From Verrucomicrobiales bacterium (GTDB lineage Bacteria > Verrucomicrobiota > Verrucomicrobiia > Verrucomicrobiales > DEV007), in NCBI GenBank assembly GCA_002698785.1, contig PAAG01000049.1, forward strand, positions 124,001 through 188,000: 64,000 nt of DNA, written 5' to 3'. The first letter of the stretch is position 1; each line of letters opens with the position of its first letter. The translations under genes were made by a program, and so were the position numbers. The notes under the pieces are model-generated. The model was not told where the DNA came from. It worked only from the letters and a program-made list of their open reading frames with translations, and searched no databases. Below are positions 1-64,000 of the stretch, piece after piece.

Positions 1-1
1 C

Positions 2-1162
2 GTCAACGGCATGGAATATCCCATGATCTGTTTCAACGGCCCCCGACCGCAGCCCGACGGAACCTACAACCAGCAAAAACGGGACTCCCTCATTAGTGTC
101 ATCATTCATGAGGTGGGCCACAACTTCTTCCCAATGATTGTCAATTCCGACGAGCGACAGTGGGGCTGGATGGACGAAGGGCTCAACTCCTTCCTCGAAA
201 CCGTCGCCGAGCAGGAGTGGCACGAATCCTACAATTCCAACTACGGAAACCCCATTCTCCTCGCTCATGTCATCCGGGCTGCTCCCTACGACTTCCGTAT
301 CATGGAGAGCGCCGACGACCTCCTTAACCTTGGTTACTCTGCCTACATGAAGCCCGCCACCGCACTCATCATCCTTCGGGAAACGATCATGGGCCGCGAG
401 CTCTTCGATTTCGCCTTCCAGGAATACTCCAAACGCTGGGCATTCAAGCGTCCCGAACCTGCCGACTTTTTCCGTTCAATGGAAGACGCCAGTGGAATGG
501 ACCTCGATTGGTTCTGGCGAGGATGGTTCTACAGCGATAAGAAAGTGGACCTTTCGATCGCTGGCGTAGCTCAGTACGAAATCGATACCAAAGATCCCGA
601 AATCGAGAAACCAAAGCAGAAGAAAGCGAAAGAGGAAGAAAAGGCCCGCAATATCACCACGAAGCTCAACAAGGGAGTCACTCACTACACGGACAAATTC
701 CCCGAGTTGAAGGACTTCTACGAAACCTACGACAAATTTGCTGTCACCGATCAGGACAAGAAGGCCTACGAAGCATTCCTCGCTACCCTCTCCGAAGAAG
801 ACAAAGAAATCCTCAAATCGCCGAAGAACATCTACCTCATTCAATTTGGTAACCCGGGAGGGCAAGTGATGCCCCTCATCCTGAAAATCACCTACAAAGA
901 CGGCACTTCGGAGGTGAAGCGCTACCCGGCTCAATCCTTCCGCTACAACTCGGAGTCCGCCAGCAAGTTCCTCCTGACGGACAAAGAAATCACCACGCTC
1001 GAACTCGATCCTTTTCGAGAAACAGCCGATGTCAATGTGGATAACAACTACTGGCCGTCACGCCCCCTTCGTAAGCCCCTGCAGATCACCCCCGAGCCTC
1101 CTACTCCGCCAAACCCCATGCAGCTGCAAAAGGCGGCAAGGGAAGCAGAAAAGGAGCAGTAG
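2..1162 (+). CDS. M1-family zinc aminopeptidase, C-terminal part (5' end outside window)
   Basis: The frame is open to the first bases of the window, so the gene starts upstream. Near the N-terminus of the visible part is a GMEYP stretch, the M1 substrate-binding segment (equivalent of GAMEN). It is followed by HEVGH at bases 107-121 and, after exactly 18 residues, the third zinc ligand Glu in DEGLNSF. This HExxH-x18-E layout defines gluzincin aminopeptidases, which remove N-terminal residues from peptides. The remaining ~300 residues hold the helical C-terminal region with a Lys/Glu-rich segment (KQKKAKEEEK) and end in a Pro-rich, charged tail. The family is usually periplasmic or cytosolic; the signal region lies outside the window. 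Confidence 0.9.
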   Translation, partial: VNGMEYPMICFNGPRPQPDGTYNQQKRDSLISVIIHEVGHNFFPMIVNSDERQWGWMDEGLNSFLETVAEQEWHESYNSNYGNPILLAHVIRAAPYDFRIMESADDLLNLGYSAYMKPATALIILRETIMGRELFDFAFQEYSKRWAFKRPEPADFFRSMEDASGMDLDWFWRGWFYSDKKVDLSIAGVAQYEIDTKDPEIEKPKQKKAKEEEKARNITTKLNKGVTHYTDKFPELKDFYETYDKFAVTDQDKKAYEAFLATLSEEDKEILKSPKNIYLIQFGNPGGQVMPLILKITYKDGTSEVKRYPAQSFRYNSESASKFLLTDKEITTLELDPFRETADVNVDNNYWPSRPLRKPLQITPEPPTPPNPMQLQKAAREAEKEQ

Positions 1163-1199
1163 AACCGACAAAAACTCGTCCTGACAAACCCGTCACAAA

Positions 1200-1958
1200 A
1201 TGAAAACATCACTTCTTATCGCAACAGTAGGAATGCTCCTCCTCGGCATCGCCTCCACAGCCCTTTCCCGCGAGCCATTTCGCAAGGAATACTCTTTGCA
1301 GGGAATCACTTTCCGGGTCGTTTCACCCAACGTTGACACAGGCAACACCGTTCGCGTGAATCCCGAAGGGCTCAGTAGAGATGATCGTGCTGTTGAAACT
1401 CGAATCCGAGGCTGGGTACAGGGCGCTCGCGTTGCCGACCTCAATCAGGACGGCTTTCCCGAGATCTACGTGATGTGCCGAAACATCAACAATGAGAAAG
1501 GCACCATCGTCGCCTTCGCCTGCAACAAGAGACGCTCCATGAGCCAGATCTCCGTTCCCGACATCAGCGACCTCGATGGCTACGCAGGAAGAGAAGAAAT
1601 CGCAATCGAAGGCCTCTATCTCACTCGGTCATTTCCTGTCAAACACCCCAATGGCGATTGGGGCGAGACACGCAAACTCTACTACGCACTCAAGCCCGGA
1701 GCCAACAGCTGGATGCTCGTCCGCGACGATGGAAAGGGCAACCCCAACGCAAACAATCACAACAACCGCCCCAACCGCAACACCATCGAAATCCGCCCTC
1801 GGACCAACGGACAGCTCGAAGTCCTTGTTCCGGGTGGCGGAGTGCTCCTCTACGGTCGTTCTGGCAACCTCATCCAGAAAGGCAACTCCGTCTCCAACGA
1901 CGAACTTCACGAAGCGAACAAGGCCGTCCGTCAGTATCGACGAGAGCAGGGCTTGTAA
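1200..1958 (+). CDS. Secreted protein resembling PliI-type inhibitors of invertebrate lysozyme
   Basis: A 252-residue protein with a clear N-terminal signal peptide (hydrophobic residues 4-22). The mature part begins with KEYSLQGITFRV and continues through PEGLSRDDRAVETRI to the short block VADLNQDGFPEIYVMC. That order and wording resemble the PliI family, periplasmic inhibitors of I-type lysozyme, as I remember it. The DLNQDG piece also looks like an FG-GAP/calcium-loop motif, so a different beta-rich secreted function is possible. The C-terminal half (Asn-rich stretch, then a second beta-rich segment) is longer than typical PliI. It lies 37 bp after the peptidase gene, so co-transcription is possible. 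Confidence 0.5.
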   Translation: MKTSLLIATVGMLLLGIASTALSREPFRKEYSLQGITFRVVSPNVDTGNTVRVNPEGLSRDDRAVETRIRGWVQGARVADLNQDGFPEIYVMCRNINNEKGTIVAFACNKRRSMSQISVPDISDLDGYAGREEIAIEGLYLTRSFPVKHPNGDWGETRKLYYALKPGANSWMLVRDDGKGNPNANNHNNRPNRNTIEIRPRTNGQLEVLVPGGGVLLYGRSGNLIQKGNSVSNDELHEANKAVRQYRREQGL

Positions 1959-2257
1959 CCGCTTCCCTAAAGCGTTCTGGCTATCTTTTTATATTTATGT
2001 TAGACTTACGGAAGTTATCTTCTCCGCAAGTCTCTTCATGCACGAAACTCGCCAGTTAACACCCCCGCACACCTCAACTCAATCCAGGCACGAAATTGAC
2101 GAGACGGAATACACTATCATTTCCCATCATTTCTCCAAACAGGCTAACAAAACGACATAAAAATACAAAAATCGATCACCAAGCACCAAAACCCAACATC
2201 AAAAACCCAATATCCAATATCACCCGCGCCCCCATCATTTCCCATCATTTTCGCGCT
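1959..2257. other. Gene-free, A/C-rich spacer
   Basis: About 300 bases without a convincing gene. From roughly 2115 to 2285 the plus strand is strikingly poor in G and made of short A/C/T phrases (for example ACCCAACATC then ACCCAATATC). It contains the CATCATTT repeats listed separately. I see no tRNA, rRNA or classical terminator. The frames that cross it are short and lack start context or homology. Confidence 0.6.
2116..2250. repeat. Two copies of a 17-bp direct repeat (ATCATTTCCCATCATTT)
   Basis: Identical 17-bp sequences lie at 2116-2132 and 2234-2250, 118 bp apart. Each is itself a doublet of CATCATTT. The second copy is a perfect tandem of CCCATCATTT at 2231-2250. Between them lie related A/C-rich phrases. 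Function unknown; it may be a small dispersed intergenic element. Confidence 0.7.
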
Positions 2258-2701
2258 CTACTCCCCGTCTTCCTTTTTCTCTCCTAACCTCACCTTCAAC
2301 TCCTCCACCTGCCCCTTTCTCAAAACTTCAAACGTCACCTTCTCCCCCGGTGATCGTTTCATGATCGCAAGACGCAGCATCTGCATATTTTGAAATGCTT
2401 GCTTATCCATCGTCAGGACCACATCTCCCGCCTTGAACCCTCCCAACATCGCGGGGCTGTTCTCCATCACATCTGTCACCATCACTCCAGCAAGACCTGG
2501 CACTCCAAGGGCCGCAGCAATCTTTCCATCCACCTCTCTCATGAAAATCCCCAGGAAAGCAGGCTTATCGCTCCATGAAAAATCAGGGCTCCCATCAGGC
2601 AGTAGGTAAGGAGCAGGTTTCCCTACATCCGCAGCAGAAAGGGAAGAAATCTCAGGCAAGGCGAAAAAAAAGAGCAGACATATCCAGCATCGAAAATTCA
2701 T
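2258..2701 (-). CDS. Secreted single-PDZ-domain protein
   Basis: A 147-residue protein with a signal peptide (hydrophobic residues 5-20, cleavage near SLSAAD). The rest is almost entirely one PDZ domain. It starts at PAFLGI, has the carboxylate-binding-type segment GVPGLAGVMVTDV, the turn NSPAMLGGFKAGDVVLTMD, and ends with an RSPGEKVTFEVLRKGQ strand. This is the C-terminal half of HtrA-like proteins without the protease. Such proteins usually act as periplasmic peptide-binding adaptors. It is monocistronic, facing the A/C-rich spacer. Confidence 0.75.
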   Translation of the reverse strand: MNFRCWICLLFFFALPEISSLSAADVGKPAPYLLPDGSPDFSWSDKPAFLGIFMREVDGKIAAALGVPGLAGVMVTDVMENSPAMLGGFKAGDVVLTMDKQAFQNMQMLRLAIMKRSPGEKVTFEVLRKGQVEELKVRLGEKKEDGE

Positions 2702-2833
2702 CCCGTGAAATCAGTTTCCCATAGTCATATCGCAAATCGCAGATCAATGCAGCAACGGAAAGCCCTCTCTGAAAATTGAATGTTCCTTTTGCCGTTACTT
2801 GCGAATCAGCAGAATCCGTTGCAACACTTACCC

Positions 2834-3214
2834 ATGATCAAATTCCTCCACACTCGAATCCGTGTCAGCGATCTTGATAAGACTATCGAGTTCTACGAGA
2901 AGATGGGCTTCAAACTGACTCGCCGCACAGACAAGTCCCCTGCTGGCAACCAGCTCGCGTTCCTGGAACTCGACGGAAACGAGCACTTCCTGGAGCTTTG
3001 CTACTCTCCCGACTTCAAAGTCGAATTCCCCGAAGACCTCATGCACACAGCTGTCGGAGTCGAAGACATCATGGCCTATTGTGACAAGCTGGAAAAAGAC
3101 GGCATCGAAATCTGGCCCGAGGACTGGCGAGAAGCTTTCCCTTCTGGCTCCAAAATCAAAATGGCCTTCGTTACCGACCCAGATGGCTACGAAGTCGAGA
3201 TCCTGGAGCGATAA
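2834..3214 (+). CDS. Glyoxalase I-like VOC-family enzyme
   Basis: The start at 2834 (MIKFLHTRIRV) is chosen over an ATG at 2780 because lactoylglutathione lyases begin at exactly this beta strand. The 126-residue product has two beta-alpha-beta-beta-beta modules. Candidate metal ligands in the usual places are His in LHTRIRV, Glu in HFLELCY, His in MHTAVGV and Glu in the final YEVEILE. The segment KTIEFYEKMGFKLTRR is typical of GloA. Expected role: isomerising the methylglyoxal-glutathione (or other thiol) hemithioacetal, a cytosolic detoxification step. Other VOC functions cannot be excluded. Confidence 0.8.
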   Translation: MIKFLHTRIRVSDLDKTIEFYEKMGFKLTRRTDKSPAGNQLAFLELDGNEHFLELCYSPDFKVEFPEDLMHTAVGVEDIMAYCDKLEKDGIEIWPEDWREAFPSGSKIKMAFVTDPDGYEVEILER

Positions 3215-3373
3215 CGCCATATCTTTTTTCTAAAAAATAACGGTGAACCATCGTTCAAAAAGGGATCAAGCATTCTTAATATTGAGAAAATTTTAAAATA
3301 TCTTAAATATTTTTTGCGAATATCTGCCTAAAGAACTAAATTTCCTCTCATCGGCCTAAAACCAATCAGTTCG
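3215..3373. promoter_or_regulatory. AT-rich upstream region of the amidase gene
   Basis: The 159-bp gap is far more AT-rich than its surroundings. It includes a T6-CT-A6 hairpin-like stretch just after the VOC gene (about 3224-3239) that may act as a weak terminator. It also has a long A/T run (about 3273-3317) resembling an UP element or curved DNA before the lipoprotein amidase. No exact -35/-10 pair is assigned. Confidence 0.35.
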
Positions 3374-4183
3374 ATGAAAATTGCCAACTCCCTTTTCGCC
3401 AGTCTAGCTACCGCACTGCTGCTCGCCCTCTCCGGGTGCAACAGCACGTCCTCGACCGCCAAGAAGAGTTCCATTTGGGAAAAAGAACTCGGTGCCGTCG
3501 CGCAGACCCCTGAGAGCCCGACCGAACTGCATGAGGATCTGAACCTCAAAGTGAACCTGATCCCGAAAGGGAAATACGGTCGTCGTCTCTTCCGAGAGAT
3601 GACACCTCAATACATCACCATTCATAGCACCCAGAATCCCACAGGCGACGCCTATGCCCACGCAAAGGCCCTGAACCGTGGAGCACTCCGCGGGGGTGTC
3701 TGTGGCTACCTATGCTGGCACTTCACGGTCCAGGACGACACCGTCATCCAGCACATCCCAACCAGTGAACGGGGCGAACACGCCGATTTCGACGGCCCCG
3801 GAAACCGCTACAGCATCGGCATCGAAATGTGCGAGCATCAGGGCAACAACCAGCTCCAGACCATGGAGCGTACGGCAAAGCTCGCTGCTTCGCTGATGTA
3901 TCATCACAAGATTCCGATCGAAAACATCCGCGCTCACTACCATTGGCCCCGCGAAGGCTACTCCACGCCAAACAAGAATTGCCCACACTTCCTGCTCGAT
4001 AACGGACAGCCAGGTGATGACTGGAGATGGTTTGTAGGACGAGTCAACCGCCACTACCAGCGTCTCGCGGCATACGACGAATATCTTCAAGAACAGAAAC
4101 GCCAGGAAGAAGAAGCCAAAAAACGACGCCAGATGGTTCACATGATTCTTCACCAGATCGGTGAATGGGTGGGCTTGGGATAA
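3374..4183 (+). CDS. Lipoprotein N-acetylmuramoyl-L-alanine amidase (Amidase_2/PGRP fold)
   Basis: A 269-residue protein with a lipoprotein signal (LALSGC, Cys at about residue 22). The Amidase_2 domain follows: YITIHSTQNP gives the first zinc His and WHFTVQDDTVIQHIP is the family's central strand. The segment YSIGIEMCEH carries the Glu-rich strand, RAHYHWP the second zinc-site region, and KNCPHFLL the third ligand (His after CP). It should cleave the lactyl-amide bond between MurNAc and the stem peptide in the periplasm. A charged coiled-coil-like tail (QEQKRQEEEAKKRRQ) follows. Similar to AmpD/CwlA-type enzymes, but membrane anchored. Confidence 0.88.
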   Translation: MKIANSLFASLATALLLALSGCNSTSSTAKKSSIWEKELGAVAQTPESPTELHEDLNLKVNLIPKGKYGRRLFREMTPQYITIHSTQNPTGDAYAHAKALNRGALRGGVCGYLCWHFTVQDDTVIQHIPTSERGEHADFDGPGNRYSIGIEMCEHQGNNQLQTMERTAKLAASLMYHHKIPIENIRAHYHWPREGYSTPNKNCPHFLLDNGQPGDDWRWFVGRVNRHYQRLAAYDEYLQEQKRQEEEAKKRRQMVHMILHQIGEWVGLG

Positions 4184-4275
4184 TTCTTTCAGATTAATCC
4201 AACAATTCTGCGCCAGTTGCGTTTCGATTCGATTAGGATAGTATGGTGACCCGAAACACACCGGTCCAATTTGCA

Positions 4276-5001
4276 ATGGCCATGAGAACACTTTCCCTAT
4301 TTTTGCTGGCGACAATCAGCCTCTGCTGGGTTCCGAAAGCCGAAGCAGCACTCGATCCCAACGACGAGTACATTCTCATCTCAGGAGGCCCGGCCCTTCG
4401 CGCATGGGAAGATTATCGTCGGGAGCAACACCGTCACGACCGTTGGTGGGGTAACTTCATCCGGACTGCCCGAATTCGCATCCAGCAGCTCCAGAAAGCC
4501 ACGAACGATCAGATCAACATCACTTGGCTGGTCTATCGTCCCGGCTACGAAACCCGCGCTACCGAAGACGGTGAGCCATTGATTTCCCACATCGAGAGCG
4601 TCCGCGATAAATACAAGATTCGCCTCGTGTGGTTCAGCACTACCGATCAACTGATCAACTACGTCAATTCGGGCCAAAACCGCCGACAGATCAAAGTCTC
4701 TGGCTTCGAATACTTTGGTCACTCCAACAAATACTGCTTTATCTTCGATTACAGCAATCACATTCTCGGTGCCTCGAAATGCTTCCTTCATCAGGGCGAC
4801 CTCGACAAATTCGACCGCAAGGTTTTCGCTAAAGGTGCTTATTGCAAAAGCTGGGGATGCCATAGCGGTGAAGCGTTCACCGCTGAATTTCGTCGCGCTA
4901 CAGGGCAGAAAATGATCGGTGCCATCGGGAAAACAGACTACTCCCAGACTTGGCGCGAGATCCTTCCCATCGTTTCGCCCGGCGGTCGCTGGGCGGGCTG
5001 A
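4276..5001 (+). CDS. Secreted protein of unknown function with caspase-like His/Cys pattern
   Basis: Starts at 4276 or 4282 fit a signal peptide ending in PKAEA; an in-frame ATG at 4243 would add an unlikely leader. The mature protein of about 215 residues begins with EYILISGGP. It has a core strand leading to EYFGHSN (His149) and later KSWGCHSGE (Cys195), followed by a helix and the strand MIGAIGKT. A strand-H(S/G) then strand-C-x-SG order is seen in caspase-fold groups such as CHAT, C80 and DUF4347 domains. That assignment is my inference; family membership is not certain. A 7-bp hairpin directly follows the stop. Confidence 0.6.
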   Translation: MAMRTLSLFLLATISLCWVPKAEAALDPNDEYILISGGPALRAWEDYRREQHRHDRWWGNFIRTARIRIQQLQKATNDQINITWLVYRPGYETRATEDGEPLISHIESVRDKYKIRLVWFSTTDQLINYVNSGQNRRQIKVSGFEYFGHSNKYCFIFDYSNHILGASKCFLHQGDLDKFDRKVFAKGAYCKSWGCHSGEAFTAEFRRATGQKMIGAIGKTDYSQTWREILPIVSPGGRWAG

Positions 5002-5020
5002 TGTTGCATTTTCGCAACAT
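5001..5020 (+). terminator. Hairpin after the caspase-like gene
   Basis: ATGTTGC at 5001-5007 pairs perfectly with GCAACAT at 5014-5020 across a 6-nt loop. It starts at the last base of the stop codon. There is no strong U run, so termination may be weak. Confidence 0.5.
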
Positions 5021-5087
5021 TTAGGTGAAATCCGCCCCGTTTGTGTTCCCTTTCCGGGATACGGAACAACGGAACGTTTTTTGAATT

Positions 5088-6083
5088 ATGCAGTTCGCAG
5101 AACTTAAGCAGCTTTACGATCTCCCCTTCTTTGAGCTCATCCAGCGCTCTCGCAAGGTGCACGAATCTCATTGGCCTGAGAACGAGGTTCAGCTATGCAC
5201 ACTGCTGAGCATCAAGACAGGAGGCTGTTCGGAAGACTGCTCTTACTGTGCCCAGTCAGCCCGCTACAGCACTGGCGTAGACGCCGAGCGTCTCATGGAA
5301 AAAGAGGACATCCTCGACCGTGCACGCGCTGCCAGAGAAAACGGCTCCACCAGATTCTGCATGGGAGCAGCCTGGAAAGGCGTTAAAGACGGTACCAAGC
5401 GCTTCGATCAGGTTCTGGACATCGTTCGCGATGTTAGCGCCCTCGGGATGGAAGTCTGCACCACCCTCGGAGAGCTCGGCGAAACCGAAGCCGAAAAGCT
5501 CAAGGACGCAGGTGTCACAGCCTACAATCACAATATCGATACCTCCCCGGAGCACTACACAAACATCGTCTCGACCCACACCTTTCAGGATCGCCTGAAT
5601 ACCCTGCGTCACGTTCAGGATGCGGGAATGTCGGTCTGCTCGGGAGGAATCCTTGGCCTCGGAGAATCCACCGACGACCGCCTGAAGATGCTGGAGATCC
5701 TCAGCAACTTCAATCCACAGCCCGAGAGCGTTCCGATCAATTCACTCGTTCCCATCCCGGGAACTCCGATGGCCGAATCTCAGGGAGTCGACTCGTTCGA
5801 AGTCGTCCGGATGATTGCCATCGCCCGCATTGCTATCCCGAACGCGAAAGTCCGACTTTCCGCCGGGCGGAAGCAGATGAGCGAAGAACTCCAGACGCTC
5901 TGTTTTTTCGCAGGCGCCAACTCTATCTTCTACGGCGACAAACTCCTCACAACAGGTAATCCGCAATCCGAGGCAGACCTCAAGCTTCTCCAGAAGCTTG
6001 GCCTTTCTCCCCAGAAGCCCAATCCCAGACTCGAATCCCCAGACGCTGAAGACAACCGCCCCCTGGAACCAGCCCTGGCCTGA
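5088..6083 (+). CDS. bioB: Biotin synthase
   Basis: A 331-residue radical-SAM enzyme. The cluster-binding motif GGCSEDCSYCAQS holds Cys47, Cys51 and Cys54 in the CxxxCxxC spacing. Downstream are the BioB blocks ENGSTRFCMGAAW, AYNHNIDTSPE, CSGGILGLGE and SINSLVPIPGTPM-like NSLVPIPGTP, and the late motif VRLSAGRKQM with the Arg that contacts the [2Fe-2S] cluster. It inserts sulfur into dethiobiotin, the last step of biotin synthesis. Length is normal. Only 29 bp separate it from folP, so they probably form an operon. Other bio genes are not in the window. Confidence 0.97.
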   Translation: MQFAELKQLYDLPFFELIQRSRKVHESHWPENEVQLCTLLSIKTGGCSEDCSYCAQSARYSTGVDAERLMEKEDILDRARAARENGSTRFCMGAAWKGVKDGTKRFDQVLDIVRDVSALGMEVCTTLGELGETEAEKLKDAGVTAYNHNIDTSPEHYTNIVSTHTFQDRLNTLRHVQDAGMSVCSGGILGLGESTDDRLKMLEILSNFNPQPESVPINSLVPIPGTPMAESQGVDSFEVVRMIAIARIAIPNAKVRLSAGRKQMSEELQTLCFFAGANSIFYGDKLLTTGNPQSEADLKLLQKLGLSPQKPNPRLESPDAEDNRPLEPALA

Positions 6084-6112
6084 TCGACTTTCCGCGGACA
6101 TCCTGTGCTGCG

Positions 6113-6952
6113 ATGAAGTGGAGTTGCCTCGACATCACTTTTGATCTCTCTCGATTTGGGGAGATCATGGGGATCGTAAACGTCACACCGGATTCGTTTT
6201 CGGACGGTGGAAGGTTCAACACAGTAAAGTCTGCCGTCGAGCGAGCCGATCAGCTGATATCAGAGGGTGCCGCGATCATTGATATCGGTGGCGAATCTAC
6301 TCGCCCCGGTGCAGCTGATGTCTCCGTCGACGAAGAGCGGGATCGAGTCATCCCAGTCGTACGAGAGATCTGTAAAAAGCATCCCTCCATCTGTGTCTCG
6401 GTCGACACCACAAAAGCAGAAGTCGCTCTCGCAGCCGTTGAAGAGGGTGCACGGATCATCAACGATGTCTCGGGCTTTCGCGATCCCTCCATGATCGCAG
6501 CAGCCGCTTCAACCAATGCCGGGGTCGTGGCCATGCACATGCAGGGCACACCACGAACCATGCAGAAAAATCCTGCCTACTCTGACGTCGTCGCAGAAGT
6601 ACGAGAATTTTTTGAAAACAAATTCGAAGAACTCGTCTCGGCAGGGGTAAGCGCCGAGGCCATCGCATTTGATCCCGGTATCGGTTTTGGCAAATCCCAA
6701 TCCCACAACCTGAGTCTACTTCGCGATATCGAGTCCCTGATTGTCCAGGATCGCCCCATTCTGCTTGGCGTATCTCGGAAGTCTTTCCTGGGAAGAATCC
6801 TCGAAAGCGATTCCATCGAAGACCGCAGTTGGCCAACGGTTGCCATCACTTCCTTTGCTCGAGAGAAAGGTGTCCCACTGCATCGAGTGCACGAGGTGCA
6901 AAAGAATCTGGAGGCACTTCGGATGACGGAAGCCATCCTCGACGCGAACTAG
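6113..6952 (+). CDS. folP: Dihydropteroate synthase
   Basis: A 279-residue TIM-barrel protein. The pterin-site signatures are present in order: GIVNVTPDSFSDGG near residue 20, DIGGESTRPGA, VSVDTTKAEVA, INDVSGF, the FDPGIGFGKS strand and LGVSRKSFLG. It condenses p-aminobenzoate with dihydropterin pyrophosphate in folate synthesis and is the sulfonamide target family. An alternative start at 6158 (just before GIVNV) would cut the first strand, so 6113 is preferred. It follows bioB closely. Its stop nearly meets the stop of the convergent GNAT gene. Confidence 0.96.
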   Translation: MKWSCLDITFDLSRFGEIMGIVNVTPDSFSDGGRFNTVKSAVERADQLISEGAAIIDIGGESTRPGAADVSVDEERDRVIPVVREICKKHPSICVSVDTTKAEVALAAVEEGARIINDVSGFRDPSMIAAAASTNAGVVAMHMQGTPRTMQKNPAYSDVVAEVREFFENKFEELVSAGVSAEAIAFDPGIGFGKSQSHNLSLLRDIESLIVQDRPILLGVSRKSFLGRILESDSIEDRSWPTVAITSFAREKGVPLHRVHEVQKNLEALRMTEAILDAN

Positions 6953-6955
6953 TTG

Positions 6956-7930
6956 TCAGGGAAATGCAACGACGATCGCGAGGTAGTCATCCCGTCGATC
7001 AATCCACCGCTCCTTGTAGTCCGCGTGCATTCCCAGATCATAGCGTTCGACCCCTTCCTGCTCACAGCGCACGAGGTTTTCCCACTGCAGCCGATTTCCT
7101 ACCCCGAGGTCTCGTGCCGACTCTGCGTAACTCATCTGGAACCCTCGATATGTTTTCCCGAGAGTTCCCCCAAAAATGTAGGCGATGTCTTCTTCTCCCT
7201 GCCGAGCAACCAGGAACCGCAAGTCACCACTTTTCGACAGCCGCCTCATGATATCCAGGTAGAACCTCTCATAATTTCCCGACTGAAAGATGTCTGTCCC
7301 CTCGCTCCATTTGTATGTTTTTTCCTGTATTCCAAGCATACGCTCAAAGAGGTCCTCTACCTTTTCTTCCCGCAGGTCGACGATCTCGATTCCTTCGACT
7401 TCCGTCGCTTGGCGCAACGTTCTTCTGAACTTCCTGGAACGGCGACTCAACCACGCATCAGACCCAGCACCCAACTCAATAATCATTGCCTCAGACATAG
7501 GCACCTCCCGATAGCTGAGGAATTCTTCTCTCTTCTCCCGGAACGCCCGGTGCAACTCCCCACCATCAAGGACACCACCAATGCAGAAGCCTTTCTGCAT
7601 TGCAGGATTCTCTCGAACCGCCGTTTCCAGAAGTTCGATGCACCTGTGCGGATCCCCTACGAGAGGACAGGCGAACATCCAGGCACCCTCAAAAGGAAAC
7701 CACAGCCCATAGTCATCCCATTCGACAAACGCGATCCAGTTTCCATCAGCTTCATAGATAAAATGCTCAGCTGTCTCTTTCCCCTCGTGTAAAGAGTCGT
7801 GTGCAGCCCATTGCCAAACCGGCCCAGAGCAAAAAGGAGACAAGTCAGGCGAAAGCTGTGCAGCCTCTGCAAAAGCCCCCTCACACTTTCGGAAATCAGA
7901 AATGGAGACCCTTCTCATCGCACCCTCCAT
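6956..7930 (-). CDS. GNAT-type acyltransferase of the CelD/BcsL (Acetyltransf_6) group
   Basis: A 324-residue protein without signal or membrane segments. The N-terminal half is a degenerate GNAT lobe. The C-terminal half carries the recognisable Acetyltransf_6 pattern: SRKFRRTLRQA, then IQEKTYKWSEG, LRFLVARQGEEDIAYIFGG, SYAESARDLGVGNRLQWE and YDLGMHADYKERW. This group transfers acyl or aminoacyl groups in exopolysaccharide or peptide-bridge synthesis, and the substrate cannot be read from sequence. It stands alone, convergent with folP and upstream of the HtrA gene's 3' end. Confidence 0.75.
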   Translation of the reverse strand: MEGAMRRVSISDFRKCEGAFAEAAQLSPDLSPFCSGPVWQWAAHDSLHEGKETAEHFIYEADGNWIAFVEWDDYGLWFPFEGAWMFACPLVGDPHRCIELLETAVRENPAMQKGFCIGGVLDGGELHRAFREKREEFLSYREVPMSEAMIIELGAGSDAWLSRRSRKFRRTLRQATEVEGIEIVDLREEKVEDLFERMLGIQEKTYKWSEGTDIFQSGNYERFYLDIMRRLSKSGDLRFLVARQGEEDIAYIFGGTLGKTYRGFQMSYAESARDLGVGNRLQWENLVRCEQEGVERYDLGMHADYKERWIDRRDDYLAIVVAFP

Positions 7931-7952
7931 CCCTGTCCGTCCAATGAATCGG

Positions 7953-9506
7953 TTACGGATTCAAAAAAGCGCGGATAACACGACCGTCCCGCGTGAGAAT
8001 CATTTCCGTAGTTTTATCCTGAGGAAGAGATCCGAGTAGATCGTAGAACGTCGTCACGTCAGTGACTGGATCCTGATTAATGCGATGAATCAAGTCACCT
8101 TTACGGAACCGCTGCGAAGCCTGGGAACCCTTTCTCACCTTCGTGATCAGGACTGCTGCAGTCGAGTCGTTCAGCCCCAGGGCGACTCTCTGCTCAGATG
8201 TCAGATTACTCACTTCAATTCCGAGAGCTTCCACCACTGCCTGGCCGCTTGCCGCAATGTCAGAACGCAGCTTCAACGTATTCGTGTCGGACTTCGCCAT
8301 TACGCTTACCGAAGTCTGCATCGATTCGCCTTTGCGAATCAGCAAAATGTCCACAACCTCGCCCGACTTCTTCGCACGAATTCGAGAAAGTGTGTCCTCA
8401 GCATTCTTCGCCCCTTTCCCATCGAACTGCTTGATCACATCCCCCGGCTTCAAGCCAGCCTCCTCAGCAGGCGACCCCTTGACCACATTGGTAACCAATG
8501 CGCCCTGCGTTGAATTCAGGCCCAGGGCTATCGCGTAGTTCCGCGAAATATTCGTCAATTCGAGCCCGATGTATCCCCGAATCAACGGCTTCCCGAGAAC
8601 GATGGCTTCGAAGACTTCCTTCACTTCGTTCGCCGGAATCGCGAGCCCAATCCCCTGCCAGACACGCACATCCTGCTGACCGGTGAAAATCGCGACACTA
8701 ATACCAATGATTTCGCCCCTCATGTTCACCAGCGGTCCACCGGAATTCCCCGGATTAATCACGGCATCGACCTGGAAATACTCGTTCGACCCGTCGCTCA
8801 GCTCCCTCTGTTTCGCGCTGATAATTCCTCGGGTGACGGTTTCATTGAGCCCAAAAGGGTTTCCCACCGCCAGCACCATTTCTCCTACTCGGACACTATC
8901 GGAGTCGCCAAATCCCAACGGCCGAAATTTCGGCAATTCCCCTCCCTCAGGAGTCTGTATCTGGAGCACCGCGACATCAGCAACCGGATCGCTGCCTACC
9001 CATTCTGCCGCGTAGACACTTCCGTCGTGCAAGGTGATCTTGATCTGGTCAACACCGGCTACCACGTGGTGATTGGTCACAATATGCCCCTGCTCAGTAA
9101 CGATGACGCCTGAGCCCAACCCGGGAGCATCATACTTCTCGTTTTGCCGATATCCGAAAAGGCCCCAAGGGTCAGTAGGTACGACCCTGGTGACATTCAC
9201 ACTTGTTGTCGTATCAATGCTCACCACCGAAGGAACAACTGCGTCTGTGAGATCAGAGAGGGCAACGTTCACCTTTTCAAGGATACCCGTATCATTGAGA
9301 TCGAGGGGAACAGCTCGGAGCAGAGGTTCCGCTTCCGCCTGCCCTACAATTGGATCCTCTGCGCCAATCACAGCCGTAACCGGCCGCCCACTGAGAAGAT
9401 CGAAGATATCATATCGGTTTTCCCGATCGATCAGTCCAAAATAAGCAAGACCTGCGACGCAAACGATCGCGATCAGGGCGAGAAGCTGTGAAAACATGCG
9501 AGTCAT
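7953..9506 (-). CDS. HtrA/DegP-like serine protease with two PDZ domains
   Basis: A 517-residue envelope protease with an N-terminal membrane anchor or signal (residues 4-25). The trypsin-like domain shows the complete triad: His147 in TNHHVVAG, Asp177 in ADVAVL, Ser255 in NPGNSGGPLV. PDZ1 (about 300-395, IGLELTNIS to KGESMQ) and PDZ2 (about 410-515) follow, as in DegP/DegQ. Expected role: degrading or chaperoning misfolded envelope proteins. It lies 28 bp downstream of the thioredoxin-fold gene on the same strand, so the two probably form an envelope quality-control operon. Confidence 0.93.
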   Translation of the reverse strand: MTRMFSQLLALIAIVCVAGLAYFGLIDRENRYDIFDLLSGRPVTAVIGAEDPIVGQAEAEPLLRAVPLDLNDTGILEKVNVALSDLTDAVVPSVVSIDTTTSVNVTRVVPTDPWGLFGYRQNEKYDAPGLGSGVIVTEQGHIVTNHHVVAGVDQIKITLHDGSVYAAEWVGSDPVADVAVLQIQTPEGGELPKFRPLGFGDSDSVRVGEMVLAVGNPFGLNETVTRGIISAKQRELSDGSNEYFQVDAVINPGNSGGPLVNMRGEIIGISVAIFTGQQDVRVWQGIGLAIPANEVKEVFEAIVLGKPLIRGYIGLELTNISRNYAIALGLNSTQGALVTNVVKGSPAEEAGLKPGDVIKQFDGKGAKNAEDTLSRIRAKKSGEVVDILLIRKGESMQTSVSVMAKSDTNTLKLRSDIAASGQAVVEALGIEVSNLTSEQRVALGLNDSTAAVLITKVRKGSQASQRFRKGDLIHRINQDPVTDVTTFYDLLGSLPQDKTTEMILTRDGRVIRAFLNP

Positions 9507-9534
9507 ATCCCCGGTAAAAGAAAATGAGACAAAA

Positions 9535-10542
9535 TTAAGGTTCGTTCTGTTCAGTTGCTGGCGGCTCCCAGATGGGAAAGGACTCCACGAACTTCTCGTC
9601 GTCGAGTGAAAGATCGCGAATATCCATCACCCAATCCTGTCCCGATACATCAAGTAGAATGAGTTGTTCCTCATTTCGCTTGTCGAATCTGGCAAAAATC
9701 TCTTTTCCAAAATCATTGGTCCACTTTCGGTACCCTAGCTTCAAAAGCTCCGCTTTTTGCTGCTCTATCGAGGCCAGCACCGGATTACAGGCAAGCTTCA
9801 GTTGGTTGAAATAATCGACCGGCCGTCCAGTGCGATAGCCACGAATCCCTTTCTCCACCTCCCCATTCGGATTGAAAATCAGGACGTTGGGATAGCCCCT
9901 CACCTTGAATTTATCCTTAATCTCCCGCAGCTTTGGATGAGCATCCGTAATGTTCCTCGGGAAATTGAGATAGCAGATGATCAGGTTCTCTTTCACGTAT
10001 TCGTTGAAACTCTTGGTAGAAAATACCTCTTCCGAGAGTGCCATACTCTGGGTGTTCCAGATCCCCGTAAAAAGGAGCATCAGTGGCTTTTGCTCCATTT
10101 GCGCCCGTTCAAATGCGTAGTGGGGATTGATCTCCCACCAAGCACTGAAAGGATCGTCGGGGTACACCTTCACTCGCTCCGGACGCACGTTTTCCACCAC
10201 TCGCGCCGTGCTCTGAAGCGACGAAATTGTCGGACCCAATCCCTTCGGCTTTCCTGAATTGGGAGAAACCGAATTTGGCGCTGGAGTCACCGACTGGGGC
10301 GGCATAGCGACCGGACGGGCCGGTTGCGGCATCGTAGGACCAAAACCGGACGGCTGGGGTGGCGATGTCGGCGTAGCAACAGGAACAGCTTGAACAGCTT
10401 CGGGCTTACTTTCCTCAGCCGGAGCTGCAGGAACAGGGGGCGCATCTACCCGATTCTCTTCCTGAGCGGCTGCACACAGACAGAAAGCGCTGCAAACAGC
10501 CACTACCGGCAGTAAGAAGTTCTCTTGCCTAAGCACTCGCAT
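9535..10542 (-). CDS. Secreted thioredoxin-fold protein with Pro-rich linker, no CxxC
   Basis: The start at 10542 (MRVLRQENFLLP) gives a proper signal peptide ending in CAAAQ; a longer frame from 10662 would have an unlikely leader. Residues 30-120 form a Pro/Ala/Val-rich linker. The second half is a Thioredoxin_7-like domain: KPLMLLFTGIWNTQSM, a helix EEVFSTKSFNEYV, IICYLNFPRN, then the cis-Pro loop KFKVRGYPNVLIFNPNGE. At the active-site position stands WNTQ instead of WCxxC, so it is not redox active by the usual route. The C-terminal stretch (residues ~265-320) resembles an SHD1-like small domain. Upstream partner of HtrA. Confidence 0.72.
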   Translation of the reverse strand: MRVLRQENFLLPVVAVCSAFCLCAAAQEENRVDAPPVPAAPAEESKPEAVQAVPVATPTSPPQPSGFGPTMPQPARPVAMPPQSVTPAPNSVSPNSGKPKGLGPTISSLQSTARVVENVRPERVKVYPDDPFSAWWEINPHYAFERAQMEQKPLMLLFTGIWNTQSMALSEEVFSTKSFNEYVKENLIICYLNFPRNITDAHPKLREIKDKFKVRGYPNVLIFNPNGEVEKGIRGYRTGRPVDYFNQLKLACNPVLASIEQQKAELLKLGYRKWTNDFGKEIFARFDKRNEEQLILLDVSGQDWVMDIRDLSLDDEKFVESFPIWEPPATEQNEP

Positions 10543-10548
10543 AACTCG

Positions 10549-10554
10549 ATTATA
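10549..10554 (-). promoter_or_regulatory. Perfect TATAAT box six bases before the thioredoxin-fold gene start
   Basis: On the minus strand TATAAT is followed by CGAGTT and then the ATG at 10542. If it is a real -10 box, transcription would begin at or next to the start codon, giving a leaderless mRNA. No good -35 is visible. Confidence 0.35.
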
Positions 10555-10649
10555 CGCAAAGAAAGCACGATTTTTGAGATAGGGAAATTGACAATGGGCA
10601 GGATTCTTGCTCCCGTTGCTTCCGCTCCCAGATAGCTGGCCTGAGCACA

Positions 10650-11168
10650 ATGGCACGAACAACTTTATACAGAGCTCTGATTTTTACGCTGTTATTCACC
10701 CTCTGGGTGGTACTCTCGGGGCTGTTGGATGCTTTCCACCTTACCCTGGGAGTGATCTCCTGCGGTCTCGTCACATGGTTGTCTGGCGACTTTCTATTCT
10801 CTGACCGATCCTCGAGCCTGGCAGTTCGTTTCCGACAGTCAATTCGGATGATCTCCTACTGTGGGTGGCTGCTCTGGCAGATAGTGCTGGCAAACATCCA
10901 GGTCTTTCGCTTGGCTTTCGGCCCAAAATCAGACTTGCAGCCGCAGATCGTCCGCTTCCAGACAAATCTTCAGACCGACTTCGAGAAATTTCTTCTCGCC
11001 AACTCGATCACTCTCACTCCCGGAACCGTAACGATCAAGATTTTGGGAGACACCTTTTACGTCCATGCTATCAGTGACACGGCTGCGGCCGGTCTTGATG
11101 GAACCATGGAAAACAAAATTTCTGCCATTTTCGCCTCCCCCTCAACCAAGGCGATGACTGAAGTATGA
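10650..11168 (+). CDS. mrpE: Na+/H+ antiporter subunit E (MrpE/MnhE)
   Basis: First gene of an eleven-gene operon. The 172-residue protein has two or three N-terminal membrane helices (residues 10-45 and 65-90). It then has a cytoplasmic alpha/beta domain with the MrpE block LLANSITLTPGTVTI and DTFYVHAIS. MrpE is the small subunit at the edge of Mrp antiporters, equivalent to MbhA. Its stop overlaps the start of the next gene (ATGA), which implies translational coupling. The upstream 107 bp is shared with the divergent thioredoxin-fold gene. Confidence 0.9.
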   Translation: MARTTLYRALIFTLLFTLWVVLSGLLDAFHLTLGVISCGLVTWLSGDFLFSDRSSSLAVRFRQSIRMISYCGWLLWQIVLANIQVFRLAFGPKSDLQPQIVRFQTNLQTDFEKFLLANSITLTPGTVTIKILGDTFYVHAISDTAAAGLDGTMENKISAIFASPSTKAMTEV

Positions 11169-11479
11169 GTTTTGAGCAATTCATTATAGGAGCAGGGGTT
11201 GCCTTGTTCCTTCTCATGCTTCCTGCGATGTGGCGTATCACGGTAGGCCCGACCGCTCTGGACCGCATCGTGGGGGTAAACGTCGTGGGAACCAAAACGG
11301 CAGTTCTTCTCGTTATTATCGGAATGGTATTCGGGCGGGTAGAGATGTTTGTCGATTTTGCCCTGGCTTACGCACTCCTGAATTTCACCGGATCGCTGGC
11401 AGCATCCCGATTCCTTCACAAATACAAATCCAACAGCGAAGATCCGACCAGCGAGATGGAGGTCTCCAGAGAGAACTAA
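11165..11479 (+). CDS. mrpF: Na+/H+ antiporter subunit F (MrpF/MnhF)
   Basis: A 104-residue protein with three membrane helices. The family signature is clear: WRITVGPTALDRIVGVNVVGTK followed by a helix and FVDFALAYALLNFTGSLA. Equivalent of MbhB. It starts inside the mrpE stop codon and is followed after 3 bp by mrpG, in the standard E-F-G order. Confidence 0.93.
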   Translation: MSFEQFIIGAGVALFLLMLPAMWRITVGPTALDRIVGVNVVGTKTAVLLVIIGMVFGRVEMFVDFALAYALLNFTGSLAASRFLHKYKSNSEDPTSEMEVSREN

Positions 11480-11482
11480 GAC

Positions 11483-11854
11483 ATGATCTTCGTCATCCTC
11501 AGCGCCATCCTGATTGTCACCGGCCTCGTCTTCTTCGTTGGCTCGGCTGTGGGATTATTGCGCTTCCCCGATTTTTACTCCCGCATGCATGCAGCCGGGA
11601 AAGGGGATACGCTCTCCAGTCTCTTGGTCTTGCTCGGGTTGGCCGTGTATCAACTAAAAGACTTTCACGGCTTCTCAGAAGATTGGCCCATCTTGCTGGT
11701 CATCATAAAGATTCTCGCCATCAGTGTGTTCATTTTGATCACCAGCCCTACCAGCACCCATGCTCTGATGGATGCGGGATGGGAAGACGGAATCAAACCA
11801 ACGATTCAAAAAGGATCGGCCAACCACCTCGAAGAAGACACAAAGGACATCTGA
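11483..11854 (+). CDS. mrpG: Na+/H+ antiporter subunit G (MrpG/MnhG)
   Basis: A 123-residue protein with three helices. The typical block AVGLLRFPDFYSRMHAAGKGDTL lies after the first helix, and the last helix ends at SPTSTHALMDAG. Equivalent of MbhC. MrpG, E and F form the small-subunit end of Mrp complexes. The charged tail after residue 100 is longer than in many homologues. Confidence 0.93.
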   Translation: MIFVILSAILIVTGLVFFVGSAVGLLRFPDFYSRMHAAGKGDTLSSLLVLLGLAVYQLKDFHGFSEDWPILLVIIKILAISVFILITSPTSTHALMDAGWEDGIKPTIQKGSANHLEEDTKDI

Positions 11855-11866
11855 CCCTCTCTTAAC

Positions 11867-12112
11867 GTGATTTTCTCATTCGACATCATTATCCTGATCT
11901 TCCTGGTGATCGCAGCCGTGATTTCCCTCAGCGTGAAGGACTTATTGAGCGCATCCATGATCTTCGGGATCTACGGATTTCTGATCTGCCTTCTCTGGGC
12001 GGAAATGGGCGCGGTAGACGTCGCATTTACGGAAGCGGCAGTGGGCGCTGGAGTAAGTGCCGTTCTCTTGATCGCAACGGTATTCAACACGAAGAGGAGG
12101 TCTTCAGACTGA
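11867..12112 (+). CDS. DUF4040-type antiporter subunit (MbhD-like, equals part of MrpA C-terminus)
   Basis: An 81-residue, three-helix protein. It starts at a GTG (11867), the only start that keeps the first helix. The core SVKDLLSASMIFGIYGFLICLLW then AEMGAVDVAFTEAAVGAG is the DUF4040 signature. In Bacillus-type Mrp this segment is fused to the end of MrpA; in archaeal Mbh it is a separate gene, MbhD. The conserved Glu/Asp residues (EMGAVD, FTEA) are thought to lie on the ion path. It overlaps the next start by one base. Confidence 0.85.
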   Translation: MIFSFDIIILIFLVIAAVISLSVKDLLSASMIFGIYGFLICLLWAEMGAVDVAFTEAAVGAGVSAVLLIATVFNTKRRSSD

Positions 12113-12906
12113 TGTTAACCAAGGTCATAGCTTTCATCGCGGTAGCGATCACAGGTTCACTACTCCTCTACGGTGTGGCGGACTTCCCCTCTTTCGGCGA
12201 CCCGAACTCCCCCGCCAACGCAGGCGTCGAAGGCGGAGCCCCTTCAATTTCCCAATACTTCATCACCGAATCGTACAAAGACACCAAGGTTCCTAACTTG
12301 GTCACCTCAGTCCTCGCCGACTACCGGGGATACGATACGATGTTTGAAACCGTGGTCGTTTTCGCCGGCGGAATGGCCATCTTCGCGATATTGCGAGTGC
12401 TCCGCTCAAAAGAGGAACCACCAAAACCACAGTCTAGAGCTGAAACTTTCGTTCACGGGGATCACAATCGAATCATCGTGGGGACCACCTGCAAGCTGGT
12501 CATCCCCGTGATCCAACTCTTCGCTCTCTACGTCATCGCCCACGGACACCATAGCCCCGGTGGCGGTTTCCAAGGGGGAGTCCTGATCGGAGCGAGCTTT
12601 ATCCTTCTCGCTCTGGCAGCAGACCTGAAGACTGCCCTGAGCCGACTGAATGAACCTAACTACATTCGCCTCGCCTGTATTGGTATCCTTATCTACGCAG
12701 GCTTCGGGGTGCTTTGTCAGATTCTCGGTGGCAACTTCCTCGACTACGGAGTTCTTCAGCCCGTGCTATTTACTGACGGCCCTGAGATGGCTCGCTCGCA
12801 CAGTATGCTCGGGGTAGAAATCGGTGTCGCCCTCACTGTATCCACTATCATGTTTGCCATCTATGCAAACCTGGCCAGCCGGGGAACTCTCAACGAGGGG
12901 CTTTAA
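12112..12906 (+). CDS. mrpB: MbhE-MnhB fused antiporter subunit
   Basis: A 264-residue protein that joins two parts. Residues 1-100 match the MbhE-like end of MrpA (first helix, then SVLADYRGYDTMFETVVVFAGGMAIF). Residues 115-264 are MnhB: a helix, then YVIAHGHHSPGGGFQGGVLIGASF and a final helix after EIGVALTVS. The HGHxSPGGGFQGG motif is diagnostic for MrpB/MbhF. Hence one polypeptide covers what Mbh complexes make as E and F. Confidence 0.88.
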   Translation: MLTKVIAFIAVAITGSLLLYGVADFPSFGDPNSPANAGVEGGAPSISQYFITESYKDTKVPNLVTSVLADYRGYDTMFETVVVFAGGMAIFAILRVLRSKEEPPKPQSRAETFVHGDHNRIIVGTTCKLVIPVIQLFALYVIAHGHHSPGGGFQGGVLIGASFILLALAADLKTALSRLNEPNYIRLACIGILIYAGFGVLCQILGGNFLDYGVLQPVLFTDGPEMARSHSMLGVEIGVALTVSTIMFAIYANLASRGTLNEGL

Positions 12907-12923
12907 TCCTGACGGATTTCACT

Positions 12924-13451
12924 ATGTCGGAGTTTTTCGAACAGACCATCCAACCGCACTTCAACTTCTGGATCTACGTGATCCTGATGATGCTCGGTCT
13001 GTGGGCAGTGATCGCGAAAAAGAACATGATCAAGAAATTGATCGGCCTTTCCATTTTCCAGACTGCGATCATTCTTTTCTACGTCTCCATTGGAGTGAAA
13101 GAAGATGCGACCATCCCCATCCTTGATCACCATGGCCCTGAGCACCACGAAGTCGTGCACGAGAATGGGGAACACATCGAAGATGCTGAGACTTCTGCTC
13201 ACCCGGAAGAAGTTCACGAGAAAAAAGGAGATCATTCCCACGGAGATGACCACGGTCATGACGACCATGCGACTGATCCTGACACGATGGCAAACCCTTT
13301 GCCTCATGTCCTCATGCTGACAGCAATTGTTGTAGGGGTTGCCACGCTGGGGGTCGCCCTCGCTATTTGTCAGATGCTTTTCAAAGAATTTGGAACTCTC
13401 GAAGAAGACGAGATTCTCGCAGAATTAAAAGACAGCGCTTCGGATGATTGA
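12924..13451 (+). CDS. mrpC: Na+/H+ antiporter subunit C (MrpC/NuoK-like) with His-rich insertion
   Basis: The protein has 175 residues against about 110-120 for usual MrpC. The first two helices (residues 14-60) and the third (NPLPHVLMLTAIVVGVATLGVALAI, residues ~118-145, the NuoK-type PHxLxLTAIVV signature) are normal. Between helices 2 and 3 sits an insertion of about 55 residues. It is dominated by His, Asp and Glu (DHHGPEHHEVVHENGEH, then HSHGDDHGHDDHATD). By homology this loop is expected on one face of the membrane and could bind metal. Its end overlaps the next gene by 8 nt. Confidence 0.88.
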   Translation: MSEFFEQTIQPHFNFWIYVILMMLGLWAVIAKKNMIKKLIGLSIFQTAIILFYVSIGVKEDATIPILDHHGPEHHEVVHENGEHIEDAETSAHPEEVHEKKGDHSHGDDHGHDDHATDPDTMANPLPHVLMLTAIVVGVATLGVALAICQMLFKEFGTLEEDEILAELKDSASDD

Positions 13452-15003
13452 TCAATTGCCCGCCATTATGGTTCTGGCCCCGATGTTTGGGGCACTGATG
13501 ATCGGGCTCTTCGGTCAGAAGGATCACCGTGTCTGCTTCCCTATCGTATTCACTTCGCTTATCATTTCACTGGGTGCTGCTATCGGCTGCGCAAACCTGG
13601 TGACGAAGGATGGCACGATCGATTACTTCATGGCGGGTTGGGAAGAACCCCTGGGAATCGGCATTCAACTCCGGATCGACCACCTCAACGCTCTCGTCAT
13701 CGTCCTGATAGGTGTCGCCACCACGCTCGTCTCGTTTTTCTCGATTCGTAGAGTCGGCGCCCTCGATACAGAGAAGACTCCGCATTTTTACATTCTCTAT
13801 CTGCTCCTTTGTACGGGGCTATATGGCATCACCATCACAGCGGACGCGTTCAACCTTTTCGTCCTAGTCGAGATTACCTCACTGACCAGCTACGGCCTGA
13901 TCGCCATGGGTAGCTCCCGCCGCGGCACCCACGCAGCGATCAACTACGTTCTCATGGGAACGATCGGCGCCTCTTTCTACCTCCTTGGCGTCGGTTACCT
14001 CTACCTGAAGACAGGAACGCTGAACATGCACGATATTCAGGCGATCCTTCAGGCGAATGAAGAGGTCCGGAATTCCAACGCGGTCATCATCGCCTTTCTC
14101 TTCATCCTCATGGGCATTTGGATCAAAATGGCGTTCTTCCCCCTTCACGGGTGGTTGCCGAATGCCTACAGCTATTGCCCCTCCAGCACCGCCTGCCTGC
14201 TCGCGCCACTGATGACGAAGATCTCTGTCTACGTCATGATTCGCGTCATGATTTCGATTTTTGGTCTGGAATGGATCTTTATCCATCTGGGCTGGAGCCA
14301 CCTTGTCGTGATACTCGCGGTCATCGCAATCGTTGCCGGATCTGTCCTGGCACTCGCTCAACGTGAGATCAAGAAGATGCTCTGCTACCTCATCGTCGCA
14401 GAGGTGGGATACATGGTGGGAGGTGCCTGGCTATCCGATTCGAACATGTGGGGACTTTCAGGTGCCATGTATCACGTGCTTTCGGACGCACTCATGACAC
14501 TCTGTTTGTTCTTCGTTGCAGGCATCTGGTCGAAGTGCATTGACGCCAAAGAAATTGACGATTTGGAAGGCGTCTTCAAAAAGATGCCCATCACCTCCGC
14601 CTGCTTTATTCTCGGGGCACTCGCGATGATTGGTGTGCCTCCGACCTCCGGATTCTTCAGCAAGTTCTACCTGATCCGCGGAGGCATCGAAGGTGGCCAC
14701 TGGGAATACGTTGCGGCACTTCTCTTCTCCAGCCTTGTGAATGCAGTGCTGTTCTTCCGCATTTTTGAAATTGCCTTCTTTGGCAAAAACCCGCCAGAAG
14801 GGCACGGCCATGATGAAGAGCATCACGACGACCACGAGGACCTCCATCCCGTATTAGAGCACGAGGTGAGTTGGAGAGTCACCATCCCCCTTATCGTGAC
14901 GGCAGTCCTCATTGTCCTTCTAGGATTATTCAACGGCCCGGTAGTCGAATTTATCCGCGAAGCATTTCCGCCGACGTCCGAAATCGTGTCCGCTCGCCCT
15001 TAA
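13444..15003 (+). CDS. mrpD: Proton/cation-pumping antiporter subunit, NuoL/M/N superfamily (MrpD-like 1)
   Basis: A 519-residue protein with about 14 membrane helices. Core signatures: LFVLVEITSLTSYGLIA (the Glu of the TM5 pump motif), the Lys-bearing GIWIKMAFFPLHGWLPNAY, and SVLALAQREIKKMLCYLIVAEVGYM. Between the last helices is a His/Asp/Glu loop (GHGHDEEHHDDHEDLHP). It is the first of three pump-type subunits in the operon. Equivalent to MrpD/MbhH. The start overlaps mrpC. Confidence 0.92.
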   Translation: MIDQLPAIMVLAPMFGALMIGLFGQKDHRVCFPIVFTSLIISLGAAIGCANLVTKDGTIDYFMAGWEEPLGIGIQLRIDHLNALVIVLIGVATTLVSFFSIRRVGALDTEKTPHFYILYLLLCTGLYGITITADAFNLFVLVEITSLTSYGLIAMGSSRRGTHAAINYVLMGTIGASFYLLGVGYLYLKTGTLNMHDIQAILQANEEVRNSNAVIIAFLFILMGIWIKMAFFPLHGWLPNAYSYCPSSTACLLAPLMTKISVYVMIRVMISIFGLEWIFIHLGWSHLVVILAVIAIVAGSVLALAQREIKKMLCYLIVAEVGYMVGGAWLSDSNMWGLSGAMYHVLSDALMTLCLFFVAGIWSKCIDAKEIDDLEGVFKKMPITSACFILGALAMIGVPPTSGFFSKFYLIRGGIEGGHWEYVAALLFSSLVNAVLFFRIFEIAFFGKNPPEGHGHDEEHHDDHEDLHPVLEHEVSWRVTIPLIVTAVLIVLLGLFNGPVVEFIREAFPPTSEIVSARP

Positions 15004-15011
15004 TGATCTGA

Positions 15012-16502
15012 ATGGAGAATACCGTAACCAGCCTCCTTCCCGTCCTGGCCTGTCTTGCATCCTTGCTGGCAGTTCCACTGATCGTGTTGTTTCGCAAAGA
15101 GCCTTTCCTGCGGGAAATGTCGACCTTTGCCGCAGGCATTCTGAAATTCACCTTTGTCTTGATGATGCTTCCCATCATTCTTGATGGAAAGACTATCGTA
15201 CACACCTTCACCGACGGGATTGGTGGCATCAATGTACCCATCATGTTCCGAGTGGATGGGCTGGGAATGCTCTTTGCCCTCGTGGCTTCATCCCTCTGGA
15301 TCCTGACATCTCTCTACGCGATCGGATATATGCGAGGTCTGAAGGAGCACTCGCAGACTCGCTTCTTTGCGTTCTTCGCTCTTTCTCTCTCGGCCACCTT
15401 GGGTGTCGCCTTCGCAGGCAACCTGCTCACCCTGTATCTTTTCTACGAGATGCTCTCGCTCTCGACCTGGCCCTTGGTGACTCACCATCAGGACAAGGAA
15501 GCCCGCACCGGAGGTCGCACCTATCTCTCCTATCTCCTCGGCACTTCGATCGCCTTTGCCATCCCCGCGATCATTTTCACCTTCGTGAAGGCAGATGGCG
15601 ACCTTTCCTTCGCCGGAGAAGCGATCCTTGCCGGTCAAGATCTTGGCTACTGGCCCGCACTCTTCCTTCTCCTCGGATTTGCCTTCGGTTTTTCAAAGGC
15701 AGGCATGATGCCTTTCCATTCATGGCTGCCTGGAGCCATGGTCGCTCCCACGCCGGTTTCGGCCCTGCTTCACGCCGTGGCAGTGGTCAAGGTCGGTGTC
15801 TTCTGTGTGATCCGCGTGATCACTGGCGTTTTCGGAGTGGAGTTTTTCAAGGACCTCAGTGTGAACCTCGTCCTTTGCTGGATCGCGGCTTTTACCGTTC
15901 TCGTCTCGTCCCTGATTGCCCTCTCGCAGGACAACCTGAAACGCCGACTCGCCTTTTCCACCATCGGCCAGCTTTCCTACATCGTGCTTGGCGTAGCCCT
16001 CGCAACCCAGCACGCGGTGGCCGGTAGTATGATGCACATCGCGATGCACGCCTTCGGGAAGATCACCCTCTTCTTCTGCGCAGGTGCAATCTTCGTCGCC
16101 TACGGCAAAAAGTACATTTCTCAGCTGGATGGTCTTGGTCGTAAAATGCCATTCACTTTTGGTGCGTTCGCCATCGGAGCCATGAGCGTCACCGGCCTCC
16201 CTCCAACGGGCGGTCTCTTGAGTAAAATCTACCTCGTCTGGGGTGCGGCAGAAGCTCACCAGATCGCTCTGTTGTGCGTCTACCTCATCAGCTCCATTCT
16301 GAACGGGGCGTATTTCTTCCCCATCGTGTATCGCGCTTTCTTCAAGCCTGCACCCGAAGCAGAAATTGCAACGCCCGGAGTCAAAGAAGCTCCTCTCGCC
16401 TGTGTGCTTCCACTTTCGATCACCGCAGTCGGCTCCGTGTTACTGTTCTTCTTCCCCGGCCTGCTTCTCGAACTCACCAATTTGATGACTGGCGCCAAGT
16501 AA
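15012..16502 (+). CDS. Proton/cation-pumping antiporter subunit (MrpD-like 2)
   Basis: A 496-residue polytopic protein, 8 bp after the first MrpD-like gene. It shows LTLYLFYEMLSLSTWPLV (pump Glu), GFSKAGMMPFHSWLPGAMVAPTPVSALLHAV (the Lys and the classic MPFHxWLP block), LSQDNLKRRLAFSTIGQLSYIVLG and a late GLPPTGGLLSKIYL. The PTPVSALLHAV block makes it closer to NuoM/MrpD/MrpA cores than to the first copy, which has PSSTACLLAPL there. It probably forms a second ion channel in the complex. Confidence 0.9.
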   Translation: MENTVTSLLPVLACLASLLAVPLIVLFRKEPFLREMSTFAAGILKFTFVLMMLPIILDGKTIVHTFTDGIGGINVPIMFRVDGLGMLFALVASSLWILTSLYAIGYMRGLKEHSQTRFFAFFALSLSATLGVAFAGNLLTLYLFYEMLSLSTWPLVTHHQDKEARTGGRTYLSYLLGTSIAFAIPAIIFTFVKADGDLSFAGEAILAGQDLGYWPALFLLLGFAFGFSKAGMMPFHSWLPGAMVAPTPVSALLHAVAVVKVGVFCVIRVITGVFGVEFFKDLSVNLVLCWIAAFTVLVSSLIALSQDNLKRRLAFSTIGQLSYIVLGVALATQHAVAGSMMHIAMHAFGKITLFFCAGAIFVAYGKKYISQLDGLGRKMPFTFGAFAIGAMSVTGLPPTGGLLSKIYLVWGAAEAHQIALLCVYLISSILNGAYFFPIVYRAFFKPAPEAEIATPGVKEAPLACVLPLSITAVGSVLLFFFPGLLLELTNLMTGAK

Positions 16503-16512
16503 ATTGCCTGAC

Positions 16513-16737
16513 ATGACACCGCAAACCGAAGACGAAACGATCCAGGAGCTGAAGCACGATACCGTGCCCGGTTATCCGAAGGCGTTCCTGATTGCTTGTG
16601 GTGTAATGATCGCATATCTCGCCATCATTCTATTGACGTCTCCGGGACCGGCGAAAGGACACCACGGGGACGAAAAAGACCATCACGCCGAAGACTCACA
16701 CTCCACCCATGACGCAGAAGAATCCAAATCCCACTGA
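16513..16737 (+). CDS. Small single-helix protein with His-rich tail, within the antiporter operon
   Basis: A 74-residue protein. The ATG at 16513 is preferred over a TTG at 16504. It has an N-terminal acidic stretch, then one membrane helix (AFLIACGVMIAYLAIILL, about residues 23-42). The tail is hydrophilic and loaded with His, Asp, Glu and Lys (GHHGDEKDHHAEDSHSTHD). I do not recognise a named family. Position between pump subunits and 29-nt overlap with the next gene argue that it is a structural or metal-binding accessory subunit of the antiporter. That role is inferred. Confidence 0.7.
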   Translation: MTPQTEDETIQELKHDTVPGYPKAFLIACGVMIAYLAIILLTSPGPAKGHHGDEKDHHAEDSHSTHDAEESKSH

Positions 16738-17026
16738 GCCGACCGGCTGGTTCGATAAGAGGGAAAATGTCCAGAAGCTCCTCAAGGGGCTTTATGGAGT
16801 ATGCGGATTTTTCGTCCTGATCGATGTGATCTTCTGGGTCACCGGTTTTGACAAGCACCCTTACCTCAAGTGGGAAAAGTGGCCCGCTTTCTATGCCGTG
16901 TTCGGCTTTGTTGCCTGCGTCCTGCTTGTCGCCGTGGCGAAATATATTATTCGCCCTCTCACGATGCGTGGCGAAGATTACTACGAGTCAAACACAGTAG
17001 AACAGAAAGGAGACGACCATGCCTGA
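16709..17026 (+). CDS. Small two-helix membrane protein within the antiporter operon
   Basis: A 105-residue protein with two helices (about residues 25-46 and 60-85) linked by a short aromatic loop (GFDKHPYLKWEKWPAFYAVFG). The tail contains MRGEDYYE. No Mrp letter is known to me for it, but similar small proteins accompany Mbh-like antiporter clusters. It overlaps its neighbours by 29 nt upstream and 8 nt downstream, so it must be co-translated with them. Probable accessory subunit. Confidence 0.7.
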   Translation: MTQKNPNPTEPTGWFDKRENVQKLLKGLYGVCGFFVLIDVIFWVTGFDKHPYLKWEKWPAFYAVFGFVACVLLVAVAKYIIRPLTMRGEDYYESNTVEQKGDDHA

Positions 17027-18806
17027 GGCTCTCCATCCTGCATTCCTTTACCTCTTCGGAGCGTTGCTGATCCCTTTTCTGAAAGGGCGCACTCGGCAGG
17101 CCGTCGCGATGCTGATCCCCATCGCCGGGTTCATCAATTACTTCCAGATCCCGGAGGGAGTGCACTGGAAGTATCAGTTGCTCGACTTCGAGCTCATCCT
17201 CGGACGGGCTGATGACTGGAGCCTCATCTTCCTGAATATCTTCACGGTGTTGTCCTTTATCGGGATTCTTTACATCATCAAAGACAACAAGCCCCTCATG
17301 CTGTCTGCGGGTCTTCTCTACGCGGGGAGTGCGATGGGAGTAATCCTTGCGGGCGACTTGATCACATTGTTCCTTTTCTGGGAGATGTTGACCGCCGCGG
17401 CTGTGCTTTGCCTTCTTGATCGCGGAACCCCCGCGTCGGGCCGTGCTGCGACGCGCTACCTGCTCATCCACATCCTCGGCGGAGTGGTCTTGCTCGCCGG
17501 TATTGTCATCCACTTGGCATCGGGAGGAAGTGCGGCATTCGACAAGATCGAACTCTCCGGCATCGGGGCCTGGTTGATCTTTATCGGTTTTGGAATCAAC
17601 TGCGCATGGCCCGTTCTCGGAGCCTGGCTCACCGACACGTATCCGGAAGCCTCCATCGGCGGCATCGTCTTCATGGCGACGTATACCACGAAGACTGCCA
17701 TCTACGTTCTCGCTCGCACGTTTCCGGGAGAAGAGACTTTGATCTGGATCGGCGTCGTGATGGCGGTTGTTCCACTCTTCTATGCTTTCGTAGCGAACGA
17801 CCTTCGCCGGGTGCTCGCTTACTGCCTGGTCAACCAGGTCGGGTTCATGGTCATCGGCGTCGGCCTTGGCACTGGGCTGTCTCTGAACGGCACCGCCGCC
17901 CACGCCTACTGTCACATTCTTTACAAAGCGCTCCTTTTCATGTCCATCGGAGCAGTCATGTATCGCACGGGCAAATCGAAAGCTACAGAGCTGGGTGGTC
18001 TGTACAAGTCCATGCCGTGGACCTGCCTTTTCTGCTGTATCGGTGCGGTGAGTATTTCAGCCCCGCTGTTTTGTGGCTTCGTCAGTAAATCAATGATCAT
18101 CAGTGCAGCTGCCAGCGGCGGATATTCGATTGCCTGGCTGGCACTCTTGTTTGGCTCTGCCGGTGTATTCCTGTGTGCTGGACTGAAAGTTCCCTTCTTC
18201 ACTTTCTTCAATCGCGACTCTGGAGTGCGTTGTGAGGAAGCACCCACCAATCAGCTCCTCGCCATGGGACTGACTGCATTTCTCTGCATCTTTGTCGGAA
18301 CTTTCCCGAACCAATTCCTGTATCCCATGCTTCCGAATCAGGAGTACATGTATGTTCCGTACACCGTCGCACACGTTACGGATCTGCTTGCGATGCTTTT
18401 CTTCACTGGCTTGGCCTTTACGCTATTGATTCGTTCGGGCTTCAAGCCTGCCGAGATTCGCTCGACTCTCCTCGATGCGGACTTCCTCTACCGAAAAGGT
18501 GGCCCGGCTTTCTACAAGGTGATGGACAAGTCCCTCAACGGGCTCAACGCCGCGACGAGCAAAGTCATGATCGGCAGCGTCGTACACCATGTCTCGAATT
18601 TCTTCGAATCAGGAGCGTCGCGCTTCCTGGTGTGGGCATTGACGCCAATCTGGATGATCCGCGGAGACAGCAAAGAACAAATCGAAGAACATCGCCAATC
18701 GGTTTTCAAACGAGCCAAGCGAGGAGCTTTTCCCATTGGTCTGACCGCCTTCTGCGCAGTTGTGATGTTAGGGCTTCTCTCGTTGATCTTTCTTTTGGAG
18801 AGCTAG
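17019..18806 (+). CDS. Proton/cation-pumping antiporter subunit (MrpD-like 3, longest)
   Basis: A 595-residue polytopic protein closing the operon. It has LITLFLFWEMLTAAAVLCLLD (pump Glu), NCAWPVLGAWLTDTYPEASIGGIVF in place of the usual MPFHxWLP block, and FVANDLRRVLAYCLVNQVGFM. The Lys-Ala-Pro-Phe surroundings have diverged compared with copies 1 and 2, so this subunit may pump differently or be a structural half-channel. A long amphipathic C-terminal helix region (about 480-560), ending in a last membrane helix, recalls the lateral helix of NuoL. The start overlaps the previous gene by 8 nt. Confidence 0.88.
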   Translation: MPEALHPAFLYLFGALLIPFLKGRTRQAVAMLIPIAGFINYFQIPEGVHWKYQLLDFELILGRADDWSLIFLNIFTVLSFIGILYIIKDNKPLMLSAGLLYAGSAMGVILAGDLITLFLFWEMLTAAAVLCLLDRGTPASGRAATRYLLIHILGGVVLLAGIVIHLASGGSAAFDKIELSGIGAWLIFIGFGINCAWPVLGAWLTDTYPEASIGGIVFMATYTTKTAIYVLARTFPGEETLIWIGVVMAVVPLFYAFVANDLRRVLAYCLVNQVGFMVIGVGLGTGLSLNGTAAHAYCHILYKALLFMSIGAVMYRTGKSKATELGGLYKSMPWTCLFCCIGAVSISAPLFCGFVSKSMIISAAASGGYSIAWLALLFGSAGVFLCAGLKVPFFTFFNRDSGVRCEEAPTNQLLAMGLTAFLCIFVGTFPNQFLYPMLPNQEYMYVPYTVAHVTDLLAMLFFTGLAFTLLIRSGFKPAEIRSTLLDADFLYRKGGPAFYKVMDKSLNGLNAATSKVMIGSVVHHVSNFFESGASRFLVWALTPIWMIRGDSKEQIEEHRQSVFKRAKRGAFPIGLTAFCAVVMLGLLSLIFLLES

Positions 18807-18863
18807 ACCGTATCCCTCTCTTGTCCTGTTCGTCTCACAGCAAATCGAGTAGACTCGAAACCT

Positions 18864-19706
18864 GTGAAAGCTGAACACCAGTATCAAACGGTTCCTCTGG
18901 ACAGCGCACAGATGGACCGGTTCCACCGAGTGGCACCTGGGACGCTCGCTCGGAGGGATACAGCTTTCTATCGAAGAGAGCTGACTCTGGGATTCGAATT
19001 TCTCCTCACCGGAGTGATCGCCATCGTAGGAACCTTGGCCTTCGGGTGGTCTGCGATGAACTGGCTCGTTTTCCTGATCATCGGCACGTTTTCAGGAATC
19101 CTCACGGACACCATCAAACTCTTCTTCCTGAACAAACCGATCAATCAGCACGCGGACAATTCTGCTGACGATCAATTCGTAGGCCTTGTGTGCGATGCCC
19201 TTCGCAAAGGGGAAAAGGAGATCCCGAAAATGCAGGATGGCGGAAGATACAAACCGGAGATCGGTCTCGTCTTCGATCTGGTTTTCGCACCGGTGTCGAC
19301 CTTGCTAATCTACTTTACGGTAAAGGAAAACGGCTTCGACGGCTGGAATGAGCTTTTCGGTCAGAAGCACTTTCTCACCTCCGTCATAGGCTTCTGTGCC
19401 TGGCAACTCCTGATGACGGTCTGGGAAATCGTTTCTTTTCGAATGACTACCAACCCGGAGAATCCCGTGAAGATTCTTCTCGGAGGACGAGGTGTCGGGC
19501 TGTTTTTTCTATTTTTCCTAACCGCTGCTACGGGCTCCTGCACGAAAGACCAAACGGACTACACCGTCGCTCTCTATGTCGCGAACGGCTTGCTCATCCT
19601 GATGGGGCTCCTCAACACGTTCGGTATTCTTTCCATTCGAAATGACTCCCGCTGGTTGCGAGAATACCTTGAGAAACGAAACCAAGGTTACGGAGCCGGC
19701 CGGTAA
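18864..19706 (+). CDS. Multi-pass membrane protein of unknown function
   Basis: A 280-residue protein with a GTG start at 18864 (an ATG at 18912 is possible). It has a cytoplasmic-looking N-terminus, two helices (about 47-92) and a soluble loop around QHADNSADDQFVGLVCDALRKGEKEIP. Four further helices (about 135-265) and a charged tail end it. I do not recognise the family. It follows the antiporter operon by 57 bp on the same strand and might belong to it. No ion-binding motif is evident. Confidence 0.6.
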   Translation: MKAEHQYQTVPLDSAQMDRFHRVAPGTLARRDTAFYRRELTLGFEFLLTGVIAIVGTLAFGWSAMNWLVFLIIGTFSGILTDTIKLFFLNKPINQHADNSADDQFVGLVCDALRKGEKEIPKMQDGGRYKPEIGLVFDLVFAPVSTLLIYFTVKENGFDGWNELFGQKHFLTSVIGFCAWQLLMTVWEIVSFRMTTNPENPVKILLGGRGVGLFFLFFLTAATGSCTKDQTDYTVALYVANGLLILMGLLNTFGILSIRNDSRWLREYLEKRNQGYGAGR

Positions 19707-20197
19707 ACAAACTCAAGAAAGCATGCGTCCTTAGACTCGGATGGCTGCAACATCATAAGCCAACCGTCATCCATTACTTCCCCGCACTTCATGAAAGAGT
19801 GGAGATTCGAATAACCGGACGGAACAGGTAGCCACGTCGGGGTATCCGACCATCTTCCCTTCTCATTCATGACACGAACAACGGCTTTCATTTTCTCTCC
19901 ACCCTGATCGTCGACGACCCGGTCCCTCTCCCAGACAAAAATCTGAATGCGTCGATTGGCTTGCTCTCCCGGGAAAACGATTCCGGTATCCACGCTTTCC
20001 GATTTTCCACCATGGGCTCTCGAAATTCTCCACGTCAGCTCCCACCTCTCCCCTTCCAACAAATCAGGTGGCACAGTAGTCTCCCACGCCAGGACACCTG
20101 AAACGGAATGATAATCCTCAAGCGTCAGAGCTCGTGCGAATGGAGAAAGTCCAACCATCAACAAACTTAAGATGATTTGCGATACTGGACACTTCAT
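19688..20197 (-). CDS. Small secreted protein of unknown function
   Basis: The start at 20197 gives a 169-residue protein with a signal peptide (hydrophobic residues 6-17, cleavage near ARALT). The mature part is beta-rich with many Trp (RWELTWRISRAHGG, WLPVPSGYSN) and no recognised motif. The start ATG overlaps the TGA of the upstream membrane gene (ATGA), so the two are translated together. Its 3' end overlaps the convergent membrane-protein gene by 19 bp. Confidence 0.6.
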   Translation of the reverse strand: MKCPVSQIILSLLMVGLSPFARALTLEDYHSVSGVLAWETTVPPDLLEGERWELTWRISRAHGGKSESVDTGIVFPGEQANRRIQIFVWERDRVVDDQGGEKMKAVVRVMNEKGRWSDTPTWLPVPSGYSNLHSFMKCGEVMDDGWLMMLQPSESKDACFLEFVYRPAP

Positions 20198-20661
20198 GAA
20201 CCGATGGTCGCAGCAGGAAGTTTCTCCGCCTCTTCGCTCAGTGCTTTGATCACTTCCGGGACAGCCGTCACCAGCATATGCACTCGATCTTCGGTAGGTC
20301 GAATCCACTGCAACTCGACATCGCTATTCACTTTCTTGATTTCGATGGGGAAAAGTGCAGAGCGGATTACTCGTGGACGCTGGTTCGAGATTCTATGCAG
20401 GAGAGCCGCGACCTGGTGCTCGGGAAATCCGGCGTCCGTAGTTAAATGGACGCGCTCGAAGAGCATAGGGAGATACTCCAAAGTGGTGAAAATCTCGATC
20501 GTTTCCCTTTCAGCAAAGGCGTTCTCCAGCTCATCGAGCATCTCATCTGGAGAATATTCCTCGTGCTTTACCGGACGATCGGAAAGCCAACGGACCAACC
20601 CTGCCCCCACCAAAGAGAGAACAGCGACGATCGAATAAAGAATGATCGTACTGGTCATCAT
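20194..20661 (-). CDS. Single-helix membrane protein of unknown function
   Basis: Start taken at 20661 or 20658 (MMTSTIILYSIV). The product of 155 residues has one N-terminal helix (about 3-22) and a soluble domain of mixed alpha/beta character (EMLDELENAFAER, LHRISNQRPRVIRSALFPIEI). No family recognised. A frame reaching to 20874 is rejected because it would overlap the AlbA_2-like gene. Coupled to the secreted protein downstream; the pair probably acts together in the envelope. Confidence 0.55.
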   Translation of the reverse strand: MMTSTIILYSIVAVLSLVGAGLVRWLSDRPVKHEEYSPDEMLDELENAFAERETIEIFTTLEYLPMLFERVHLTTDAGFPEHQVAALLHRISNQRPRVIRSALFPIEIKKVNSDVELQWIRPTEDRVHMLVTAVPEVIKALSEEAEKLPAATIGS

Positions 20662-20723
20662 TGATCCGTAGTTTCGTCGCGATCTGGAAGATACGCAAAT
20701 TTTGGTTTCTGCCCTACCCGGGT

Positions 20724-21098
20724 CTAGACCGTCATATGGTTTGTCATGCGACTCCTGTATTGATCCATAGGCGACAGGTTTCTCGGGGTCGCATTGAATA
20801 TCAAAAAGACGACAGAGCGCCCGCAAAAATCGATCGTTCCCAGCTCGATCAGGTATTCCGTTAACTCCCGGCAAAGGGGTTCCAGTCGCCTGTGAAGGTT
20901 ATCCACCTCAGCCGCATCAATTCCGTGAACCTCACCAGTGGGTTCCACCCCAAAGAGGACGAGCCCTCCGTGTGCCCATTCGAGTTTGGAGAAGAGTTTC
21001 GCCAGTTGAAACGCACTCGGCCGCCCTCCTGAATACACAATGACCTTTTCGTATTCCTCGAAAAGGCGGCACAGAGTCGGACATTCTTCGACAGTCAT
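20724..21098 (-). CDS. Short AlbA_2/Schlafen-like ATP-binding domain protein
   Basis: A 124-residue protein. After an N-terminal Cys-rich helix comes a core with AFQLAKLFSKLEWAHGGLVLFGVEPTGEVHGID. The GGxxxxGVxxxGxxxG(I/L)D string is the hallmark of AlbA_2 (formerly AAA_4/Schlafen) domains. The second half, LEPLCRELTEYL and VVFLIFNATPRNL, fits the following beta strands. Full AlbA_2 transcription-type proteins carry C-terminal winged-helix domains that are absent here. So it is either a stand-alone domain or a remnant. Confidence 0.5.
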   Translation of the reverse strand: MTVEECPTLCRLFEEYEKVIVYSGGRPSAFQLAKLFSKLEWAHGGLVLFGVEPTGEVHGIDAAEVDNLHRRLEPLCRELTEYLIELGTIDFCGRSVVFLIFNATPRNLSPMDQYRSRMTNHMTV

Positions 21099-21220
21099 AG
21101 CCACACAGCAACCGCACTACCCTATTCTCCCGATAGCGTGATTGGGAAGAGAAAAACGCGATGGGGGACCTTTTCCCAAAGGCGCCCGCTATATAGATTT
21201 CCGACTCCACACTTTTTCAA

Positions 21221-22762
21221 ATGAAGCGGCTCTCGATTCTAACCACCCTGTTCTTTTCCCTCTTTGCGATCTTGGCCTCAGCTGCCGACCGCCCCAACAT
21301 CATGGTTTTCCTCGTCGATGACATGGGAGTGATGGACACATCCGTTCCGTTTCTGACAGATGAAGAGGGAAACCCAAAACGTTATCCGCTGAACGACTAC
21401 TATCGCACTCCATCGATGGAGCGGCTCGCCGAGCAGGGAGTTCGCTTCAATCAATTCTATGCGATGAGCGTGTGTTCTCCGACCCGCATCTCGATCATGA
21501 CGGGGCAGAACGCCGCGAGACATCACGCCACAAACTGGATCAATCCGTGGAAAGATAACGCCGGGGAACATGGCCCGCCATCCTGGGATTGGGCGGGGCT
21601 GGAAAAAGGCGACACTACTCTTCCTGCCATCCTCGGCAAAAGCGGATACAAAACCATCCATGTAGGAAAAGGTCACTTTGGCCCGGATGATCACGACGGA
21701 GCCGATCCTGCAAACCTCGGGTTTGAGATCAACATCGCAGGACGATCCATCGGTGCTCCCGGTAGCTACTATGGAGAAAAGAACTACGGCCTTGGCACAA
21801 AACGGGAGAAAAGCGCAGTACCTCACCTCGACCAATATCACGGAACAGAAACTTTTCTCACCGAAGCCCTTACGATCGAAACGAAAAAACAAATCGATCA
21901 GTGCGTAAAGGACGATCAACCCTTCTATCTCTACTTTGCTCACTATGCGGTGCACGCACCATTCGAGTCTGACCCACGCTTTGCCGATCACTACAAGGAT
22001 TCGGGAAAACCGGAAGCCGCCCAGGCATTCGCGACCTTAATCGAGGGAATGGACAAGTCTCTTGGTGACATGCTCGACCACTTCGAGAAACTCGGAGTCG
22101 CAGAGAATACGCTCGTTTTCTTTCTTGGCGACAACGGATCGGATGCTCCCCTCGGCCATCAACACGAGGTCGCATGCGCAGCCCCACTGCGAGGGAAAAA
22201 GGGCGCCCATTACGAAGGAGGCATGCGCGTGCCCTTCATCGCCGCTTGGGCAAAGCCAAGTGCAGAGAATGAATTCCAGAAACTCCTGCCAGTAGCGGCA
22301 GGGGAAATTCAATCCCAGGTCGCATCAATCACAGATATCTTCCCCACCATTCTTGAATTCTGTGATCTGGAAATTCCCCAAGGCCACAAAGTCGACGGCA
22401 AACCACTCCGGACATTACTGACTGGAGAATCGGATGCCTCTCGCCCCGAGGAATTCCTGATGCACTATCCCCACGGCCCTCATCGCAGCGACTACTTCAC
22501 CGTCTGGCGCAACGGAGACTGGAAAGTCGCCTATCACAATTTCCCTAAAGAGAAAGTGCGTGAAGGAATGCTTCAATCCGATGGGAAGCGCTATCAGCTC
22601 TTCAATCTCAAAGACGATCCCTTTGAATCCACTAATGTGGCAGACGATGAGCCGGAAGTTCTTTCAAAAATGGTGGGTGAGCTGAAGGCTCAACTGGAAG
22701 CGCACGACGCACAGTACCCGGTGGATGAGAACGGAGAAGAACTTATTCCGATAGCGCCCTGA
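21221..22762 (+). CDS. Secreted arylsulfatase-type sulfatase
   Basis: A 513-residue protein with a signal peptide (to about residue 21, ASAAD). Sulfatase fold: metal Asp33/Asp34 in LVDDMG, then VCSPTR with Cys85, the residue converted to formylglycine (CxPxR). Further blocks are KTIHVGKGHFGPDD, FYLYFAHYAVHAPFESDP, and LVFFLGDNGSD with the late metal Asp-Asn. It hydrolyses a sulfate ester in the periplasm or outside, probably on a polysaccharide. A maturase (anSME or FGE) is not in the window. Standalone, convergent with a TPR-like gene. Confidence 0.92.
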   Translation: MKRLSILTTLFFSLFAILASAADRPNIMVFLVDDMGVMDTSVPFLTDEEGNPKRYPLNDYYRTPSMERLAEQGVRFNQFYAMSVCSPTRISIMTGQNAARHHATNWINPWKDNAGEHGPPSWDWAGLEKGDTTLPAILGKSGYKTIHVGKGHFGPDDHDGADPANLGFEINIAGRSIGAPGSYYGEKNYGLGTKREKSAVPHLDQYHGTETFLTEALTIETKKQIDQCVKDDQPFYLYFAHYAVHAPFESDPRFADHYKDSGKPEAAQAFATLIEGMDKSLGDMLDHFEKLGVAENTLVFFLGDNGSDAPLGHQHEVACAAPLRGKKGAHYEGGMRVPFIAAWAKPSAENEFQKLLPVAAGEIQSQVASITDIFPTILEFCDLEIPQGHKVDGKPLRTLLTGESDASRPEEFLMHYPHGPHRSDYFTVWRNGDWKVAYHNFPKEKVREGMLQSDGKRYQLFNLKDDPFESTNVADDEPEVLSKMVGELKAQLEAHDAQYPVDENGEELIPIAP

Positions 22763-22768
22763 ACTCGG

Positions 22769-23287
22769 CTACACTCGGGCAAGACTCATTCGATAGGTAT
22801 CGCCCTCCTCGACGAAAGTGGCATCTCGGTATTTCAGCACGATGTGCTCGAACTGCTCGAAATACCGGCCAGGAACTTCGATTCCGTCGAGGTCTCCGAT
22901 AATCTTCTCTGCCTTGTATTTCCGGTTGGTCGAGTCACAGAGAGACAAAAGCCTCAGGCGAGTTTCAAAGTCATCCGGCAGGCGCTCGCTGGCTAGTTCG
23001 TAGCAGCGCAGTGCCTTGTCGAATTGCTTGTTCTTCTCTGCCACCACCCCTTGCTTCAGGTAAAACTGGCCCTCCGATCTGTCAGGCCTCTTCCAGAAAT
23101 AGCGCCCTGCGATCAGAACACCGATCAACAGGGGGATTTTCACATAGAACGGTGAAGGCACGCGGAGAATCACAATGGCAAGAATGAAAACAAGCACCGC
23201 AGAGAGGATCCGAGCAAAAAAAGCATTCGCAGAGTGAGTGACCGCAGGTTCACTCTCTCGCATATAGTCCCTATCGTTTACTCCCAT
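22769..23287 (-). CDS. Membrane protein with one TPR-like repeat, unknown function
   Basis: A 172-residue protein with two N-terminal helices (about 24-58). The segment QFYLKQGVVAEKNKQFDKALRCYELASERLPDDFETRLRLL that follows fits one TPR and the start of a second. The tail holds RYFEQFEHIVLKY. A TPR suggests protein-protein contacts on the inner face of the membrane. I cannot name the family. Confidence 0.6.
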   Translation of the reverse strand: MGVNDRDYMRESEPAVTHSANAFFARILSAVLVFILAIVILRVPSPFYVKIPLLIGVLIAGRYFWKRPDRSEGQFYLKQGVVAEKNKQFDKALRCYELASERLPDDFETRLRLLSLCDSTNRKYKAEKIIGDLDGIEVPGRYFEQFEHIVLKYRDATFVEEGDTYRMSLARV

Positions 23288-23512
23288 GGTTTTTTCTATG
23301 CAGCCAAATATTGGGAATCGCTCAGAAAAGAGTCAAGAGTTCAGACATCGCCGCTCCTACCTTGCAAAACACACACGCCGCCTTCGTTGCGCAATGCAAA
23401 AACGGAAGAGGCCGATTGCACCAAGAGAACCAAATAACGATTAATTCACTCTATACGAACGAGTTACACAATTAAGCATATGCTGGCCCGGAGATAGCAA
23501 TCTGATGTCGCA

Positions 23513-23668
23513 ATGAAACAGAAAATTCTACTCATACTCGCTATCACCGCTCTCGGAATCGGTTCCGTTCTTACAACTTCCTGCACCGCACGCGGAGGTG
23601 CTTCGGGCTCAGCTTCAGGAGGCGGAGGAATTAGCGCATCCGCTGGTGCCGGAGTTTCGGTAAACTAA
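23513..23668 (+). CDS. Very small Gly/Ala/Ser-rich lipoprotein
   Basis: A 51-residue frame: ATG, Lys-rich start, hydrophobic helix, then TTSC (Cys24) as a lipobox-like end. The tail is only about 27 residues, almost all Gly, Ala and Ser (GGASGSASGGGGISASAGAG). A perfect terminator 17 bp later frames it as a single-gene transcript. Similar tiny glycine-rich lipoproteins are common in PVC genomes as I recall, but have no known role. Confidence 0.7.
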   Translation: MKQKILLILAITALGIGSVLTTSCTARGGASGSASGGGGISASAGAGVSVN

Positions 23669-23685
23669 TCCGAATTCTCTTATCT

Positions 23686-23716
23686 CACTCCGGTGCCCAA
23701 AGGAGGCACCGGAGTG
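23686..23716 (+). terminator. Strong intrinsic-type hairpin
   Basis: CACTCCGGTGCC (23686-23697) pairs perfectly over 12 bp with GGCACCGGAGTG (23705-23716), with a 7-nt loop. It follows the tiny lipoprotein and precedes the 3' end of the convergent dienelactone hydrolase gene, so it may serve both directions. The U tract is short (TTCGTT). Confidence 0.8.
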
Positions 23717-23737
23717 TTCGTTACCTGAGAAGATTTC

Positions 23738-24514
23738 TCAGCCAAAGATCTTCAAGAAGAACTCCTTCATTTCTTCCCAGGATTTCTTATCAGCCTCCTC
23801 ATTGTAGGCCGCACCTTTGGAATTATCGTTTCCAGCCATCTTCTGGGTAAAGGCATGGACCGCGCCCGGATATTCGATGAAGGTGTATTCGACTCCCGCC
23901 TCTTTCATTTCGTCTTTGAAGCCGTTCACTTCCTCCTCAGGCACAAAGGGATCGTCGGCCCCGTGTAGGACCATTACTTCGCATTGTACGTTCTTAGCGT
24001 CTTCTGGAGTCGGGGTTCCCAGTCCACCGTGAAAACTGACTACCCCATCAATGTCCGCGCCACTGCGAGCCAGCTCCAGAACACCCGTTCCACCAAAGCA
24101 ATACCCTATCGCAGCCACATCTTCTTCATCGGTTTGCGGTAGCCCTAGAAGAACTTTCAACCCGGCGTGCAGACGCTCACGATACAAAGCCCGGTCGCCT
24201 TTAAATTTCCCTGCCCACTCACCTGCTTTCGGTGGCTGTGGCCGAATGCCTTTCCCGTAGATATCTAGCGCAAAAACGTTGTAGCCCAGCTCTGCTAGCA
24301 TCTTCGCCCGCATCTTTTCGTAATCCGTCAGCCCGGTCCATTGGTGAACGATCAGCACCGATGGGCGGGCTCCCTTCACGGAATCATCATAAGCATGCCA
24401 GCCCTCACACACTTGATCTCCAGATTGGTATTCGATCGCTGTGCCGACAATGTCAGCTCGAGCAGAACCGACCACTACGAGTAGCGCCAGGGAAAAGAAA
24501 AAGGATTTCGTCAT
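23738..24514 (-). CDS. Secreted dienelactone hydrolase family protein
   Basis: A 258-residue protein with a signal peptide (to SARAD, about residue 20). Alpha/beta-hydrolase fold: SVLIVHQWTGL (oxyanion region), IGYCFGGTGVLEL with nucleophile Cys in GYCFGG as in DLH, a late Asp in LHGADDPF, and His in GAVHAFTQ. The Cys-Asp-His set is typical of dienelactone hydrolase, but most secreted members have unknown substrates. Codons 2-5 form one arm of a 10-bp hairpin with the leader. Confidence 0.87.
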   Translation of the reverse strand: MTKSFFFSLALLVVVGSARADIVGTAIEYQSGDQVCEGWHAYDDSVKGARPSVLIVHQWTGLTDYEKMRAKMLAELGYNVFALDIYGKGIRPQPPKAGEWAGKFKGDRALYRERLHAGLKVLLGLPQTDEEDVAAIGYCFGGTGVLELARSGADIDGVVSFHGGLGTPTPEDAKNVQCEVMVLHGADDPFVPEEEVNGFKDEMKEAGVEYTFIEYPGAVHAFTQKMAGNDNSKGAAYNEEADKKSWEEMKEFFLKIFG

Positions 24515-24538
24515 ATCTTCTGATACGAACGAAATCCT
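24502..24538 (-). promoter_or_regulatory. Inverted repeat spanning the dienelactone hydrolase start codon
   Basis: AGGATTTCGT (24502-24511) and ACGAAATCCT (24529-24538) are perfect 10-bp inverted repeats with a 17-nt spacer. In the transcript the upstream arm would pair with codons 2-5 and place the AUG in the loop edge. This could control translation, or the DNA dyad could be an operator. Confidence 0.45.
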
Positions 24539-24576
24539 CTTTTGCTTGATGTCTTTTTTCGAATCTCACGCTGAGA

Positions 24577-24825
24577 TCACTGCCAAACCAGCTCGACAAA
24601 GATCGAGATGATTACCGCAAGAATAAAGAGCCCAATGATCAGCGGAATTTTCCACCGCATTTCGCTGCGGAAAGGCTTCCCGCAGTGACAGCAGAGGTTT
24701 TCCGCCTTTGGAGTCATTTTCTTACAACCCGGACAAATTCTCCGGGGAGAGGTCCGATCGCGATCGCAATTTTCGCAGACACGATCGACTACCGCTCCTT
24801 CACAAAAAGGACAGGGCGCACTCAT
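24577..24825 (-). CDS. Small double zinc-ribbon membrane protein
   Basis: An 82-residue protein with four CxxC knuckles in order: CPFC, CENC, CPGC and CCHC. These can form two zinc ribbons in residues 4-50. One C-terminal helix follows (IPLIIGLFILAVIISIFVELVW). Such proteins tether a zinc-ribbon to the cytoplasmic face of the membrane; partner unknown. It is 18 bp downstream of the PH-domain gene on the same strand. Confidence 0.65.
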   Translation of the reverse strand: MSAPCPFCEGAVVDRVCENCDRDRTSPRRICPGCKKMTPKAENLCCHCGKPFRSEMRWKIPLIIGLFILAVIISIFVELVWQ

Positions 24826-24843
24826 CAGAACAGAGCATCTGAA

Positions 24844-25275
24844 TTATGCTGCGATCGCTTCCCCGATTGCCACGGCATTCGGACGATTCGACTTGGAAAA
24901 AGCACGGTGGAACTTCGCTTTGAAAGGCTTCTCGGAATCTTTGATCGTGATGTGAGTAAAAAGTCCACCTGTAGAAGTGGACGCATTAGCACCACTGAGT
25001 TCGCTGAGATCGTACTCGGTGACTTCCTTCACGTCCTCCGGCTTCATACTCTTCACCGTCAATACGATCAGGCGCTTGTTCGTCAGCCCAATGTAGTAGT
25101 TCTTCGTGAGCAGCATGACGGCGATCAACCCCGGCAAAACAGCGAGGCAGATCAGTCCGATGAGGAGAAAGATGTTCGGTTGTTTCACTCCGAAAGCCCA
25201 GTAGCGGAGTTCTTCACCTTCGTGGAGATGCGGCGCAAAGGCCGCCTGAATTTCTTCGTCAGTAATCTTAGCCAT
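24844..25275 (-). CDS. Membrane protein with bacterial PH-like domain
   Basis: A 143-residue protein. After an N-terminal helix (DEEIQAAFAPHLHEGE) comes a hydrophobic pair (about 28-58). Then comes the bPH motif YYIGLTNKRLIVLTV, in which TNxRxIxxT is the classic strand of bPH domains. The last 60 residues continue the beta sandwich (THITIKDSEKPFKAKFHR). Function unknown; likely membrane-surface binding. Forms a probable two-gene unit with the zinc-ribbon protein. Confidence 0.65.
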   Translation of the reverse strand: MAKITDEEIQAAFAPHLHEGEELRYWAFGVKQPNIFLLIGLICLAVLPGLIAVMLLTKNYYIGLTNKRLIVLTVKSMKPEDVKEVTEYDLSELSGANASTSTGGLFTHITIKDSEKPFKAKFHRAFSKSNRPNAVAIGEAIAA

Positions 25276-25398
25276 AACAACAAGTCGGTTTCGCAGTTCA
25301 AGACGGTCGAAATGTCGGTTTTATGCAAAAAATCATCCGAGTGCCAACAGACTTCGAAAACCCTCCTGTCCCGCGACGACTTTGTGCTAGGGTTCCTT

Positions 25399-25992
25399 AT
25401 GTTCACCGGAATTGTGGAAGAATGCGGAGTCGTCACCCAGCTCAAACCTGTGGAGACTGGCGCAGAGCTATGGGTTCGTTCCAGCTTCTCAGATGAGACG
25501 GAATTGGGAGAAAGCGTAGCCGTCAATGGAGCCTGCCTCACCGTCACGGAGGTAAAGGACGGCGCAATGCGCTTTGACCTCCTCCACGAGACCCTCCGCC
25601 TGACAAACCTCGGTGACTTGGTCACTGATGCCCCGGTGAATCTCGAACGCTCCCTCCGCATTGGAGATCGTCTCAGCGGTCACTTCGTCCAGGGACATGT
25701 CGACGCATGCGCCGAGGTGCAGACCTATGAGAAAGTCGGCCAGGATCACAAATTCGTCGTTTCGCTACCGACGGAGTTCGCCCACCTCATGGTACACAAA
25801 GGCTCCATCTGCGTGAACGGAATCAGCCTCACCGTCGCGGAACTGGAGGATGGCAGCTTCACCCTCTGGATCATCCCCCACACTCACGAAGTCACCAGCC
25901 TGAAATCCGTCCAGGCCGGCTCGAAAGTAAATCTCGAGTTCGACCTGCTCGCCAAGCACATCGCTCGAATCACCGAGCTCGGCCAAGCTTAA
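25399..25992 (+). CDS. ribE: Riboflavin synthase, alpha chain
   Basis: The start at 25399 gives MFTGIVEECG, the invariant N-terminus of the family; the longer frame is rejected. The 197-residue protein shows the internal duplication of two lumazine-binding barrels. The first has ESVAVNGACLTVT, the second VHKGSICVNGISLTV; GHFVQGHVD links them. It dismutates two 6,7-dimethyl-8-ribityllumazines to riboflavin. No other rib gene is nearby and no FMN riboswitch is visible. Its TAA shares bases with the convergent SMP-30 stop. Confidence 0.96.
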   Translation: MFTGIVEECGVVTQLKPVETGAELWVRSSFSDETELGESVAVNGACLTVTEVKDGAMRFDLLHETLRLTNLGDLVTDAPVNLERSLRIGDRLSGHFVQGHVDACAEVQTYEKVGQDHKFVVSLPTEFAHLMVHKGSICVNGISLTVAELEDGSFTLWIIPHTHEVTSLKSVQAGSKVNLEFDLLAKHIARITELGQA

Positions 25993-26912
25993 TTCTTAGG
26001 CATTACCTCAGCCGGCTTCGGCTCTTCAAAGAAAAGCGCACCGCTGGTCTTCGTCTTGCGACGATAGATGGCAGAGCCATTCGCCACATAGAGGTAGGCG
26101 TGGTCAGGCCCTGCAAAACAGACACTAACCAGTCCAGAATCTGGATCCGGGGTAGCGATCACTCCGCCCATGCGCCCCGTCGGATCGAACATCTGCAATC
26201 CCTCTGCCGTCGTGACGTAGTAGCGCCCGTGCACGTCAGTAGCCATTCCGTCTCCCTTCGCGATTTCCGGGTCAGCCACCGGCGTGCGCATCGTCATGTA
26301 ATTCTCTGGATGGGTAAGTATTCCATCTTTTTCGATTCGAAAAACCCACACATACTTCCCTCCATGATCGGACACTGCCAGAGTTCCCTGATCCCTTGAA
26401 AGGGTGATCCCATTCGGCTTTGTCACCACACCTTCGCTAACGACAGTCATCTTTCCCGACGAATCGATCCGTCGAATTTCCTTCGTCGGAGTCATCGTGA
26501 AATACAGATCCCCGTCGGCAGTGACGACGAGATCATTGGGACGCACCTCGTTCACCAACTCCGTTTCTTCCCCCTCTTTCGTCAGGCAAATCACACGCTG
26601 CTCCTTTGCCACACAGGCATAGAGCTTCCCATCCGCAGCCCACTGGAGTCCGCTGATACCGGGCTTTTCCTTGATAAACTCGACAGCATCCCCGCCTTCA
26701 GCCGGAACCTTGTAAACAGCCGTCCCTTGCTTCACATCGGAGAAATAGAGGTTCCCCTCCGCATCAGTACACAGCCCATCGGTAAAGGCGAAGCCATCGA
26801 CCACTTTCTCCCAGCCTTCTCCATCGATCAGGACCTGGCTCAGCGGCATATCCTGCGCACCCACAAAAGCAGGGGCGAGGATCGAAACAATAAGAAATAA
26901 ACGAATCAACAT
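25989..26912 (-). CDS. Secreted SMP-30/gluconolactonase-like beta-propeller
   Basis: A 307-residue protein with a signal peptide (to FVGAQD). Six-bladed propeller: FTDGLCTDAEGNLYFSDV (first blade), the Asn metal-site region EVRPNDLVVTADGDLYFT, TKPNGITLSRDQGTLAVSD, and KGDGMATDVHGRYYVTT. SMP-30 proteins hydrolyse sugar lactones using one divalent metal. The exported form suggests carbohydrate oxidation products. It lies 17 bp after the esterase gene, so both are probably one operon. Confidence 0.88.
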   Translation of the reverse strand: MLIRLFLIVSILAPAFVGAQDMPLSQVLIDGEGWEKVVDGFAFTDGLCTDAEGNLYFSDVKQGTAVYKVPAEGGDAVEFIKEKPGISGLQWAADGKLYACVAKEQRVICLTKEGEETELVNEVRPNDLVVTADGDLYFTMTPTKEIRRIDSSGKMTVVSEGVVTKPNGITLSRDQGTLAVSDHGGKYVWVFRIEKDGILTHPENYMTMRTPVADPEIAKGDGMATDVHGRYYVTTAEGLQMFDPTGRMGGVIATPDPDSGLVSVCFAGPDHAYLYVANGSAIYRRKTKTSGALFFEEPKPAEVMPKN

Positions 26913-26929
26913 ATCTAAAAGGGGTTTTG

Positions 26930-27826
26930 TCAGGGTTTGAGAGATTTCCAGTCACGCCATAGCCAGCGAAGAGTATCGGGAAAGATCGCGCCACCGTGGC
27001 GACCGCTATGACCATCTGTTCCCATCACAAACTTGTAGTCATATCCAGCATACTCGAATGCTTTCGCCATTTGCTGATTCGCCAGCGGCCAGTTGCCGTG
27101 CAGGTTATCGAGATCATTCTCGCCATCCTGAATGAAAACACGAATCGGCTTGGGATCTTCCTTCGTTTTGCGAACCAGCGCAGGATAGACGTGACCGCCA
27201 CGGATATTGGTGAAGCTCCCGATGTGGCTCACCACTTTCCGAAATTCGTCCGGGCGCTCCCACGCTACAGTAAATGCACAGATCCCACCGGAGCTGTTTC
27301 CGCACGTAGCCCGGCAGTCGGGATTCTTGGTCAGGTTGTAGGATTTTCCCACCTCGGGGAGAATTTCTTCCAGTAAAAACCGAGCATACAGATCGCTGAG
27401 TGTATCGTACTCATAACTGCGATTTTTCCGAGGTTCCTGCCCCTCCTTCGCGGCAGGGACAACACCCGGATTGATGAAAATCCCGATCGTCACCGGCATC
27501 TCCCCCGCATGTATGAGATTATCAAAAACGATGGGGGCTCGAGTGTGCCCGTTCTCCCGCACAAAGCCGCCTCCATCCTGAAACACCATCACACAGGCTG
27601 GCTTCGACTCATCATACTGAGCCGGCACATAGACCCAATAATCGCGCTCCGTTCCCGGAAAGATCTCACTCTTCCAGGTATATTGCGTGACAGTCCCTTT
27701 CGGAACGCCTTCCTTTTCCATCGCATCGGGTCCGGGCTTATAATCCTCTGCGACAGTTCCGCTGAGACAAAAAAGGGATATCGCCGCAGCCACGAAAGCG
27801 GCTCTGGCAGTTCGTTTTTCCTGCAT
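26930..27826 (-). CDS. Secreted esterase of the Fes/esterase D type
   Basis: The start at 27826 (MQEKRTARAAF) gives a signal peptide ending near GTVAED. The 298-residue alpha/beta hydrolase has YWVYVPAQYDESKPACVMVFQDGGGFV (oxyanion strand), RATCGNSSGGICAF with nucleophile Ser in GNSSGG, and a late Asp-x-His set (DGENDLDN and TDGHSGRHGGAIFP). Related to putative esterases in polysaccharide loci that remove acyl groups from sugars. Same strand as, and just upstream of, the SMP-30 gene. Confidence 0.85.
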   Translation of the reverse strand: MQEKRTARAAFVAAAISLFCLSGTVAEDYKPGPDAMEKEGVPKGTVTQYTWKSEIFPGTERDYWVYVPAQYDESKPACVMVFQDGGGFVRENGHTRAPIVFDNLIHAGEMPVTIGIFINPGVVPAAKEGQEPRKNRSYEYDTLSDLYARFLLEEILPEVGKSYNLTKNPDCRATCGNSSGGICAFTVAWERPDEFRKVVSHIGSFTNIRGGHVYPALVRKTKEDPKPIRVFIQDGENDLDNLHGNWPLANQQMAKAFEYAGYDYKFVMGTDGHSGRHGGAIFPDTLRWLWRDWKSLKP

Positions 27827-27915
27827 GGCGGGACGGTGAAGGAAGGAGCGCAATCTTGCAACGATACGAAAAACCGATTTGAGGCGGAATCGCGCCCCAG
27901 CAACACGCTCAATCA

Positions 27916-28455
27916 CTAAAGTCCCAGATAGAACCTCACAGACCCGGTCCCTCCAAATATCGAGATTCCACTTCCGTGAAAATACCGGGAACCACACCTC
28001 GGGCCAAAATAGGAATAAGGAGATCCCCAGTAGTAACCGGGACTGTAGTAGCGGGGAACGTAATAGGTTCCAGGCGAATAGGCGGGCTTCAGATACAGCG
28101 GCGAGGAAGACATTGTATCATCCGTCGTACCGCCGCGGACACTATCGTCAGGCCTGTAATCCGATCCATATCCAAACCTTGGCTTCGCCTTCAATGGCCC
28201 AGCCTGGAGAGCCGGTAGCACAGTTACTCGTTCTGCGTCTGGCAGTACAATTGAAGGAACCGTTACCGACCGCACAGAGCGCGACTTTCCAAGACGCCGC
28301 ATATTGTGAGATCCCTGGAGAACATATCCTGAGAGTATCTCTCCCCCTTGCGTCTCCGGAAAAGCCCGTTCCACAATATCCGCTCGAGCACTCGGCAGGA
28401 ATCCGAGAACAGCCGCGAGAAACCCGCAAACGGAGATAGATCGCCTCCTTTTCAT
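27916..28455 (-). CDS. Secreted Tyr/Gly/Pro-rich protein of unknown function
   Basis: The start at 28455 (MKRRRSISVCGF) gives a signal peptide to SARAD. The 179-residue product has a small beta-rich part (residues 25-75) and then a low-complexity tail rich in Tyr, Gly, Pro and Ser (SPGTYYVPRYYSPGYYWG). No family recognised. Tails like this occur in surface or adhesive proteins, but nothing here proves that. Confidence 0.55.
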   Translation of the reverse strand: MKRRRSISVCGFLAAVLGFLPSARADIVERAFPETQGGEILSGYVLQGSHNMRRLGKSRSVRSVTVPSIVLPDAERVTVLPALQAGPLKAKPRFGYGSDYRPDDSVRGGTTDDTMSSSPLYLKPAYSPGTYYVPRYYSPGYYWGSPYSYFGPRCGSRYFHGSGISIFGGTGSVRFYLGL

Positions 28456-28613
28456 TCTCGTAGAATTGTAGTCGCTCCGCATCGTACGATCAAGCTTTCC
28501 GACTCATTGCCATACAGAACATAAATCGTGACTTTCCCCAAAAACCCATTTTTTCTTGAGTTTGGTTCTTGATCGAACGATCTATCCCCTCCCTCGTAGA
28601 AAATCTCAGAAAT

Positions 28614-29216
28614 ATGGCCTTGGAAAAGATTACCTCCGTCACAGGAAAAGCGGTTTACGTCGCTGGTTCCGACATCGATACAGACCGGATCATTCCCGCG
28701 CGTTTCATGAAGTGCGTCACCTTCGACGGACTGGGAGAATACCTTTTCTACGACGTTCGCCATCACGAAGATGGTTCCCTCAAGGACCATCCCCTGAACG
28801 AAGAACGTTACGCCGACGCCAGCATCCTGATTTCGGGCATCAACTTCGGTTGTGGCAGCTCACGCGAGCATGCTCCGCAGGCCCTTTCCAAAGCGGGCTT
28901 CAAGGCAGTCATCGCCCAGAGCTTTGCAGAGATTTTCTTCGGCAACTGCGCCACACTCGGGATGCCCTGCGCCATTGCATCAGCAGAAGACATTCAGGTC
29001 CTCGCTTCGGCTGTCGAAGCCGATCCTTCGCTCGATGTCACCATTGATGTAGAAAACAGCTCGGTGAACTTCGGCGATAAGACCATCGCTGTGACCATTC
29101 CATCCACCGCCAGAGATGCATTTCTTTCTGCTCGCTGGGATCCAATCGGAGAATTGATGGAGGGAGCCGACCAGATCGAAGAAACGGTCTCCGCCCTCGC
29201 ATATATCGAAAGCTGA
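28614..29216 (+). CDS. leuD: 3-isopropylmalate dehydratase small subunit
   Basis: The start at 28614 (MALEKITSVTG) is chosen because the family begins with this strand; the ORF can be read from 28569. The 200-residue swivel domain shows GSDIDTDRIIPARFM near residue 20 and FGCGSSREHAP near 80, both diagnostic of LeuD. With LeuC it isomerises 2- to 3-isopropylmalate in leucine synthesis. No leuC is adjacent, which is unusual since leuCD is often an operon. Convergent with the zinc-ribbon protein downstream (1-bp gap). Confidence 0.95.
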   Translation: MALEKITSVTGKAVYVAGSDIDTDRIIPARFMKCVTFDGLGEYLFYDVRHHEDGSLKDHPLNEERYADASILISGINFGCGSSREHAPQALSKAGFKAVIAQSFAEIFFGNCATLGMPCAIASAEDIQVLASAVEADPSLDVTIDVENSSVNFGDKTIAVTIPSTARDAFLSARWDPIGELMEGADQIEETVSALAYIES

Positions 29217-29217
29217 T

Positions 29218-30588
29218 TTACTCCGCTTTCTTTCCTCCCAGACCAAAAGGCATTTCAGGGATCCGTTTTTCCATCGGACCTTCCTCGACTTCTGTGCCTA
29301 GCTGGTCGGCAGACTGCTTCTGATATTCATCGTATTCGTCCGAGAAAGTCTTTAATCCCTCGATCGCATCGATCTTGAAGCCTCCACCTTCTTCACCCTC
29401 TTCACCTTTTCCAAAACCGAAAGGTAGATCAGCCATTAGTTCCTTGGCAGGAGCCAGCCATTCGTCCGTTGCTGTCTTGAATTTATTCACGGTTTCCTCA
29501 GGGAGGAAAATCATTGCAGCATAACCGGCTCCACCAATGATCGCGCCGACGATGACAAATCGGGTCAACCGCTTCATGAAAGGCGAGCGACGCGACTGGT
29601 GCATTGTTCTCATGCCTTTCGCGAATTCTTCTTCCTGCTCCTTGGTCATCGGCGGAAGTTCTCCTACCTCGCTGGCACCCAGTTTCGAACTGTCGTAACT
29701 ACCAAAGCCCTCTGGCTCCGGAGACGCTGCGGGCTCCGAAACCGGCGCGGGAGAGGCCGTCATATTTAGTGAATTAGAAGCCATTTCACTGGGGGCTGCA
29801 GGCTCATTTCCCTTTTCACGAAAGAGTGTCTCGGCGAATCCAGGCGTCGCATCAGCCGAACCGGTAGCGAACGGAGACATGCTCGCGTGGCTTTGCTTGG
29901 GTATTCCGGTTCCCCACCCCGATTGAACAGACGGGGGCTTCTCAAGGTCTCCGAAAAGGTTATCCAAAGAAGCACTCTTATCCTCGAATTCGGATTTGCT
30001 CTCTGGCTCCTCAATCACTTCCGCTTTGTTCGTTTGCTCAACGTTCGAAAAACCCAAGTCTTGAATGTCCTCTTCGCCCTTAGAGAAATCGAGGGTAACT
30101 TGTGTGTCATCGCTCAAGCTTGGAATCTTTTCCTCAATTTCCTCACCTGGATCTGGCAATGCGGATGAAAGAGAGATCCCGGAACTGGCCGTATCGGTAG
30201 CTGCGGGAGGATCGAGAGGCGGCAGAACTTCTTTCTTTGGTTCCTTATCAGGAAATCCCCAGTCGACTTCTCCCAACGGTTCTCCTGGCATGAGAGGAGG
30301 GGGCACTTCAACCGGCTCCTCGACCTCCTCAGGTTGTTCTTTTTTTGCAACGGGTTGCTGAGGACCAGACGACTCAGACTGGTCAGGTTTCTGCGAGTCC
30401 GCGAGAACCATTACCACCTCGCCCGCTCTCTCCACTGCCATCACAGGAGTCTTGCAATGAACACACGCCCCAGCCATTCCGAGGTGCTTTCTTCGCAAAT
30501 TCAGTTTCCCGTTGCAGGTCGGACAGAGCAGTTGCAGGACGGATTCAGGATTCGATGCCGTGACTGGAGAATCAGGAGCTTGGTTCAT
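29218..30588 (-). CDS. Acidic zinc-ribbon membrane protein (short paralogue)
   Basis: A 456-residue protein. Residues 18-48 are a zinc knuckle pair (LLCPTCNGKLNLRRK then CVHCKTPV). From 50 to 320 the chain is disordered-looking and rich in Glu, Pro and Ser. A single membrane helix follows (FVIVGAIIGGAGYAAMIFL, about 337-356), then a short C-terminal domain with a coiled-coil stretch (TFSDEYDEYQKQSADQL). Its layout and ribbon match the large neighbour upstream, so the two arose by duplication. Function unknown; topology suggests a cytosolic ribbon and acidic arm with an exported C-terminus. Confidence 0.7.
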   Translation of the reverse strand: MNQAPDSPVTASNPESVLQLLCPTCNGKLNLRRKHLGMAGACVHCKTPVMAVERAGEVVMVLADSQKPDQSESSGPQQPVAKKEQPEEVEEPVEVPPPLMPGEPLGEVDWGFPDKEPKKEVLPPLDPPAATDTASSGISLSSALPDPGEEIEEKIPSLSDDTQVTLDFSKGEEDIQDLGFSNVEQTNKAEVIEEPESKSEFEDKSASLDNLFGDLEKPPSVQSGWGTGIPKQSHASMSPFATGSADATPGFAETLFREKGNEPAAPSEMASNSLNMTASPAPVSEPAASPEPEGFGSYDSSKLGASEVGELPPMTKEQEEEFAKGMRTMHQSRRSPFMKRLTRFVIVGAIIGGAGYAAMIFLPEETVNKFKTATDEWLAPAKELMADLPFGFGKGEEGEEGGGFKIDAIEGLKTFSDEYDEYQKQSADQLGTEVEEGPMEKRIPEMPFGLGGKKAE

Positions 30589-30627
30589 GAAAATAAAGAG
30601 ATAGAAACAGAACTATTCCTAGAGGCG

Positions 30628-33600
30628 TCAGTTCGCCGGAGGTGCCGGGGGTGTTGACGGAGGAACTGGTTGCGTAACCGTAGAGGGGACGCCGGGAGGT
30701 GTAGCAGGTGCAGGCGGCACAGCACCGGAAGCACCCGTTGGTGGAGTCGTTCCAGGTGCAGTTGCTGGAGGTGCCTGAGAAGTCGGCATTTCTGCGGCAG
30801 GTGGAGTCTGTGCAGCAGGGGCCGGTTGATTGATGATAATCGGTTCTGCTTCTCCACCGAGATTGAGCTTGGACTCCAAGAATGCTCGGGCCGTATCGAC
30901 ATATTCGTCTACTGGAAGCACAAACGAGGCCAAGGCCGCGCCGCACACAAAGCCCATGAGAATCACAAGGGAAACGATCAACCCCTTTCTCCCTTTCTTC
31001 TTCTCCTTCTGCGGCTTCAAAGCCGGAGCAGGAGCAGGAGCAGGAGCAGGTGGGGTTCCAACCGCATCACCTGTCGCTTGAGTATTTGCCAGCGGCGGAG
31101 GTCCTTTGGGCTTATCCGTGGGCATATTTCCAAATACTCCCCCGGATGATGTAGAGGGCATTGTTCCGGCGAAACCGGTGGCAGCAGCTCCCTCCTGAGA
31201 GGTAGCCTGAGGAGAAGGCGAACTTGAGAATGGTGATGCCGGTTCCTTCTCTTTCTGCCCTTCCGACATGGGGTTCCCTACCTGACTGGATGAAAAGAAC
31301 ATGTTCTCCCCCTCGGGAGCGAAATTGGTATCGCCTTCACTCGCTTTGGAAGAAGACGGCAACGGTGCGGAGTCTCCCCACGATGACATATCGCCAGAGT
31401 TTGGCGTTGAATCCGTTACAGCCTTCTGCTCCTCAGCCTGCATCCCGAAGCCGGAAAAGGCGGAAGGAGCTTCGTCCTCTTTTGCAGAATCGAAACCTTG
31501 GGGCAATCCAGGCGTCTCCTCGTTCTTCTCCGTTGCACCCCACGGAGAGCTTACACTGGCAGCAGAAGCCTGAAGTGCTGAGTCCGCAGGTGATGAGATT
31601 TGGCCCTCTGCCGAACTCTCACCGGCTTTTTCGGGGGAAGAAGGTTTGTCAGCCGCTGACTCGAATCCTCCAAAAAATTGTGGTCCGCCATCAGACGCCT
31701 CTGCGGAGGAAAATACTTCCGCTTCGTTGGAATTCTCCTTTTCACTTTCGCCAGCTGGAAAGTTCGAGCTCTGGGATTTGGTTCCGAAAGATTCTTCACC
31801 GGAATTTTTTTCCCCTCCCGGTGTCTCCCAGAGGGATGCGAATCCCGCGCTAGCGGCTTCATCCGGAGAAGCCTTCTCATTCGATTTCCCTGGATCTTTC
31901 AAGAAGTCCCCGAATCCTGATTGCTCGGAATCATCATCATCGGCTTCAGTTTTCGAAGCATCATCAAAATCACCGAAGCCAAATATCCCGGTATCTTCAC
32001 CTTTCTTGGCTTCATCAGCAGCTCCAAGATCGCCAGAAAATGGCGAGACTGGCTCGGACTGCTCAGGTTTCGCCTCCGGCTCATCTCCGGGAAGGCTCAT
32101 ATCGTTCATGAACCCCGAAGGAATCTCGGAGAACTCGGATGCTTGTTCCTCTGGAGAAAATACGACTTCCGTCTCCGGTGAAGCAGTTTCAGGGGCAGCA
32201 TCTGTCGCGGAATCGGAATCACCCGACCAGTCGCCGAAGCCAAAAGGCATCATCTCCTCTTCATCAGAGGTATCGTTTACACTTTCCGCTTCGCCCGGTT
32301 CTGAAAAGTCGGCGAATCCGCCGATTGGTTTTTCTGTATCTTCACTTTTCTCCGGAGCAGCCGGGATTTCTTTCTCTTCCTCGGCGGGGGCCTCGGCTTC
32401 GACATCATCCAGAGAGATTCCAGAAAAGCCGGAAAAAACTTCCTCTTCAGGATCGCTTTCCTTCTCCTGTGCAGGTTCGGTAGTTTCAGGAAGGGGTGCT
32501 TCACCTTTCGCTTCTACAGGTGTGTCCTCCTGGGGAGAGAAACCGGAGAATCCCGAAAAAATATCCTCTGTGTCATCGACTCCCTCCGAATCTGAAACTT
32601 CGGACTCCTCGGGGGAAAATTCTGGTTCTTTGGCCTTCTCGTTCGCTTCTGCGCCCGGTTCAAAGCCAAAGATTTCAGGAGACTCCTCTTCGCTTTCACT
32701 GTCTCCCTTTTCGGCTTCCGCATCAGCTATCCCCACCGGTGAAGCGTGAGGCTTCTCCGAGACCACCTCAGTTTCTTCGTCGGAAGAGAATCCTGAGAAG
32801 ATCGTATCATCATCTAAATCAGGAGATTCTTGAGTAGATTTCGGCTCCTGCGTATCAGCCTCCGATTCTGGCTCTGCGGAAGACTCTTCTCCCCATCCGG
32901 AAAATCCGAGAAATGCCTCTGTATCGTCCTCGATTTCAGAACCTGATGATTCAGGGATCTCCAAGATTTCTGCGCTCTCAGCGCCAGTGTCTTCAGCCTT
33001 TGTTTCAGCCTTTGTTTCAGCCTTTGTTTCAGCCTTTGTTTCAGCCTTTGTTTCAGCTTTCGGTTCAGCTTTCGGTTCAGCTTTCGGTTCGCTGTGGGAA
33101 GTGAAGCCAGCCACTTGCACGCTGACTTTCGGAGCTTTCTTTGACTCAAGCTCTGGCGGTGCGCCGATTTCTTCCTCGCTCTTTGCTTCCGTTACGGCAG
33201 TCTCCTCAGCGATAGAGGTTGGAACGTCTTCCTCTTCGATTTCATCTGCTTCCTGTATCACTCGAGAATTGATCGGCTCCTCTGGCGGACCGCCGATCGC
33301 AAAAACTCGAACGGTGTTGTCCTGTCCCGAAGCAGCCGCAACGATCGGCAACTGGCACCAGACACAATTTCCAGGAGTACCGAGATACTTTCTTGGCAAT
33401 GCCAGCTCGCCTTCGCAGCTTGGGCATTGCAGATTCAGCACTTCCTCTTCAGTGAGCTTCGCTTCATTCACTTTTTCCTCTCCTTCTTGAATTTCCGCCG
33501 CCTCATCGCAAATATCCTCTTCTTCCTCTACGTCTCCCACCCTTTCTGAATAGTCCGACTGTGGAGCTCCGGGCAATTCGATATCGTCAGGCTGCGAAGA

Positions 33601-33798
33601 CAGTGCGATGCCTTCATTCTTCACGGGAGAACGCCCCTGTCCGTGTTCCGACGAAACATTCTCTTCGGACTCCACTTCCTCCTCGGGCTTCCCCTGCCCG
33701 CCGAATCCAAGGCCGATAGAGTCTAGAAAGCGACTTCTAGCCTCATTTGCTTCGTTTTCGTCGGAGATTTCTCCAGGTTTGGAAGGTTCGGGATTCAT
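30628..33798 (-). CDS. Very large acidic zinc-ribbon membrane protein with repeated GF motifs
   Basis: Start 33798 (MNPEPSKPGEIS) is chosen over 33819. The protein has 1056 residues. A zinc knuckle pair lies near residue 125-155 (LQCPSCEGELALPRK, CVWCQLPIV). About 750 acidic, disordered residues follow in which short aromatic-Gly motifs (FSGFS, FGFGD, SGFGDF and variants) recur at least 12 times. A tetrapeptide tandem (AEPK x3, AETK x5) lies at about residues 235-270. Near the C-terminus are a Lys-rich stretch, one helix (LIVSLVILMGFVCGAALASF) and a Pro/Ala/Thr-rich tail. No known function. Confidence 0.75.
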   Translation of the reverse strand: MNPEPSKPGEISDENEANEARSRFLDSIGLGFGGQGKPEEEVESEENVSSEHGQGRSPVKNEGIALSSQPDDIELPGAPQSDYSERVGDVEEEEDICDEAAEIQEGEEKVNEAKLTEEEVLNLQCPSCEGELALPRKYLGTPGNCVWCQLPIVAAASGQDNTVRVFAIGGPPEEPINSRVIQEADEIEEEDVPTSIAEETAVTEAKSEEEIGAPPELESKKAPKVSVQVAGFTSHSEPKAEPKAEPKAETKAETKAETKAETKAETKAEDTGAESAEILEIPESSGSEIEDDTEAFLGFSGWGEESSAEPESEADTQEPKSTQESPDLDDDTIFSGFSSDEETEVVSEKPHASPVGIADAEAEKGDSESEEESPEIFGFEPGAEANEKAKEPEFSPEESEVSDSEGVDDTEDIFSGFSGFSPQEDTPVEAKGEAPLPETTEPAQEKESDPEEEVFSGFSGISLDDVEAEAPAEEEKEIPAAPEKSEDTEKPIGGFADFSEPGEAESVNDTSDEEEMMPFGFGDWSGDSDSATDAAPETASPETEVVFSPEEQASEFSEIPSGFMNDMSLPGDEPEAKPEQSEPVSPFSGDLGAADEAKKGEDTGIFGFGDFDDASKTEADDDDSEQSGFGDFLKDPGKSNEKASPDEAASAGFASLWETPGGEKNSGEESFGTKSQSSNFPAGESEKENSNEAEVFSSAEASDGGPQFFGGFESAADKPSSPEKAGESSAEGQISSPADSALQASAASVSSPWGATEKNEETPGLPQGFDSAKEDEAPSAFSGFGMQAEEQKAVTDSTPNSGDMSSWGDSAPLPSSSKASEGDTNFAPEGENMFFSSSQVGNPMSEGQKEKEPASPFSSSPSPQATSQEGAAATGFAGTMPSTSSGGVFGNMPTDKPKGPPPLANTQATGDAVGTPPAPAPAPAPALKPQKEKKKGRKGLIVSLVILMGFVCGAALASFVLPVDEYVDTARAFLESKLNLGGEAEPIIINQPAPAAQTPPAAEMPTSQAPPATAPGTTPPTGASGAVPPAPATPPGVPSTVTQPVPPSTPPAPPAN
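32995..33090 (-). repeat. Eight tandem 12-bp units inside the large acidic gene
   Basis: Five copies of AGCCTTTGTTTC (32995-33054) and three of the variant AGCTTTCGGTTC (33055-33090), read on the plus strand. In the protein they give AETK and AEPK tetrapeptides. The perfect identity within each set points to recent slippage, so copy number is likely to vary between strains. Confidence 0.9.
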
Positions 33799-33913
33799 GT
33801 GCTTCGGTGCTGATAACAATAAATCAATGTTCTAATTTTATTGTTTATTATGGAAATTACAAAATCTTTTTCGTGTTAATTTGATTTTTTAATATTCTTA
33901 AGGAAAATACTCT

Positions 33914-34744
33914 ATGTCCCTATATCCCCGCCTCCTGCCTGGCTTTCTGGCTCTCTCTCTTGCAGGTTGTGTATCGACCGACACTCCGATGACTCCCGTT
34001 TCATCGAGTGCAAAAATCAACCTCAGCTCTTCTGACGCTGAGATCATCGGGAAAAAGATTTGGCAAAATGAGTGCGGCGGAACCGTCGACGGACTCACCT
34101 CGTGGAACAGCGGAGAGAATTTTCCTTCTCTGGGGATCGGACATTTCATCTGGTATCCTCAGGGAAGCCAGGGCCCATTTGATGAGAGTTTCCCGAAGCT
34201 CATCGTGTTCATGAGGCAGAAGGGTCTCAACGTTCCCCAGTGGCTTGTGGAAGCCCAGGGCAGTCCGTGGGTTTCTCGCACCCAGTTCATGGCGGAGAAG
34301 AATTCTCCGAAGATGACCGAACTACGATCGTTTCTTGCGAGTACAGTTTCCACCCAGACCGATTTCATCGTCTACCGACTCGAACAGGCCCTGCCGAAAA
34401 TGAAAACGGCGACTGCCGATCAGGCTGACAAAGCGCGTTTGGAAGAAAATTTTTATAAAGTCGCCGGCACCCGGTCGGGGGTCTACTCGCTCATTGACTA
34501 TGTGAATTTCAAAGGAGAGGGAGTAAAAGTTGAGGAACGATACAATGGCCAGGGCTGGGGGCTGAGAGACGTTCTACTGGAGATGGGCCCCACCACTGGC
34601 GGACAGTCCTCCGTCAACGAATTCAGCGAAGCAGCAAAGCGAGTTCTGCAGCGGCGAGTGAAGAATTCTCCTCCTTCACGTGGTGAATCACGCTGGCTTT
34701 CTGGCTGGATGAACCGCTGCGAAGGCTACAAGCGCGGCATCTAA
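33914..34744 (+). CDS. Lipoprotein with GH24 (T4 lysozyme)-like N-terminal signature
   Basis: A 276-residue protein with lipobox LAGC (Cys19). From residue 42 comes IGKKIWQNECGG, then LTSWNSGENFPSLGIGHF. The order Glu, Gly, aromatic-Asn, Gly, Ser-x-Gly-Ile-Gly-His matches the E-G...Y-D...T-I-G-x-G-H pattern of GH24 lysozymes, with Glu53 as catalytic acid candidate. The C-terminal half (EQALPKMKTATADQADKARLEENF and later VEERYNGQGWGL) is not recognised. If correct, it is an outer-membrane-anchored glycan hydrolase. This is an inference from a short motif. Confidence 0.55.
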   Translation: MSLYPRLLPGFLALSLAGCVSTDTPMTPVSSSAKINLSSSDAEIIGKKIWQNECGGTVDGLTSWNSGENFPSLGIGHFIWYPQGSQGPFDESFPKLIVFMRQKGLNVPQWLVEAQGSPWVSRTQFMAEKNSPKMTELRSFLASTVSTQTDFIVYRLEQALPKMKTATADQADKARLEENFYKVAGTRSGVYSLIDYVNFKGEGVKVEERYNGQGWGLRDVLLEMGPTTGGQSSVNEFSEAAKRVLQRRVKNSPPSRGESRWLSGWMNRCEGYKRGI

Positions 34745-34776
34745 CAAATTTTTTCTCTTTTATTCCGGTCTAAACT

Positions 34777-34790
34777 GCCTACAGGTAGGC
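34777..34790. promoter_or_regulatory. Inverted repeat upstream of ndk
   Basis: GCCTAC (34777-34782) and GTAGGC (34785-34790) form a 6-bp dyad with a 2-nt centre, 37 bp before the ndk start and 33 bp after the lipoprotein gene. It could be an operator or a small hairpin. Confidence 0.3.
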
Positions 34791-34826
34791 CGAACATCTC
34801 ACGAACCGACTTTACTATTTCCTGAC

Positions 34827-35252
34827 ATGGCGACTGAACGCTCTCTTATTCTACTGAAACCTGACTGTGTAAAAAAATCCCACTGTGGCGAAGTGCTTGA
34901 TCGCTTCGAAAAAGCAGGATTTACCATTCGCGGCACAAAGATGATGCATCTCTCCAACGAGTTGCTCGCCGATCACTATAGCCACGTGGCGGACAAGCCT
35001 TTCTTCCCTGAGATCGTTGCATTCATGCAGTCCGCTCCAGTAATCGCTGTCATCCTCGAAGGGGATGACGTCATTTCTAAAGTGCGTGGCATGCTCGGGC
35101 CGACAAATTCCAAGGAAGCAGAAGCCGGAACGATCCGTGGTGACTTTGGCGAAGACATGATGATCAATGTCTGTCACGCCTCCGATTCTCCCGAAAACGG
35201 AGAAATCGAAGTAAATCGCTTCTTCAGCGAAGACGAAATCTTCTCTTACTAA
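34827..35252 (+). CDS. ndk: Nucleoside diphosphate kinase
   Basis: A 141-residue protein with all family marks: ERSLILLKPDCV at the start, LADHYSHVADKPFFPE, GPTNSKEAEAGTIRGDFG, and the active-site block NVCHASDS, whose His117 carries the phosphate. It transfers phosphate between NTPs and NDPs in the cytosol. Length is normal. Monocistronic, followed by a 9-bp hairpin. Confidence 0.97.
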   Translation: MATERSLILLKPDCVKKSHCGEVLDRFEKAGFTIRGTKMMHLSNELLADHYSHVADKPFFPEIVAFMQSAPVIAVILEGDDVISKVRGMLGPTNSKEAEAGTIRGDFGEDMMINVCHASDSPENGEIEVNRFFSEDEIFSY

Positions 35253-35267
35253 GAGAAGTGACTCTCG

Positions 35268-35296
35268 AGAGAACGGGATTGGACATTCCGTTCTCT
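35268..35296 (+). terminator. Hairpin after ndk
   Basis: AGAGAACGG (35268-35276) pairs with CCGTTCTCT (35288-35296) across an 11-nt loop, 15 bp after the ndk stop. No U tract is seen. Confidence 0.55.
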
Positions 35297-35366
35297 GACG
35301 TGTTCCCGCGTTTAGTGATAAGAGATATCGACTGGAACGATCTGCCATCGAGGTGGAAGTTCCCGG

Positions 35367-36656
35367 ATGAATTTCGAAATCCCCCACCTGACTCGACGCG
35401 AATCACTTTCCTCTATGGGAGCCCTACTGGCTTCCATGATCGGCGGCGCAGTGGCTGCCGACGGACGAACCCCTAAAGTTCTTCTCCGCTCCTCTTGGCA
35501 GACGGTGAATATCGGGGACATCGCACATACCCCCGGCGTACTGAGCATTCTGCAGAAGCACCTCCCGGAAGTGGAAGTAACCCTCTGGCCAAGCAAGATC
35601 GACAACGGTGTCGACGAACTCCTTTTAGAGAACTTCCCGAAGCTGAAGATCGCAAAGAAAGGCTCTGAAGAGCTGAAGAAGGCTTTCGAGGAGTGCGACT
35701 TCCTTCTCCATGGATCCGGTGCTTCTCTCGTAGCCGAGTACGACGTAAAGAAGTGGCGCGAAGAAACCGGGAAACCCTACGGCATTTACGGCATCACCTT
35801 GCCGCCGAAAAAATCATCAGCTACCACGGCGACTTCTGCCGAAAAACTGAAGCACTCCATCGAGATGCTCAGCGGGGCGCGCTTCGTGTATTTCCGCGAT
35901 TCCCATTCCCTTGAGTTCGCCAAACAACAGGGCTGCACGGCTCCCGTCATGGAGTTCGGCCCCGACGGCGCTTTTGCCTGCGATCTCCGGGATGCAGAAA
36001 AAGCAGAGGCGTTCCTGTCCGAGAATGGTCTCGAAGACGGAAAATTCATCTGCTGCATCCCACGCCTTCGCTACACCCCCTACTGGACGATCAAAGATGT
36101 CGACTTCGATGAGGTAAAACATGCCCGCAACGAAGAGATGAAAGAGCACGATCATGCTCCTCACCGCGAAGCCATCAAGAAAATCCTCGAAAACACGGAC
36201 ATGAAGATTCTTCTGTGCCCGGAAGACCAGACCCAGATGGCCGTGGGAAAGGAATTGCTACTCGATCCACTGCCTGAGGAACTCAAAACCGACCGCATTG
36301 TGTGGCGACCGAACTACTGGCTCACCGGAGAAGCCGTCAGCGTGTATGTGAGAAGCGCGGGACTGTTCGGAAATGAGATGCACTCGCCTATCATGTGTAT
36401 CGGCCACGGCATTCCTGCCATTGTATGCCGCTGGGCCGAGCAAACCAGTAAGGGATACATGTGGGATGACATCGGCCTCAGCGACTGGCTTTTCAATTTC
36501 GACATCGAGGAAGACGTGAAGCGCCTTCCCGATACCGTCTTGAAAATGGCGACGGACCCGGAAGGCGCGAAAGCGAAAGCAGAGAAAGCACAGGCCTTTG
36601 TAGAGCAGCGTCAGGATGCGACCATGAAGCAATTGGCTTCAGAGTTGGGAATCTGA
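35367..36656 (+). CDS. Polysaccharide pyruvyl transferase-like protein with Tat-type leader
   Basis: A 429-residue protein. It begins with a twin-Arg leader: [25 protein letters not shown]. The rest is a PS_pyruv_trans-like domain: [19 protein letters not shown] at its start, [22 protein letters not shown], and near the end [28 protein letters not shown], which fits the GxR(L/M)H...A...G(I/V)P region of the family. These enzymes usually add ketal pyruvate to cell-surface glycans in the cytosol, so an exported form is unexpected. The substrate may differ. Its stop overlaps the convergent sigma gene. Confidence 0.75.
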
Positions 36657-38324
36657 CGTCTTCCTTCGGATCCCGAGGCCCAGGACGAGGCCAACCAGAG
36701 CGAGCATCGCGATCCAGAGCGCGGGAACAAATACCCCGCTCTGGACTACCTTGAGATAAATGGCACTAAGCTCGTAAAACCAGTGCCCTTCCATGAAAGC
36801 CTTGGCGGCTTCATCGTTCGCATGCTGAGCATGCGCTGATCCCCCCACGGCAAATTCGTTCGCGCAAGCCAGCCCACCCTGGGCGGCTTTCCAACCGAAG
36901 GCCGCGCCTCCGTATGATAGCCAACCCGCTGCCATCCCCCCAATAGCAGCCCAACCCACCGCAAGGCCGGCAAGAGCAAGTACAGCAACGGAAAAGCCGC
37001 CAAACGCAATACCTCCGGCAGCCACTCCGCCAATCGACACAGCACCCACCGAGACTGCACCGATCGCAATACCACCCATCGTGATGTTCCCCAGCGCGAT
37101 ACATCCGATAGCCCGGTCACCGATAGCGATCCACCCCTTTGCAGTCCCCGTCCGCCGCTTCTTGCGCTTAAGATCGGTAGTCCAACAGAAATCGCGATCT
37201 GGATTCCCGAAAGCAATTGAGACAAGAGGCCACCCTAGCAATCTTGCCTTACTCTCCCAGCGACGGCCTTCAAATTTTTGGAGAAAATGTTTCGTCCTGT
37301 TCAGAGGAAGCTCCGGCTCACCGCTCTGTTCCGCTTGTTTTGTGATTCTCTTTGCGGCAAGGCCAACCCAGATCGACCAGCCGAATATGAAGGAGAAAAA
37401 CAGAATCATCCACCCACCCCAGAAATAGAGATTTCCCGTCTGTCCCATTTCCTTCGCATACCTGGGTTGGAGAAATCCAGCGAGGAGAAGGAGCCCGATC
37501 ACGGAAAAGAGCAGGATTCCACTTCGGACGATAAATTTCCGCTGACTCGCATATCTCGATGTCTGGTGCCCCATAAACATCCCGAAGCCACCTCCCAGCA
37601 ACCCACCCAGTGTCCCTAACAAGGCTCCACTTCCAGCAGCCGAAATGACACCAGCGGTTGCCTTTCCTGCTGTCCCTGCCGTTGCCGCTGCGGCGGAGCC
37701 TGCCAATACTCCTGGCAGGGCTCCCATTACCGCCAGGGTAAATGTTTTGCCCGGTTTTGTTTGTGTCAGGGTATTTTCGACAAGATCCTTCACCCTTTTC
37801 CGCAACATACCGCGACCTCGAGACAGGCGCTGTTTCACTGCGCTTTCGGAAAGATCGAGATCTTCCGCCACACGTGCCACAGACTTCTCCTCACGATAAT
37901 AAAGAATAAGAGGCTCCCTATACGTATCGGGCATCGCTTCGAGTGCCGACCAGACCACAGCCGCTTCATCACCACGAAACGGCTCCGAAGAATCTTCAGC
38001 ACTCGGCTGGTCATCCGAAAGCGAACACTCCGGCTTACGCTTTTTCACTACGGCCAGCGCATGATGCCGGGCAATACCACACAGCCACGACTTCCATTTC
38101 GTTCGATCTCGCAGGGTGGATAGCCTGCTCCACGCGGTAAGAAATGTTTCCTGGGCAACATCTTCACTCTCTCCGAAGTCGCCAACGATGTTATAAGCAA
38201 GTGAGCATAGTAGCCCTTGATAACGCTCCACCAGAACGGCGTAAGCATTGCGGTCCCGGCGAGCGAGACAGATGTCCAGCAAGTCGGAATCAGTCAGACG
38301 ATGAAAATCAGCAATAGCACTCAT
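36639..38324 (-). CDS. ECF sigma factor fused to a long membrane domain
   Basis: Start 38324 ([10 protein letters not shown]) gives 561 residues. Residues 25-95 are region 2 ([38 protein letters not shown]) and 125-180 region 4 ([40 protein letters not shown]). After 190 come Gly/Ala-rich helices (about 195-265), two more (about 285-345), and a run of short hydrophobic Gly repeats ([20 protein letters not shown], about 415-500). A final helix closes it near 535-555. The tail probably acts as a built-in, membrane-held anti-sigma. No separate anti-sigma gene is adjacent. Confidence 0.85.
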
Positions 38325-38357
38325 AGGCCCTTGAGTGGGTTTGAGCGGAGAAAAGGT

Positions 38358-38370
38358 GACAACAATTGTC
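38358..38370 (-). promoter_or_regulatory. Inverted repeat upstream of the ECF sigma gene
   Basis: GACAA-CAA-TTGTC (38358-38370), 33 bp before the sigma start, with a second 10-bp palindrome AGAAATTTCT at 38376-38385. ECF genes often regulate themselves, so one of these may mark the promoter or operator. Exact -35/-10 not assigned. Confidence 0.3.
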
Positions 38371-38409
38371 TCGAAAGAAATTTCTCTGAACAAGACGTAA
38401 GTTTTTCTG

Positions 38410-38421
38410 GACCGATCAGTC
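38410..38421. promoter_or_regulatory. TetR operator in front of tetR-type gene
   Basis: GACCGATCAGTC, one mismatch from the perfect palindrome GACCGATCGGTC that stands before the SDR gene at 39066. It lies 23 bp upstream of the regulator start, which fits autorepression. Confidence 0.7.
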
Positions 38422-38444
38422 TAAGTTAACAGATCATTTCAAAG

Positions 38445-39047
38445 ATGAAGCCCGGTCCCCAGAAACAGTTCGATCCAGAAGTCGCCCTCGAAGCGGCAAT
38501 TGAGGTCTTTCGCGCTCACGGATACGAAGGCGCTTCCCTCTCCGAGTTAATGAGCGCTATGGGAATTGGGAAGAAGAGTCTCTACGACACCTTCGGAAAC
38601 AAGCGCTCCCTTTTCATCAAAGCTCTCAGTTCGTATGCCGATCGATCCGTCAACGACATTCGAGCTCAACTGAACCCTGGAAAAAGAGAAAGTATCATCT
38701 CGGGATTTCGCCGACTCATCGACTCCTGGATTGAAATAAATTCGATGCCCAGAAGCCATGGTTGTCTCATCGGAACCTGCATCGCCGACTTCGACAGCTC
38801 AGATGTCGAAATGGCTCAATTGCTCAGACAGCACCTCAACCGAATCGAGGATGTGATAACAACCTGCCTCGAACAAGCCGAAGCCGCAGGGGAAGTTCAC
38901 CTGCAATCTCCTCCACGTGATATTGCTCGAGCCATCCTTTGCCTCTCTCAAGGCGCCGCTCTCGTAGGGCGAGTCACGGACTCCAGGGAAGTCATCGAGA
39001 GCGCACTAAAAGTTGTCACCAAAGATTTCCTGAAACCAGCATCGTAA
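38445..39047 (+). CDS. TetR-family transcriptional regulator
   Basis: A 200-residue protein. The N-terminal HTH is typical: EAAIEVFRAHGYEGASLSELMSAMGIGKKSLYDTFGNKRSLF (residues 12-55). The ligand-binding half contains HGCLIGTCIADFDSSD, as in the TetR_C subgroup that includes AcuR/NemR-like regulators of electrophile or quinone response. It stands 54 bp before an SDR gene, and both promoters share the same 12-bp operator. It most likely represses itself and the reductase. Confidence 0.9.
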   Translation: MKPGPQKQFDPEVALEAAIEVFRAHGYEGASLSELMSAMGIGKKSLYDTFGNKRSLFIKALSSYADRSVNDIRAQLNPGKRESIISGFRRLIDSWIEINSMPRSHGCLIGTCIADFDSSDVEMAQLLRQHLNRIEDVITTCLEQAEAAGEVHLQSPPRDIARAILCLSQGAALVGRVTDSREVIESALKVVTKDFLKPAS

Positions 39048-39065
39048 TATTTTTACCACAACCTA

Positions 39066-39077
39066 GACCGATCGGTC
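39066..39077. promoter_or_regulatory. TetR operator in front of the SDR gene
   Basis: Perfect 12-bp palindrome GACCGATCGGTC within CTAGACCGATCGGTCAATATTAAC. The same arrangement (operator followed 6-7 bases later by TTAAC) is seen upstream of the regulator at 38410. Distance to the SDR start is 24 bp. Confidence 0.8.
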
Positions 39078-39101
39078 AATATTAACACACCACCAAATAC
39101 C

Positions 39102-39860
39102 ATGAATAACCTAAAAGGAAAAGTAGCCCTCATCACTGGAGGAACATCAGGAATCGGCCGGGAAACCGCCGTCACCCTTGCTAAAGCCGGAGCCCAGGTC
39201 GTCGTCACAGGACGACGGGAAAAAGAAGGACAGGAAACCGTCGGTCTCATCGAGGCCGCCGGAGGCGAAGGATTCTACGTCCAGACCGACGTCAAAAATG
39301 AATCCGACATCAAGCGAGCCGTCGAAGAAGCGGTCTCCCGATATGGCAAACTCGATATCGCCATCAACAATGCCGCGATCGAACTTTCCGGCCCCATCTT
39401 GGATACCACACACGAGTCCTTCGAAACCCTATTCAACATCAATGTCTGGGGAGTCATCGCATCGCTGAAGCATGAGATTCCCGCCCTTCTCCAAAACGGC
39501 GGTGGCTCCATCGTAAATATCTCAAGCGTTGCCGGACGACGCGGCATGGCCGGTCTCTCCGTCTATGCCGCCAGCAAACATGCCGTGGAAGGCCTCACCA
39601 AAGCGGCTGCCCTCGAATTTGCGCGTGAGGGCGTTCGAATCAATGCAGTAGCTCCCGCCGTAATCGATACCGATATGCCTGACCGCGCGCTCGGTAAAAA
39701 AGGAGAGGTTAGCCGTGACCAGATCACAGCACTTCATCCTATCGGACGGTCCGGAAAACCTTACGAAGTCGCTAACGCCATCCTCTGGCTCGTCGGGGAC
39801 GAATCAAGTTTCGTAACCGGACAGAGCCTCGGGGTCGATGGAGGATGGATGGCCCAGTAA
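39102..39860 (+). CDS. Short-chain dehydrogenase/reductase
   Basis: A 252-residue classical SDR. It has the cofactor motif TGGTSGIG (residues 12-19), NNAA at 89-92, catalytic Ser near 142, Tyr155 and Lys159 in YAASKHAV, and a C-terminal SSFVTGQSLGVDGGW typical of the FabG-like group. An Arg at the end of strand 2 (TGRRE) suggests NADP(H). Substrate unknown. It is controlled by the adjacent TetR protein by operator sharing, which suits a reductase for reactive carbonyls or quinones. Confidence 0.92.
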   Translation: MNNLKGKVALITGGTSGIGRETAVTLAKAGAQVVVTGRREKEGQETVGLIEAAGGEGFYVQTDVKNESDIKRAVEEAVSRYGKLDIAINNAAIELSGPILDTTHESFETLFNINVWGVIASLKHEIPALLQNGGGSIVNISSVAGRRGMAGLSVYAASKHAVEGLTKAAALEFAREGVRINAVAPAVIDTDMPDRALGKKGEVSRDQITALHPIGRSGKPYEVANAILWLVGDESSFVTGQSLGVDGGWMAQ

Positions 39861-39889
39861 GCAGTATTCGCCCTGCAAATCGAAACACG

Positions 39890-39918
39890 GAGAACGCCCT
39901 GCCAGCCGGGGCGTTCTC
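39890..39918. terminator. Bidirectional terminator between SDR and Ada-type genes
   Basis: GAGAACGCCC (39890-39899) and GGGCGTTCTC (39909-39918) form a perfect 10-bp stem with a 9-nt loop, followed by TTTC on the plus strand. It sits between two converging genes. Confidence 0.8.
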
Positions 39919-39920
39919 TT

Positions 39921-40739
39921 TCATGTCTTGGGTCCAACCATCTCCCGGGCAATCAGCGCCCGTTTCCGAACATCTCCCCACCGATACCCAGTCACAATTC
40001 CCGTTTCTCGAATTACCCTGTGACACGGAATCAGAAACCCGATGGCATTGTTCCCACATGCCGATCCCACTGCCCGCGCCGCGCCAGGACTCCCGACAGC
40101 ACCGGCAAGTTGCCCATAGCTCACCAGAGATCCCTCTGGTATCGAAAGTAGCGCCCTCCACACCTTGACTTGAAATGCCGTCCCACGGACGAGCGCTTTC
40201 AGAGACGTAGCTTTCCGTGAGAAGATCTTCTCAACGAGAAATTTTGTTTCCTTGTCATTTCTTAACATTTCGGCGTTCGCCCACTCCTGCGCCAAACTTT
40301 CGGGAAGGCTGTCACCTTCCTCTTCATGGAAGGCCAGGTGACAAATTCCTCTCTCTGTCCAAGCCAGGCTGACGATACCAAGCGGCGACTCCGCCCATCC
40401 CCAGGAAACAACCAGCCCCCTGCCTCGTTCCTTGAACTCCCCCGGTGATACCGCTTCGAGAGTGACCAACAAATCGTGCAAACGGCCTGGCCCTGACAAG
40501 CCAACATCAATCGCAGTATCGAATACACTTTCTGAATTTCTCAGTCGTTCCTTCGCGTGCTCCGCCGTCAGACACTGGAGAAAGTCTTTGGGCGTAACCC
40601 CCGCCCAGCGCTTAAAGAGACGATGAAGATGCGACTCGCTCAAACCAGCCACAGAAGCCAGTTCAGCCAGAGATGGCTGGGAAATACGGTTCTCATCCAG
40701 ATACCGGATGATTCGCGCCACGCGTGAGTAGTCGTCCAT
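39921..40739 (-). CDS. AraC-HTH / O6-methylguanine-DNA methyltransferase fusion (Ada-like, lacking the zinc domain)
   Basis: Start at 40739 (MDDYSRVARI) gives 272 residues. Residues 5-105 are an AraC-type HTH (LAELASVAGLSESHLHRLFKRWAGVTPKDF). Residues 110-190 are the small N-lobe of MGMT, and 185-272 the DNA-binding lobe with GTAFQVKVWRALLSIPEGSLVSYG and FLIPCHRVI, where Cys239 accepts the methyl group. E. coli Ada has an extra N-terminal zinc/phosphotriester domain that is missing here. It both repairs and probably senses methylated DNA. Confidence 0.92.
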   Translation of the reverse strand: MDDYSRVARIIRYLDENRISQPSLAELASVAGLSESHLHRLFKRWAGVTPKDFLQCLTAEHAKERLRNSESVFDTAIDVGLSGPGRLHDLLVTLEAVSPGEFKERGRGLVVSWGWAESPLGIVSLAWTERGICHLAFHEEEGDSLPESLAQEWANAEMLRNDKETKFLVEKIFSRKATSLKALVRGTAFQVKVWRALLSIPEGSLVSYGQLAGAVGSPGAARAVGSACGNNAIGFLIPCHRVIRETGIVTGYRWGDVRKRALIAREMVGPKT

Positions 40740-40793
40740 TCCACCCACCGTATCTCGAATGGAGAGTTTCCCCACCCGATTCTTGCCTCGACT

Positions 40794-41564
40794 TTATTCG
40801 CTCTTGTCTTTCCTCAGATTCGCAGCCATCCGCTCGGCATAGCGCACCCCAAGCAATCGCTGGCTGGCGGGATCAAAGTGCACACCATCGAAAACCGAGA
40901 GATCTCCCGCTACAACGTAATCGGAATTTTCGATCACATCTGAAATGCCAGTGAGCCGCTCGTTGAATCCCGCGTAGGCAGGCCGTTCTTCCGTTTCACA
41001 AATCTGTCCCGCGATGAAAGGCACTCCCTCAGCATCCAGTTCACTGCGAAGGGTGTCGACAACGACTTTCAATTTCTCCAGATATTCTTCCATCCCTGCG
41101 TCCGCCTCTCCCTGATGCCAGACGATGCCTTTCAATTCAGCCCCAGAGGTCTCCAAAGCTACCTTCGTTCTTTTCACTGCCTCTTTGAAAAACGTTTGGT
41201 CAGGCTGCCACTCCCTCACAGAAGAGCCGCCCTTCGCATTTACAACAAGGCCGATGATTTCTTCAGGCTGGAGAAATCGCATTGCCTTAGCAAACCCATA
41301 CCCGGGCCCCATTCGCTGCATCTTGATTTCTTTCCGCACAGTAGAGTATCGATTGAGCGGGTTGGAAGCCGTTTCCCACTCCCCTTTGTCGTTCAGCATC
41401 AATACCCCTTCGATTGGATCCTTGTCTGCTTCATCGAGTGCCGCACGCCCCGCCCTATTCGACTGACCGATCAGGAGGTAGATAGCTGTAGGTTTTTCGT
41501 CGGCAAACGAAAAGGATCCTATCAATGCAGCGACAAGAATAACGAGGGATTTGGAAAGCTTCAT
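40794..41564 (-). CDS. Secreted sialate O-acetylesterase-type esterase (SASA/SGNH)
   Basis: Start at 41564 gives a signal peptide ending near SFSFAD. The 256-residue SGNH-like domain has AIYLLIGQSNRAGRA with nucleophile Ser in GQSN, GPGYGFAKAM, LVVNAKGGSSVREW, GIVWHQGEADAG (the block III equivalent), and the late catalytic pair near FDGVHFDPASQ. Such enzymes remove O-acetyl groups from sialic acids or xylans. It follows the AraC regulator by 43 bp, and nanA lies across the divergent promoter, which favours sialic acids. Confidence 0.85.
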   Translation of the reverse strand: MKLSKSLVILVAALIGSFSFADEKPTAIYLLIGQSNRAGRAALDEADKDPIEGVLMLNDKGEWETASNPLNRYSTVRKEIKMQRMGPGYGFAKAMRFLQPEEIIGLVVNAKGGSSVREWQPDQTFFKEAVKRTKVALETSGAELKGIVWHQGEADAGMEEYLEKLKVVVDTLRSELDAEGVPFIAGQICETEERPAYAGFNERLTGISDVIENSDYVVAGDLSVFDGVHFDPASQRLLGVRYAERMAANLRKDKSE

Positions 41565-41607
41565 AATTAACGGGAAGATCCTTACCAAGCCTGTGGACGA
41601 AGGCAAG

Positions 41608-42888
41608 TCACTTCAATACCGCAGGTTCATCGTTAATCCGGAAAGACTCGACACGAATCCCGTTTCGGAGTGGCCGCAGCCCTATCTTTCCCACCAATCG
41701 CTCTGGGTCGTCCTGAATCTCGAATACTTTTCTCCCGTCTATCCCTCCACTGAGCGCACCACTTTTCCGCTCCAGCCTGAGCCGGAAAGGGTTCCCCTCT
41801 CGAATCACACTACCGCTTCGCTGAAAGTGCTGAATGTCCCCAAAGGTCTCCCCTTCGAGAAACAAACGCCCTTCCCTCCCATCGAAACCAAAGCGATCGC
41901 CACCGAATTCCAGCGAGGCAGCCGTTCCCCCAAGTCGGTCGAGCATCAGAACGCACTCGATGGAAAAATCTCCACTTCCAACTTCTCTGTCGGCAAAAGC
42001 CACTGTCCTCGCAGTATCGCCCTTCAAATAATGGATCCCCTTCCCTTCCCGTTGTTCGCGAGACATACGTCGGTAGTGCGTCGGCTCATGCCCTTGAAAT
42101 TGACGAAAGATCTTTGCGAAATACTGGCTGGAAGAAAACCCGCAGTCGAAAGCGATATCCGTAACTGTACGTTCCGTTTCCTGCAGAAGACGTCGACTCT
42201 TCCGTATTCGTAACCGATTCAAGTAGGTGCCCGGACTTTCACCAGTGAGGCTGCGGCACAAAATACCGAATCGTGATCGCTTCAGACCAGTCTGGTCAGC
42301 CATTTGTTCCAGCATCCATGGTTCGTCGCACCGTGCTTCCAGTTCTCGCAGGAACTGAACGACCCTCTTTTCCGCATCCGTCGATCGGTTCGCTTCACTC
42401 ACTCCCTGTCCCTGGAGAAGAAGACATATGCCCGTTAGTAGATTGAGGAAACAGGCATTCGCATGGATCGCCTCCAACTCGGTGCCCGCTTCCACGCAGC
42501 GAACCGTTTCCGAAAATAACGACCTCAACGGAAGTGTCAGCTTCACGGAGCAGGGTCCATTCGCCTTCAGTGTCTCCACAAGCTTTTTTGCCTCCGGTCG
42601 ATTCAAGGAGAGTTGATTGGCGAGACCAGAGGACGTCAGTTCTCCGCTCGCGAGGCGAATCCGATCGACCCGTATCGGCACAGCCTCTGAGGACTCCACC
42701 CCACTGAAAACGCAGCCCGGAAGCACCAGCAAAGCCTGTCCCTCCAACAATTCGAAGGAGCGTCCATCTACCGACCAAGTCGTTCTCCCCCTTGCTAGAT
42801 GGAACAGCGAAAGGCCTGTCACCCGGCGCGGTTGCGATCCACTTCTCCGAGTAGAAATTGTTTCGGCTTCAATGCGAGGTTTTACCAT
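41608..42888 (-). CDS. AraC-family regulator with C-terminal lectin-like domain
   Basis: Start 42888 (MVKPRIEAETI) gives 426 residues. Residues 15-90 are a cupin-like sensor (GRTTWSVDGRSFELLEGQALLVLPG). The two AraC helices-turn-helices lie at about 190-285 (LEQMADQTGLKRSRF and TVTDIAFDCGFSSSQYFAKIFRQFQGHEP). Unusually, about 140 more residues follow and look like a concanavalin/LamG-type beta sandwich (FSIECVLMLDRLGGTAASLEFGG, FRLRLERKSGALSGGIDG, VGKIGLRPL). AraC proteins normally end at the HTH. It probably binds the 20-bp palindrome 4 bp from its own start and controls nanA and the esterase. Confidence 0.85.
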   Translation of the reverse strand: MVKPRIEAETISTRRSGSQPRRVTGLSLFHLARGRTTWSVDGRSFELLEGQALLVLPGCVFSGVESSEAVPIRVDRIRLASGELTSSGLANQLSLNRPEAKKLVETLKANGPCSVKLTLPLRSLFSETVRCVEAGTELEAIHANACFLNLLTGICLLLQGQGVSEANRSTDAEKRVVQFLRELEARCDEPWMLEQMADQTGLKRSRFGILCRSLTGESPGTYLNRLRIRKSRRLLQETERTVTDIAFDCGFSSSQYFAKIFRQFQGHEPTHYRRMSREQREGKGIHYLKGDTARTVAFADREVGSGDFSIECVLMLDRLGGTAASLEFGGDRFGFDGREGRLFLEGETFGDIQHFQRSGSVIREGNPFRLRLERKSGALSGGIDGRKVFEIQDDPERLVGKIGLRPLRNGIRVESFRINDEPAVLK

Positions 42889-42892
42889 TCTT

Positions 42893-42912
42893 ACTGGTAA
42901 ATATTTACCAGT
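42893..42912. promoter_or_regulatory. Perfect 20-bp palindrome between araC-type gene and nanA
   Basis: ACTGGTAAATATTTACCAGT is its own reverse complement over all 20 bases. It lies in the 81-bp divergent promoter region, 4 bp before the regulator start and 57 bp before nanA. Best candidate for the locus operator. Confidence 0.85.
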
Positions 42913-42969
42913 GGTTGCATGTGAAAGCCAGAACGCATCTGTGCCTTCACTCTTGCTACTCAATCAAAG

Positions 42970-43881
42970 ATGCAAACCGAACCGCTCACCGGCCTAATCG
43001 CTGCCACCTTCACTCCTTTCGATGAAGATGGCAATATCGTCTACGACCTCATCCCTTCGATCACCGATTATCTCGTTCGAAACAAAGTCTCCGGGATCTA
43101 CATTTGCGGTAGTACTGGCGAAGGCCCCTCCCTAACCCTTGAAGAGAGGAAAGCAGTCACCGAAGCCTATATCGAATCTGCAGGTGACCGTCTTCGCAAG
43201 GTAGTGCACGTCGGCCACACGGCCCTTCAAGATGCCCAGAACCTTGCCGCCCATGCTGAAGAAAAAGGTGCAGACGCCATCTCAGCCATTAGCCCCTACT
43301 ACTTCAAGCCTGGGAATTCCACAATTCTGGCAGAGTTCATGAAAGAGGCAGCCGGAGCTGCCCCATCTCTACCCTTTTACTATTATCACATCCCATCGCT
43401 CACAGGTGTGGCAGTAAATCCAGTAGAGTTCCTCCAAATCGCCGCAGACAAGATTCCGAACCTGCGCGGTATGAAATATTCAGATCCTGACGTGAGCATA
43501 TTCAATGACTGCCAGGCACTGATGGACTCCCGCTTTGACCTTCTCTACGGATGGGACGAGATGCTTCTGTCTGCACTCGTTATCGACGCGAAAGGTGCCG
43601 TTGGCAGCACTTACAACTTTGCACCAGGACTTTACCGACGAGTGATCGATGCATACGAAGCTGGCGATCTCAACTCGGCTCGTGTATGGCAGCGCAAAGC
43701 GGTCGCAATGATTCGCTCCATCACATCTGTAGGAGGAGAAGCCGCCATCAAATATCCGATGCACCGACGTGGTCTCGATTGCGGACCACGGCGATTGCCG
43801 ATGCGACAACTCACGGCGGAAGAAAAAGCGGAGATCGACCGCCGCCTTGACGCAATGGGATTTGACGAATGGGCAGACTGA
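42970..43881 (+). CDS. nanA: N-acetylneuraminate lyase
   Basis: A 303-residue DHDPS/NAL-family TIM barrel. It has ICGSTGEGPSLTLEER, YYYHIPSLTGV with Tyr139 (the YHIP form favours NAL over DapA), GMKYSDPD with Schiff-base Lys169, and LYGWDEMLLSAL, where NAL has the substrate-site Asp-Glu. It splits N-acetylneuraminate into ManNAc and pyruvate. The downstream gene begins 7 bp later and encodes a mutarotase-transporter fusion, so this is a sialic-acid catabolic operon. No nanK/nanE genes are in view. Confidence 0.88.
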   Translation: MQTEPLTGLIAATFTPFDEDGNIVYDLIPSITDYLVRNKVSGIYICGSTGEGPSLTLEERKAVTEAYIESAGDRLRKVVHVGHTALQDAQNLAAHAEEKGADAISAISPYYFKPGNSTILAEFMKEAAGAAPSLPFYYYHIPSLTGVAVNPVEFLQIAADKIPNLRGMKYSDPDVSIFNDCQALMDSRFDLLYGWDEMLLSALVIDAKGAVGSTYNFAPGLYRRVIDAYEAGDLNSARVWQRKAVAMIRSITSVGGEAAIKYPMHRRGLDCGPRRLPMRQLTAEEKAEIDRRLDAMGFDEWAD

Positions 43882-43888
43882 CGTGCTC

Positions 43889-46420
43889 ATGATCCGCTCA
43901 CTTTTCCAATTCTGCGCAATTGCCACATTGGGTCTGTCTCAGACTTTGGGGAGCGATATTTTGAAATGGTCTGAACTCCCCTCCATTCCGAACGAACTCG
44001 GTGTGGCGGGTCCGCTGACCGGAGTTCACAACGACCAACTGATTGTCGCCGGAGGTGCGAACTTTCCCCTTCCTGTGTGGGAATCCGAAAAAATCTGGTT
44101 CGACGATATTTATGCCCTCTCTCTTACCGAAGAAAATGCAGAATGGACAACGGCGGGAAAGCTGCCGAATCCAATTGGCTATGGCGCATGCGTGAGCACT
44201 CCAGACGGAATCGTCTGCATCGGGGGAAATGATGCGACACAGGTTTTCGATTCCGTATTCCTGATGGCGTGGAACGGCGAATCGGTCACGGTCGAGTCAC
44301 TGCCCTCGACACCAAAACCGATCGTCTACTGCGCGGCAGCGATGATCGGCGACCACATCTACGTCGCAGGCGGAACAACCGAGCCTGGGCTCGAAACGGC
44401 TCAGAAAAACTTCTGGCGACTCGACTGGTCGAAGCGCAACAATGCCGAGAGTTTCCACTGGCAAGAGCTAGAACCATGGCCTGGCCCCGAGAGAGGCTTC
44501 AATACCCTGACGGCCCAGAGCAACGGACAAACCACCTGCCTCTATCTCATCGGCGGCCGCTATCTCAATAGCGAAGGTAAAACTGAATTCCTGAACGATG
44601 TCTACGAATTCAATCCCGGAAATTCATCATCGCCATGGAGAAAGCGAGAAGACCTACCAAAACCACAAGCAGCCGGAGCAGCTGCCGCCATCGGACAGAG
44701 CCACATCTTTACTCTGGCAGGAGCGGACGGATCCCTTTTCGAAACCGCCGATGATTTAAAGGACGAGCACCCCGGTTTTCCAAAGACGATCTTTGCTTAT
44801 CACACGATCACCAACACCTGGATCGAAGCCGGAAGTATGCCCGAAAATCAGGTTACCACTCACGCGATTCCTCACGGAGAATCCGTAATCCTCGCGAGCG
44901 GAGAAGTGCGCCCGAGAGTCCGCAGCCCGAAGGTCTGGAAGGTCGAGGCACAATCGACGAATCCCTCCTTTGCGACCGGAAACTGGATCGCCATCGGTTT
45001 GTATCTTGGTGCTGTCATGGGTATCGGCATTTTCTTCACAAGACGAAACAAAAACACTGACGATTTCTTTCGAGGCGGGCAACGTATTCCCGGCTGGGTC
45101 GCCGGACTCAGTATTTTTGCGACGATGTTGAGTTCGATCACCTTCGTCGCAATCCCTGCCAAGGCGTTCGCAACCGACTGGGTATTCATCGTCATTAATG
45201 CCGGCATCGTCATTTGCGCGCCCATCGTGGTTCTTGGAGTGATCCCTCGATTTAGAAAACTCAACGCCACATCCGCCTACGAGTTCCTGGAGAAACGATT
45301 CAATCTTTTCATTCGCCTGTTTGCGAGCGCATCATTTGTCCTCTTCCAGATTGGTCGAATGGCAATCGTCATGTATCTCCCCGCGTTGGCTCTCGATGCC
45401 GTTACGCCGATATCACTAGAGGCATGCATTCTCATTATGGGAATCCTCAGCATTGCTTACTGTGCCATGGGCGGACTGGAAGCTGTTGTCTGGACCGATG
45501 CTCTGCAGGCAGTTGTTTTGTTAGGGGGAGCAGGAATCAGTTTTTTTGTCATATTGAGTGACCTCGATGGTGGATGGGCGGAATTGGCTTCGGTAGCCAC
45601 TGCGGACCAAAAGACTCGCTGGGCTAACTTCGACTGGAGCTCTACCTCTTACATGACGACCGCATTCTGGGTCATGCTCATCGGCGGAATTGGTAGCTCG
45701 TTGATTCCCTACAGCTCGGACCAGGCAGTTATCCAGCGCTACGTATCCACCCCAACGCAGAAAAAGGCTCAATCTGCCGTGTGGTTGAATGTGGTCATTT
45801 CCGTAGTAGCGACCGTTCTCTTCTTTGGTCTCGGCACAGCACTCTATGCCTTTTACAAAGCACAGCCCGAATCCCTGAACCCCACTTTCAAGGTCGATTC
45901 AGTCTTTCCACTTTTCATCTCTCGTGAACTTCCCGTCGGAGTTGCCGGCATCGTAATCGCCGCCGTTTTCGCCGCTGCACAATCGACAATATCCACGAGC
46001 ATGAACAGCACCTCGACCGCACTTGTCACTGACTTCTTCCGCCGCTTCGGATGGAAAGCGTCTGAGTCAGGTTACCTGTGGCTCGCGAGATTCCTCACGG
46101 TGCTCCTGGGCACAGCAGGAACGGGGTTTGCATTGCTGCTGGCCTGGGCAGATATCGAATCGGCTTGGCAGAGCTTCCTGACCATCATCGGATTCGCGAT
46201 GGGACCACTCTGTGGCATTTTCCTCCTGGGGATGTTCGTTAAAAGCGCAAACGGAAACGGTGCCATCGCGGGTGCTGTGGTAGGCGTAGCAGTTCTGATC
46301 TGGGCAAAATATGGCTCAGATATGAATGGTCTGCTCTACGCACCACTGGGTATCGCTGTCTCTTTCTTCTGCGGCCTTCTTTTCAGCCAGTTCGCAAAGG
46401 AGAAATCAGTCGCCACGTAG
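43889..46420 (+). CDS. Kelch mutarotase fused to sodium:solute symporter (sialic-acid uptake)
   Basis: Start at 43889 (MIRSLFQFC) after rejecting a frame that overlaps nanA; GTG at 43883 is also possible. The 843 residues begin with a signal peptide. Residues 25-355 form a kelch propeller (VGGANFPLPVW, CIGGNDATQVFDSVF, YVAGGTTEPG, YLIGGRYLNSEGKTEF) of the cyclically permuted NanM/YjhT type. From about 366 begin the helices of an SSS transporter (TDDFFRGGQRIPGWVAGLSIFATMLSSITFVAIPAKAF, LVLFQIGRMAIVMYLPALAL). The propeller should face the periplasm, convert alpha- to beta-Neu5Ac and hand it to the Na+-driven carrier. Confidence 0.88.
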   Translation: MIRSLFQFCAIATLGLSQTLGSDILKWSELPSIPNELGVAGPLTGVHNDQLIVAGGANFPLPVWESEKIWFDDIYALSLTEENAEWTTAGKLPNPIGYGACVSTPDGIVCIGGNDATQVFDSVFLMAWNGESVTVESLPSTPKPIVYCAAAMIGDHIYVAGGTTEPGLETAQKNFWRLDWSKRNNAESFHWQELEPWPGPERGFNTLTAQSNGQTTCLYLIGGRYLNSEGKTEFLNDVYEFNPGNSSSPWRKREDLPKPQAAGAAAAIGQSHIFTLAGADGSLFETADDLKDEHPGFPKTIFAYHTITNTWIEAGSMPENQVTTHAIPHGESVILASGEVRPRVRSPKVWKVEAQSTNPSFATGNWIAIGLYLGAVMGIGIFFTRRNKNTDDFFRGGQRIPGWVAGLSIFATMLSSITFVAIPAKAFATDWVFIVINAGIVICAPIVVLGVIPRFRKLNATSAYEFLEKRFNLFIRLFASASFVLFQIGRMAIVMYLPALALDAVTPISLEACILIMGILSIAYCAMGGLEAVVWTDALQAVVLLGGAGISFFVILSDLDGGWAELASVATADQKTRWANFDWSSTSYMTTAFWVMLIGGIGSSLIPYSSDQAVIQRYVSTPTQKKAQSAVWLNVVISVVATVLFFGLGTALYAFYKAQPESLNPTFKVDSVFPLFISRELPVGVAGIVIAAVFAAAQSTISTSMNSTSTALVTDFFRRFGWKASESGYLWLARFLTVLLGTAGTGFALLLAWADIESAWQSFLTIIGFAMGPLCGIFLLGMFVKSANGNGAIAGAVVGVAVLIWAKYGSDMNGLLYAPLGIAVSFFCGLLFSQFAKEKSVAT

Positions 46421-47311
46421 CGTGCGCTCGAAGAATTTCTCCATCGCAGGATGAGTCTCGTCCTGATGTTGTGTGAAAGCACCGTGCCCCGCACCTTCAT
46501 AGATCTTCATTTCGATATCCTCCGCTCCAGCTTCTTTGGCCGCTTTGACGAAGCTCTCTCCCTGAGAGGGCTGAACCAATCCATCCCGCGATCCATAGAC
46601 AAGATAGATGGGCGGCATGTCTTTCGACACATATGAAATGGGAGATGCTTTTGCAGCACGTTCTTCCACGGTTCCCTCCGTGCCACTCAGCAATCCATTC
46701 GGCTGAGTAAAACGACCGAGCCCCTTCGGCCAGTTTGGAAAATCGGTCGGCGCAACACTGGCAAAAACCGCCTGTACCTGGCTTGGCTGATCCAAATAGG
46801 TCCCGTCGCCTTCCAGATCTGCTTCTTCAGGAACTAACCCCAGCATCAAGACTAGATGTCCGCCCGCTGAATTTCCGTATGCTCCGATTCTCTCGGGATC
46901 GACGCCATACTCATCTGCATGCGCGCGAAGCCAGCGCACGGCATTTTTCACATCCTCGACACAGGCAGGGAACGGAGCGGTTTGTGTAAGGCGATAATTC
47001 ACCGTGATGCAGACATATCCCTTTGCGGCATACTCAAGTGCGCCTTGGAGAAAGTATCCACGCCGCTTGTCCCCATTCTTCCAGCCACCACCATGAACGA
47101 ACACGATAGCAGGACGGGGTTTAGTCGCCTTTTCCGATGGCATAGCAAGATCGAGCTTCCACCTTGGATGCCCTTCTCTGTATTCGATATTGGGAACGAC
47201 CTTCACACCATCAGGCGCGAGGGACACCAGTTGCTCGTTTGATAGGATATTCTGAGCAAATAAAGGGATGCAGACAGCTGATAGGATAGTCAAAAGGAAG
47301 AAGCACTTCAT
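46406..47311 (-). CDS. Secreted alpha/beta-hydrolase (carbohydrate esterase/BD-FAE-like)
   Basis: A 301-residue protein with a signal peptide to about residue 19. PAIVFVHGGGWKNGDKRRGYF holds the HGGG oxyanion hole, GAYGNSAGGHLVLML the nucleophile Ser in GNSAGG, and the C-terminal part the Asp (YGSRDGLVQPSQG) and His (EGAGHGAF). This pattern fits deacylases of plant or algal glycans. The 3' end overlaps the convergent symporter fusion by 15 bp. It lies 28 bp downstream of the sulfatase on the same strand. Confidence 0.87.
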   Translation of the reverse strand: MKCFFLLTILSAVCIPLFAQNILSNEQLVSLAPDGVKVVPNIEYREGHPRWKLDLAMPSEKATKPRPAIVFVHGGGWKNGDKRRGYFLQGALEYAAKGYVCITVNYRLTQTAPFPACVEDVKNAVRWLRAHADEYGVDPERIGAYGNSAGGHLVLMLGLVPEEADLEGDGTYLDQPSQVQAVFASVAPTDFPNWPKGLGRFTQPNGLLSGTEGTVEERAAKASPISYVSKDMPPIYLVYGSRDGLVQPSQGESFVKAAKEAGAEDIEMKIYEGAGHGAFTQHQDETHPAMEKFFERTLRGD

Positions 47312-47338
47312 AGTCCTCCCCTACAACTCCGCGAAGCC

Positions 47339-48880
47339 TCACTGGTTGCGAAAAACTTCCGTCGCACTGCTATCGCGAATGGTATCCAGCAGATCCTGCA
47401 TTCCAGAAACGAGATCAGTTTTCTCCGCATAGTGGCTTGTCGTTTCCTGCGGATCGTTTTCAAGATTGTAAAGCTGACCTGCCGGTTCGGTTTCCTTGAA
47501 ACGATTCGGTTTGGTGAAACCACCCGAGCCGCGCCCTTCGATCATCTTCCAGTCATCTTTTCGGACCGCAAACATCCCATGAACGGAATGGTGAACAGCA
47601 AAAGGCCGAGTCCGTGCTGATATTTCCCCGGTGAGAATAGGCAACATCGAAAAGCTATCCATTCCCGATGTCCCCTTTTCTTCTTCTCCAACGATTTCGG
47701 CAATCGTGGCATACATGTCAGTCAACTCGACAAGGGAATCACAAACCTGCCCTCCCGCGGCCTTCTCCGGCCAACGAATCAGGAACGGAACGCGATGCCC
47801 GCCCTCCCAGATATCCGCTTTTGTCCCACGCCAGTCGGCATTGCTCTGGTGGGCAAATTCCCGATTATGTTCCCCACGTTTTGAAACAGGGGCCTTACCA
47901 CCGTCATCAGCAGCACGAAAATCCCACCAATGGAACAACCCGCCATTATCACTCGTATACAGGACCAAGGTGTTATCAGCCACACCAGTTTCGTCCAGGG
48001 CCTTCAGAATGGTGCCTAGAGCCGCGTCGGTTGCGACCACAAAATCGCCATACTCCCCGGCATCACTTTTCCCTTTCATGTCTTCCGTCAGAACAACTGG
48101 CAGGTGAGGCGAAGTGAGCGGAACGTAGCAGAAAAAGGGCTCATCTTTCTTCACAGACTCGTGGATCACCCTGGCAGTTTCATCTGCGATGGAAGGAAGG
48201 ACATCCTCCAGCCGGAACTCTTCCGTGGTCACCCCAGCCACCTGATTCATGAACATACCATCCCGGTTTTCCTCTGTTTCGATCGTTGGCACATCTGTGG
48301 CCTGATCACCTTTTAGATACAGGTAGGGACTCATGTCGAGAGAAGCGGAAATCCCCCAATAAGTATCAAACCCTCTTTCAATCGGACCTCCACGAAACGG
48401 TTTAGTGAAGTCGACATCCAGGCCCTGACGAAACCGCACTCCTTCAGGCCGGTCGGGCATGACCGTTCCGTCTTTCAACGTCCACTCCATCCCCAGATGC
48501 CATTTCCCGATACAGTGCGTCTGGTATCCTGCCCGTTTAAGCAATGATGCCAACGTATCTTCTCCGTCGGCGATAAGTGGTGGAGAAAATCCATCAAGCA
48601 CTCCGCTTTTCAACCTCGTCCGCCACGCATACCGCCCCGTCAGCAGCGTGTAGCGGGTTGGGGTGCAAACAGATGAAGGAGTATGGGCGTCAGTGAAACG
48701 AATCCCTTCTTTCGCGAGTCGGTCAATAGATGGGGTAGGCGTCTTTGAATCGGACTGATAGCACTGAGGATCTCCCCAACCCATGTCATCGGCCAGAACG
48801 ATGACGATATTCGGCTTCTCAGCAGCAAAGCTGAGAGTCACCAAAAACAGGCACAATACAAAAATCAGAGAGACACGCAT
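47339..48880 (-). CDS. Secreted arylsulfatase (second sulfatase)
   Basis: A 513-residue protein with a signal peptide (cleavage near FAAEK). Sulfatase motifs: NIVIVLADDMGWGDP (metal Asp31/Asp32), SVCTPTRYTLLTGRY with Cys72 for formylglycine, TCHCIGKWHLG-like CIGKWHLG, CYVPLTSPHLPVV, and LVLYTSDNGG. It differs from the sulfatase at 21.2 kb (CTPTR versus CSPTR), so the two probably attack different sulfated glycans. Possibly co-transcribed with the esterase behind it. Confidence 0.92.
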   Translation of the reverse strand: MRVSLIFVLCLFLVTLSFAAEKPNIVIVLADDMGWGDPQCYQSDSKTPTPSIDRLAKEGIRFTDAHTPSSVCTPTRYTLLTGRYAWRTRLKSGVLDGFSPPLIADGEDTLASLLKRAGYQTHCIGKWHLGMEWTLKDGTVMPDRPEGVRFRQGLDVDFTKPFRGGPIERGFDTYWGISASLDMSPYLYLKGDQATDVPTIETEENRDGMFMNQVAGVTTEEFRLEDVLPSIADETARVIHESVKKDEPFFCYVPLTSPHLPVVLTEDMKGKSDAGEYGDFVVATDAALGTILKALDETGVADNTLVLYTSDNGGLFHWWDFRAADDGGKAPVSKRGEHNREFAHQSNADWRGTKADIWEGGHRVPFLIRWPEKAAGGQVCDSLVELTDMYATIAEIVGEEEKGTSGMDSFSMLPILTGEISARTRPFAVHHSVHGMFAVRKDDWKMIEGRGSGGFTKPNRFKETEPAGQLYNLENDPQETTSHYAEKTDLVSGMQDLLDTIRDSSATEVFRNQ

Positions 48881-48947
48881 GCCTCTCTCGTAGGGATATT
48901 CGAGTGCAAGGTCAAGCTACCGCACTACACGCAAATTCGACCGTAAG

Positions 48948-50951
48948 TCACTGCGGCGCCGGCTCCGAAGCCAACTGGGCGAGCGCCTCACGAACACGGG
49001 CAGCCTGAATCTCGTCCATGATCATAAACTGATCTCGTGTCGCCTTCGGACTGTTCAGGTGCTTTTTCCCCGGCATATGAAACCAAGTCTGTCCGTTCGG
49101 AGTGATCTCGACTCTCCCTGAGTCCGATAGAGTGAAATACCCACGATCGGGATACACAGCATGCAGCACAGCCGTCAGGTCCCAGGTAGGACGGTCGTGA
49201 GGAATCTCAGGAGCATAGGCAATGTAAGAATCCTTCAGGATGTGGCGGTCCCAGAGTTCGAAATCTTCGTCAATGCTCTGCCACGGATAGGTCACGGCGA
49301 TTCCGATCTCAAAACCACTCCACACCGCCTTTGTCGGCCACTTCGCTGCGAGCGCCTTGGTCGCTTCGAGGTCTTTGGTCACGTTGTATTCGCGGTAATG
49401 ATTATTGAAGTTAATCGTCTGGAAAGCTCCTGCCATGAGCACCAGCTGACTTACCTTCGCTTTCACGAGACTCATTCCATTCATCGGAGAATGCTCGTCC
49501 CCTTCCGTCTCGATCAGTCGAGCCAGATTCGTCGAAAAGCCGACCTGTATGATCGTGACAGATCCGTCTGGTTGACCGGAAAGTGTTTTTCTCAGTAATG
49601 TCACAGCATCCTCCGCATCAGCCCCATCTTTCAGATCGTGGGGATAATCATCGACATACTTCAGGAAATCCCGCATCTCAGGATTTGCCCCGTCCCGAAC
49701 GGCACCAAGGGGAATGTCAGGGCGTCCGTAAAAGGTGTTGAAGGCATCCAAATATGGCACCGAACGAGGTTCGTCTTTTGTTGAAGTAATTGCGAGCATC
49801 TCGACTTTCCCCCGACTCTGCAGGGTATGAAGCATAGCGAGAGCAAGTGCATCGTCCGTGTCGTTCCCCATGTCCGTGTCGAAGATCACCTTGATGGCTT
49901 TGTCAGACTTCGGCTCCATTCCACGAGGTGGCTGCACGACCAGTTGCACCAACGCCTCTTTCACTCTGGCTGCCTGGGCCTCATCGACTACAAGGTATCG
50001 GTCGCGCTTCAACGCCTGAGCAGGATTTTCAATCTGCTTTCCTTCCCAGTTGTTTCCGATAGAACGGTGAAATCGCGTGAACCCATCATCCTCTACCGAC
50101 ACGCGCCCCGGCATTGAAAAATCGAAATAGCCGCGATCCGGATAGACCGAATAAAGGACGCTCGTCAAATCCCAACACGGGCGGTCATGTTCGGGACCGC
50201 TGTGCAACAGATAGGCTTCCTTCACGATGTGATGATCCACGTAGTCAAAATCGAGCGCGACCGATTCCCTCGGATAGCGAACTGACTTACCCACCAGGAA
50301 ACCACTCCAGATTGCAGGGACATCGTCAGGCCATTCTTCAGCGAGAACCTGCATGGATTCGATGTGGTTCTTCACATTCGCTTCGAGATAGTGATTGTTT
50401 CCGTCAATCGTCTCGAATGCACCGGCCATCACGGAGAGGTGGTCCACCTTCTTCTGAACGAGACCCTTTCCGCCCTCGGTCCGGAGCAGCTGCGCGAGAT
50501 TCGTCGCCAACCCAACCTGAATGATCGCGACAGATCCGTCTTCGGCCTCTTCGAGGATTCGCTGGATCAATGGAACTGCCTTCTCTGGTTCTTTCGAAAC
50601 CCCGATGTCGTGAGGATAGCGAAAAGAGTCACCATCCTTCTCCTTCACGAGCTGCAGGTATTTGCTATCACGGTGGGGTAGATTTTCACCGACTCCAATC
50701 GGAATATCGGGTCGCCCATAGAAGGTATTCACCGCATCGACAAAAGGTGCCGCAAGCTCGTTCTCCTTCGAAATTGTTACTGCCAAGAGGTCGACGTGCC
50801 CCCGATCAGCAAGGGAATGTAGCATGGCCAAAGCCAGAACATCGTCGACGTCGCCAGTGATATCCGTATCGAAAATTACCGGGACTGGTTTTGCCTGAAC
50901 GAAAACGGGGAAAGCCAGAGAAAGAATCAGCGTGAATGCTCTAAAGATCAT
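48948..50951 (-). CDS. Secreted protein with two tandem nucleoside hydrolase domains
   Basis: A 667-residue protein with a signal peptide to FVQAKP. Two IUNH domains lie head to tail. The first (about 23-330) starts VIFDTDITGDVDDVLALAML, the second (about 355-660) KVIFDTDMGNDTDDALALAML. Each has the Asp cluster that binds Ca2+, a YGRPDIPIGV/PLGA block, a VAIIQVGLATNLAQLL/VTIIQVGFSTNLARLI strand and a His-Asp late motif (HDRPCWDLTSVLYS, HDRPTWDLTAVLHA). They hydrolyse the N-glycosidic bond of ribonucleosides in the family. A fused tandem is not the common form; both copies look intact. Confidence 0.9.
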   Translation of the reverse strand: MIFRAFTLILSLAFPVFVQAKPVPVIFDTDITGDVDDVLALAMLHSLADRGHVDLLAVTISKENELAAPFVDAVNTFYGRPDIPIGVGENLPHRDSKYLQLVKEKDGDSFRYPHDIGVSKEPEKAVPLIQRILEEAEDGSVAIIQVGLATNLAQLLRTEGGKGLVQKKVDHLSVMAGAFETIDGNNHYLEANVKNHIESMQVLAEEWPDDVPAIWSGFLVGKSVRYPRESVALDFDYVDHHIVKEAYLLHSGPEHDRPCWDLTSVLYSVYPDRGYFDFSMPGRVSVEDDGFTRFHRSIGNNWEGKQIENPAQALKRDRYLVVDEAQAARVKEALVQLVVQPPRGMEPKSDKAIKVIFDTDMGNDTDDALALAMLHTLQSRGKVEMLAITSTKDEPRSVPYLDAFNTFYGRPDIPLGAVRDGANPEMRDFLKYVDDYPHDLKDGADAEDAVTLLRKTLSGQPDGSVTIIQVGFSTNLARLIETEGDEHSPMNGMSLVKAKVSQLVLMAGAFQTINFNNHYREYNVTKDLEATKALAAKWPTKAVWSGFEIGIAVTYPWQSIDEDFELWDRHILKDSYIAYAPEIPHDRPTWDLTAVLHAVYPDRGYFTLSDSGRVEITPNGQTWFHMPGKKHLNSPKATRDQFMIMDEIQAARVREALAQLASEPAPQ

Positions 50952-51102
50952 GTTTCGAAGGTCGGGGGAGTTTTGAAAAAGATATTCACCGCATATCCTT
51001 TTCTGAAAAGAACAAACGATTGCGCAATTGTGTCTTCATTTAAAGTTTTTCTCCCCGAAGAGCCCAGTAGGCCCCATTGTTCGTAACTGCCCGTAGCCAC
51101 AA

Positions 51103-51822
51103 ATGCCTGACTTTTCTATCATCGTCCCAGCCTTTAATGAGGAGGAATACCTGGCGCAAACGATTGCTTCCATCCGGACGGCGATGCAGGGACTGGAGGA
51201 GACCGGAGAACTGATTGTCGTGGACAACAATTCCACCGACAGGACCGCCGATGTCGCCCGGGAAAATGGTGCCGACAAAGTCGTATTCGAGCCACACAAC
51301 CAGATCGCGAAAGCCCGAAACGCGGGTGCGGCCGAGGCGAATTCCGACAATTTCGTATTCGTCGATGCGGACAGTCATCCCTCTTCGGAGATGCTGCGAC
51401 AAGCCCTGGACTTCTTACAAAGCGGAGAAGTCGTCGGAGGCGGTGCCCGAGTCGAGATGGACGGAGCCGTCAGCCCCACCGTCGCCTGGATCACGAGGAA
51501 CTGGAATGCCGTCTCAGAGCGGTTTAACTACGCTGCCGGTAGTTTCTTTTTCTGTCGCCGCGATGCTTTTGAGTTGGTAGGCGGATTCGACGAATCGGTC
51601 TACGCCGGAGAAGAAGTCTGGCTGGCGAGACGCCTGAAGAAATGGGCGCGCCGGAACGGAATGCGATTCGAGATCCTCAAAGGAGTTTCTGTCGTCACTT
51701 CCGCACGTAAGTCGGACTGGTTCTCGACCTGGGATTTTGTGAAGCAACTCGGTCTGATCTTTCTTTTTCCCTGGGCAACGCGTAGTCGAAGACTGTGCGC
51801 GATCTGGTATCGACGCCCTTGA
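51103..51822 (+). CDS. Family 2 glycosyltransferase
   Basis: A 239-residue GT-A fold protein starting FSIIVPAFNEEEYLAQTI. It has VVDNNSTDRTADVA, the HNQIAKARNAGAAEA helix, FVFVDADSHPS (the DxD-type metal site), and GGFDESVYAGEEVWLARRLKKWARR in the acceptor region. It has no membrane helices apart from a hydrophobic C-terminus. Transfers a sugar to an unknown acceptor, most likely a lipid-linked glycan. Converges with the cyclase gene (5-bp gap). Confidence 0.87.
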   Translation: MPDFSIIVPAFNEEEYLAQTIASIRTAMQGLEETGELIVVDNNSTDRTADVARENGADKVVFEPHNQIAKARNAGAAEANSDNFVFVDADSHPSSEMLRQALDFLQSGEVVGGGARVEMDGAVSPTVAWITRNWNAVSERFNYAAGSFFFCRRDAFELVGGFDESVYAGEEVWLARRLKKWARRNGMRFEILKGVSVVTSARKSDWFSTWDFVKQLGLIFLFPWATRSRRLCAIWYRRP

Positions 51823-51827
51823 TGAAA

Positions 51828-53252
51828 CTACCGAAAAGCTGGCTGAGGCATATCGACCTCGAAGACAGCGAAGTCGAGCGTGTCGTCCTCGACAGCTTCC
51901 AGCGGAAAGACGTGGTGAAGATTCTCCGCGGTTTGATCCGAAACAACCAACTGTCTCCGCTCGTTGGTGGTCGTCTTCTTCATTTCTCCCGCAACCCGTT
52001 CCAGGTCATGAACCGAATCAAAGTCCAACCTCCCATCTCTTCTGAGCACTTTTCCCGAATGGATTCCTATCCCCAGGAAAATGGGCTTATTGGTCTGAAT
52101 CTTCCAGGCGCGGATCAATTTCGCCAGAGCATGCTGCATTGCCAGAGCCGCTTCGATTGCGTGGCGCTCCTGGTGCTGATCTTCATTCTCTGATCCAAAA
52201 ACAGCGATAACACTCTCGTCAGCAGATTTCTCCAAAGAGCCGCGATGTCGAAGAACAGTATCGATCATCGTCGAGAAATATTCATTCAACAGGGCAAACA
52301 CGCGCTCGCTCCCGAGCATGGACGAAAGCTGGCTAAATCCGCACAGCTCAGCAACTAACACTGTCACCCTGCTCTCCTCCATTTCCTCTGAGGAATCTCC
52401 GCCCACTTTTCGATCTGCCGCTTGTGATCGCACATAATGTACCAGCGCACCTTTCAGCGACTCCCTTTCCTCCAGCCCATCGGCCATCTGATTCACCGCT
52501 CTGGCCAACTCACCAAACTCATCATTACTCGAAACTTTGAGTCTGGAGGTAAAATCCCCGGCCCCAACAGACCTGACAAAATCTCTCAACTCCGTCAAAG
52601 GACGGGTCACCTTGCGAGAAAGCCAGGCAGCCAAAGCCGATGCCAACCCAAGAGCAATCAGCATCGCAATCAAGTCCCCCACTAACAGATTTCCTAAAAG
52701 CTCCTGAATACGGCTCGCCTTGATATCGACGCCGAGAACAGCTACCGGCTCGCCGTAGGAATCGAGGACTGGTGCAAATGCGGAGAGCCAGGTACCGAAC
52801 GAATCCTTTGCATACTGCTCATCTACCCGTGCGCTATTCAAATCCGGCTTTTCGTGTTCGAAATGAAACTCCACCACGTCACCGAGATAGGATTTATCTT
52901 CACCGTCCTCTTCGGCATCTACTACATACTCCCAATCTCCGCTCGGCAGAGGGCGCATGATGTAGATAAACCGAATGGGAAGGGCACCTGTATTGTTTGC
53001 ATCTCGAACTTCTCGAAGATAATCCCGGACTTGATTGTATACCTCGCTTCCATCCTGATCCGGAGAAACAAGCTCTCGTACTAATTCGCCATCAACCCGT
53101 GGAGCGGCACTCACAGCAACCGATAGGACCTTCTCCTGAATCAACTCGAAAGCGAGATGATTCGCCTTTCGTAAACTTAACCACAACAATAGTCCACAGC
53201 TGATACCTACCAGCAGGACAAGCAAAGTCTGCAATTTGACTCGAAATGGCAC
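51828..53252 (-). CDS. Membrane sensor with HAMP and degenerate class III cyclase domain
   Basis: A 474-residue protein. First helix at 9-27, then a periplasmic Cache-like sensor (about 30-185, with GDWEYVVDAEEDGEDKSYLGDV and PVAVLGVDIKA). A second helix is near 190-210, followed by HAMP (SRKVTRPLTELRDFVRSVGAGDF to MADGLEERE). The C-terminal cyclase homology domain (about 290-465) has VAELCGFSQLSS, KSADESVIAVFG and IGIHSGKVLR. Catalytic positions differ: the first metal Asp is Glu, and the NxxxR region reads VHDLERVAGEM. It may bind or sense without making cAMP. Confidence 0.85.
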   Translation of the reverse strand: MPFRVKLQTLLVLLVGISCGLLLWLSLRKANHLAFELIQEKVLSVAVSAAPRVDGELVRELVSPDQDGSEVYNQVRDYLREVRDANNTGALPIRFIYIMRPLPSGDWEYVVDAEEDGEDKSYLGDVVEFHFEHEKPDLNSARVDEQYAKDSFGTWLSAFAPVLDSYGEPVAVLGVDIKASRIQELLGNLLVGDLIAMLIALGLASALAAWLSRKVTRPLTELRDFVRSVGAGDFTSRLKVSSNDEFGELARAVNQMADGLEERESLKGALVHYVRSQAADRKVGGDSSEEMEESRVTVLVAELCGFSQLSSMLGSERVFALLNEYFSTMIDTVLRHRGSLEKSADESVIAVFGSENEDQHQERHAIEAALAMQHALAKLIRAWKIQTNKPIFLGIGIHSGKVLRRDGRLDFDSVHDLERVAGEMKKTTTNERRQLVVSDQTAENLHHVFPLEAVEDDTLDFAVFEVDMPQPAFR

Positions 53253-53338
53253 AAAGAAGATGTGGTTCGTGTTTCCCCTCTCCAGGGTGAGCTACCATAA
53301 CCTCTCTATGAATAAGTGCGATGATGAATTCACCCCGC

Positions 53339-54049
53339 TCATGCGGAGATATTTTCGCCATTTTCTTTGTAACGAAAAACTAGTTCTGTAACGGATCGCC
53401 CTGCCTCTCTCGCTTTCACCTCATATCCTGTTTCGATTCTCGAATCCAGCCATGGTGAATCTGGGATAGAATCCCATTTCTGTTTACCCCAAAACCCCTT
53501 CTGGCAATGGTCTGCATATTCCTGAACATCAGTGACTACGACTAATTCGCCTCTGTCTATGAGGCGCCTTTCTAACAGGGATAGAAAATCATCTTGAATC
53601 AGCCGTCGATGGCTGTCTCCGGGGCGAGGCCAGGGATCTGGAAATTGCACGATTACTGCGGAAAACGGCCTACCCACAATGAAATCGCTGAGAATCAGTC
53701 GAGCATCTCCTCGCATCACGCGAACATTGGTCAGTTGCCGATCTTGCGCTTTTCCAATGGCAGCCGCCAATCCAGGCCGATGAACTTCGATTCCAAGAAC
53801 CCGGTGATCCGGCTTTATTTGAGCAAGATTCACGAGATGATCCCCCATGCCGAATCCGATCTCCAAGACCATCGGGCCTCCTCCCTCGAATTCTGCATCA
53901 AGGTCTATCACTTCTCCATGCCTGAAGCGGATGCCATACTCTTCCCACGACTCTCTGAGGACACGCTTCTGTGCCCGAGTGAGTTGCCCTCGATTTCGCA
54001 GGTAGCTCGGTATCCAGCGGAGTTGGCCATTCTGTTTCAGGTTCGACAT
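53339..54049 (-). CDS. trmB: tRNA (guanine-N7-)-methyltransferase
   Basis: A 236-residue Rossmann methyltransferase. It has VLEIGFGMGDHLVNLA (SAM loop), GIEVHRPGLAAAIGKA, VRVMRGDARLIL, and the TrmB hallmark QFPDPWPRPGDSHRRLIQDDFL, whose Asp and HxxR contact the tRNA and SAM. It makes m7G46 in tRNA variable loops. Length is normal. The cyclase gene lies 86 bp further on the same strand, probably separate. Confidence 0.95.
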   Translation of the reverse strand: MSNLKQNGQLRWIPSYLRNRGQLTRAQKRVLRESWEEYGIRFRHGEVIDLDAEFEGGGPMVLEIGFGMGDHLVNLAQIKPDHRVLGIEVHRPGLAAAIGKAQDRQLTNVRVMRGDARLILSDFIVGRPFSAVIVQFPDPWPRPGDSHRRLIQDDFLSLLERRLIDRGELVVVTDVQEYADHCQKGFWGKQKWDSIPDSPWLDSRIETGYEVKAREAGRSVTELVFRYKENGENISA

Positions 54050-54077
54050 TTCAAGACGTTTTGATCAGGACTTCGTG

Positions 54078-54980
54078 TTATTCGTGCTTAATCTTCTCCG
54101 CGGCTTCTGTCATGGCTTCCATCAGCGACGCCACGGCACCACGGTTTTGATCTTTTTTATAAACGCCAAGCACTTCTGCGTAAACGACTGGTGTTTTCAG
54201 CTTCACAAAAATGCAGCCCATGTGAGGTAATTTGCGGCTGTGGTCAGGAAGCAAGGCCACACCACTTCCTGTAGAGACTGCGGCTAAAAGAAGAGAAAGA
54301 GAATCACACTCTTCAACGATGTTCGGATCGAATCCCTGTGAAAGGCACACACCGCGAAAGAATTGCCGCCGTCCGGGAAATGCCGAGTCAGAGAGGGAAA
54401 TAAAAGAGTCGCCAGCCAACTCCTTGAGAGAAATCTGTTTCCTGCCTGCCATGCGGTGGTCATCAGGAAGGACCACAGACATACGATTTTTCATGATAGA
54501 TTTGGTCTCGAATCGGGCCAGATCGTCTTCGCTAAGATTTCCCAGGAGAGCGAGATCCAGATCATCGTCTCGCAGTCGATCCAGTTGAGCGCGGGGCGAA
54601 AGCTCGAAAAGAGACACCCCCACGTTGGGGAACTGTTTCTTCATGTCTCGAACGGCGGGACCTACGATATCATCCAAAAAAATCGTGAGAAGCCCCAGGC
54701 GAATCGTGCGCCGGGCCTCTCCAAACTGTTCCTGCAATTGCTGGGCGCTGGTCTCAATGTCACAGACAATCTGTCGAGCCCGCTCAAGAAAGAACTTCCC
54801 TGCCTCGGTAAGGACCATACGCTTTTTCACCCGCTCGAAGAGTGCAATCCCGAGTTCTTCTTCCAGCAGCTGGATCTGACGACTCATTGCAGGCTGCGAT
54901 ATGTGGAGCCGTTTTGCCGCTGCGGTGACGCTCAGCTCTTCCGCAGTAGCAATGAAGTAACGCAGTTGATGAACCTCCAT
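54078..54980 (-). CDS. LysR-family transcriptional regulator
   Basis: A 300-residue protein. The N-terminal winged HTH is canonical: HQLRYFIATAEELSVTAAAKRLHISQPAMSRQIQLLEEELGIALFER. The effector domain begins around 92 with IRLGLLTIFLDDIVGPAVRDM. It faces the pirin-doxX-ene reductase operon across 112 bp, which contains a perfect dyad. It should activate or repress that operon in response to an electrophile or quinone-like signal. Confidence 0.93.
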   Translation of the reverse strand: MEVHQLRYFIATAEELSVTAAAKRLHISQPAMSRQIQLLEEELGIALFERVKKRMVLTEAGKFFLERARQIVCDIETSAQQLQEQFGEARRTIRLGLLTIFLDDIVGPAVRDMKKQFPNVGVSLFELSPRAQLDRLRDDDLDLALLGNLSEDDLARFETKSIMKNRMSVVLPDDHRMAGRKQISLKELAGDSFISLSDSAFPGRRQFFRGVCLSQGFDPNIVEECDSLSLLLAAVSTGSGVALLPDHSRKLPHMGCIFVKLKTPVVYAEVLGVYKKDQNRGAVASLMEAMTEAAEKIKHE

Positions 54981-54990
54981 AAGATTAGCA

Positions 54991-55013
54991 GTTCATAACC
55001 TACGATTATGAAC
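54991..55013. promoter_or_regulatory. LysR-type dyad between lysR gene and pirin operon
   Basis: GTTCATAA (54991-54998) and TTATGAAC (55006-55013), perfect 8-bp arms with a 7-nt spacer. It contains the T-N11-A core of LysR sites (ATAACCTACGATTAT). It lies 10 bp before the regulator start and 79 bp before the pirin gene. Confidence 0.8.
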
Positions 55014-55092
55014 TTGTGAAGGAGGAAGTATTGGAGGGTTTGATGGTTTTCCGGGACGCTGACGTCGTAACAAAAACAAACCATTCGATACC

Positions 55093-55812
55093 ATGACTAC
55101 CACGACTCCCCAGATCACTGTTCGGAAATCCGCTGAACGCGGCCACGCCGACCATGGATGGCTGAACACCTACCACACATTCAGCTTTGCCCATTACTAT
55201 GATCCGGCGCACATGGGCTTCCGATCACTGCGAGTAATCAACCAGGACAAAGTCGCATCCGGCGCTGGCTTCCCCACCCATCCTCACGACAACATGGAGA
55301 TTTTCTCCTACGTCGTCGAAGGCGCCATCGCCCACAAAGACAGCATGGGTAACGGTCGGACACTCAAGCCCGGCGAGATTCAGCTAATGAGCGCGGGCTC
55401 AGGCGTAACGCACAGTGAGTTCAATCCACTGGAGGACACTCCCCTGCACCTTCTCCAGATCTGGATTCGCCCAGAAAAAGCAAATCTCACTCCAAGCTAT
55501 ACGGAGTGGAAGCCAACTCCGGAACTGGAAGACAAGGCCAAAGTCCTCGTCATCTCAGAAGACGGAAGGGACAACTCAGCAACGATACACCAGGATGCGA
55601 GCATTTTCCGCATTCGGCTGCAGCCCGGTGAATCGGTCTCGCACGAACTCGATAAAGGCCGCGGACTTTGGCTGCAAGTTATCAAGGGCAATACACGTCT
55701 GAATGACACGGAACTCGCACCCGGAGACGGAGCCAGTTCGGAAAGCGAAGGTAGCTACGAGATCGCAGCTATCGATGAGCCTGTAGAAGCCCTGCTATTC
55801 GACCTCAAATAA
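55093..55812 (+). CDS. Pirin-family bicupin protein
   Basis: A 239-residue protein. The N-terminal cupin has FPTHPHDNMEIFSYVVEGAIAHKDSMGN and LMSAGSGVTHSE, giving the His-His-His-Glu metal site. Linker EFNPLEDTPLHLLQIWIRP is typical of pirin/YhhW. The C-terminal cupin is shorter. Some members oxidise quercetin; others sense redox. First gene of the LysR-controlled operon with doxX and an ene reductase, hence a role in electrophile or quinone detoxification is likely. Confidence 0.93.
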   Translation: MTTTTPQITVRKSAERGHADHGWLNTYHTFSFAHYYDPAHMGFRSLRVINQDKVASGAGFPTHPHDNMEIFSYVVEGAIAHKDSMGNGRTLKPGEIQLMSAGSGVTHSEFNPLEDTPLHLLQIWIRPEKANLTPSYTEWKPTPELEDKAKVLVISEDGRDNSATIHQDASIFRIRLQPGESVSHELDKGRGLWLQVIKGNTRLNDTELAPGDGASSESEGSYEIAAIDEPVEALLFDLK

Positions 55813-55843
55813 GCGGTAAGAAAGATCTAACCAACATCTCAAA

Positions 55844-56224
55844 ATGAAAATCGCATCTCTCGTTGCCCGTTACCTCCTCGGTATCATCTTCGTCGTCTTC
55901 AGCCTGAACATGTGGCTGCATTTCATCCCGGTCCCTCCCCCAGCGGAGGGATCGCCAGCCGCCGCATTCATGGGAGCAATCTATCCGACGGGGTATCTCT
56001 CCGTCGTGAAGGTTCTCGAACTGCTAGGCGGAATCCTTCTTCTCTCGGGACGATTCGTGAATCTGGCCCTCGCAATCCTTGGCCCCATCGTCATCAACAT
56101 TGCTCTCTACCATTTCTTCCTGGTGAAAGGCGGTTATCCGATGGCGATTCTCGTCGTGATCCTTGCCATAGTTGCTCTCGCAGGTCGTCGCGAGTTCCTG
56201 AAGAGCCTGCTCGCCGCAAAGTAA
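55844..56224 (+). CDS. DoxX-family membrane protein
   Basis: A 126-residue protein with four helices (about 5-22, 45-65, 70-90, 98-115). The segment MGAIYPTGYLSVVKVLELLGGILLLSGRFVNLALAIL is typical of DoxX-like quinone-associated proteins (GxxExxGGxxLL). It lies between pirin and the ene reductase, with 31 bp on each side, in one operon. Function in the family is poorly defined, though redox related. Confidence 0.88.
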   Translation: MKIASLVARYLLGIIFVVFSLNMWLHFIPVPPPAEGSPAAAFMGAIYPTGYLSVVKVLELLGGILLLSGRFVNLALAILGPIVINIALYHFFLVKGGYPMAILVVILAIVALAGRREFLKSLLAAK

Positions 56225-56255
56225 TTTCAACAACACAACAAACACCACCACACAC

Positions 56256-57344
56256 ATGAAGTACCCATCCTTATTTGAATCAATGCAACTGGGTGCCGTC
56301 GAGATTCCAAACCGGATTCTCATGGCGCCACTCACCCGGTCTCGCGCAAGCGAAGGACACATTCCTAACGACATGATGGCCGAATACTACAGCCAGCGCG
56401 CCAGTGGCGGACTTCTCATCGCAGAGGCCACCATGGTCATGGAAGGGAATTCCGCCTTCATCTCCGAGCCCGGCATCTACTCCGATGATCAGGTTGAAGG
56501 TTGGAAAAAAGTAACTTCTGCCGTTCACCAAGCAGGAGGACGTATCTTTCTCCAGATCTGGCACGGAGGCCGCGCCACGCACCCGAATCTGAATGATGGC
56601 CAACAGCCTGTCGCTCCCAGCGCCATCCCGATCACCAATGATGAGATCCACACGCCGGAAGGAAAAGTCCCGTACGTCACGCCACGCGAACTGAGCGACG
56701 AAGAGATCCCCGGCATTGTCGAGGGATTCCGCAAAGCCGCTAAAAATGCCAAGGCAGCCGGATTCGACGGAGTCGAAGTCCACGGTGCGAACGGATATCT
56801 CATTGATCAGTTCCTCCGAGATGGCTCGAACAAGCGTGAAGGTGCCTACGGAGGCTCGGTCGAAAACCGTGCCCGTTTTCTCTTCGAAGTACTGGGCGCG
56901 GTGACAAGCGTCTGGGGCAGCGACCGCGTCGGGCTTCGGCTTTCTCCGCTGAATAGCTACAACAGTATGATCGATAGCGATCCGATCGGACTCAGCCGAT
57001 ACCTCGCGGAAAAGCTGAACAACTATCAACTGGCCTACCTCCACGTGATGCGTGGCGATTTCTTCCAACAGCAGGAAGGTGATGTGTTGACACCTATCCG
57101 GGAAATCTACGACGGAAATCTCGTGGTAAACATGGGTTACACTGCTGAAGAAGCGAACGAAGCTATTCAAAACGGAAGCTTCGACGCCGTCGCGTTTGGA
57201 ACACCTTTCCTCGCCAATCCCGATCTACCGGAACGTTTTGCCGAAGGAGCAGAACTCAACGAGCCAGACCAGTCTACGTTCTACTCACCCGGACCGGAAG
57301 GTTACACGGACTACCCGACTCTTGAGGAGCTGGCGGTCGCGTAA
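56256..57344 (+). CDS. Old-yellow-enzyme-type ene reductase
   Basis: A 362-residue FMN TIM barrel of the NemA/OYE class. It has PNRILMAPLTRSRA (FMN), LIAEATMV, IFLQIWHGGRATHP, FDGVEVHGANGYLIDQFLRDGSN with the substrate-binding His-Asn pair, GGSVENRARFLFEV, and FGTPFLANPDLPERF. It reduces activated C=C bonds or nitro groups with NAD(P)H. Last gene of the operon; a hairpin follows 71 bp later. Confidence 0.94.
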   Translation: MKYPSLFESMQLGAVEIPNRILMAPLTRSRASEGHIPNDMMAEYYSQRASGGLLIAEATMVMEGNSAFISEPGIYSDDQVEGWKKVTSAVHQAGGRIFLQIWHGGRATHPNLNDGQQPVAPSAIPITNDEIHTPEGKVPYVTPRELSDEEIPGIVEGFRKAAKNAKAAGFDGVEVHGANGYLIDQFLRDGSNKREGAYGGSVENRARFLFEVLGAVTSVWGSDRVGLRLSPLNSYNSMIDSDPIGLSRYLAEKLNNYQLAYLHVMRGDFFQQQEGDVLTPIREIYDGNLVVNMGYTAEEANEAIQNGSFDAVAFGTPFLANPDLPERFAEGAELNEPDQSTFYSPGPEGYTDYPTLEELAVA

Positions 57345-57701
57345 ATTTTCTTCTACACCTTTGATATCCGGGTCATTCTCGACGGATGACTCGGAATCGA
57401 AGGTAATCCTTTAGCGAGCCGTTGACCTGCCCCTCCCAACGGCTCTGGCCTCGCGATGGATACCACCCCATTCTTCACCACTTAAGAGAGGACCACGGGG
57501 TTTCGAGCGTTCGCACATGATTTGGGAGTCTGCGCAGAAGGCAGATGTTAGGTGGTTGGCCGAGAAGCCTTGAATGTAGATTCACACGAGCATAGGAAAG
57601 CCGTAGCAAGCGACGATTCTTTGAATTGTTTGCGAAGCTTGCACGCTGGTATGAAGCTCGCTATGTATGCATGTCGACCGAAAACGGACCCAAGCACTCC
57701 C
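57345..57701. other. Non-coding spacer of about 357 bp
   Basis: Apart from the hairpin at 57416-57445 I see no gene, tRNA or repeat here. A frame extending the following lipoprotein back to 57552 crosses it but has no signal or family support. The stretch GTTAGGTGGTTGGCC near 57548 caught the eye but has no partner. Confidence 0.5.
57416..57445 (+). terminator. Hairpin after the ene reductase operon
   Basis: GAGCCGTT (57416-57423) pairs perfectly with AACGGCTC (57438-57445) over 8 bp, with a 14-nt pyrimidine-rich loop. No U tract. Confidence 0.55.
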
Positions 57702-58145
57702 ATGAGATTACTTTTACTTTTCGTCGTTTGTTTACTCTTGGCCAGTTGCGAAACCAGCAACACCGACAACGAGAAGCACACTTCAAAACCAAGTTCGACC
57801 ACGGCGAGAAGTGCTGATGCGGAATCAAAATACACACCGGCGCCACTCACGAACCGCGAATTGGCAGTCGCAGATGCTAAAGAAGACGCGTACAACAGAG
57901 GCCTCGCTCGAACGATAGATTCCATTGATGACGGAACTAGCCCCGCGAAAGAGATTGCCAAGCAGGCAGTCGAGAAGAATCTGGATAAACTGATCAGCTG
58001 GAAGAGAGCGCTATTGGTGAACTATTCGAGATTACCAGCTATGTCCAAGGTAATGGAAAGAGAAATCAGCCGAATCCCAACAAAGGGACATATCGATTAC
58101 GCCACCGAAATGGTTCTCGCTTTCAGAGAATACGAAAACGAATAA
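57702..58145 (+). CDS. Small lipoprotein of unknown function
   Basis: The start at 57702 (MRLLLLFVVCLLLASC) gives a textbook lipoprotein signal with Cys16; the longer frame from 57552 is rejected. The 147 residues after it are polar: a Ser/Thr-rich linker (about 20-45), then a helical region (AVADAKEDAYNRGLARTI, KQAVEKNLDKLISWKRALL). No family recognised. Confidence 0.6.
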   Translation: MRLLLLFVVCLLLASCETSNTDNEKHTSKPSSTTARSADAESKYTPAPLTNRELAVADAKEDAYNRGLARTIDSIDDGTSPAKEIAKQAVEKNLDKLISWKRALLVNYSRLPAMSKVMEREISRIPTKGHIDYATEMVLAFREYENE

Positions 58146-58264
58146 CAGCCGAATCGTTTCCGCACGGAATTATTGATTAATCCACAGAACCAAATCGGGC
58201 TTCGGTCTCGAAATGACATCAGCCGAAGGATCGACCTCTGTCTCCAGCCACGAAGTAAATGGAA

Positions 58265-59305
58265 TCACGCAGAGGAAACCGACAGATTTTTCAATTCCTT
58301 GAAACCGCAAAAGAGCTTTCCGTCATCGATTGGTTCCTCGGGAAATTCTTCATCTGATTCGAGATACTCTCGACAGATTGACTGGAACTCGAATAGAGAA
58401 GTTGCTCTTCGAAGCTTTGCGTTGAGTTCGTTGCCGAAGAGCCCCAAGGTGATATAATTGGTGAATTTCTTCATTCGGTTTACGAGGGCTGCTTCGCTTG
58501 GAAAATCACCTTCGCTCTGCATCTCCTCGGTTAGTTCAGAGATATACTCGGCCACCTCCCTCAATCGAGGCATTACTTTGGAATTGGTTCGAATCTGCTC
58601 AAAGAGCCATGGATTTCGAATACCTCCCCTTCCGATCATCAGGCCGGCAGCTCCGGTTTGTTCCTGCATGGCGCGCGCTGTCGCCACGGAAACGATGTTT
58701 CCATTTGCCGTGACGGAGTAAGGCAATTCGCGGACCGCTTGAGCGATACAGTCAGGATGAACGGGAGACTGGTATTTTTCACGAACGGTTCTGCCGTGGA
58801 TCGCCAACCCATCTATAGGAAGCTCACGAAACAGGTCTAACAGAGCATCAAATTCTTCGGCCGACTCGAAACCAATTCTTGTCTTGAGCGTCAGGCTTCC
58901 CTTTACAGCGTTTCGAAGATCATAGGCAATCCGCCGGATTAAATCGCGATACCGCAGAAGTGCTCCTCCTGCCTGCTTTCCACATACCTTTGGAGCTGGA
59001 CATCCGAGATTCACATCGATCCCGACGCAGCCTGACTCGGCTTCAATTTGTTTCGCGGTTCGAACCAAGTGCTCCGGGTCGTTCCCAATCATCTGCGCGA
59101 TAACCGGTTTTCGATCGCTCATTCCGTGAATAGAATTGAGAATCGTTTTTTCCGGAACGGAATCTCGGTGGACTCGAAAGTATTCCGTCACGTAGAGGTC
59201 AGGACCGCCGCGCCTTTCCAGACAGCGCCACAGAGGCAGGACAGAGACGTCCTGCATGGGTGCAATGGATAGGGTTGGAGTCGCGGATATCACACCGCGA
59301 CTCAA
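58265..59305 (-). CDS. tRNA-dihydrouridine synthase
   Basis: A 346-residue flavoprotein. It has LSIAPMQDVSVLPLWRCLE (FMN strand), PVIAQMIGNDPEHL, IDVNLGCPAPKVCGKQAGGALLR with the catalytic Cys before GKQAGG, LTLKTRIGF, LAIHGRTVREKY, TANGNIV and LMIGRGGIRNPWLF. Reduces uridine in tRNA D-loops. The start is unclear: 59305 is TTG and an in-frame GTG lies at 59293, because the first ATG (59257) is inside the FMN strand. All lie in or near a strong hairpin. It follows katA and the ankyrin gene on the same strand. Confidence 0.92.
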   Translation of the reverse strand: MSRGVISATPTLSIAPMQDVSVLPLWRCLERRGGPDLYVTEYFRVHRDSVPEKTILNSIHGMSDRKPVIAQMIGNDPEHLVRTAKQIEAESGCVGIDVNLGCPAPKVCGKQAGGALLRYRDLIRRIAYDLRNAVKGSLTLKTRIGFESAEEFDALLDLFRELPIDGLAIHGRTVREKYQSPVHPDCIAQAVRELPYSVTANGNIVSVATARAMQEQTGAAGLMIGRGGIRNPWLFEQIRTNSKVMPRLREVAEYISELTEEMQSEGDFPSEAALVNRMKKFTNYITLGLFGNELNAKLRRATSLFEFQSICREYLESDEEFPEEPIDDGKLFCGFKELKNLSVSSA

Positions 59306-59308
59306 CCC
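59272..59308 (-). terminator. Strong hairpin between the ankyrin gene and dus, covering the dus start
   Basis: GGGTTG(G)AGTCGCGG (59272-59286) pairs with CCGCGACTCAACCC (59295-59308), 14 bp with a single-base bulge and an 8-nt loop. It lies 16 bp after the ankyrin stop, so it can end the katA-ankyrin transcript. It also contains the possible TTG/GTG starts of dus. Confidence 0.6.
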
Positions 59309-59324
59309 TTACCGCATTGCCATG

Positions 59325-59852
59325 TCAATGAGCCGTCGCAGGTTTGCGCGACGACACCAATTTTACCAAGGATTGGAAAATGGGGGCAAAAAAGGACCAG
59401 TGCTTTGCCTTGAGCCCGAACTTTCCTCGTCGGTTTCGGTCGGCACCGTGATTTTTCAAAAGCTCTGCCACCTCGCTTCGACCGAACATGGTCGCGAACA
59501 TGAGAGGGGTCTGTCCCCCGCCCTGATCGGCTTCGATGTCGGCTCCGTGGTCGACGAGCACTTTCGCAGCGTCGGCATATCCTTTAAATGCGACACCAGC
59601 CAAAGGTGTCTGACCTCGATTGTTCCGTAGATCGGGATCGGCGCCTCTCGCCAAGAGACGGGAAACAGTTTCTGCGTTTCCATTGTAGGCCGCGATCATC
59701 AGGAAGCTGTTTCCTTTTTCATCACGGAGGTCGACCGGCATCCCTGCGACTATCATTTTCTCCAAGGTCAGGGTGTCTCCATTCCGAGCGCAGTCGAAAG
59801 CGATCGTCTGCAATTCAGCATATCGATCCAGTTCTTCTTGAGTAGCTGTCAT
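59325..59852 (-). CDS. Ankyrin-repeat protein, partner of catalase
   Basis: Start 59852 (MTATQEELDRYAEL) gives 175 residues. Three to four ankyrin repeats are visible: DEKGNSFLMIAAYNGNAETVSRLLARGADP, then NNRGQTPLAGVAFKGYADAAKVLVDHGADI, then GGGQTPLMFATMFGRSEVAELLKNHGADR. It has no signal peptide. It sits 61 bp after katA on the same strand, as ankB after katB in Pseudomonas, where it is needed for full catalase activity. A similar support role is likely. Confidence 0.88.
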   Translation of the reverse strand: MTATQEELDRYAELQTIAFDCARNGDTLTLEKMIVAGMPVDLRDEKGNSFLMIAAYNGNAETVSRLLARGADPDLRNNRGQTPLAGVAFKGYADAAKVLVDHGADIEADQGGGQTPLMFATMFGRSEVAELLKNHGADRNRRGKFGLKAKHWSFFAPIFQSLVKLVSSRKPATAH

Positions 59853-59913
59853 GTCTTTAAAAGTGGTTGTGGCCACCGGAGCGAACCCACCCCAGTGGCC
59901 ATTCAAGGGGAAA

Positions 59914-61416
59914 TTAAGCCGTTACGAGTTCTTTCTCTGCCGGACTGTCCTCCTGAACATTCCGGGACCCGTCCTCGGGCTCCATTCCGACGAGCGCTTT
60001 CCGAACGCCATTTCCATAGTCAGGGTCGGCCTTGTCAAAATGACCCAACTGACGGTCGACAATCTCCTGCGGCACCCCCTGCATCGCTTCTGCGATGTTG
60101 TTGAAGAGTTGCTGCTTTTGATCATCTGACATCAGCCGGAAAAGGTTACCTGGCTGGGCGTAGTCGTCGTTGCCTTCTCGATGGTCATATCGATCGGCAT
60201 CGCCGGAAATCTGCAATGGCGGTTCTGCGAACGCTTCGTTCTCAACCGGACCGCCCATGGTGTTCGGCTCGTAGTAGGCATCCGAACTATTCGGCTTCAG
60301 GAAGTTCATGGAGCCATCCATGTGATAAGTGTTCACCTCGGACTTGGGTCGGTTTACCGGCAACGCCTCATACCAGGTTCCTACTCGATAGCGGTGTGCA
60401 TCGGCGTAGGAGAAGATTCGTGCCTGCAACATCTTGTCTGGAGACCAACTGATACCAGGCACGATGTTCGAGGGGCTGAAGGCAGACTGCTCGATTTCCT
60501 GAAAGTAGTTTTCCGGATTTCGGTTCAGCTCAAGAACCCCTACGTCGATGAGAGGATAGTCCGAGTGGGGCCAGACTTTCGTCAGGTCGAAAGGGTTGAG
60601 GTGGTATTTCTCCGCATCTTTCTCCGGCATCACCTGGATCTTGAAGTCCCACTGGGGGAAATCGCCTTTCTCGATGGATTCGAAGAGATCTTTCTGGGAC
60701 GATTCGCGGTCTTTGGCTATCACCTGCTCCGCTTCGCGGTTGGTCATCGTTTCGATGCCCTGGCGAGTTTTGAAATGAAACTTCACCCAGAAGCGTTCGT
60801 TGTCCGCATTAATGAAAGAGTAGGTGTGCGAACCGTATCCGTTCGTATGGCGGTAGCTTTTCGGGAGACCACGGTCAGACATCAGGATGGTTACCTGGTG
60901 AAGACTCTCGGGACTCTGTGACCAGAAATCCCACATGGCAGTGCCGGAGCGCATGTTGGTTTTCGGATGACGCTTCTGGGTGTGAATGAAATCAGGGAAC
61001 TTGAGAGGGTCACGGACGAAGAAGACCGGAGTATTATTTCCCACCATGTCCCAGTTTCCCTGGTCGGTGTAAAACTTGAGCGCCCACCCGCGAACGTCGC
61101 GCTCGGCGTCGGCAGCACCTCTCTCACCAGCGACAGTTGAGAAACGAAGGAGGACGTCTGTCTTTTTGCCGACTTCAGAAAAGAGATCGGCTTTCGTGTA
61201 TTTCGTGATGTCGTGTGTCACGGTGAACGTTCCGAAAGCGCCGGATCCTTTCGCGTGGACGACGCGCTCAGGGATACGCTCGCGATTCTGGTGTGCCAGC
61301 TTCTCGATCAACTGGTAATCCTGCAATAGAACTGGGCCACGTGGGCCTGCGGTTACTGAGTTCTGATTATCGGCGATCGGATTACCGCCGGTGGTGGTCA
61401 TTTGCTTGTTATTCAT
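59914..61416 (-). CDS. katA: Monofunctional heme catalase
   Basis: A 500-residue small-subunit (clade 3-like) catalase. Catalytic His54 is in [10 protein letters not shown], the distal Asn in a [13 protein letters not shown] block, and the heme-binding Tyr in [15 protein letters not shown] near residue 338. [18 protein letters not shown] and [22 protein letters not shown] are also family typical. It decomposes H2O2. Its promoter region (97 bp) is shared with the divergent oxyR gene and carries an OxyR-type site. Confidence 0.97.
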
Positions 61417-61500
61417 GGCTTGAATGGGTCTTTTGTTAAGTTCTTACAAGATATTCCACAGCCTAATCCATAGCGAAAAGATTTGCTTTCGATTCCATGT

Positions 61501-61515
61501 ATAGGTTATAACTAT
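61501..61515. promoter_or_regulatory. OxyR-type binding element
   Basis: ATAGGTTATAACTAT matches the OxyR element ATAG-n-T-nnn-A-n-CTAT at every fixed position. It overlaps the first possible oxyR start (61514). Seven bases upstream a degenerate second element (61479-61493) keeps the spacing of full OxyR sites. Confidence 0.7.
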
Positions 61516-62425
61516 GATCGAGATGGATGTTCGGCAGCTTAAGTATTTTGCGACGGTCGTAGATCAGGGCAGCTTCACTGCAGCAGCAGAGAAGCTCTCG
61601 ATTGCACAACCCTCCCTGAGCCAACAGATCCTGAATCTAGAGGAAGAGCTGGGAGAACCTCTTTTGCGCAGACATCGCTCTGGAGTGGAGCTGACCGAAG
61701 CAGGAGGAATTGTTCTTACGACAGCACGCCGGGTGATCGGAGATCTCGATCAATTGAGAAATGACTTCGAAAAACGATCGGAGTTACTCGAAGGCGAAAT
61801 TCATATCGGAGTCATCCCCACCATTGCCCCCTATCTTCTGCCTCCGGTGATCGCTTCCTTTCGTGAGCAACATCCCGCCGTACGCATTCATATCCGCGAG
61901 ACCTTCACGATGGATCTGCTTTCGCTCCTCGGATCGGGAGAAATTGATTTCGCGATTGCCAGTGATGTGCCGAAACACGAGCTCACCCATCGATCTCTGC
62001 ATATGCGGGAACTATTCCAGGAGCCACTTCTTCTCGCTGTTCCCTCTTCTCATCCTCTTGCCGGAGGAGACAAGCGGGTCCGTTTTACTGAGATTCCAGA
62101 AGATGAACTGATTCTTTTGAGTGAAGGCCACTGCCTCAGCGATCAGGTAATTACCGCCTGTCGCACGGTTCGCTCTCCGGAGCGCATCGAGTGCGGACAG
62201 CTTGAGACACTTCTGAGCCTGATCGGATCGAACCTCGGGCTCTCCATTATTCCAGAAATGGCCTCCAAGGTCGCCACGCTCTATGATGTGAAGCTGCGAA
62301 GATTGAGCCGGCCCCAGCCTCGCAGGACGATCGCATCTCTCCGAAAGAAAAGCCTGAGATTGAGTCCCGCCGCGAGGGCGTTTTTCGATCACTTTCACGA
62401 AACCACAGACGAAATCTCGCTCTAA
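61514..62425 (+). CDS. oxyR: Peroxide sensor OxyR (LysR family)
   Basis: A 303-residue protein. HTH: RQLKYFATVVDQGSFTAAAEKLSIAQPSLSQQILNLEEELGEPL. In the sensor half, LILLSEGHCLSDQVITACRTV carries Cys207 and Cys216, nine residues apart, as Cys199/Cys208 of E. coli OxyR. The start may be 61514 or 61523 (MDVRQL). The second avoids overlap with the operator. Divergent from katA, which it should activate under peroxide, with autoregulation through the site at its own start. Confidence 0.93.
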   Translation: MIEMDVRQLKYFATVVDQGSFTAAAEKLSIAQPSLSQQILNLEEELGEPLLRRHRSGVELTEAGGIVLTTARRVIGDLDQLRNDFEKRSELLEGEIHIGVIPTIAPYLLPPVIASFREQHPAVRIHIRETFTMDLLSLLGSGEIDFAIASDVPKHELTHRSLHMRELFQEPLLLAVPSSHPLAGGDKRVRFTEIPEDELILLSEGHCLSDQVITACRTVRSPERIECGQLETLLSLIGSNLGLSIIPEMASKVATLYDVKLRRLSRPQPRRTIASLRKKSLRLSPAARAFFDHFHETTDEISL

Positions 62426-62761
62426 TCAGATTTCGTAAACCACCGCCCCTTCGGACTTTGCCTGGCGGTTGAGCTTGTCACAGACCAGCTCACAGAGCTC
62501 ATAGACGAGCGGTTCGTGAACTGAATAGATGACCTGATTTCCCCGCTGTTCGCGGGACAAAAGGTCCGCATCGTAAAGGAGCCGGAGCTGCTTCGAGACA
62601 TTTGCCTGCGAAGTCGGCAGCGCTTCAACGATCTCGTTTACCGAATGAGGCCCCCTCCGAAGCAATTGGAGAATGGCAAGACGAGTCGGCTCTGCAAAGA
62701 CCTTGAACAGAGCCGCAATTTTTTCGAGGGACTTGGCGTCCAGATCCTTTTTGGAGGGCAT
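62426..62761 (-). CDS. ArsR-family regulator (possible sulfur/redox sensor)
   Basis: Start at 62761 (MPSKKDLDAKS) gives 111 residues; an upstream ATG at 62797 would add 12. The HTH is standard: FKVFAEPTRLAILQLLRRGPHSVNEIVEALPTSQANVSKQLRLLYDADLL. A Cys pair sits in the C-terminal helix (YELCELVCDKL). BigR/SqrR sulfane-sulfur sensors have one Cys there and another in helix 2, which is absent here. It faces the YeeE/YedE genes across a dyad, so a thiol or sulfur signal is plausible. Its stop lies 3 bases from the oxyR stop. Confidence 0.88.
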   Translation of the reverse strand: MPSKKDLDAKSLEKIAALFKVFAEPTRLAILQLLRRGPHSVNEIVEALPTSQANVSKQLRLLYDADLLSREQRGNQVIYSVHEPLVYELCELVCDKLNRQAKSEGAVVYEI

Positions 62762-62833
62762 GGGACAGGAGAAGCGATGGTGAACTCTTTGTTTCATAAT
62801 TCTACGCGGGAATGAGGGAAAAGAAAATGATTT

Positions 62834-62861
62834 GACTATATCGCCATATGGTAATATAGTC
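62834..62861. promoter_or_regulatory. Long dyad between ArsR gene and transporter genes
   Basis: GACTATAT (62834-62841) and ATATAGTC (62854-62861) are perfect 8-bp arms. The centre CCAT/ATGG is also symmetric, so 24 of 28 bases are palindromic. It ends 7 bp before the transporter start. Very likely the ArsR-family operator. Confidence 0.85.
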
Positions 62862-62868
62862 TCCCATC

Positions 62869-63426
62869 ATGGAAAAGCAACCCTGTTGTGAAATCGGCTC
62901 TTTCCCCCGCATCAAGAGCGCCGCGTGGAGCCCCTACATCGTCGGTGCCGGAATCGGCATTCTCAGTTGGCTCGTCTTCCTGCTGGTGAACAAACCCATC
63001 GGTATGTCGACAGAAGTCTCCAAGTTTTCCGGATGGCTTGCCGGAATCTTCGTCGGAATGGACACAGTGACCGAAAACGCCTACTGGGCCAGCAAGACCC
63101 CGGCTTTCGGATATAGCACCGTGTTCCTGATTGCTACCGCAGTCGGTGCATTCATCAGCTCCAAACTGGGCGGAACCTTCAAAAAGGAGCTTGTCCCCAG
63201 AGTATGGCAGGAACACCACGGATCGAGTGTCGGAAAGCGATTTGTCGCCGCCTTCATCGGTGGAGCACTACTCCTCTATGGAGCACGCATGGCCGGCGGA
63301 TGCACCAGCGGTCACGGAATCAGCGGGACCCTTCAGCTCGCGGTTTCGGGCTGGGTCTTCTTTATCGCCATGTTCGCAGCAGGCGTCGTGACAGCAAAAC
63401 TGATGTTTCGCAAGAAAGCGTCCTGA
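62869..63426 (+). CDS. YeeE/YedE-family (thiosulfate/sulfur) transporter, first half-gene
   Basis: A 185-residue protein with about four to five helices. The family motif RMAGGCTSGHGISG near residue 145 carries the conserved Cys that relays thiosulfate in TsuA/YeeE. N-terminal CCEIGSF may bind sulfur or metal. It lies 36 bp before a second, longer-range homologue. Paired two-gene YeeE/YedE transporters are common in sulfur-oxidising and redox loci. Controlled by the ArsR-type dyad. Confidence 0.85.
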   Translation: MEKQPCCEIGSFPRIKSAAWSPYIVGAGIGILSWLVFLLVNKPIGMSTEVSKFSGWLAGIFVGMDTVTENAYWASKTPAFGYSTVFLIATAVGAFISSKLGGTFKKELVPRVWQEHHGSSVGKRFVAAFIGGALLLYGARMAGGCTSGHGISGTLQLAVSGWVFFIAMFAAGVVTAKLMFRKKAS

Positions 63427-63462
63427 CCAAACCCAGATCAACCCTTTACCCACTTTAGAAAA

Positions 63463-64000
63463 ATGAATCTTCCTATTTCTACATCCTCAGGACTCGGCCT
63501 CGTTCTCGCTGGCGTCTTCGGACTTTTATTCGGCGTCCTCCTCAACAAAGGCCGCGTCACTGATTACAATGTAATCGTTAACCTGTTCCGGTTCCGTGAC
63601 TGGACTGTTTTGAAAGTCATGCTCACTGCGATCGTCGTTGGCGGTCTCGGAGTAGCCACCATGATGAGTTTCGGGTGGCTCGAAGGATGGCATATCAAAG
63701 ACACCAACTTGCTCGGCCTCCTCCTCGGCGGAGCACTCTTCGGAGTCGGAATGGCTGTCTACGGCTATTGCCCGGGAACGGGCGTAGCCGCAGTGGCGAC
63801 AGGTTCCGTCCATGCGCTGGTTGGCTTCGGTGGCATGCTTGTCGGTGGCGTGGCCTACGCACTTTCTTACCCCTGGGTGAAAGACGCCATTCTTTCCAAG
63901 GGGGCCTATGGCAAAATCCGACTCACTGAGATTACCCCCATCCCGGAAGCAGTCTGGTGGATTGCTCTCGTTGCGATCGCGGGTGGCGTGTTTTGGCTGC
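63463..64000 (+). CDS. YeeE/YedE-family transporter, second half-gene (3' end outside window)
   Basis: Open from ATG 63463 (MNLPISTSSGLG) to the window end, 179 residues so far. Helices at about 10-28, 50-70, 83-105, 115-135 and from 165 on. The Cys motif GYCPGTGVAAV (about residue 105) is the partner of the Cys in the first gene, as each half of a YeeE pair has one. The two would form a full sulfur-compound channel. The gene continues beyond 64000. Confidence 0.83.
   Translation, partial: MNLPISTSSGLGLVLAGVFGLLFGVLLNKGRVTDYNVIVNLFRFRDWTVLKVMLTAIVVGGLGVATMMSFGWLEGWHIKDTNLLGLLLGGALFGVGMAVYGYCPGTGVAAVATGSVHALVGFGGMLVGGVAYALSYPWVKDAILSKGAYGKIRLTEITPIPEAVWWIALVAIAGGVFWL

What the first reader, a model, noticed from the sequence alone, without database searches (positions are those of the whole stretch)
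10650..18806. Mrp-type antiporter operon arranged like the antiporter half of Mbh, with three pump subunits and no hydrogenase
Gene order is E, F, G, a stand-alone DUF4040 gene, an MbhE-MnhB fusion, C, D-like, D-like, two small proteins, D-like. Established knowledge: Bacillus Mrp carries DUF4040 and MbhE-like parts on MrpA and has the order A-G. Archaeal Mbh/Mbs has E, F, G, D, E, B, C, D. This operon follows the second order but has no hydrogenase or NuoBCDI-like genes, and it has three NuoL/M/N-type subunits. It may be a cation/proton antiporter with more ion channels than standard Mrp.
Basis: partly seen in the sequence, partly recalled or inferred. Interest (0 to 1): 0.65.

Follow-up and report, generated by a model that had tools for sequence, protein, structure and literature searches.

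The report
Sodium/proton antiporter with three large subunits
This is a bacterial membrane exchanger, most likely swapping sodium for protons, of a kind already known and found in many bacteria; its less familiar part is a pair of large subunits plus a conserved, unnamed small protein that also occurs in some respiratory enzymes.

Summary
Eleven tightly packed genes at 10650-18806 encode E, F, G, MbhD, an MbhE-MnhB fusion, C, D1, D2, two small membrane proteins and D3, with no hydrogenase. The operon is a group 3 Mrp cation/proton antiporter and not unusual: the arrangement occurs in Verrucomicrobiota, Thermodesulfobacteriota, Nitrospirota, Pseudomonadota and, without the small proteins, on an annotated haloarchaeal plasmid. 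D1, D2 and D3 are three old separate clades, not recent copies. D1 resembles MrpD. D3 carries a lateral helix and matches MrpA best by fold. D2 is the extra antiporter-like subunit. In this D3 the TM7 lysine, called essential in Mrp, is asparagine, so "three pumps" is unproven: two have the full residue set. D2-sm2-D3 is a module: it replaces NuoL in some complex I operons (already reported for rhizobia), and the tree rejects a single clade of the complex I versions. sm2, the two-helix protein between D2 and D3, was found in 108 of 109 loci and has no credible Pfam, NCBIfam or PDB match; two public records call it hypothetical. New member of a known kind; sm2 and the D3 substitution are the parts worth following.

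The parts
10650..11168 (+). MrpE / MnhE subunit (172 aa)
   Evidence: PF01899 117 bits
11165..11479 (+). MrpF subunit (104 aa)
   Evidence: PF04066 55 bits; Asp of the PT..DR motif kept, the Asp six residues on is Asn
11483..11854 (+). MrpG subunit (123 aa)
   Evidence: PF03334 90 bits; TIGR01300 above cut-off
11867..12112 (+). MbhD-like / DUF4040 protein (81 aa), counterpart of part of the MrpA C-terminus
   Evidence: PF13244 66 bits; alignment to MrpA C-termini
12112..12906 (+). MbhE-MnhB fusion (264 aa)
   Evidence: PF20501 43 bits and PF04039 93 bits on one protein
12924..13451 (+). MrpC / NuoK-like subunit (175 aa) with a His-rich acidic insert between TM2 and TM3
   Evidence: PF00420 71 bits; NF005624 above cut-off; sequence
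13444..15003 (+). D1, MrpD-like antiporter subunit (519 aa)
   Evidence: PF00361 188 bits; nearest solved chains 6u8y_H, 7qru_D (MrpD), 6cfw_H; own clade; four key residues kept
15012..16502 (+). D2, extra antiporter subunit (496 aa), MrpA/NuoL side of the tree (89% support)
   Evidence: PF00361 185 bits; nearest solved chain a NuoL; own clade; four key residues kept
16504..16737 (+). sm1, small one-TM protein with PGY..F motif and His-rich C-terminus (77 aa)
   Evidence: profile match just upstream of D3 in 35 of 109 loci; one predicted TM
16709..17026 (+). sm2, small two-TM protein (105 aa), unnamed conserved partner of D2/D3
   Evidence: profile match just upstream of D3 in 108 of 109 loci; no credible NCBIfam, Pfam or PDB family
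17019..18806 (+). D3, antiporter subunit with C-terminal lateral helix (595 aa), candidate for the MrpA-N/NuoL position; TM7 Lys is Asn
   Evidence: NF009310 (PRK12668) 643.6 bits, cut-off 564; model and fold match to MrpA; residues

Best explanation
The operon encodes a group 3 Mrp-type cation/proton antiporter. [quoted passage not shown] Inferred: the chain runs D3 (distal, its lateral helix lying along the others) - D2 - D1 - C - MbhD/E; protons enter through D1 and D2, and perhaps D3, driven by the membrane potential, and the charge changes at the D1/C/MbhD junction push sodium (or another cation) out. D3 lacks the TM7 lysine, so it more likely closes the chain and braces it through the lateral helix than works as a standard third proton channel. 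sm2 and sm1 are accessory subunits at the D2/D3 end.
For: Family matches for all nine named subunits. The gene set occurs as a unit in 57 of 80 scan loci, with 10 more that hold one or two of the marker genes and have at most 5.2 kb upstream of D3, and in 20 of 20 regions fetched out of the 30 other genomes with a hit. D1 resembles MrpD-type solved chains; D3 matches MrpA chains first and NuoL next by fold, with a long helix at 477-547. Residues that PMC7419157 calls essential (passages read) are partly kept: Glu TM5 / Lys TM7 / Lys TM8 / Lys TM12 in D1 and D2, and in the alignment a D...E pair that I take to be MrpA D792/E796 and the DR Asp of MrpF. No redox partner genes and no DabA.
Against: No transport activity was measured and the cation is not identified. 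The MrpF Asp six residues after the DR Asp, which I take to be D35, is Asn here and in the haloarchaeon; PMC7419157 calls D35 highly conserved but reports mild effects of Asn in B. subtilis. The His pair of MrpC that binds cations in the solved Mrp is not seen in this C subunit, nor in the three MrpC references. The TM7 lysine of D3 is Asn. The D3 model has modest confidence in the lateral helix (pLDDT about 54-80). Most subunits, D1 and D2 included, score below the NCBIfam equivalog cut-offs. The subunit order is inferred from homologues; no complex could be modelled.
Confidence: 0.8

Rival explanations
1. It is the membrane arm of a redox-driven pump (Mbh, Mbs or complex I-like) whose electron-transfer genes lie elsewhere in the genome.
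For: Gene order and the MbhE-MnhB fusion recall Mbs, where PMC8415708 reports the same fusion. D2-sm2-D3 does occur inside nuo operons of other genomes.
Against: No NiFe hydrogenase large subunit found in the genome; the only 49-kDa subunit lies in a nuo operon that has its own L, M and N on another contig. None of the 20 fetched related regions shows a best match to the nine nuo proteins searched for.
Confidence: 0.05
2. The antiporter really has three working proton channels and therefore moves more protons per cation than standard Mrp, suited to high pH or low energy.
For: Three antiporter-like subunits; D3 keeps Glu TM5, Lys TM8 and Lys TM12 in 90 of 90 sequences. 50 of the 90 D3 have the TM7 Lys, 47 of them from Pseudomonadota, so a full third pump exists in the family.
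Against: In the window D3 the TM7 Lys, described as absolutely conserved and essential in MrpA/MrpD (PMC7419157, passages), is Asn; so it is in all 5 named Verrucomicrobiota and in the complex I versions examined.
Confidence: 0.3
3. D2-sm2-D3 forms its own complex and is only transcribed with the Mrp genes.
For: The trio stands without detected Mrp or nuo genes in L115 and as the second copy in L058, and beside cytochrome-like ORFs in L056.
Against: In 57 of 80 loci it follows the Mrp genes, with short gaps here. Without it the window operon would have no MrpA-N counterpart.
Confidence: 0.1

Closest known systems
Stand-alone group 3 Mrp of Pyrococcus furiosus, mrpEFGBB'CD (PMC8415708, passages read)
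   Same: Order E, F, G, MbhD/MbhE, B, C, D; no mrpA, no hydrogenase
   Different: One D subunit only; MbhD and MbhE are fused there, here MbhE and MnhB are fused
Mrp of 'Ca. Nitrospira alkalitolerans' (PMC7784846, passages read)
   Same: Group 3 Mrp with two NuoM/NuoL-like genes downstream of mrpD, judged by the authors to be more likely additional mrpA/D-like genes
   Different: Other phylum; small proteins not mentioned in the passages read; the record itself was not compared here
Mrp operon of Haloterrigena alkaliphila plasmid unnamed2
   Same: Annotated E, F, G, DUF4040, MnhB, C, and three large subunits, the last named Na(+)/H(+) antiporter subunit D; they fall in the D1, D2 and D3 clades
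   Different: No sm1 or sm2 match; DUF4040/MbhE and MnhB are split differently
Green complex I of rhizobia, two MrpD-like subunits in place of NuoL (named in PMC9040806, passages); taken here to be the operons of L129, L164, L165
   Same: Same D2-sm2-D3 trio; D2 and D3 of S. meliloti in the same clades
   Different: Sits between nuoK and nuoM in a NADH-quinone oxidoreductase operon
Group 1 Mrp (MrpA-G) of Bacillus and others (PMC5703873, section 5 read)
   Same: Homologous E, F, G, B, C and D parts; MrpA C-terminus is matched by MbhD plus MbhE
   Different: MrpA is one protein there; here two antiporter-like subunits and separate MbhD/MbhE

Membership tests
Group 3 Mrp cation/proton antiporter | Mrp genes E, F, G, B, C, D present in one operon | tested here: met
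Group 3 Mrp cation/proton antiporter | No full-length mrpA; mrpD-type genes, sometimes several (definition in PMC8415708; PMC5703873 defines the group by irregular gene order) | tested here: met
   Six PF00361 proteins found in the genome, three here and three in the nuo operon; D1, D2 and D3 show no DUF4040 or MbhE match
Group 3 Mrp cation/proton antiporter | Cation/proton exchange activity | not testable with these tools
   needs vesicle assay
Group 1 Mrp | MrpA with DUF4040 and MbhE domains fused to an antiporter-like N-terminus | tested here: not met
   DUF4040 and MbhE are on separate genes
Membrane-bound hydrogenase (Mbh) / Mbs | NiFe hydrogenase-type large subunit and partner proteins | tested here: not met
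   PF00374 0 matches in the genome; the only PF00346 match is in the nuo operon
Complex I (including the green rhizobial type) | nuo electron-transfer genes in the operon | tested here: not met
   none among the eleven genes; the genome's nuo operon is on contig C50
PRK12668 / NF009310 (D3) | Score over NCBIfam cut-off 564 bits | tested here: met
   643.6 bits
Canonical antiporter-like proton channel (D3) | Glu TM5, Lys TM7, Lys TM8 and Lys/Glu TM12 | tested here: not met
   TM7 Lys is Asn; the other three kept
Canonical antiporter-like proton channel (D1, D2) | Same four residues | tested here: met
DAB / MpsAB inorganic carbon pump | DabA partner (PF10070) | tested here: not met
   0 matches in the genome

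The most novel reading that the evidence does not exclude
D2-sm2-D3 is a portable double-antiporter module with its own unnamed subunit, sm2, that has been exchanged between Mrp antiporters, complex I and other complexes more than once. In it sm2's buried acid (Asp/Glu in TM1) joins the hydrophilic axis at the D2/D3 boundary, and the lysine-less D3 acts as a terminator and strut rather than a pump.
Probability: 0.3. Interest if true: 0.6.

Novelty: new member of a known kind. Interest (0 to 1): 0.35.

Why it matters
The operon itself is of a widespread but little described Mrp type: in the papers seen here it appears as the P. furiosus and Nitrospira cases and as a line in reviews. Its value is as a test bed: Mrp, this operon and complex I differ stepwise in how many antiporter-like subunits they chain together, so they can show whether each added subunit adds a translocated proton. 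A D3 without the TM7 lysine, beside relatives that have it, is a natural experiment on that residue. sm2 would be a new conserved subunit shared by an antiporter and a respiratory complex, so structures or models of either that leave it out would be incomplete.

Tried and rejected
Recent duplication of one mrpD: rejected; D1, D2 and D3 are three clades at 100% SH-aLRT, each containing bacteria and a haloarchaeon (a quick LG+G4 tree with long-branch warnings; the deeper joins, such as D1 with MrpD, are weak).

Continuation into a redox complex: rejected. CO2 pump: no DabA. Na+-NQR for a sodium economy: TIGR01937 0 matches, so nothing learned about the cation.

Lateral helix as a ruler: the D3 tail from the LD.D motif to the end is 79-83 residues in most Pseudomonadota loci and 104-108 in the eight complex I loci and S. 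meliloti (104), which would fit one extra step; but Mrp-type D3 of Verrucomicrobiota, Thermodesulfobacteriota and the window have 106-114, the haloarchaeon 105, G071 95 and two Nitrospira 130-131, with no extra subunit gene seen. The window model puts part of the excess in a separate short helix 552-567; the model of a complex I D3 has pLDDT under 50 over 538-575, so the idea could not be decided.

Gene 18864-19706 as a twelfth member: no match among the ORFs of the loci then held, its own genome apart, left out. Promoter and terminator scans gave no more than shuffles.

His-rich inserts as a conserved metal site: at least 5 His in 20 residues in 8 of 66 D1 and 1 of 58 C proteins, so not general.
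Full report
Observation. The window lies at G000:C52:124001-188000 of a 7.0-Mb, 60-contig genome, 95.9% complete. Eleven ORFs on the + strand fill 10650-18806 with gaps of -29 to +17 bp. Pfam names nine of them: MrpE, MrpF, MrpG, MbhD/DUF4040, MbhE fused to MnhB, the MrpC/NuoK type, and three Proton_antipo_M proteins, here called D1, D2 and D3; the two small ones, sm1 and sm2, have no family.

No redox partner. Six PF00361 proteins were found in the genome: these three and three of a nuo operon on contig C50. PF00346 has one match, in that nuo operon; PF00374 has none. DabA and NqrB have none. Next to the operon are a thioredoxin-like protein and an HtrA-like protease on one side and proteins without a family on the other.

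How common it is. NCBIfam already has a named family for D3: NF009310, Na(+)/H(+) antiporter subunit D, 643.6 bits against a cut-off of 564; C and G also pass an NCBIfam cut-off, while D1, D2 and the rest score below theirs. In 145 genomes of the phylum 8 pass the D3 cut-off; read from fetched regions, two of the eight, the window and G071, have the Mrp set and six have the trio inside a nuo operon. In 56 nearer relatives 31 have a match at E 1e-120, 28 of them over the cut-off; by kinship 30 of 33 genomes of the genus, own included, 1 of 2 others of the family, and 0 of 21 others of the order; none of the 14 control genomes rings at that threshold. Regions were fetched from 20 of the 30 other genomes with a hit, and all 20 show the same order; in five of them F or MbhD or both are not called as separate genes (L147, L149, L152, L154, L158), and sm1 is found in 11. 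Of these 80, 57 have at least three of E, F, G, C and D1, 10 have one or two, 2 are nuo operons and 11 show neither; 8 of those 11 have about 2.1 kb or less upstream of D3. By NCBI's phyla the 57 are 38 Pseudomonadota, 7 Thermodesulfobacteriota, 5 Verrucomicrobiota, 3 Nitrospirota, 2 Myxococcota, 1 Bacillota (L107, doubtful) and 1 unplaced. A Haloterrigena alkaliphila plasmid carries the same order, annotated, without the small genes. The best-80 list is ranked by likeness to D3, so it says how wide the arrangement is, not how frequent.

The three large subunits. A 96-row quick tree puts D1 (18 rows), D2 (28) and D3 (28) in one clade each at 100% SH-aLRT, apart from MrpA, MrpD, NuoL, NuoM and NuoN. 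D2 and D3 lie on the MrpA/NuoL side with 89% support, below the star; where D1 joins is weak. The program warned of long branches. By sequence, D1 is nearest 6u8y_H, an MrpD and 6cfw_H, D2 nearest a NuoL and D3 nearest 6u8y_X; that 6u8y is the Mbs complex, with H as MbsH and X as MbsH', is recalled. The AlphaFold model of D3 (mean pLDDT 83.9; lateral helix region about 54-80) has a long helix at 477-547, a short one at 552-567 and a last TM helix; its best fold matches are MrpA chains, then NuoL. So D3 is the likely holder of the lateral helix and of the distal place, and D2 the added subunit.

Key residues. Aligned to E. coli NuoM E144, K234, K265 and E407 (positions recalled; the letters at those positions were checked), D2 keeps Glu, Lys, Lys, Lys in 28 of 28 and D1 in 18 of 18 except one Ser at TM8. 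D3 keeps Glu TM5, Lys TM8 and Lys TM12 in 90 of 90, but TM7 is Asn in 40 and Lys in 50; the window has Asn (one fragment, L054, was left out). Of the 50 Lys, 47 are Pseudomonadota and one each is labelled Nitrospirota, Planctomycetota and Bacillota; two Pseudomonadota of the scan and S. meliloti's complex I have Asn. Lys goes with the short C-terminal tail and Asn with the long one, with three exceptions (L085, L118 and L056, whose frame looks cut), and this largely follows descent. PMC7419157 describes the TM7 lysine as absolutely conserved and essential in Mrp (passages read). This counts against calling D3 a third standard pump. In the cation module a D...E pair that I take to be MrpA D792/E796 and the DR Asp of MrpF (I take it to be D29) are kept; the MrpF Asp six residues on, which I take to be D35, is Asn in the window and in Haloterrigena; and MbhD has its Glu four residues earlier than MrpA, as in the haloarchaeal protein. 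The His pair of MrpC is not seen in the C subunit, nor in the Dinoroseobacter, Streptomyces and Haloterrigena MrpC used for comparison. The numbering of these residues was mapped by eye, without the Anoxybacillus sequence.

sm2 and sm1. A profile of sm2 finds a match just upstream of D3, on the same strand, in 108 of 109 loci, with no hit elsewhere in them; the one without is the haloarchaeal plasmid. The profile was built from 19 sm2 proteins, the window's and 18 from 17 of these loci, so those 17 match by construction. Three of the 109 appear to be records fetched twice, judged by equal contig lengths (L148/L049, L153/L050, L161/L051), and the loci were chosen by their D3 or D2, so this is conservation given the pair. 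sm2 has two predicted TM helices. Its TM1 position 39 is Asp in 89 and Glu in 19 of 110 rows, Gly66 is invariant, and Glu89 and Tyr92 stand in 105 and 107. Scans of 13 members found no credible family in NCBIfam or Pfam (best E 0.0027 and 0.0058, no family in more than three members), and a profile found nothing in the PDB below E 0.36. One Sinorhizobium and one Phyllobacterium record label it hypothetical protein. sm1, one TM with a PGY motif, is found in 35 of 109 (profile of 9 proteins).

A module shared with complex I. D2-sm2-D3 sits between nuoK and nuoM in six phylum genomes, in L068 and Thermodesulfobacterium thermophilum (L083), and in rhizobial plasmids. [quoted passage not shown] In a 40-row tree of joined D2 and D3 (LG+G4) the nine complex I rows need two changes, and a single clade is rejected (AU p 0.0007; four Mrp rows have unusual composition and the haloarchaeal row is long). 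The direction of transfer is not shown. The trio also stands without detected Mrp or nuo genes (L115, second copy in L058) or beside cytochrome-like ORFs (L056).

Literature. PMC8415708 (passages) defines group 3 Mrp by lack of mrpA with mrpD sometimes in several copies, and reports the MbhE-MbhF fusion in Mbs. PMC7784846 (passages) reports two NuoM/L-like genes after mrpD in a Nitrospira Mrp. PMC5703873 (section 5 and passages read) gives the three groups and defines group 3 by irregular gene order. Searches for three or multiple mrpD, mrpD2/mrpD3, mrpD with Verrucomicrobia, DUF4040 with Mrp, group 3 Mrp, and MrpD-like with complex I listed no paper on this arrangement in Verrucomicrobiota; only open-licence papers are held. 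No paper on sm2 was met, but sm2 has no name to search for.

Verdict. An ordinary, widespread group 3 Mrp antiporter operon. Steps shown: gene content, order, distribution, three old clades, residue states, no redox partner found. Steps inferred: transport, direction, ion, subunit order, the roles of D3 and sm2.

Noticed in passing
window 12924-13451, 13444-15003, 16504-16737: C, D1 and sm1 each carry a His-rich acidic stretch; stretches of at least 5 His in 20 residues occur in 8 of 66 related D1 and 1 of 58 related C proteins. Possibly metal binding or pH sensing.
   Followed up: partly
L038-L043: Six genomes of the phylum have a complex I operon in which D2-sm2-D3 stands between nuoK and nuoM, giving four antiporter-like subunits.
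   Followed up: partly
L058:10200-13855 and L115:8196-11689: D2-sm2-D3 without detected Mrp or nuo genes beside it; in L058 it is a second copy, next to an ORF that by eye looks like a response regulator.
   Followed up: no
L056:3617-14714: D2-sm2-D3 of a Nitrospirae MAG beside ORFs with CxxCH motifs seen by eye; may be the oxidase complex with two MrpD-like subunits named TO_2 in PMC9040806.
   Followed up: no
L044:7761-10544: In G071 a 927-aa ORF on the other strand separates D1 from D2-sm2-D3; by eye it looks like a P-type ATPase, not scanned.
   Followed up: no
window 7953-10662: The divergent HtrA-like and thioredoxin-like neighbours recur beside the operon in L049 (both) and L050 (thioredoxin-like).
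   Followed up: no
L107: A contig titled Oceanobacillus sp. HTM 045 carries the gene arrangement seen in the alphaproteobacterial loci and a D3 with the TM7 Lys typical of Pseudomonadota; perhaps a mislabelled or contaminated record.
   Followed up: no
window 18864-19706: Protein of unknown family (280 aa) 57 bp after D3, not found among the ORFs of the other loci.
   Followed up: partly
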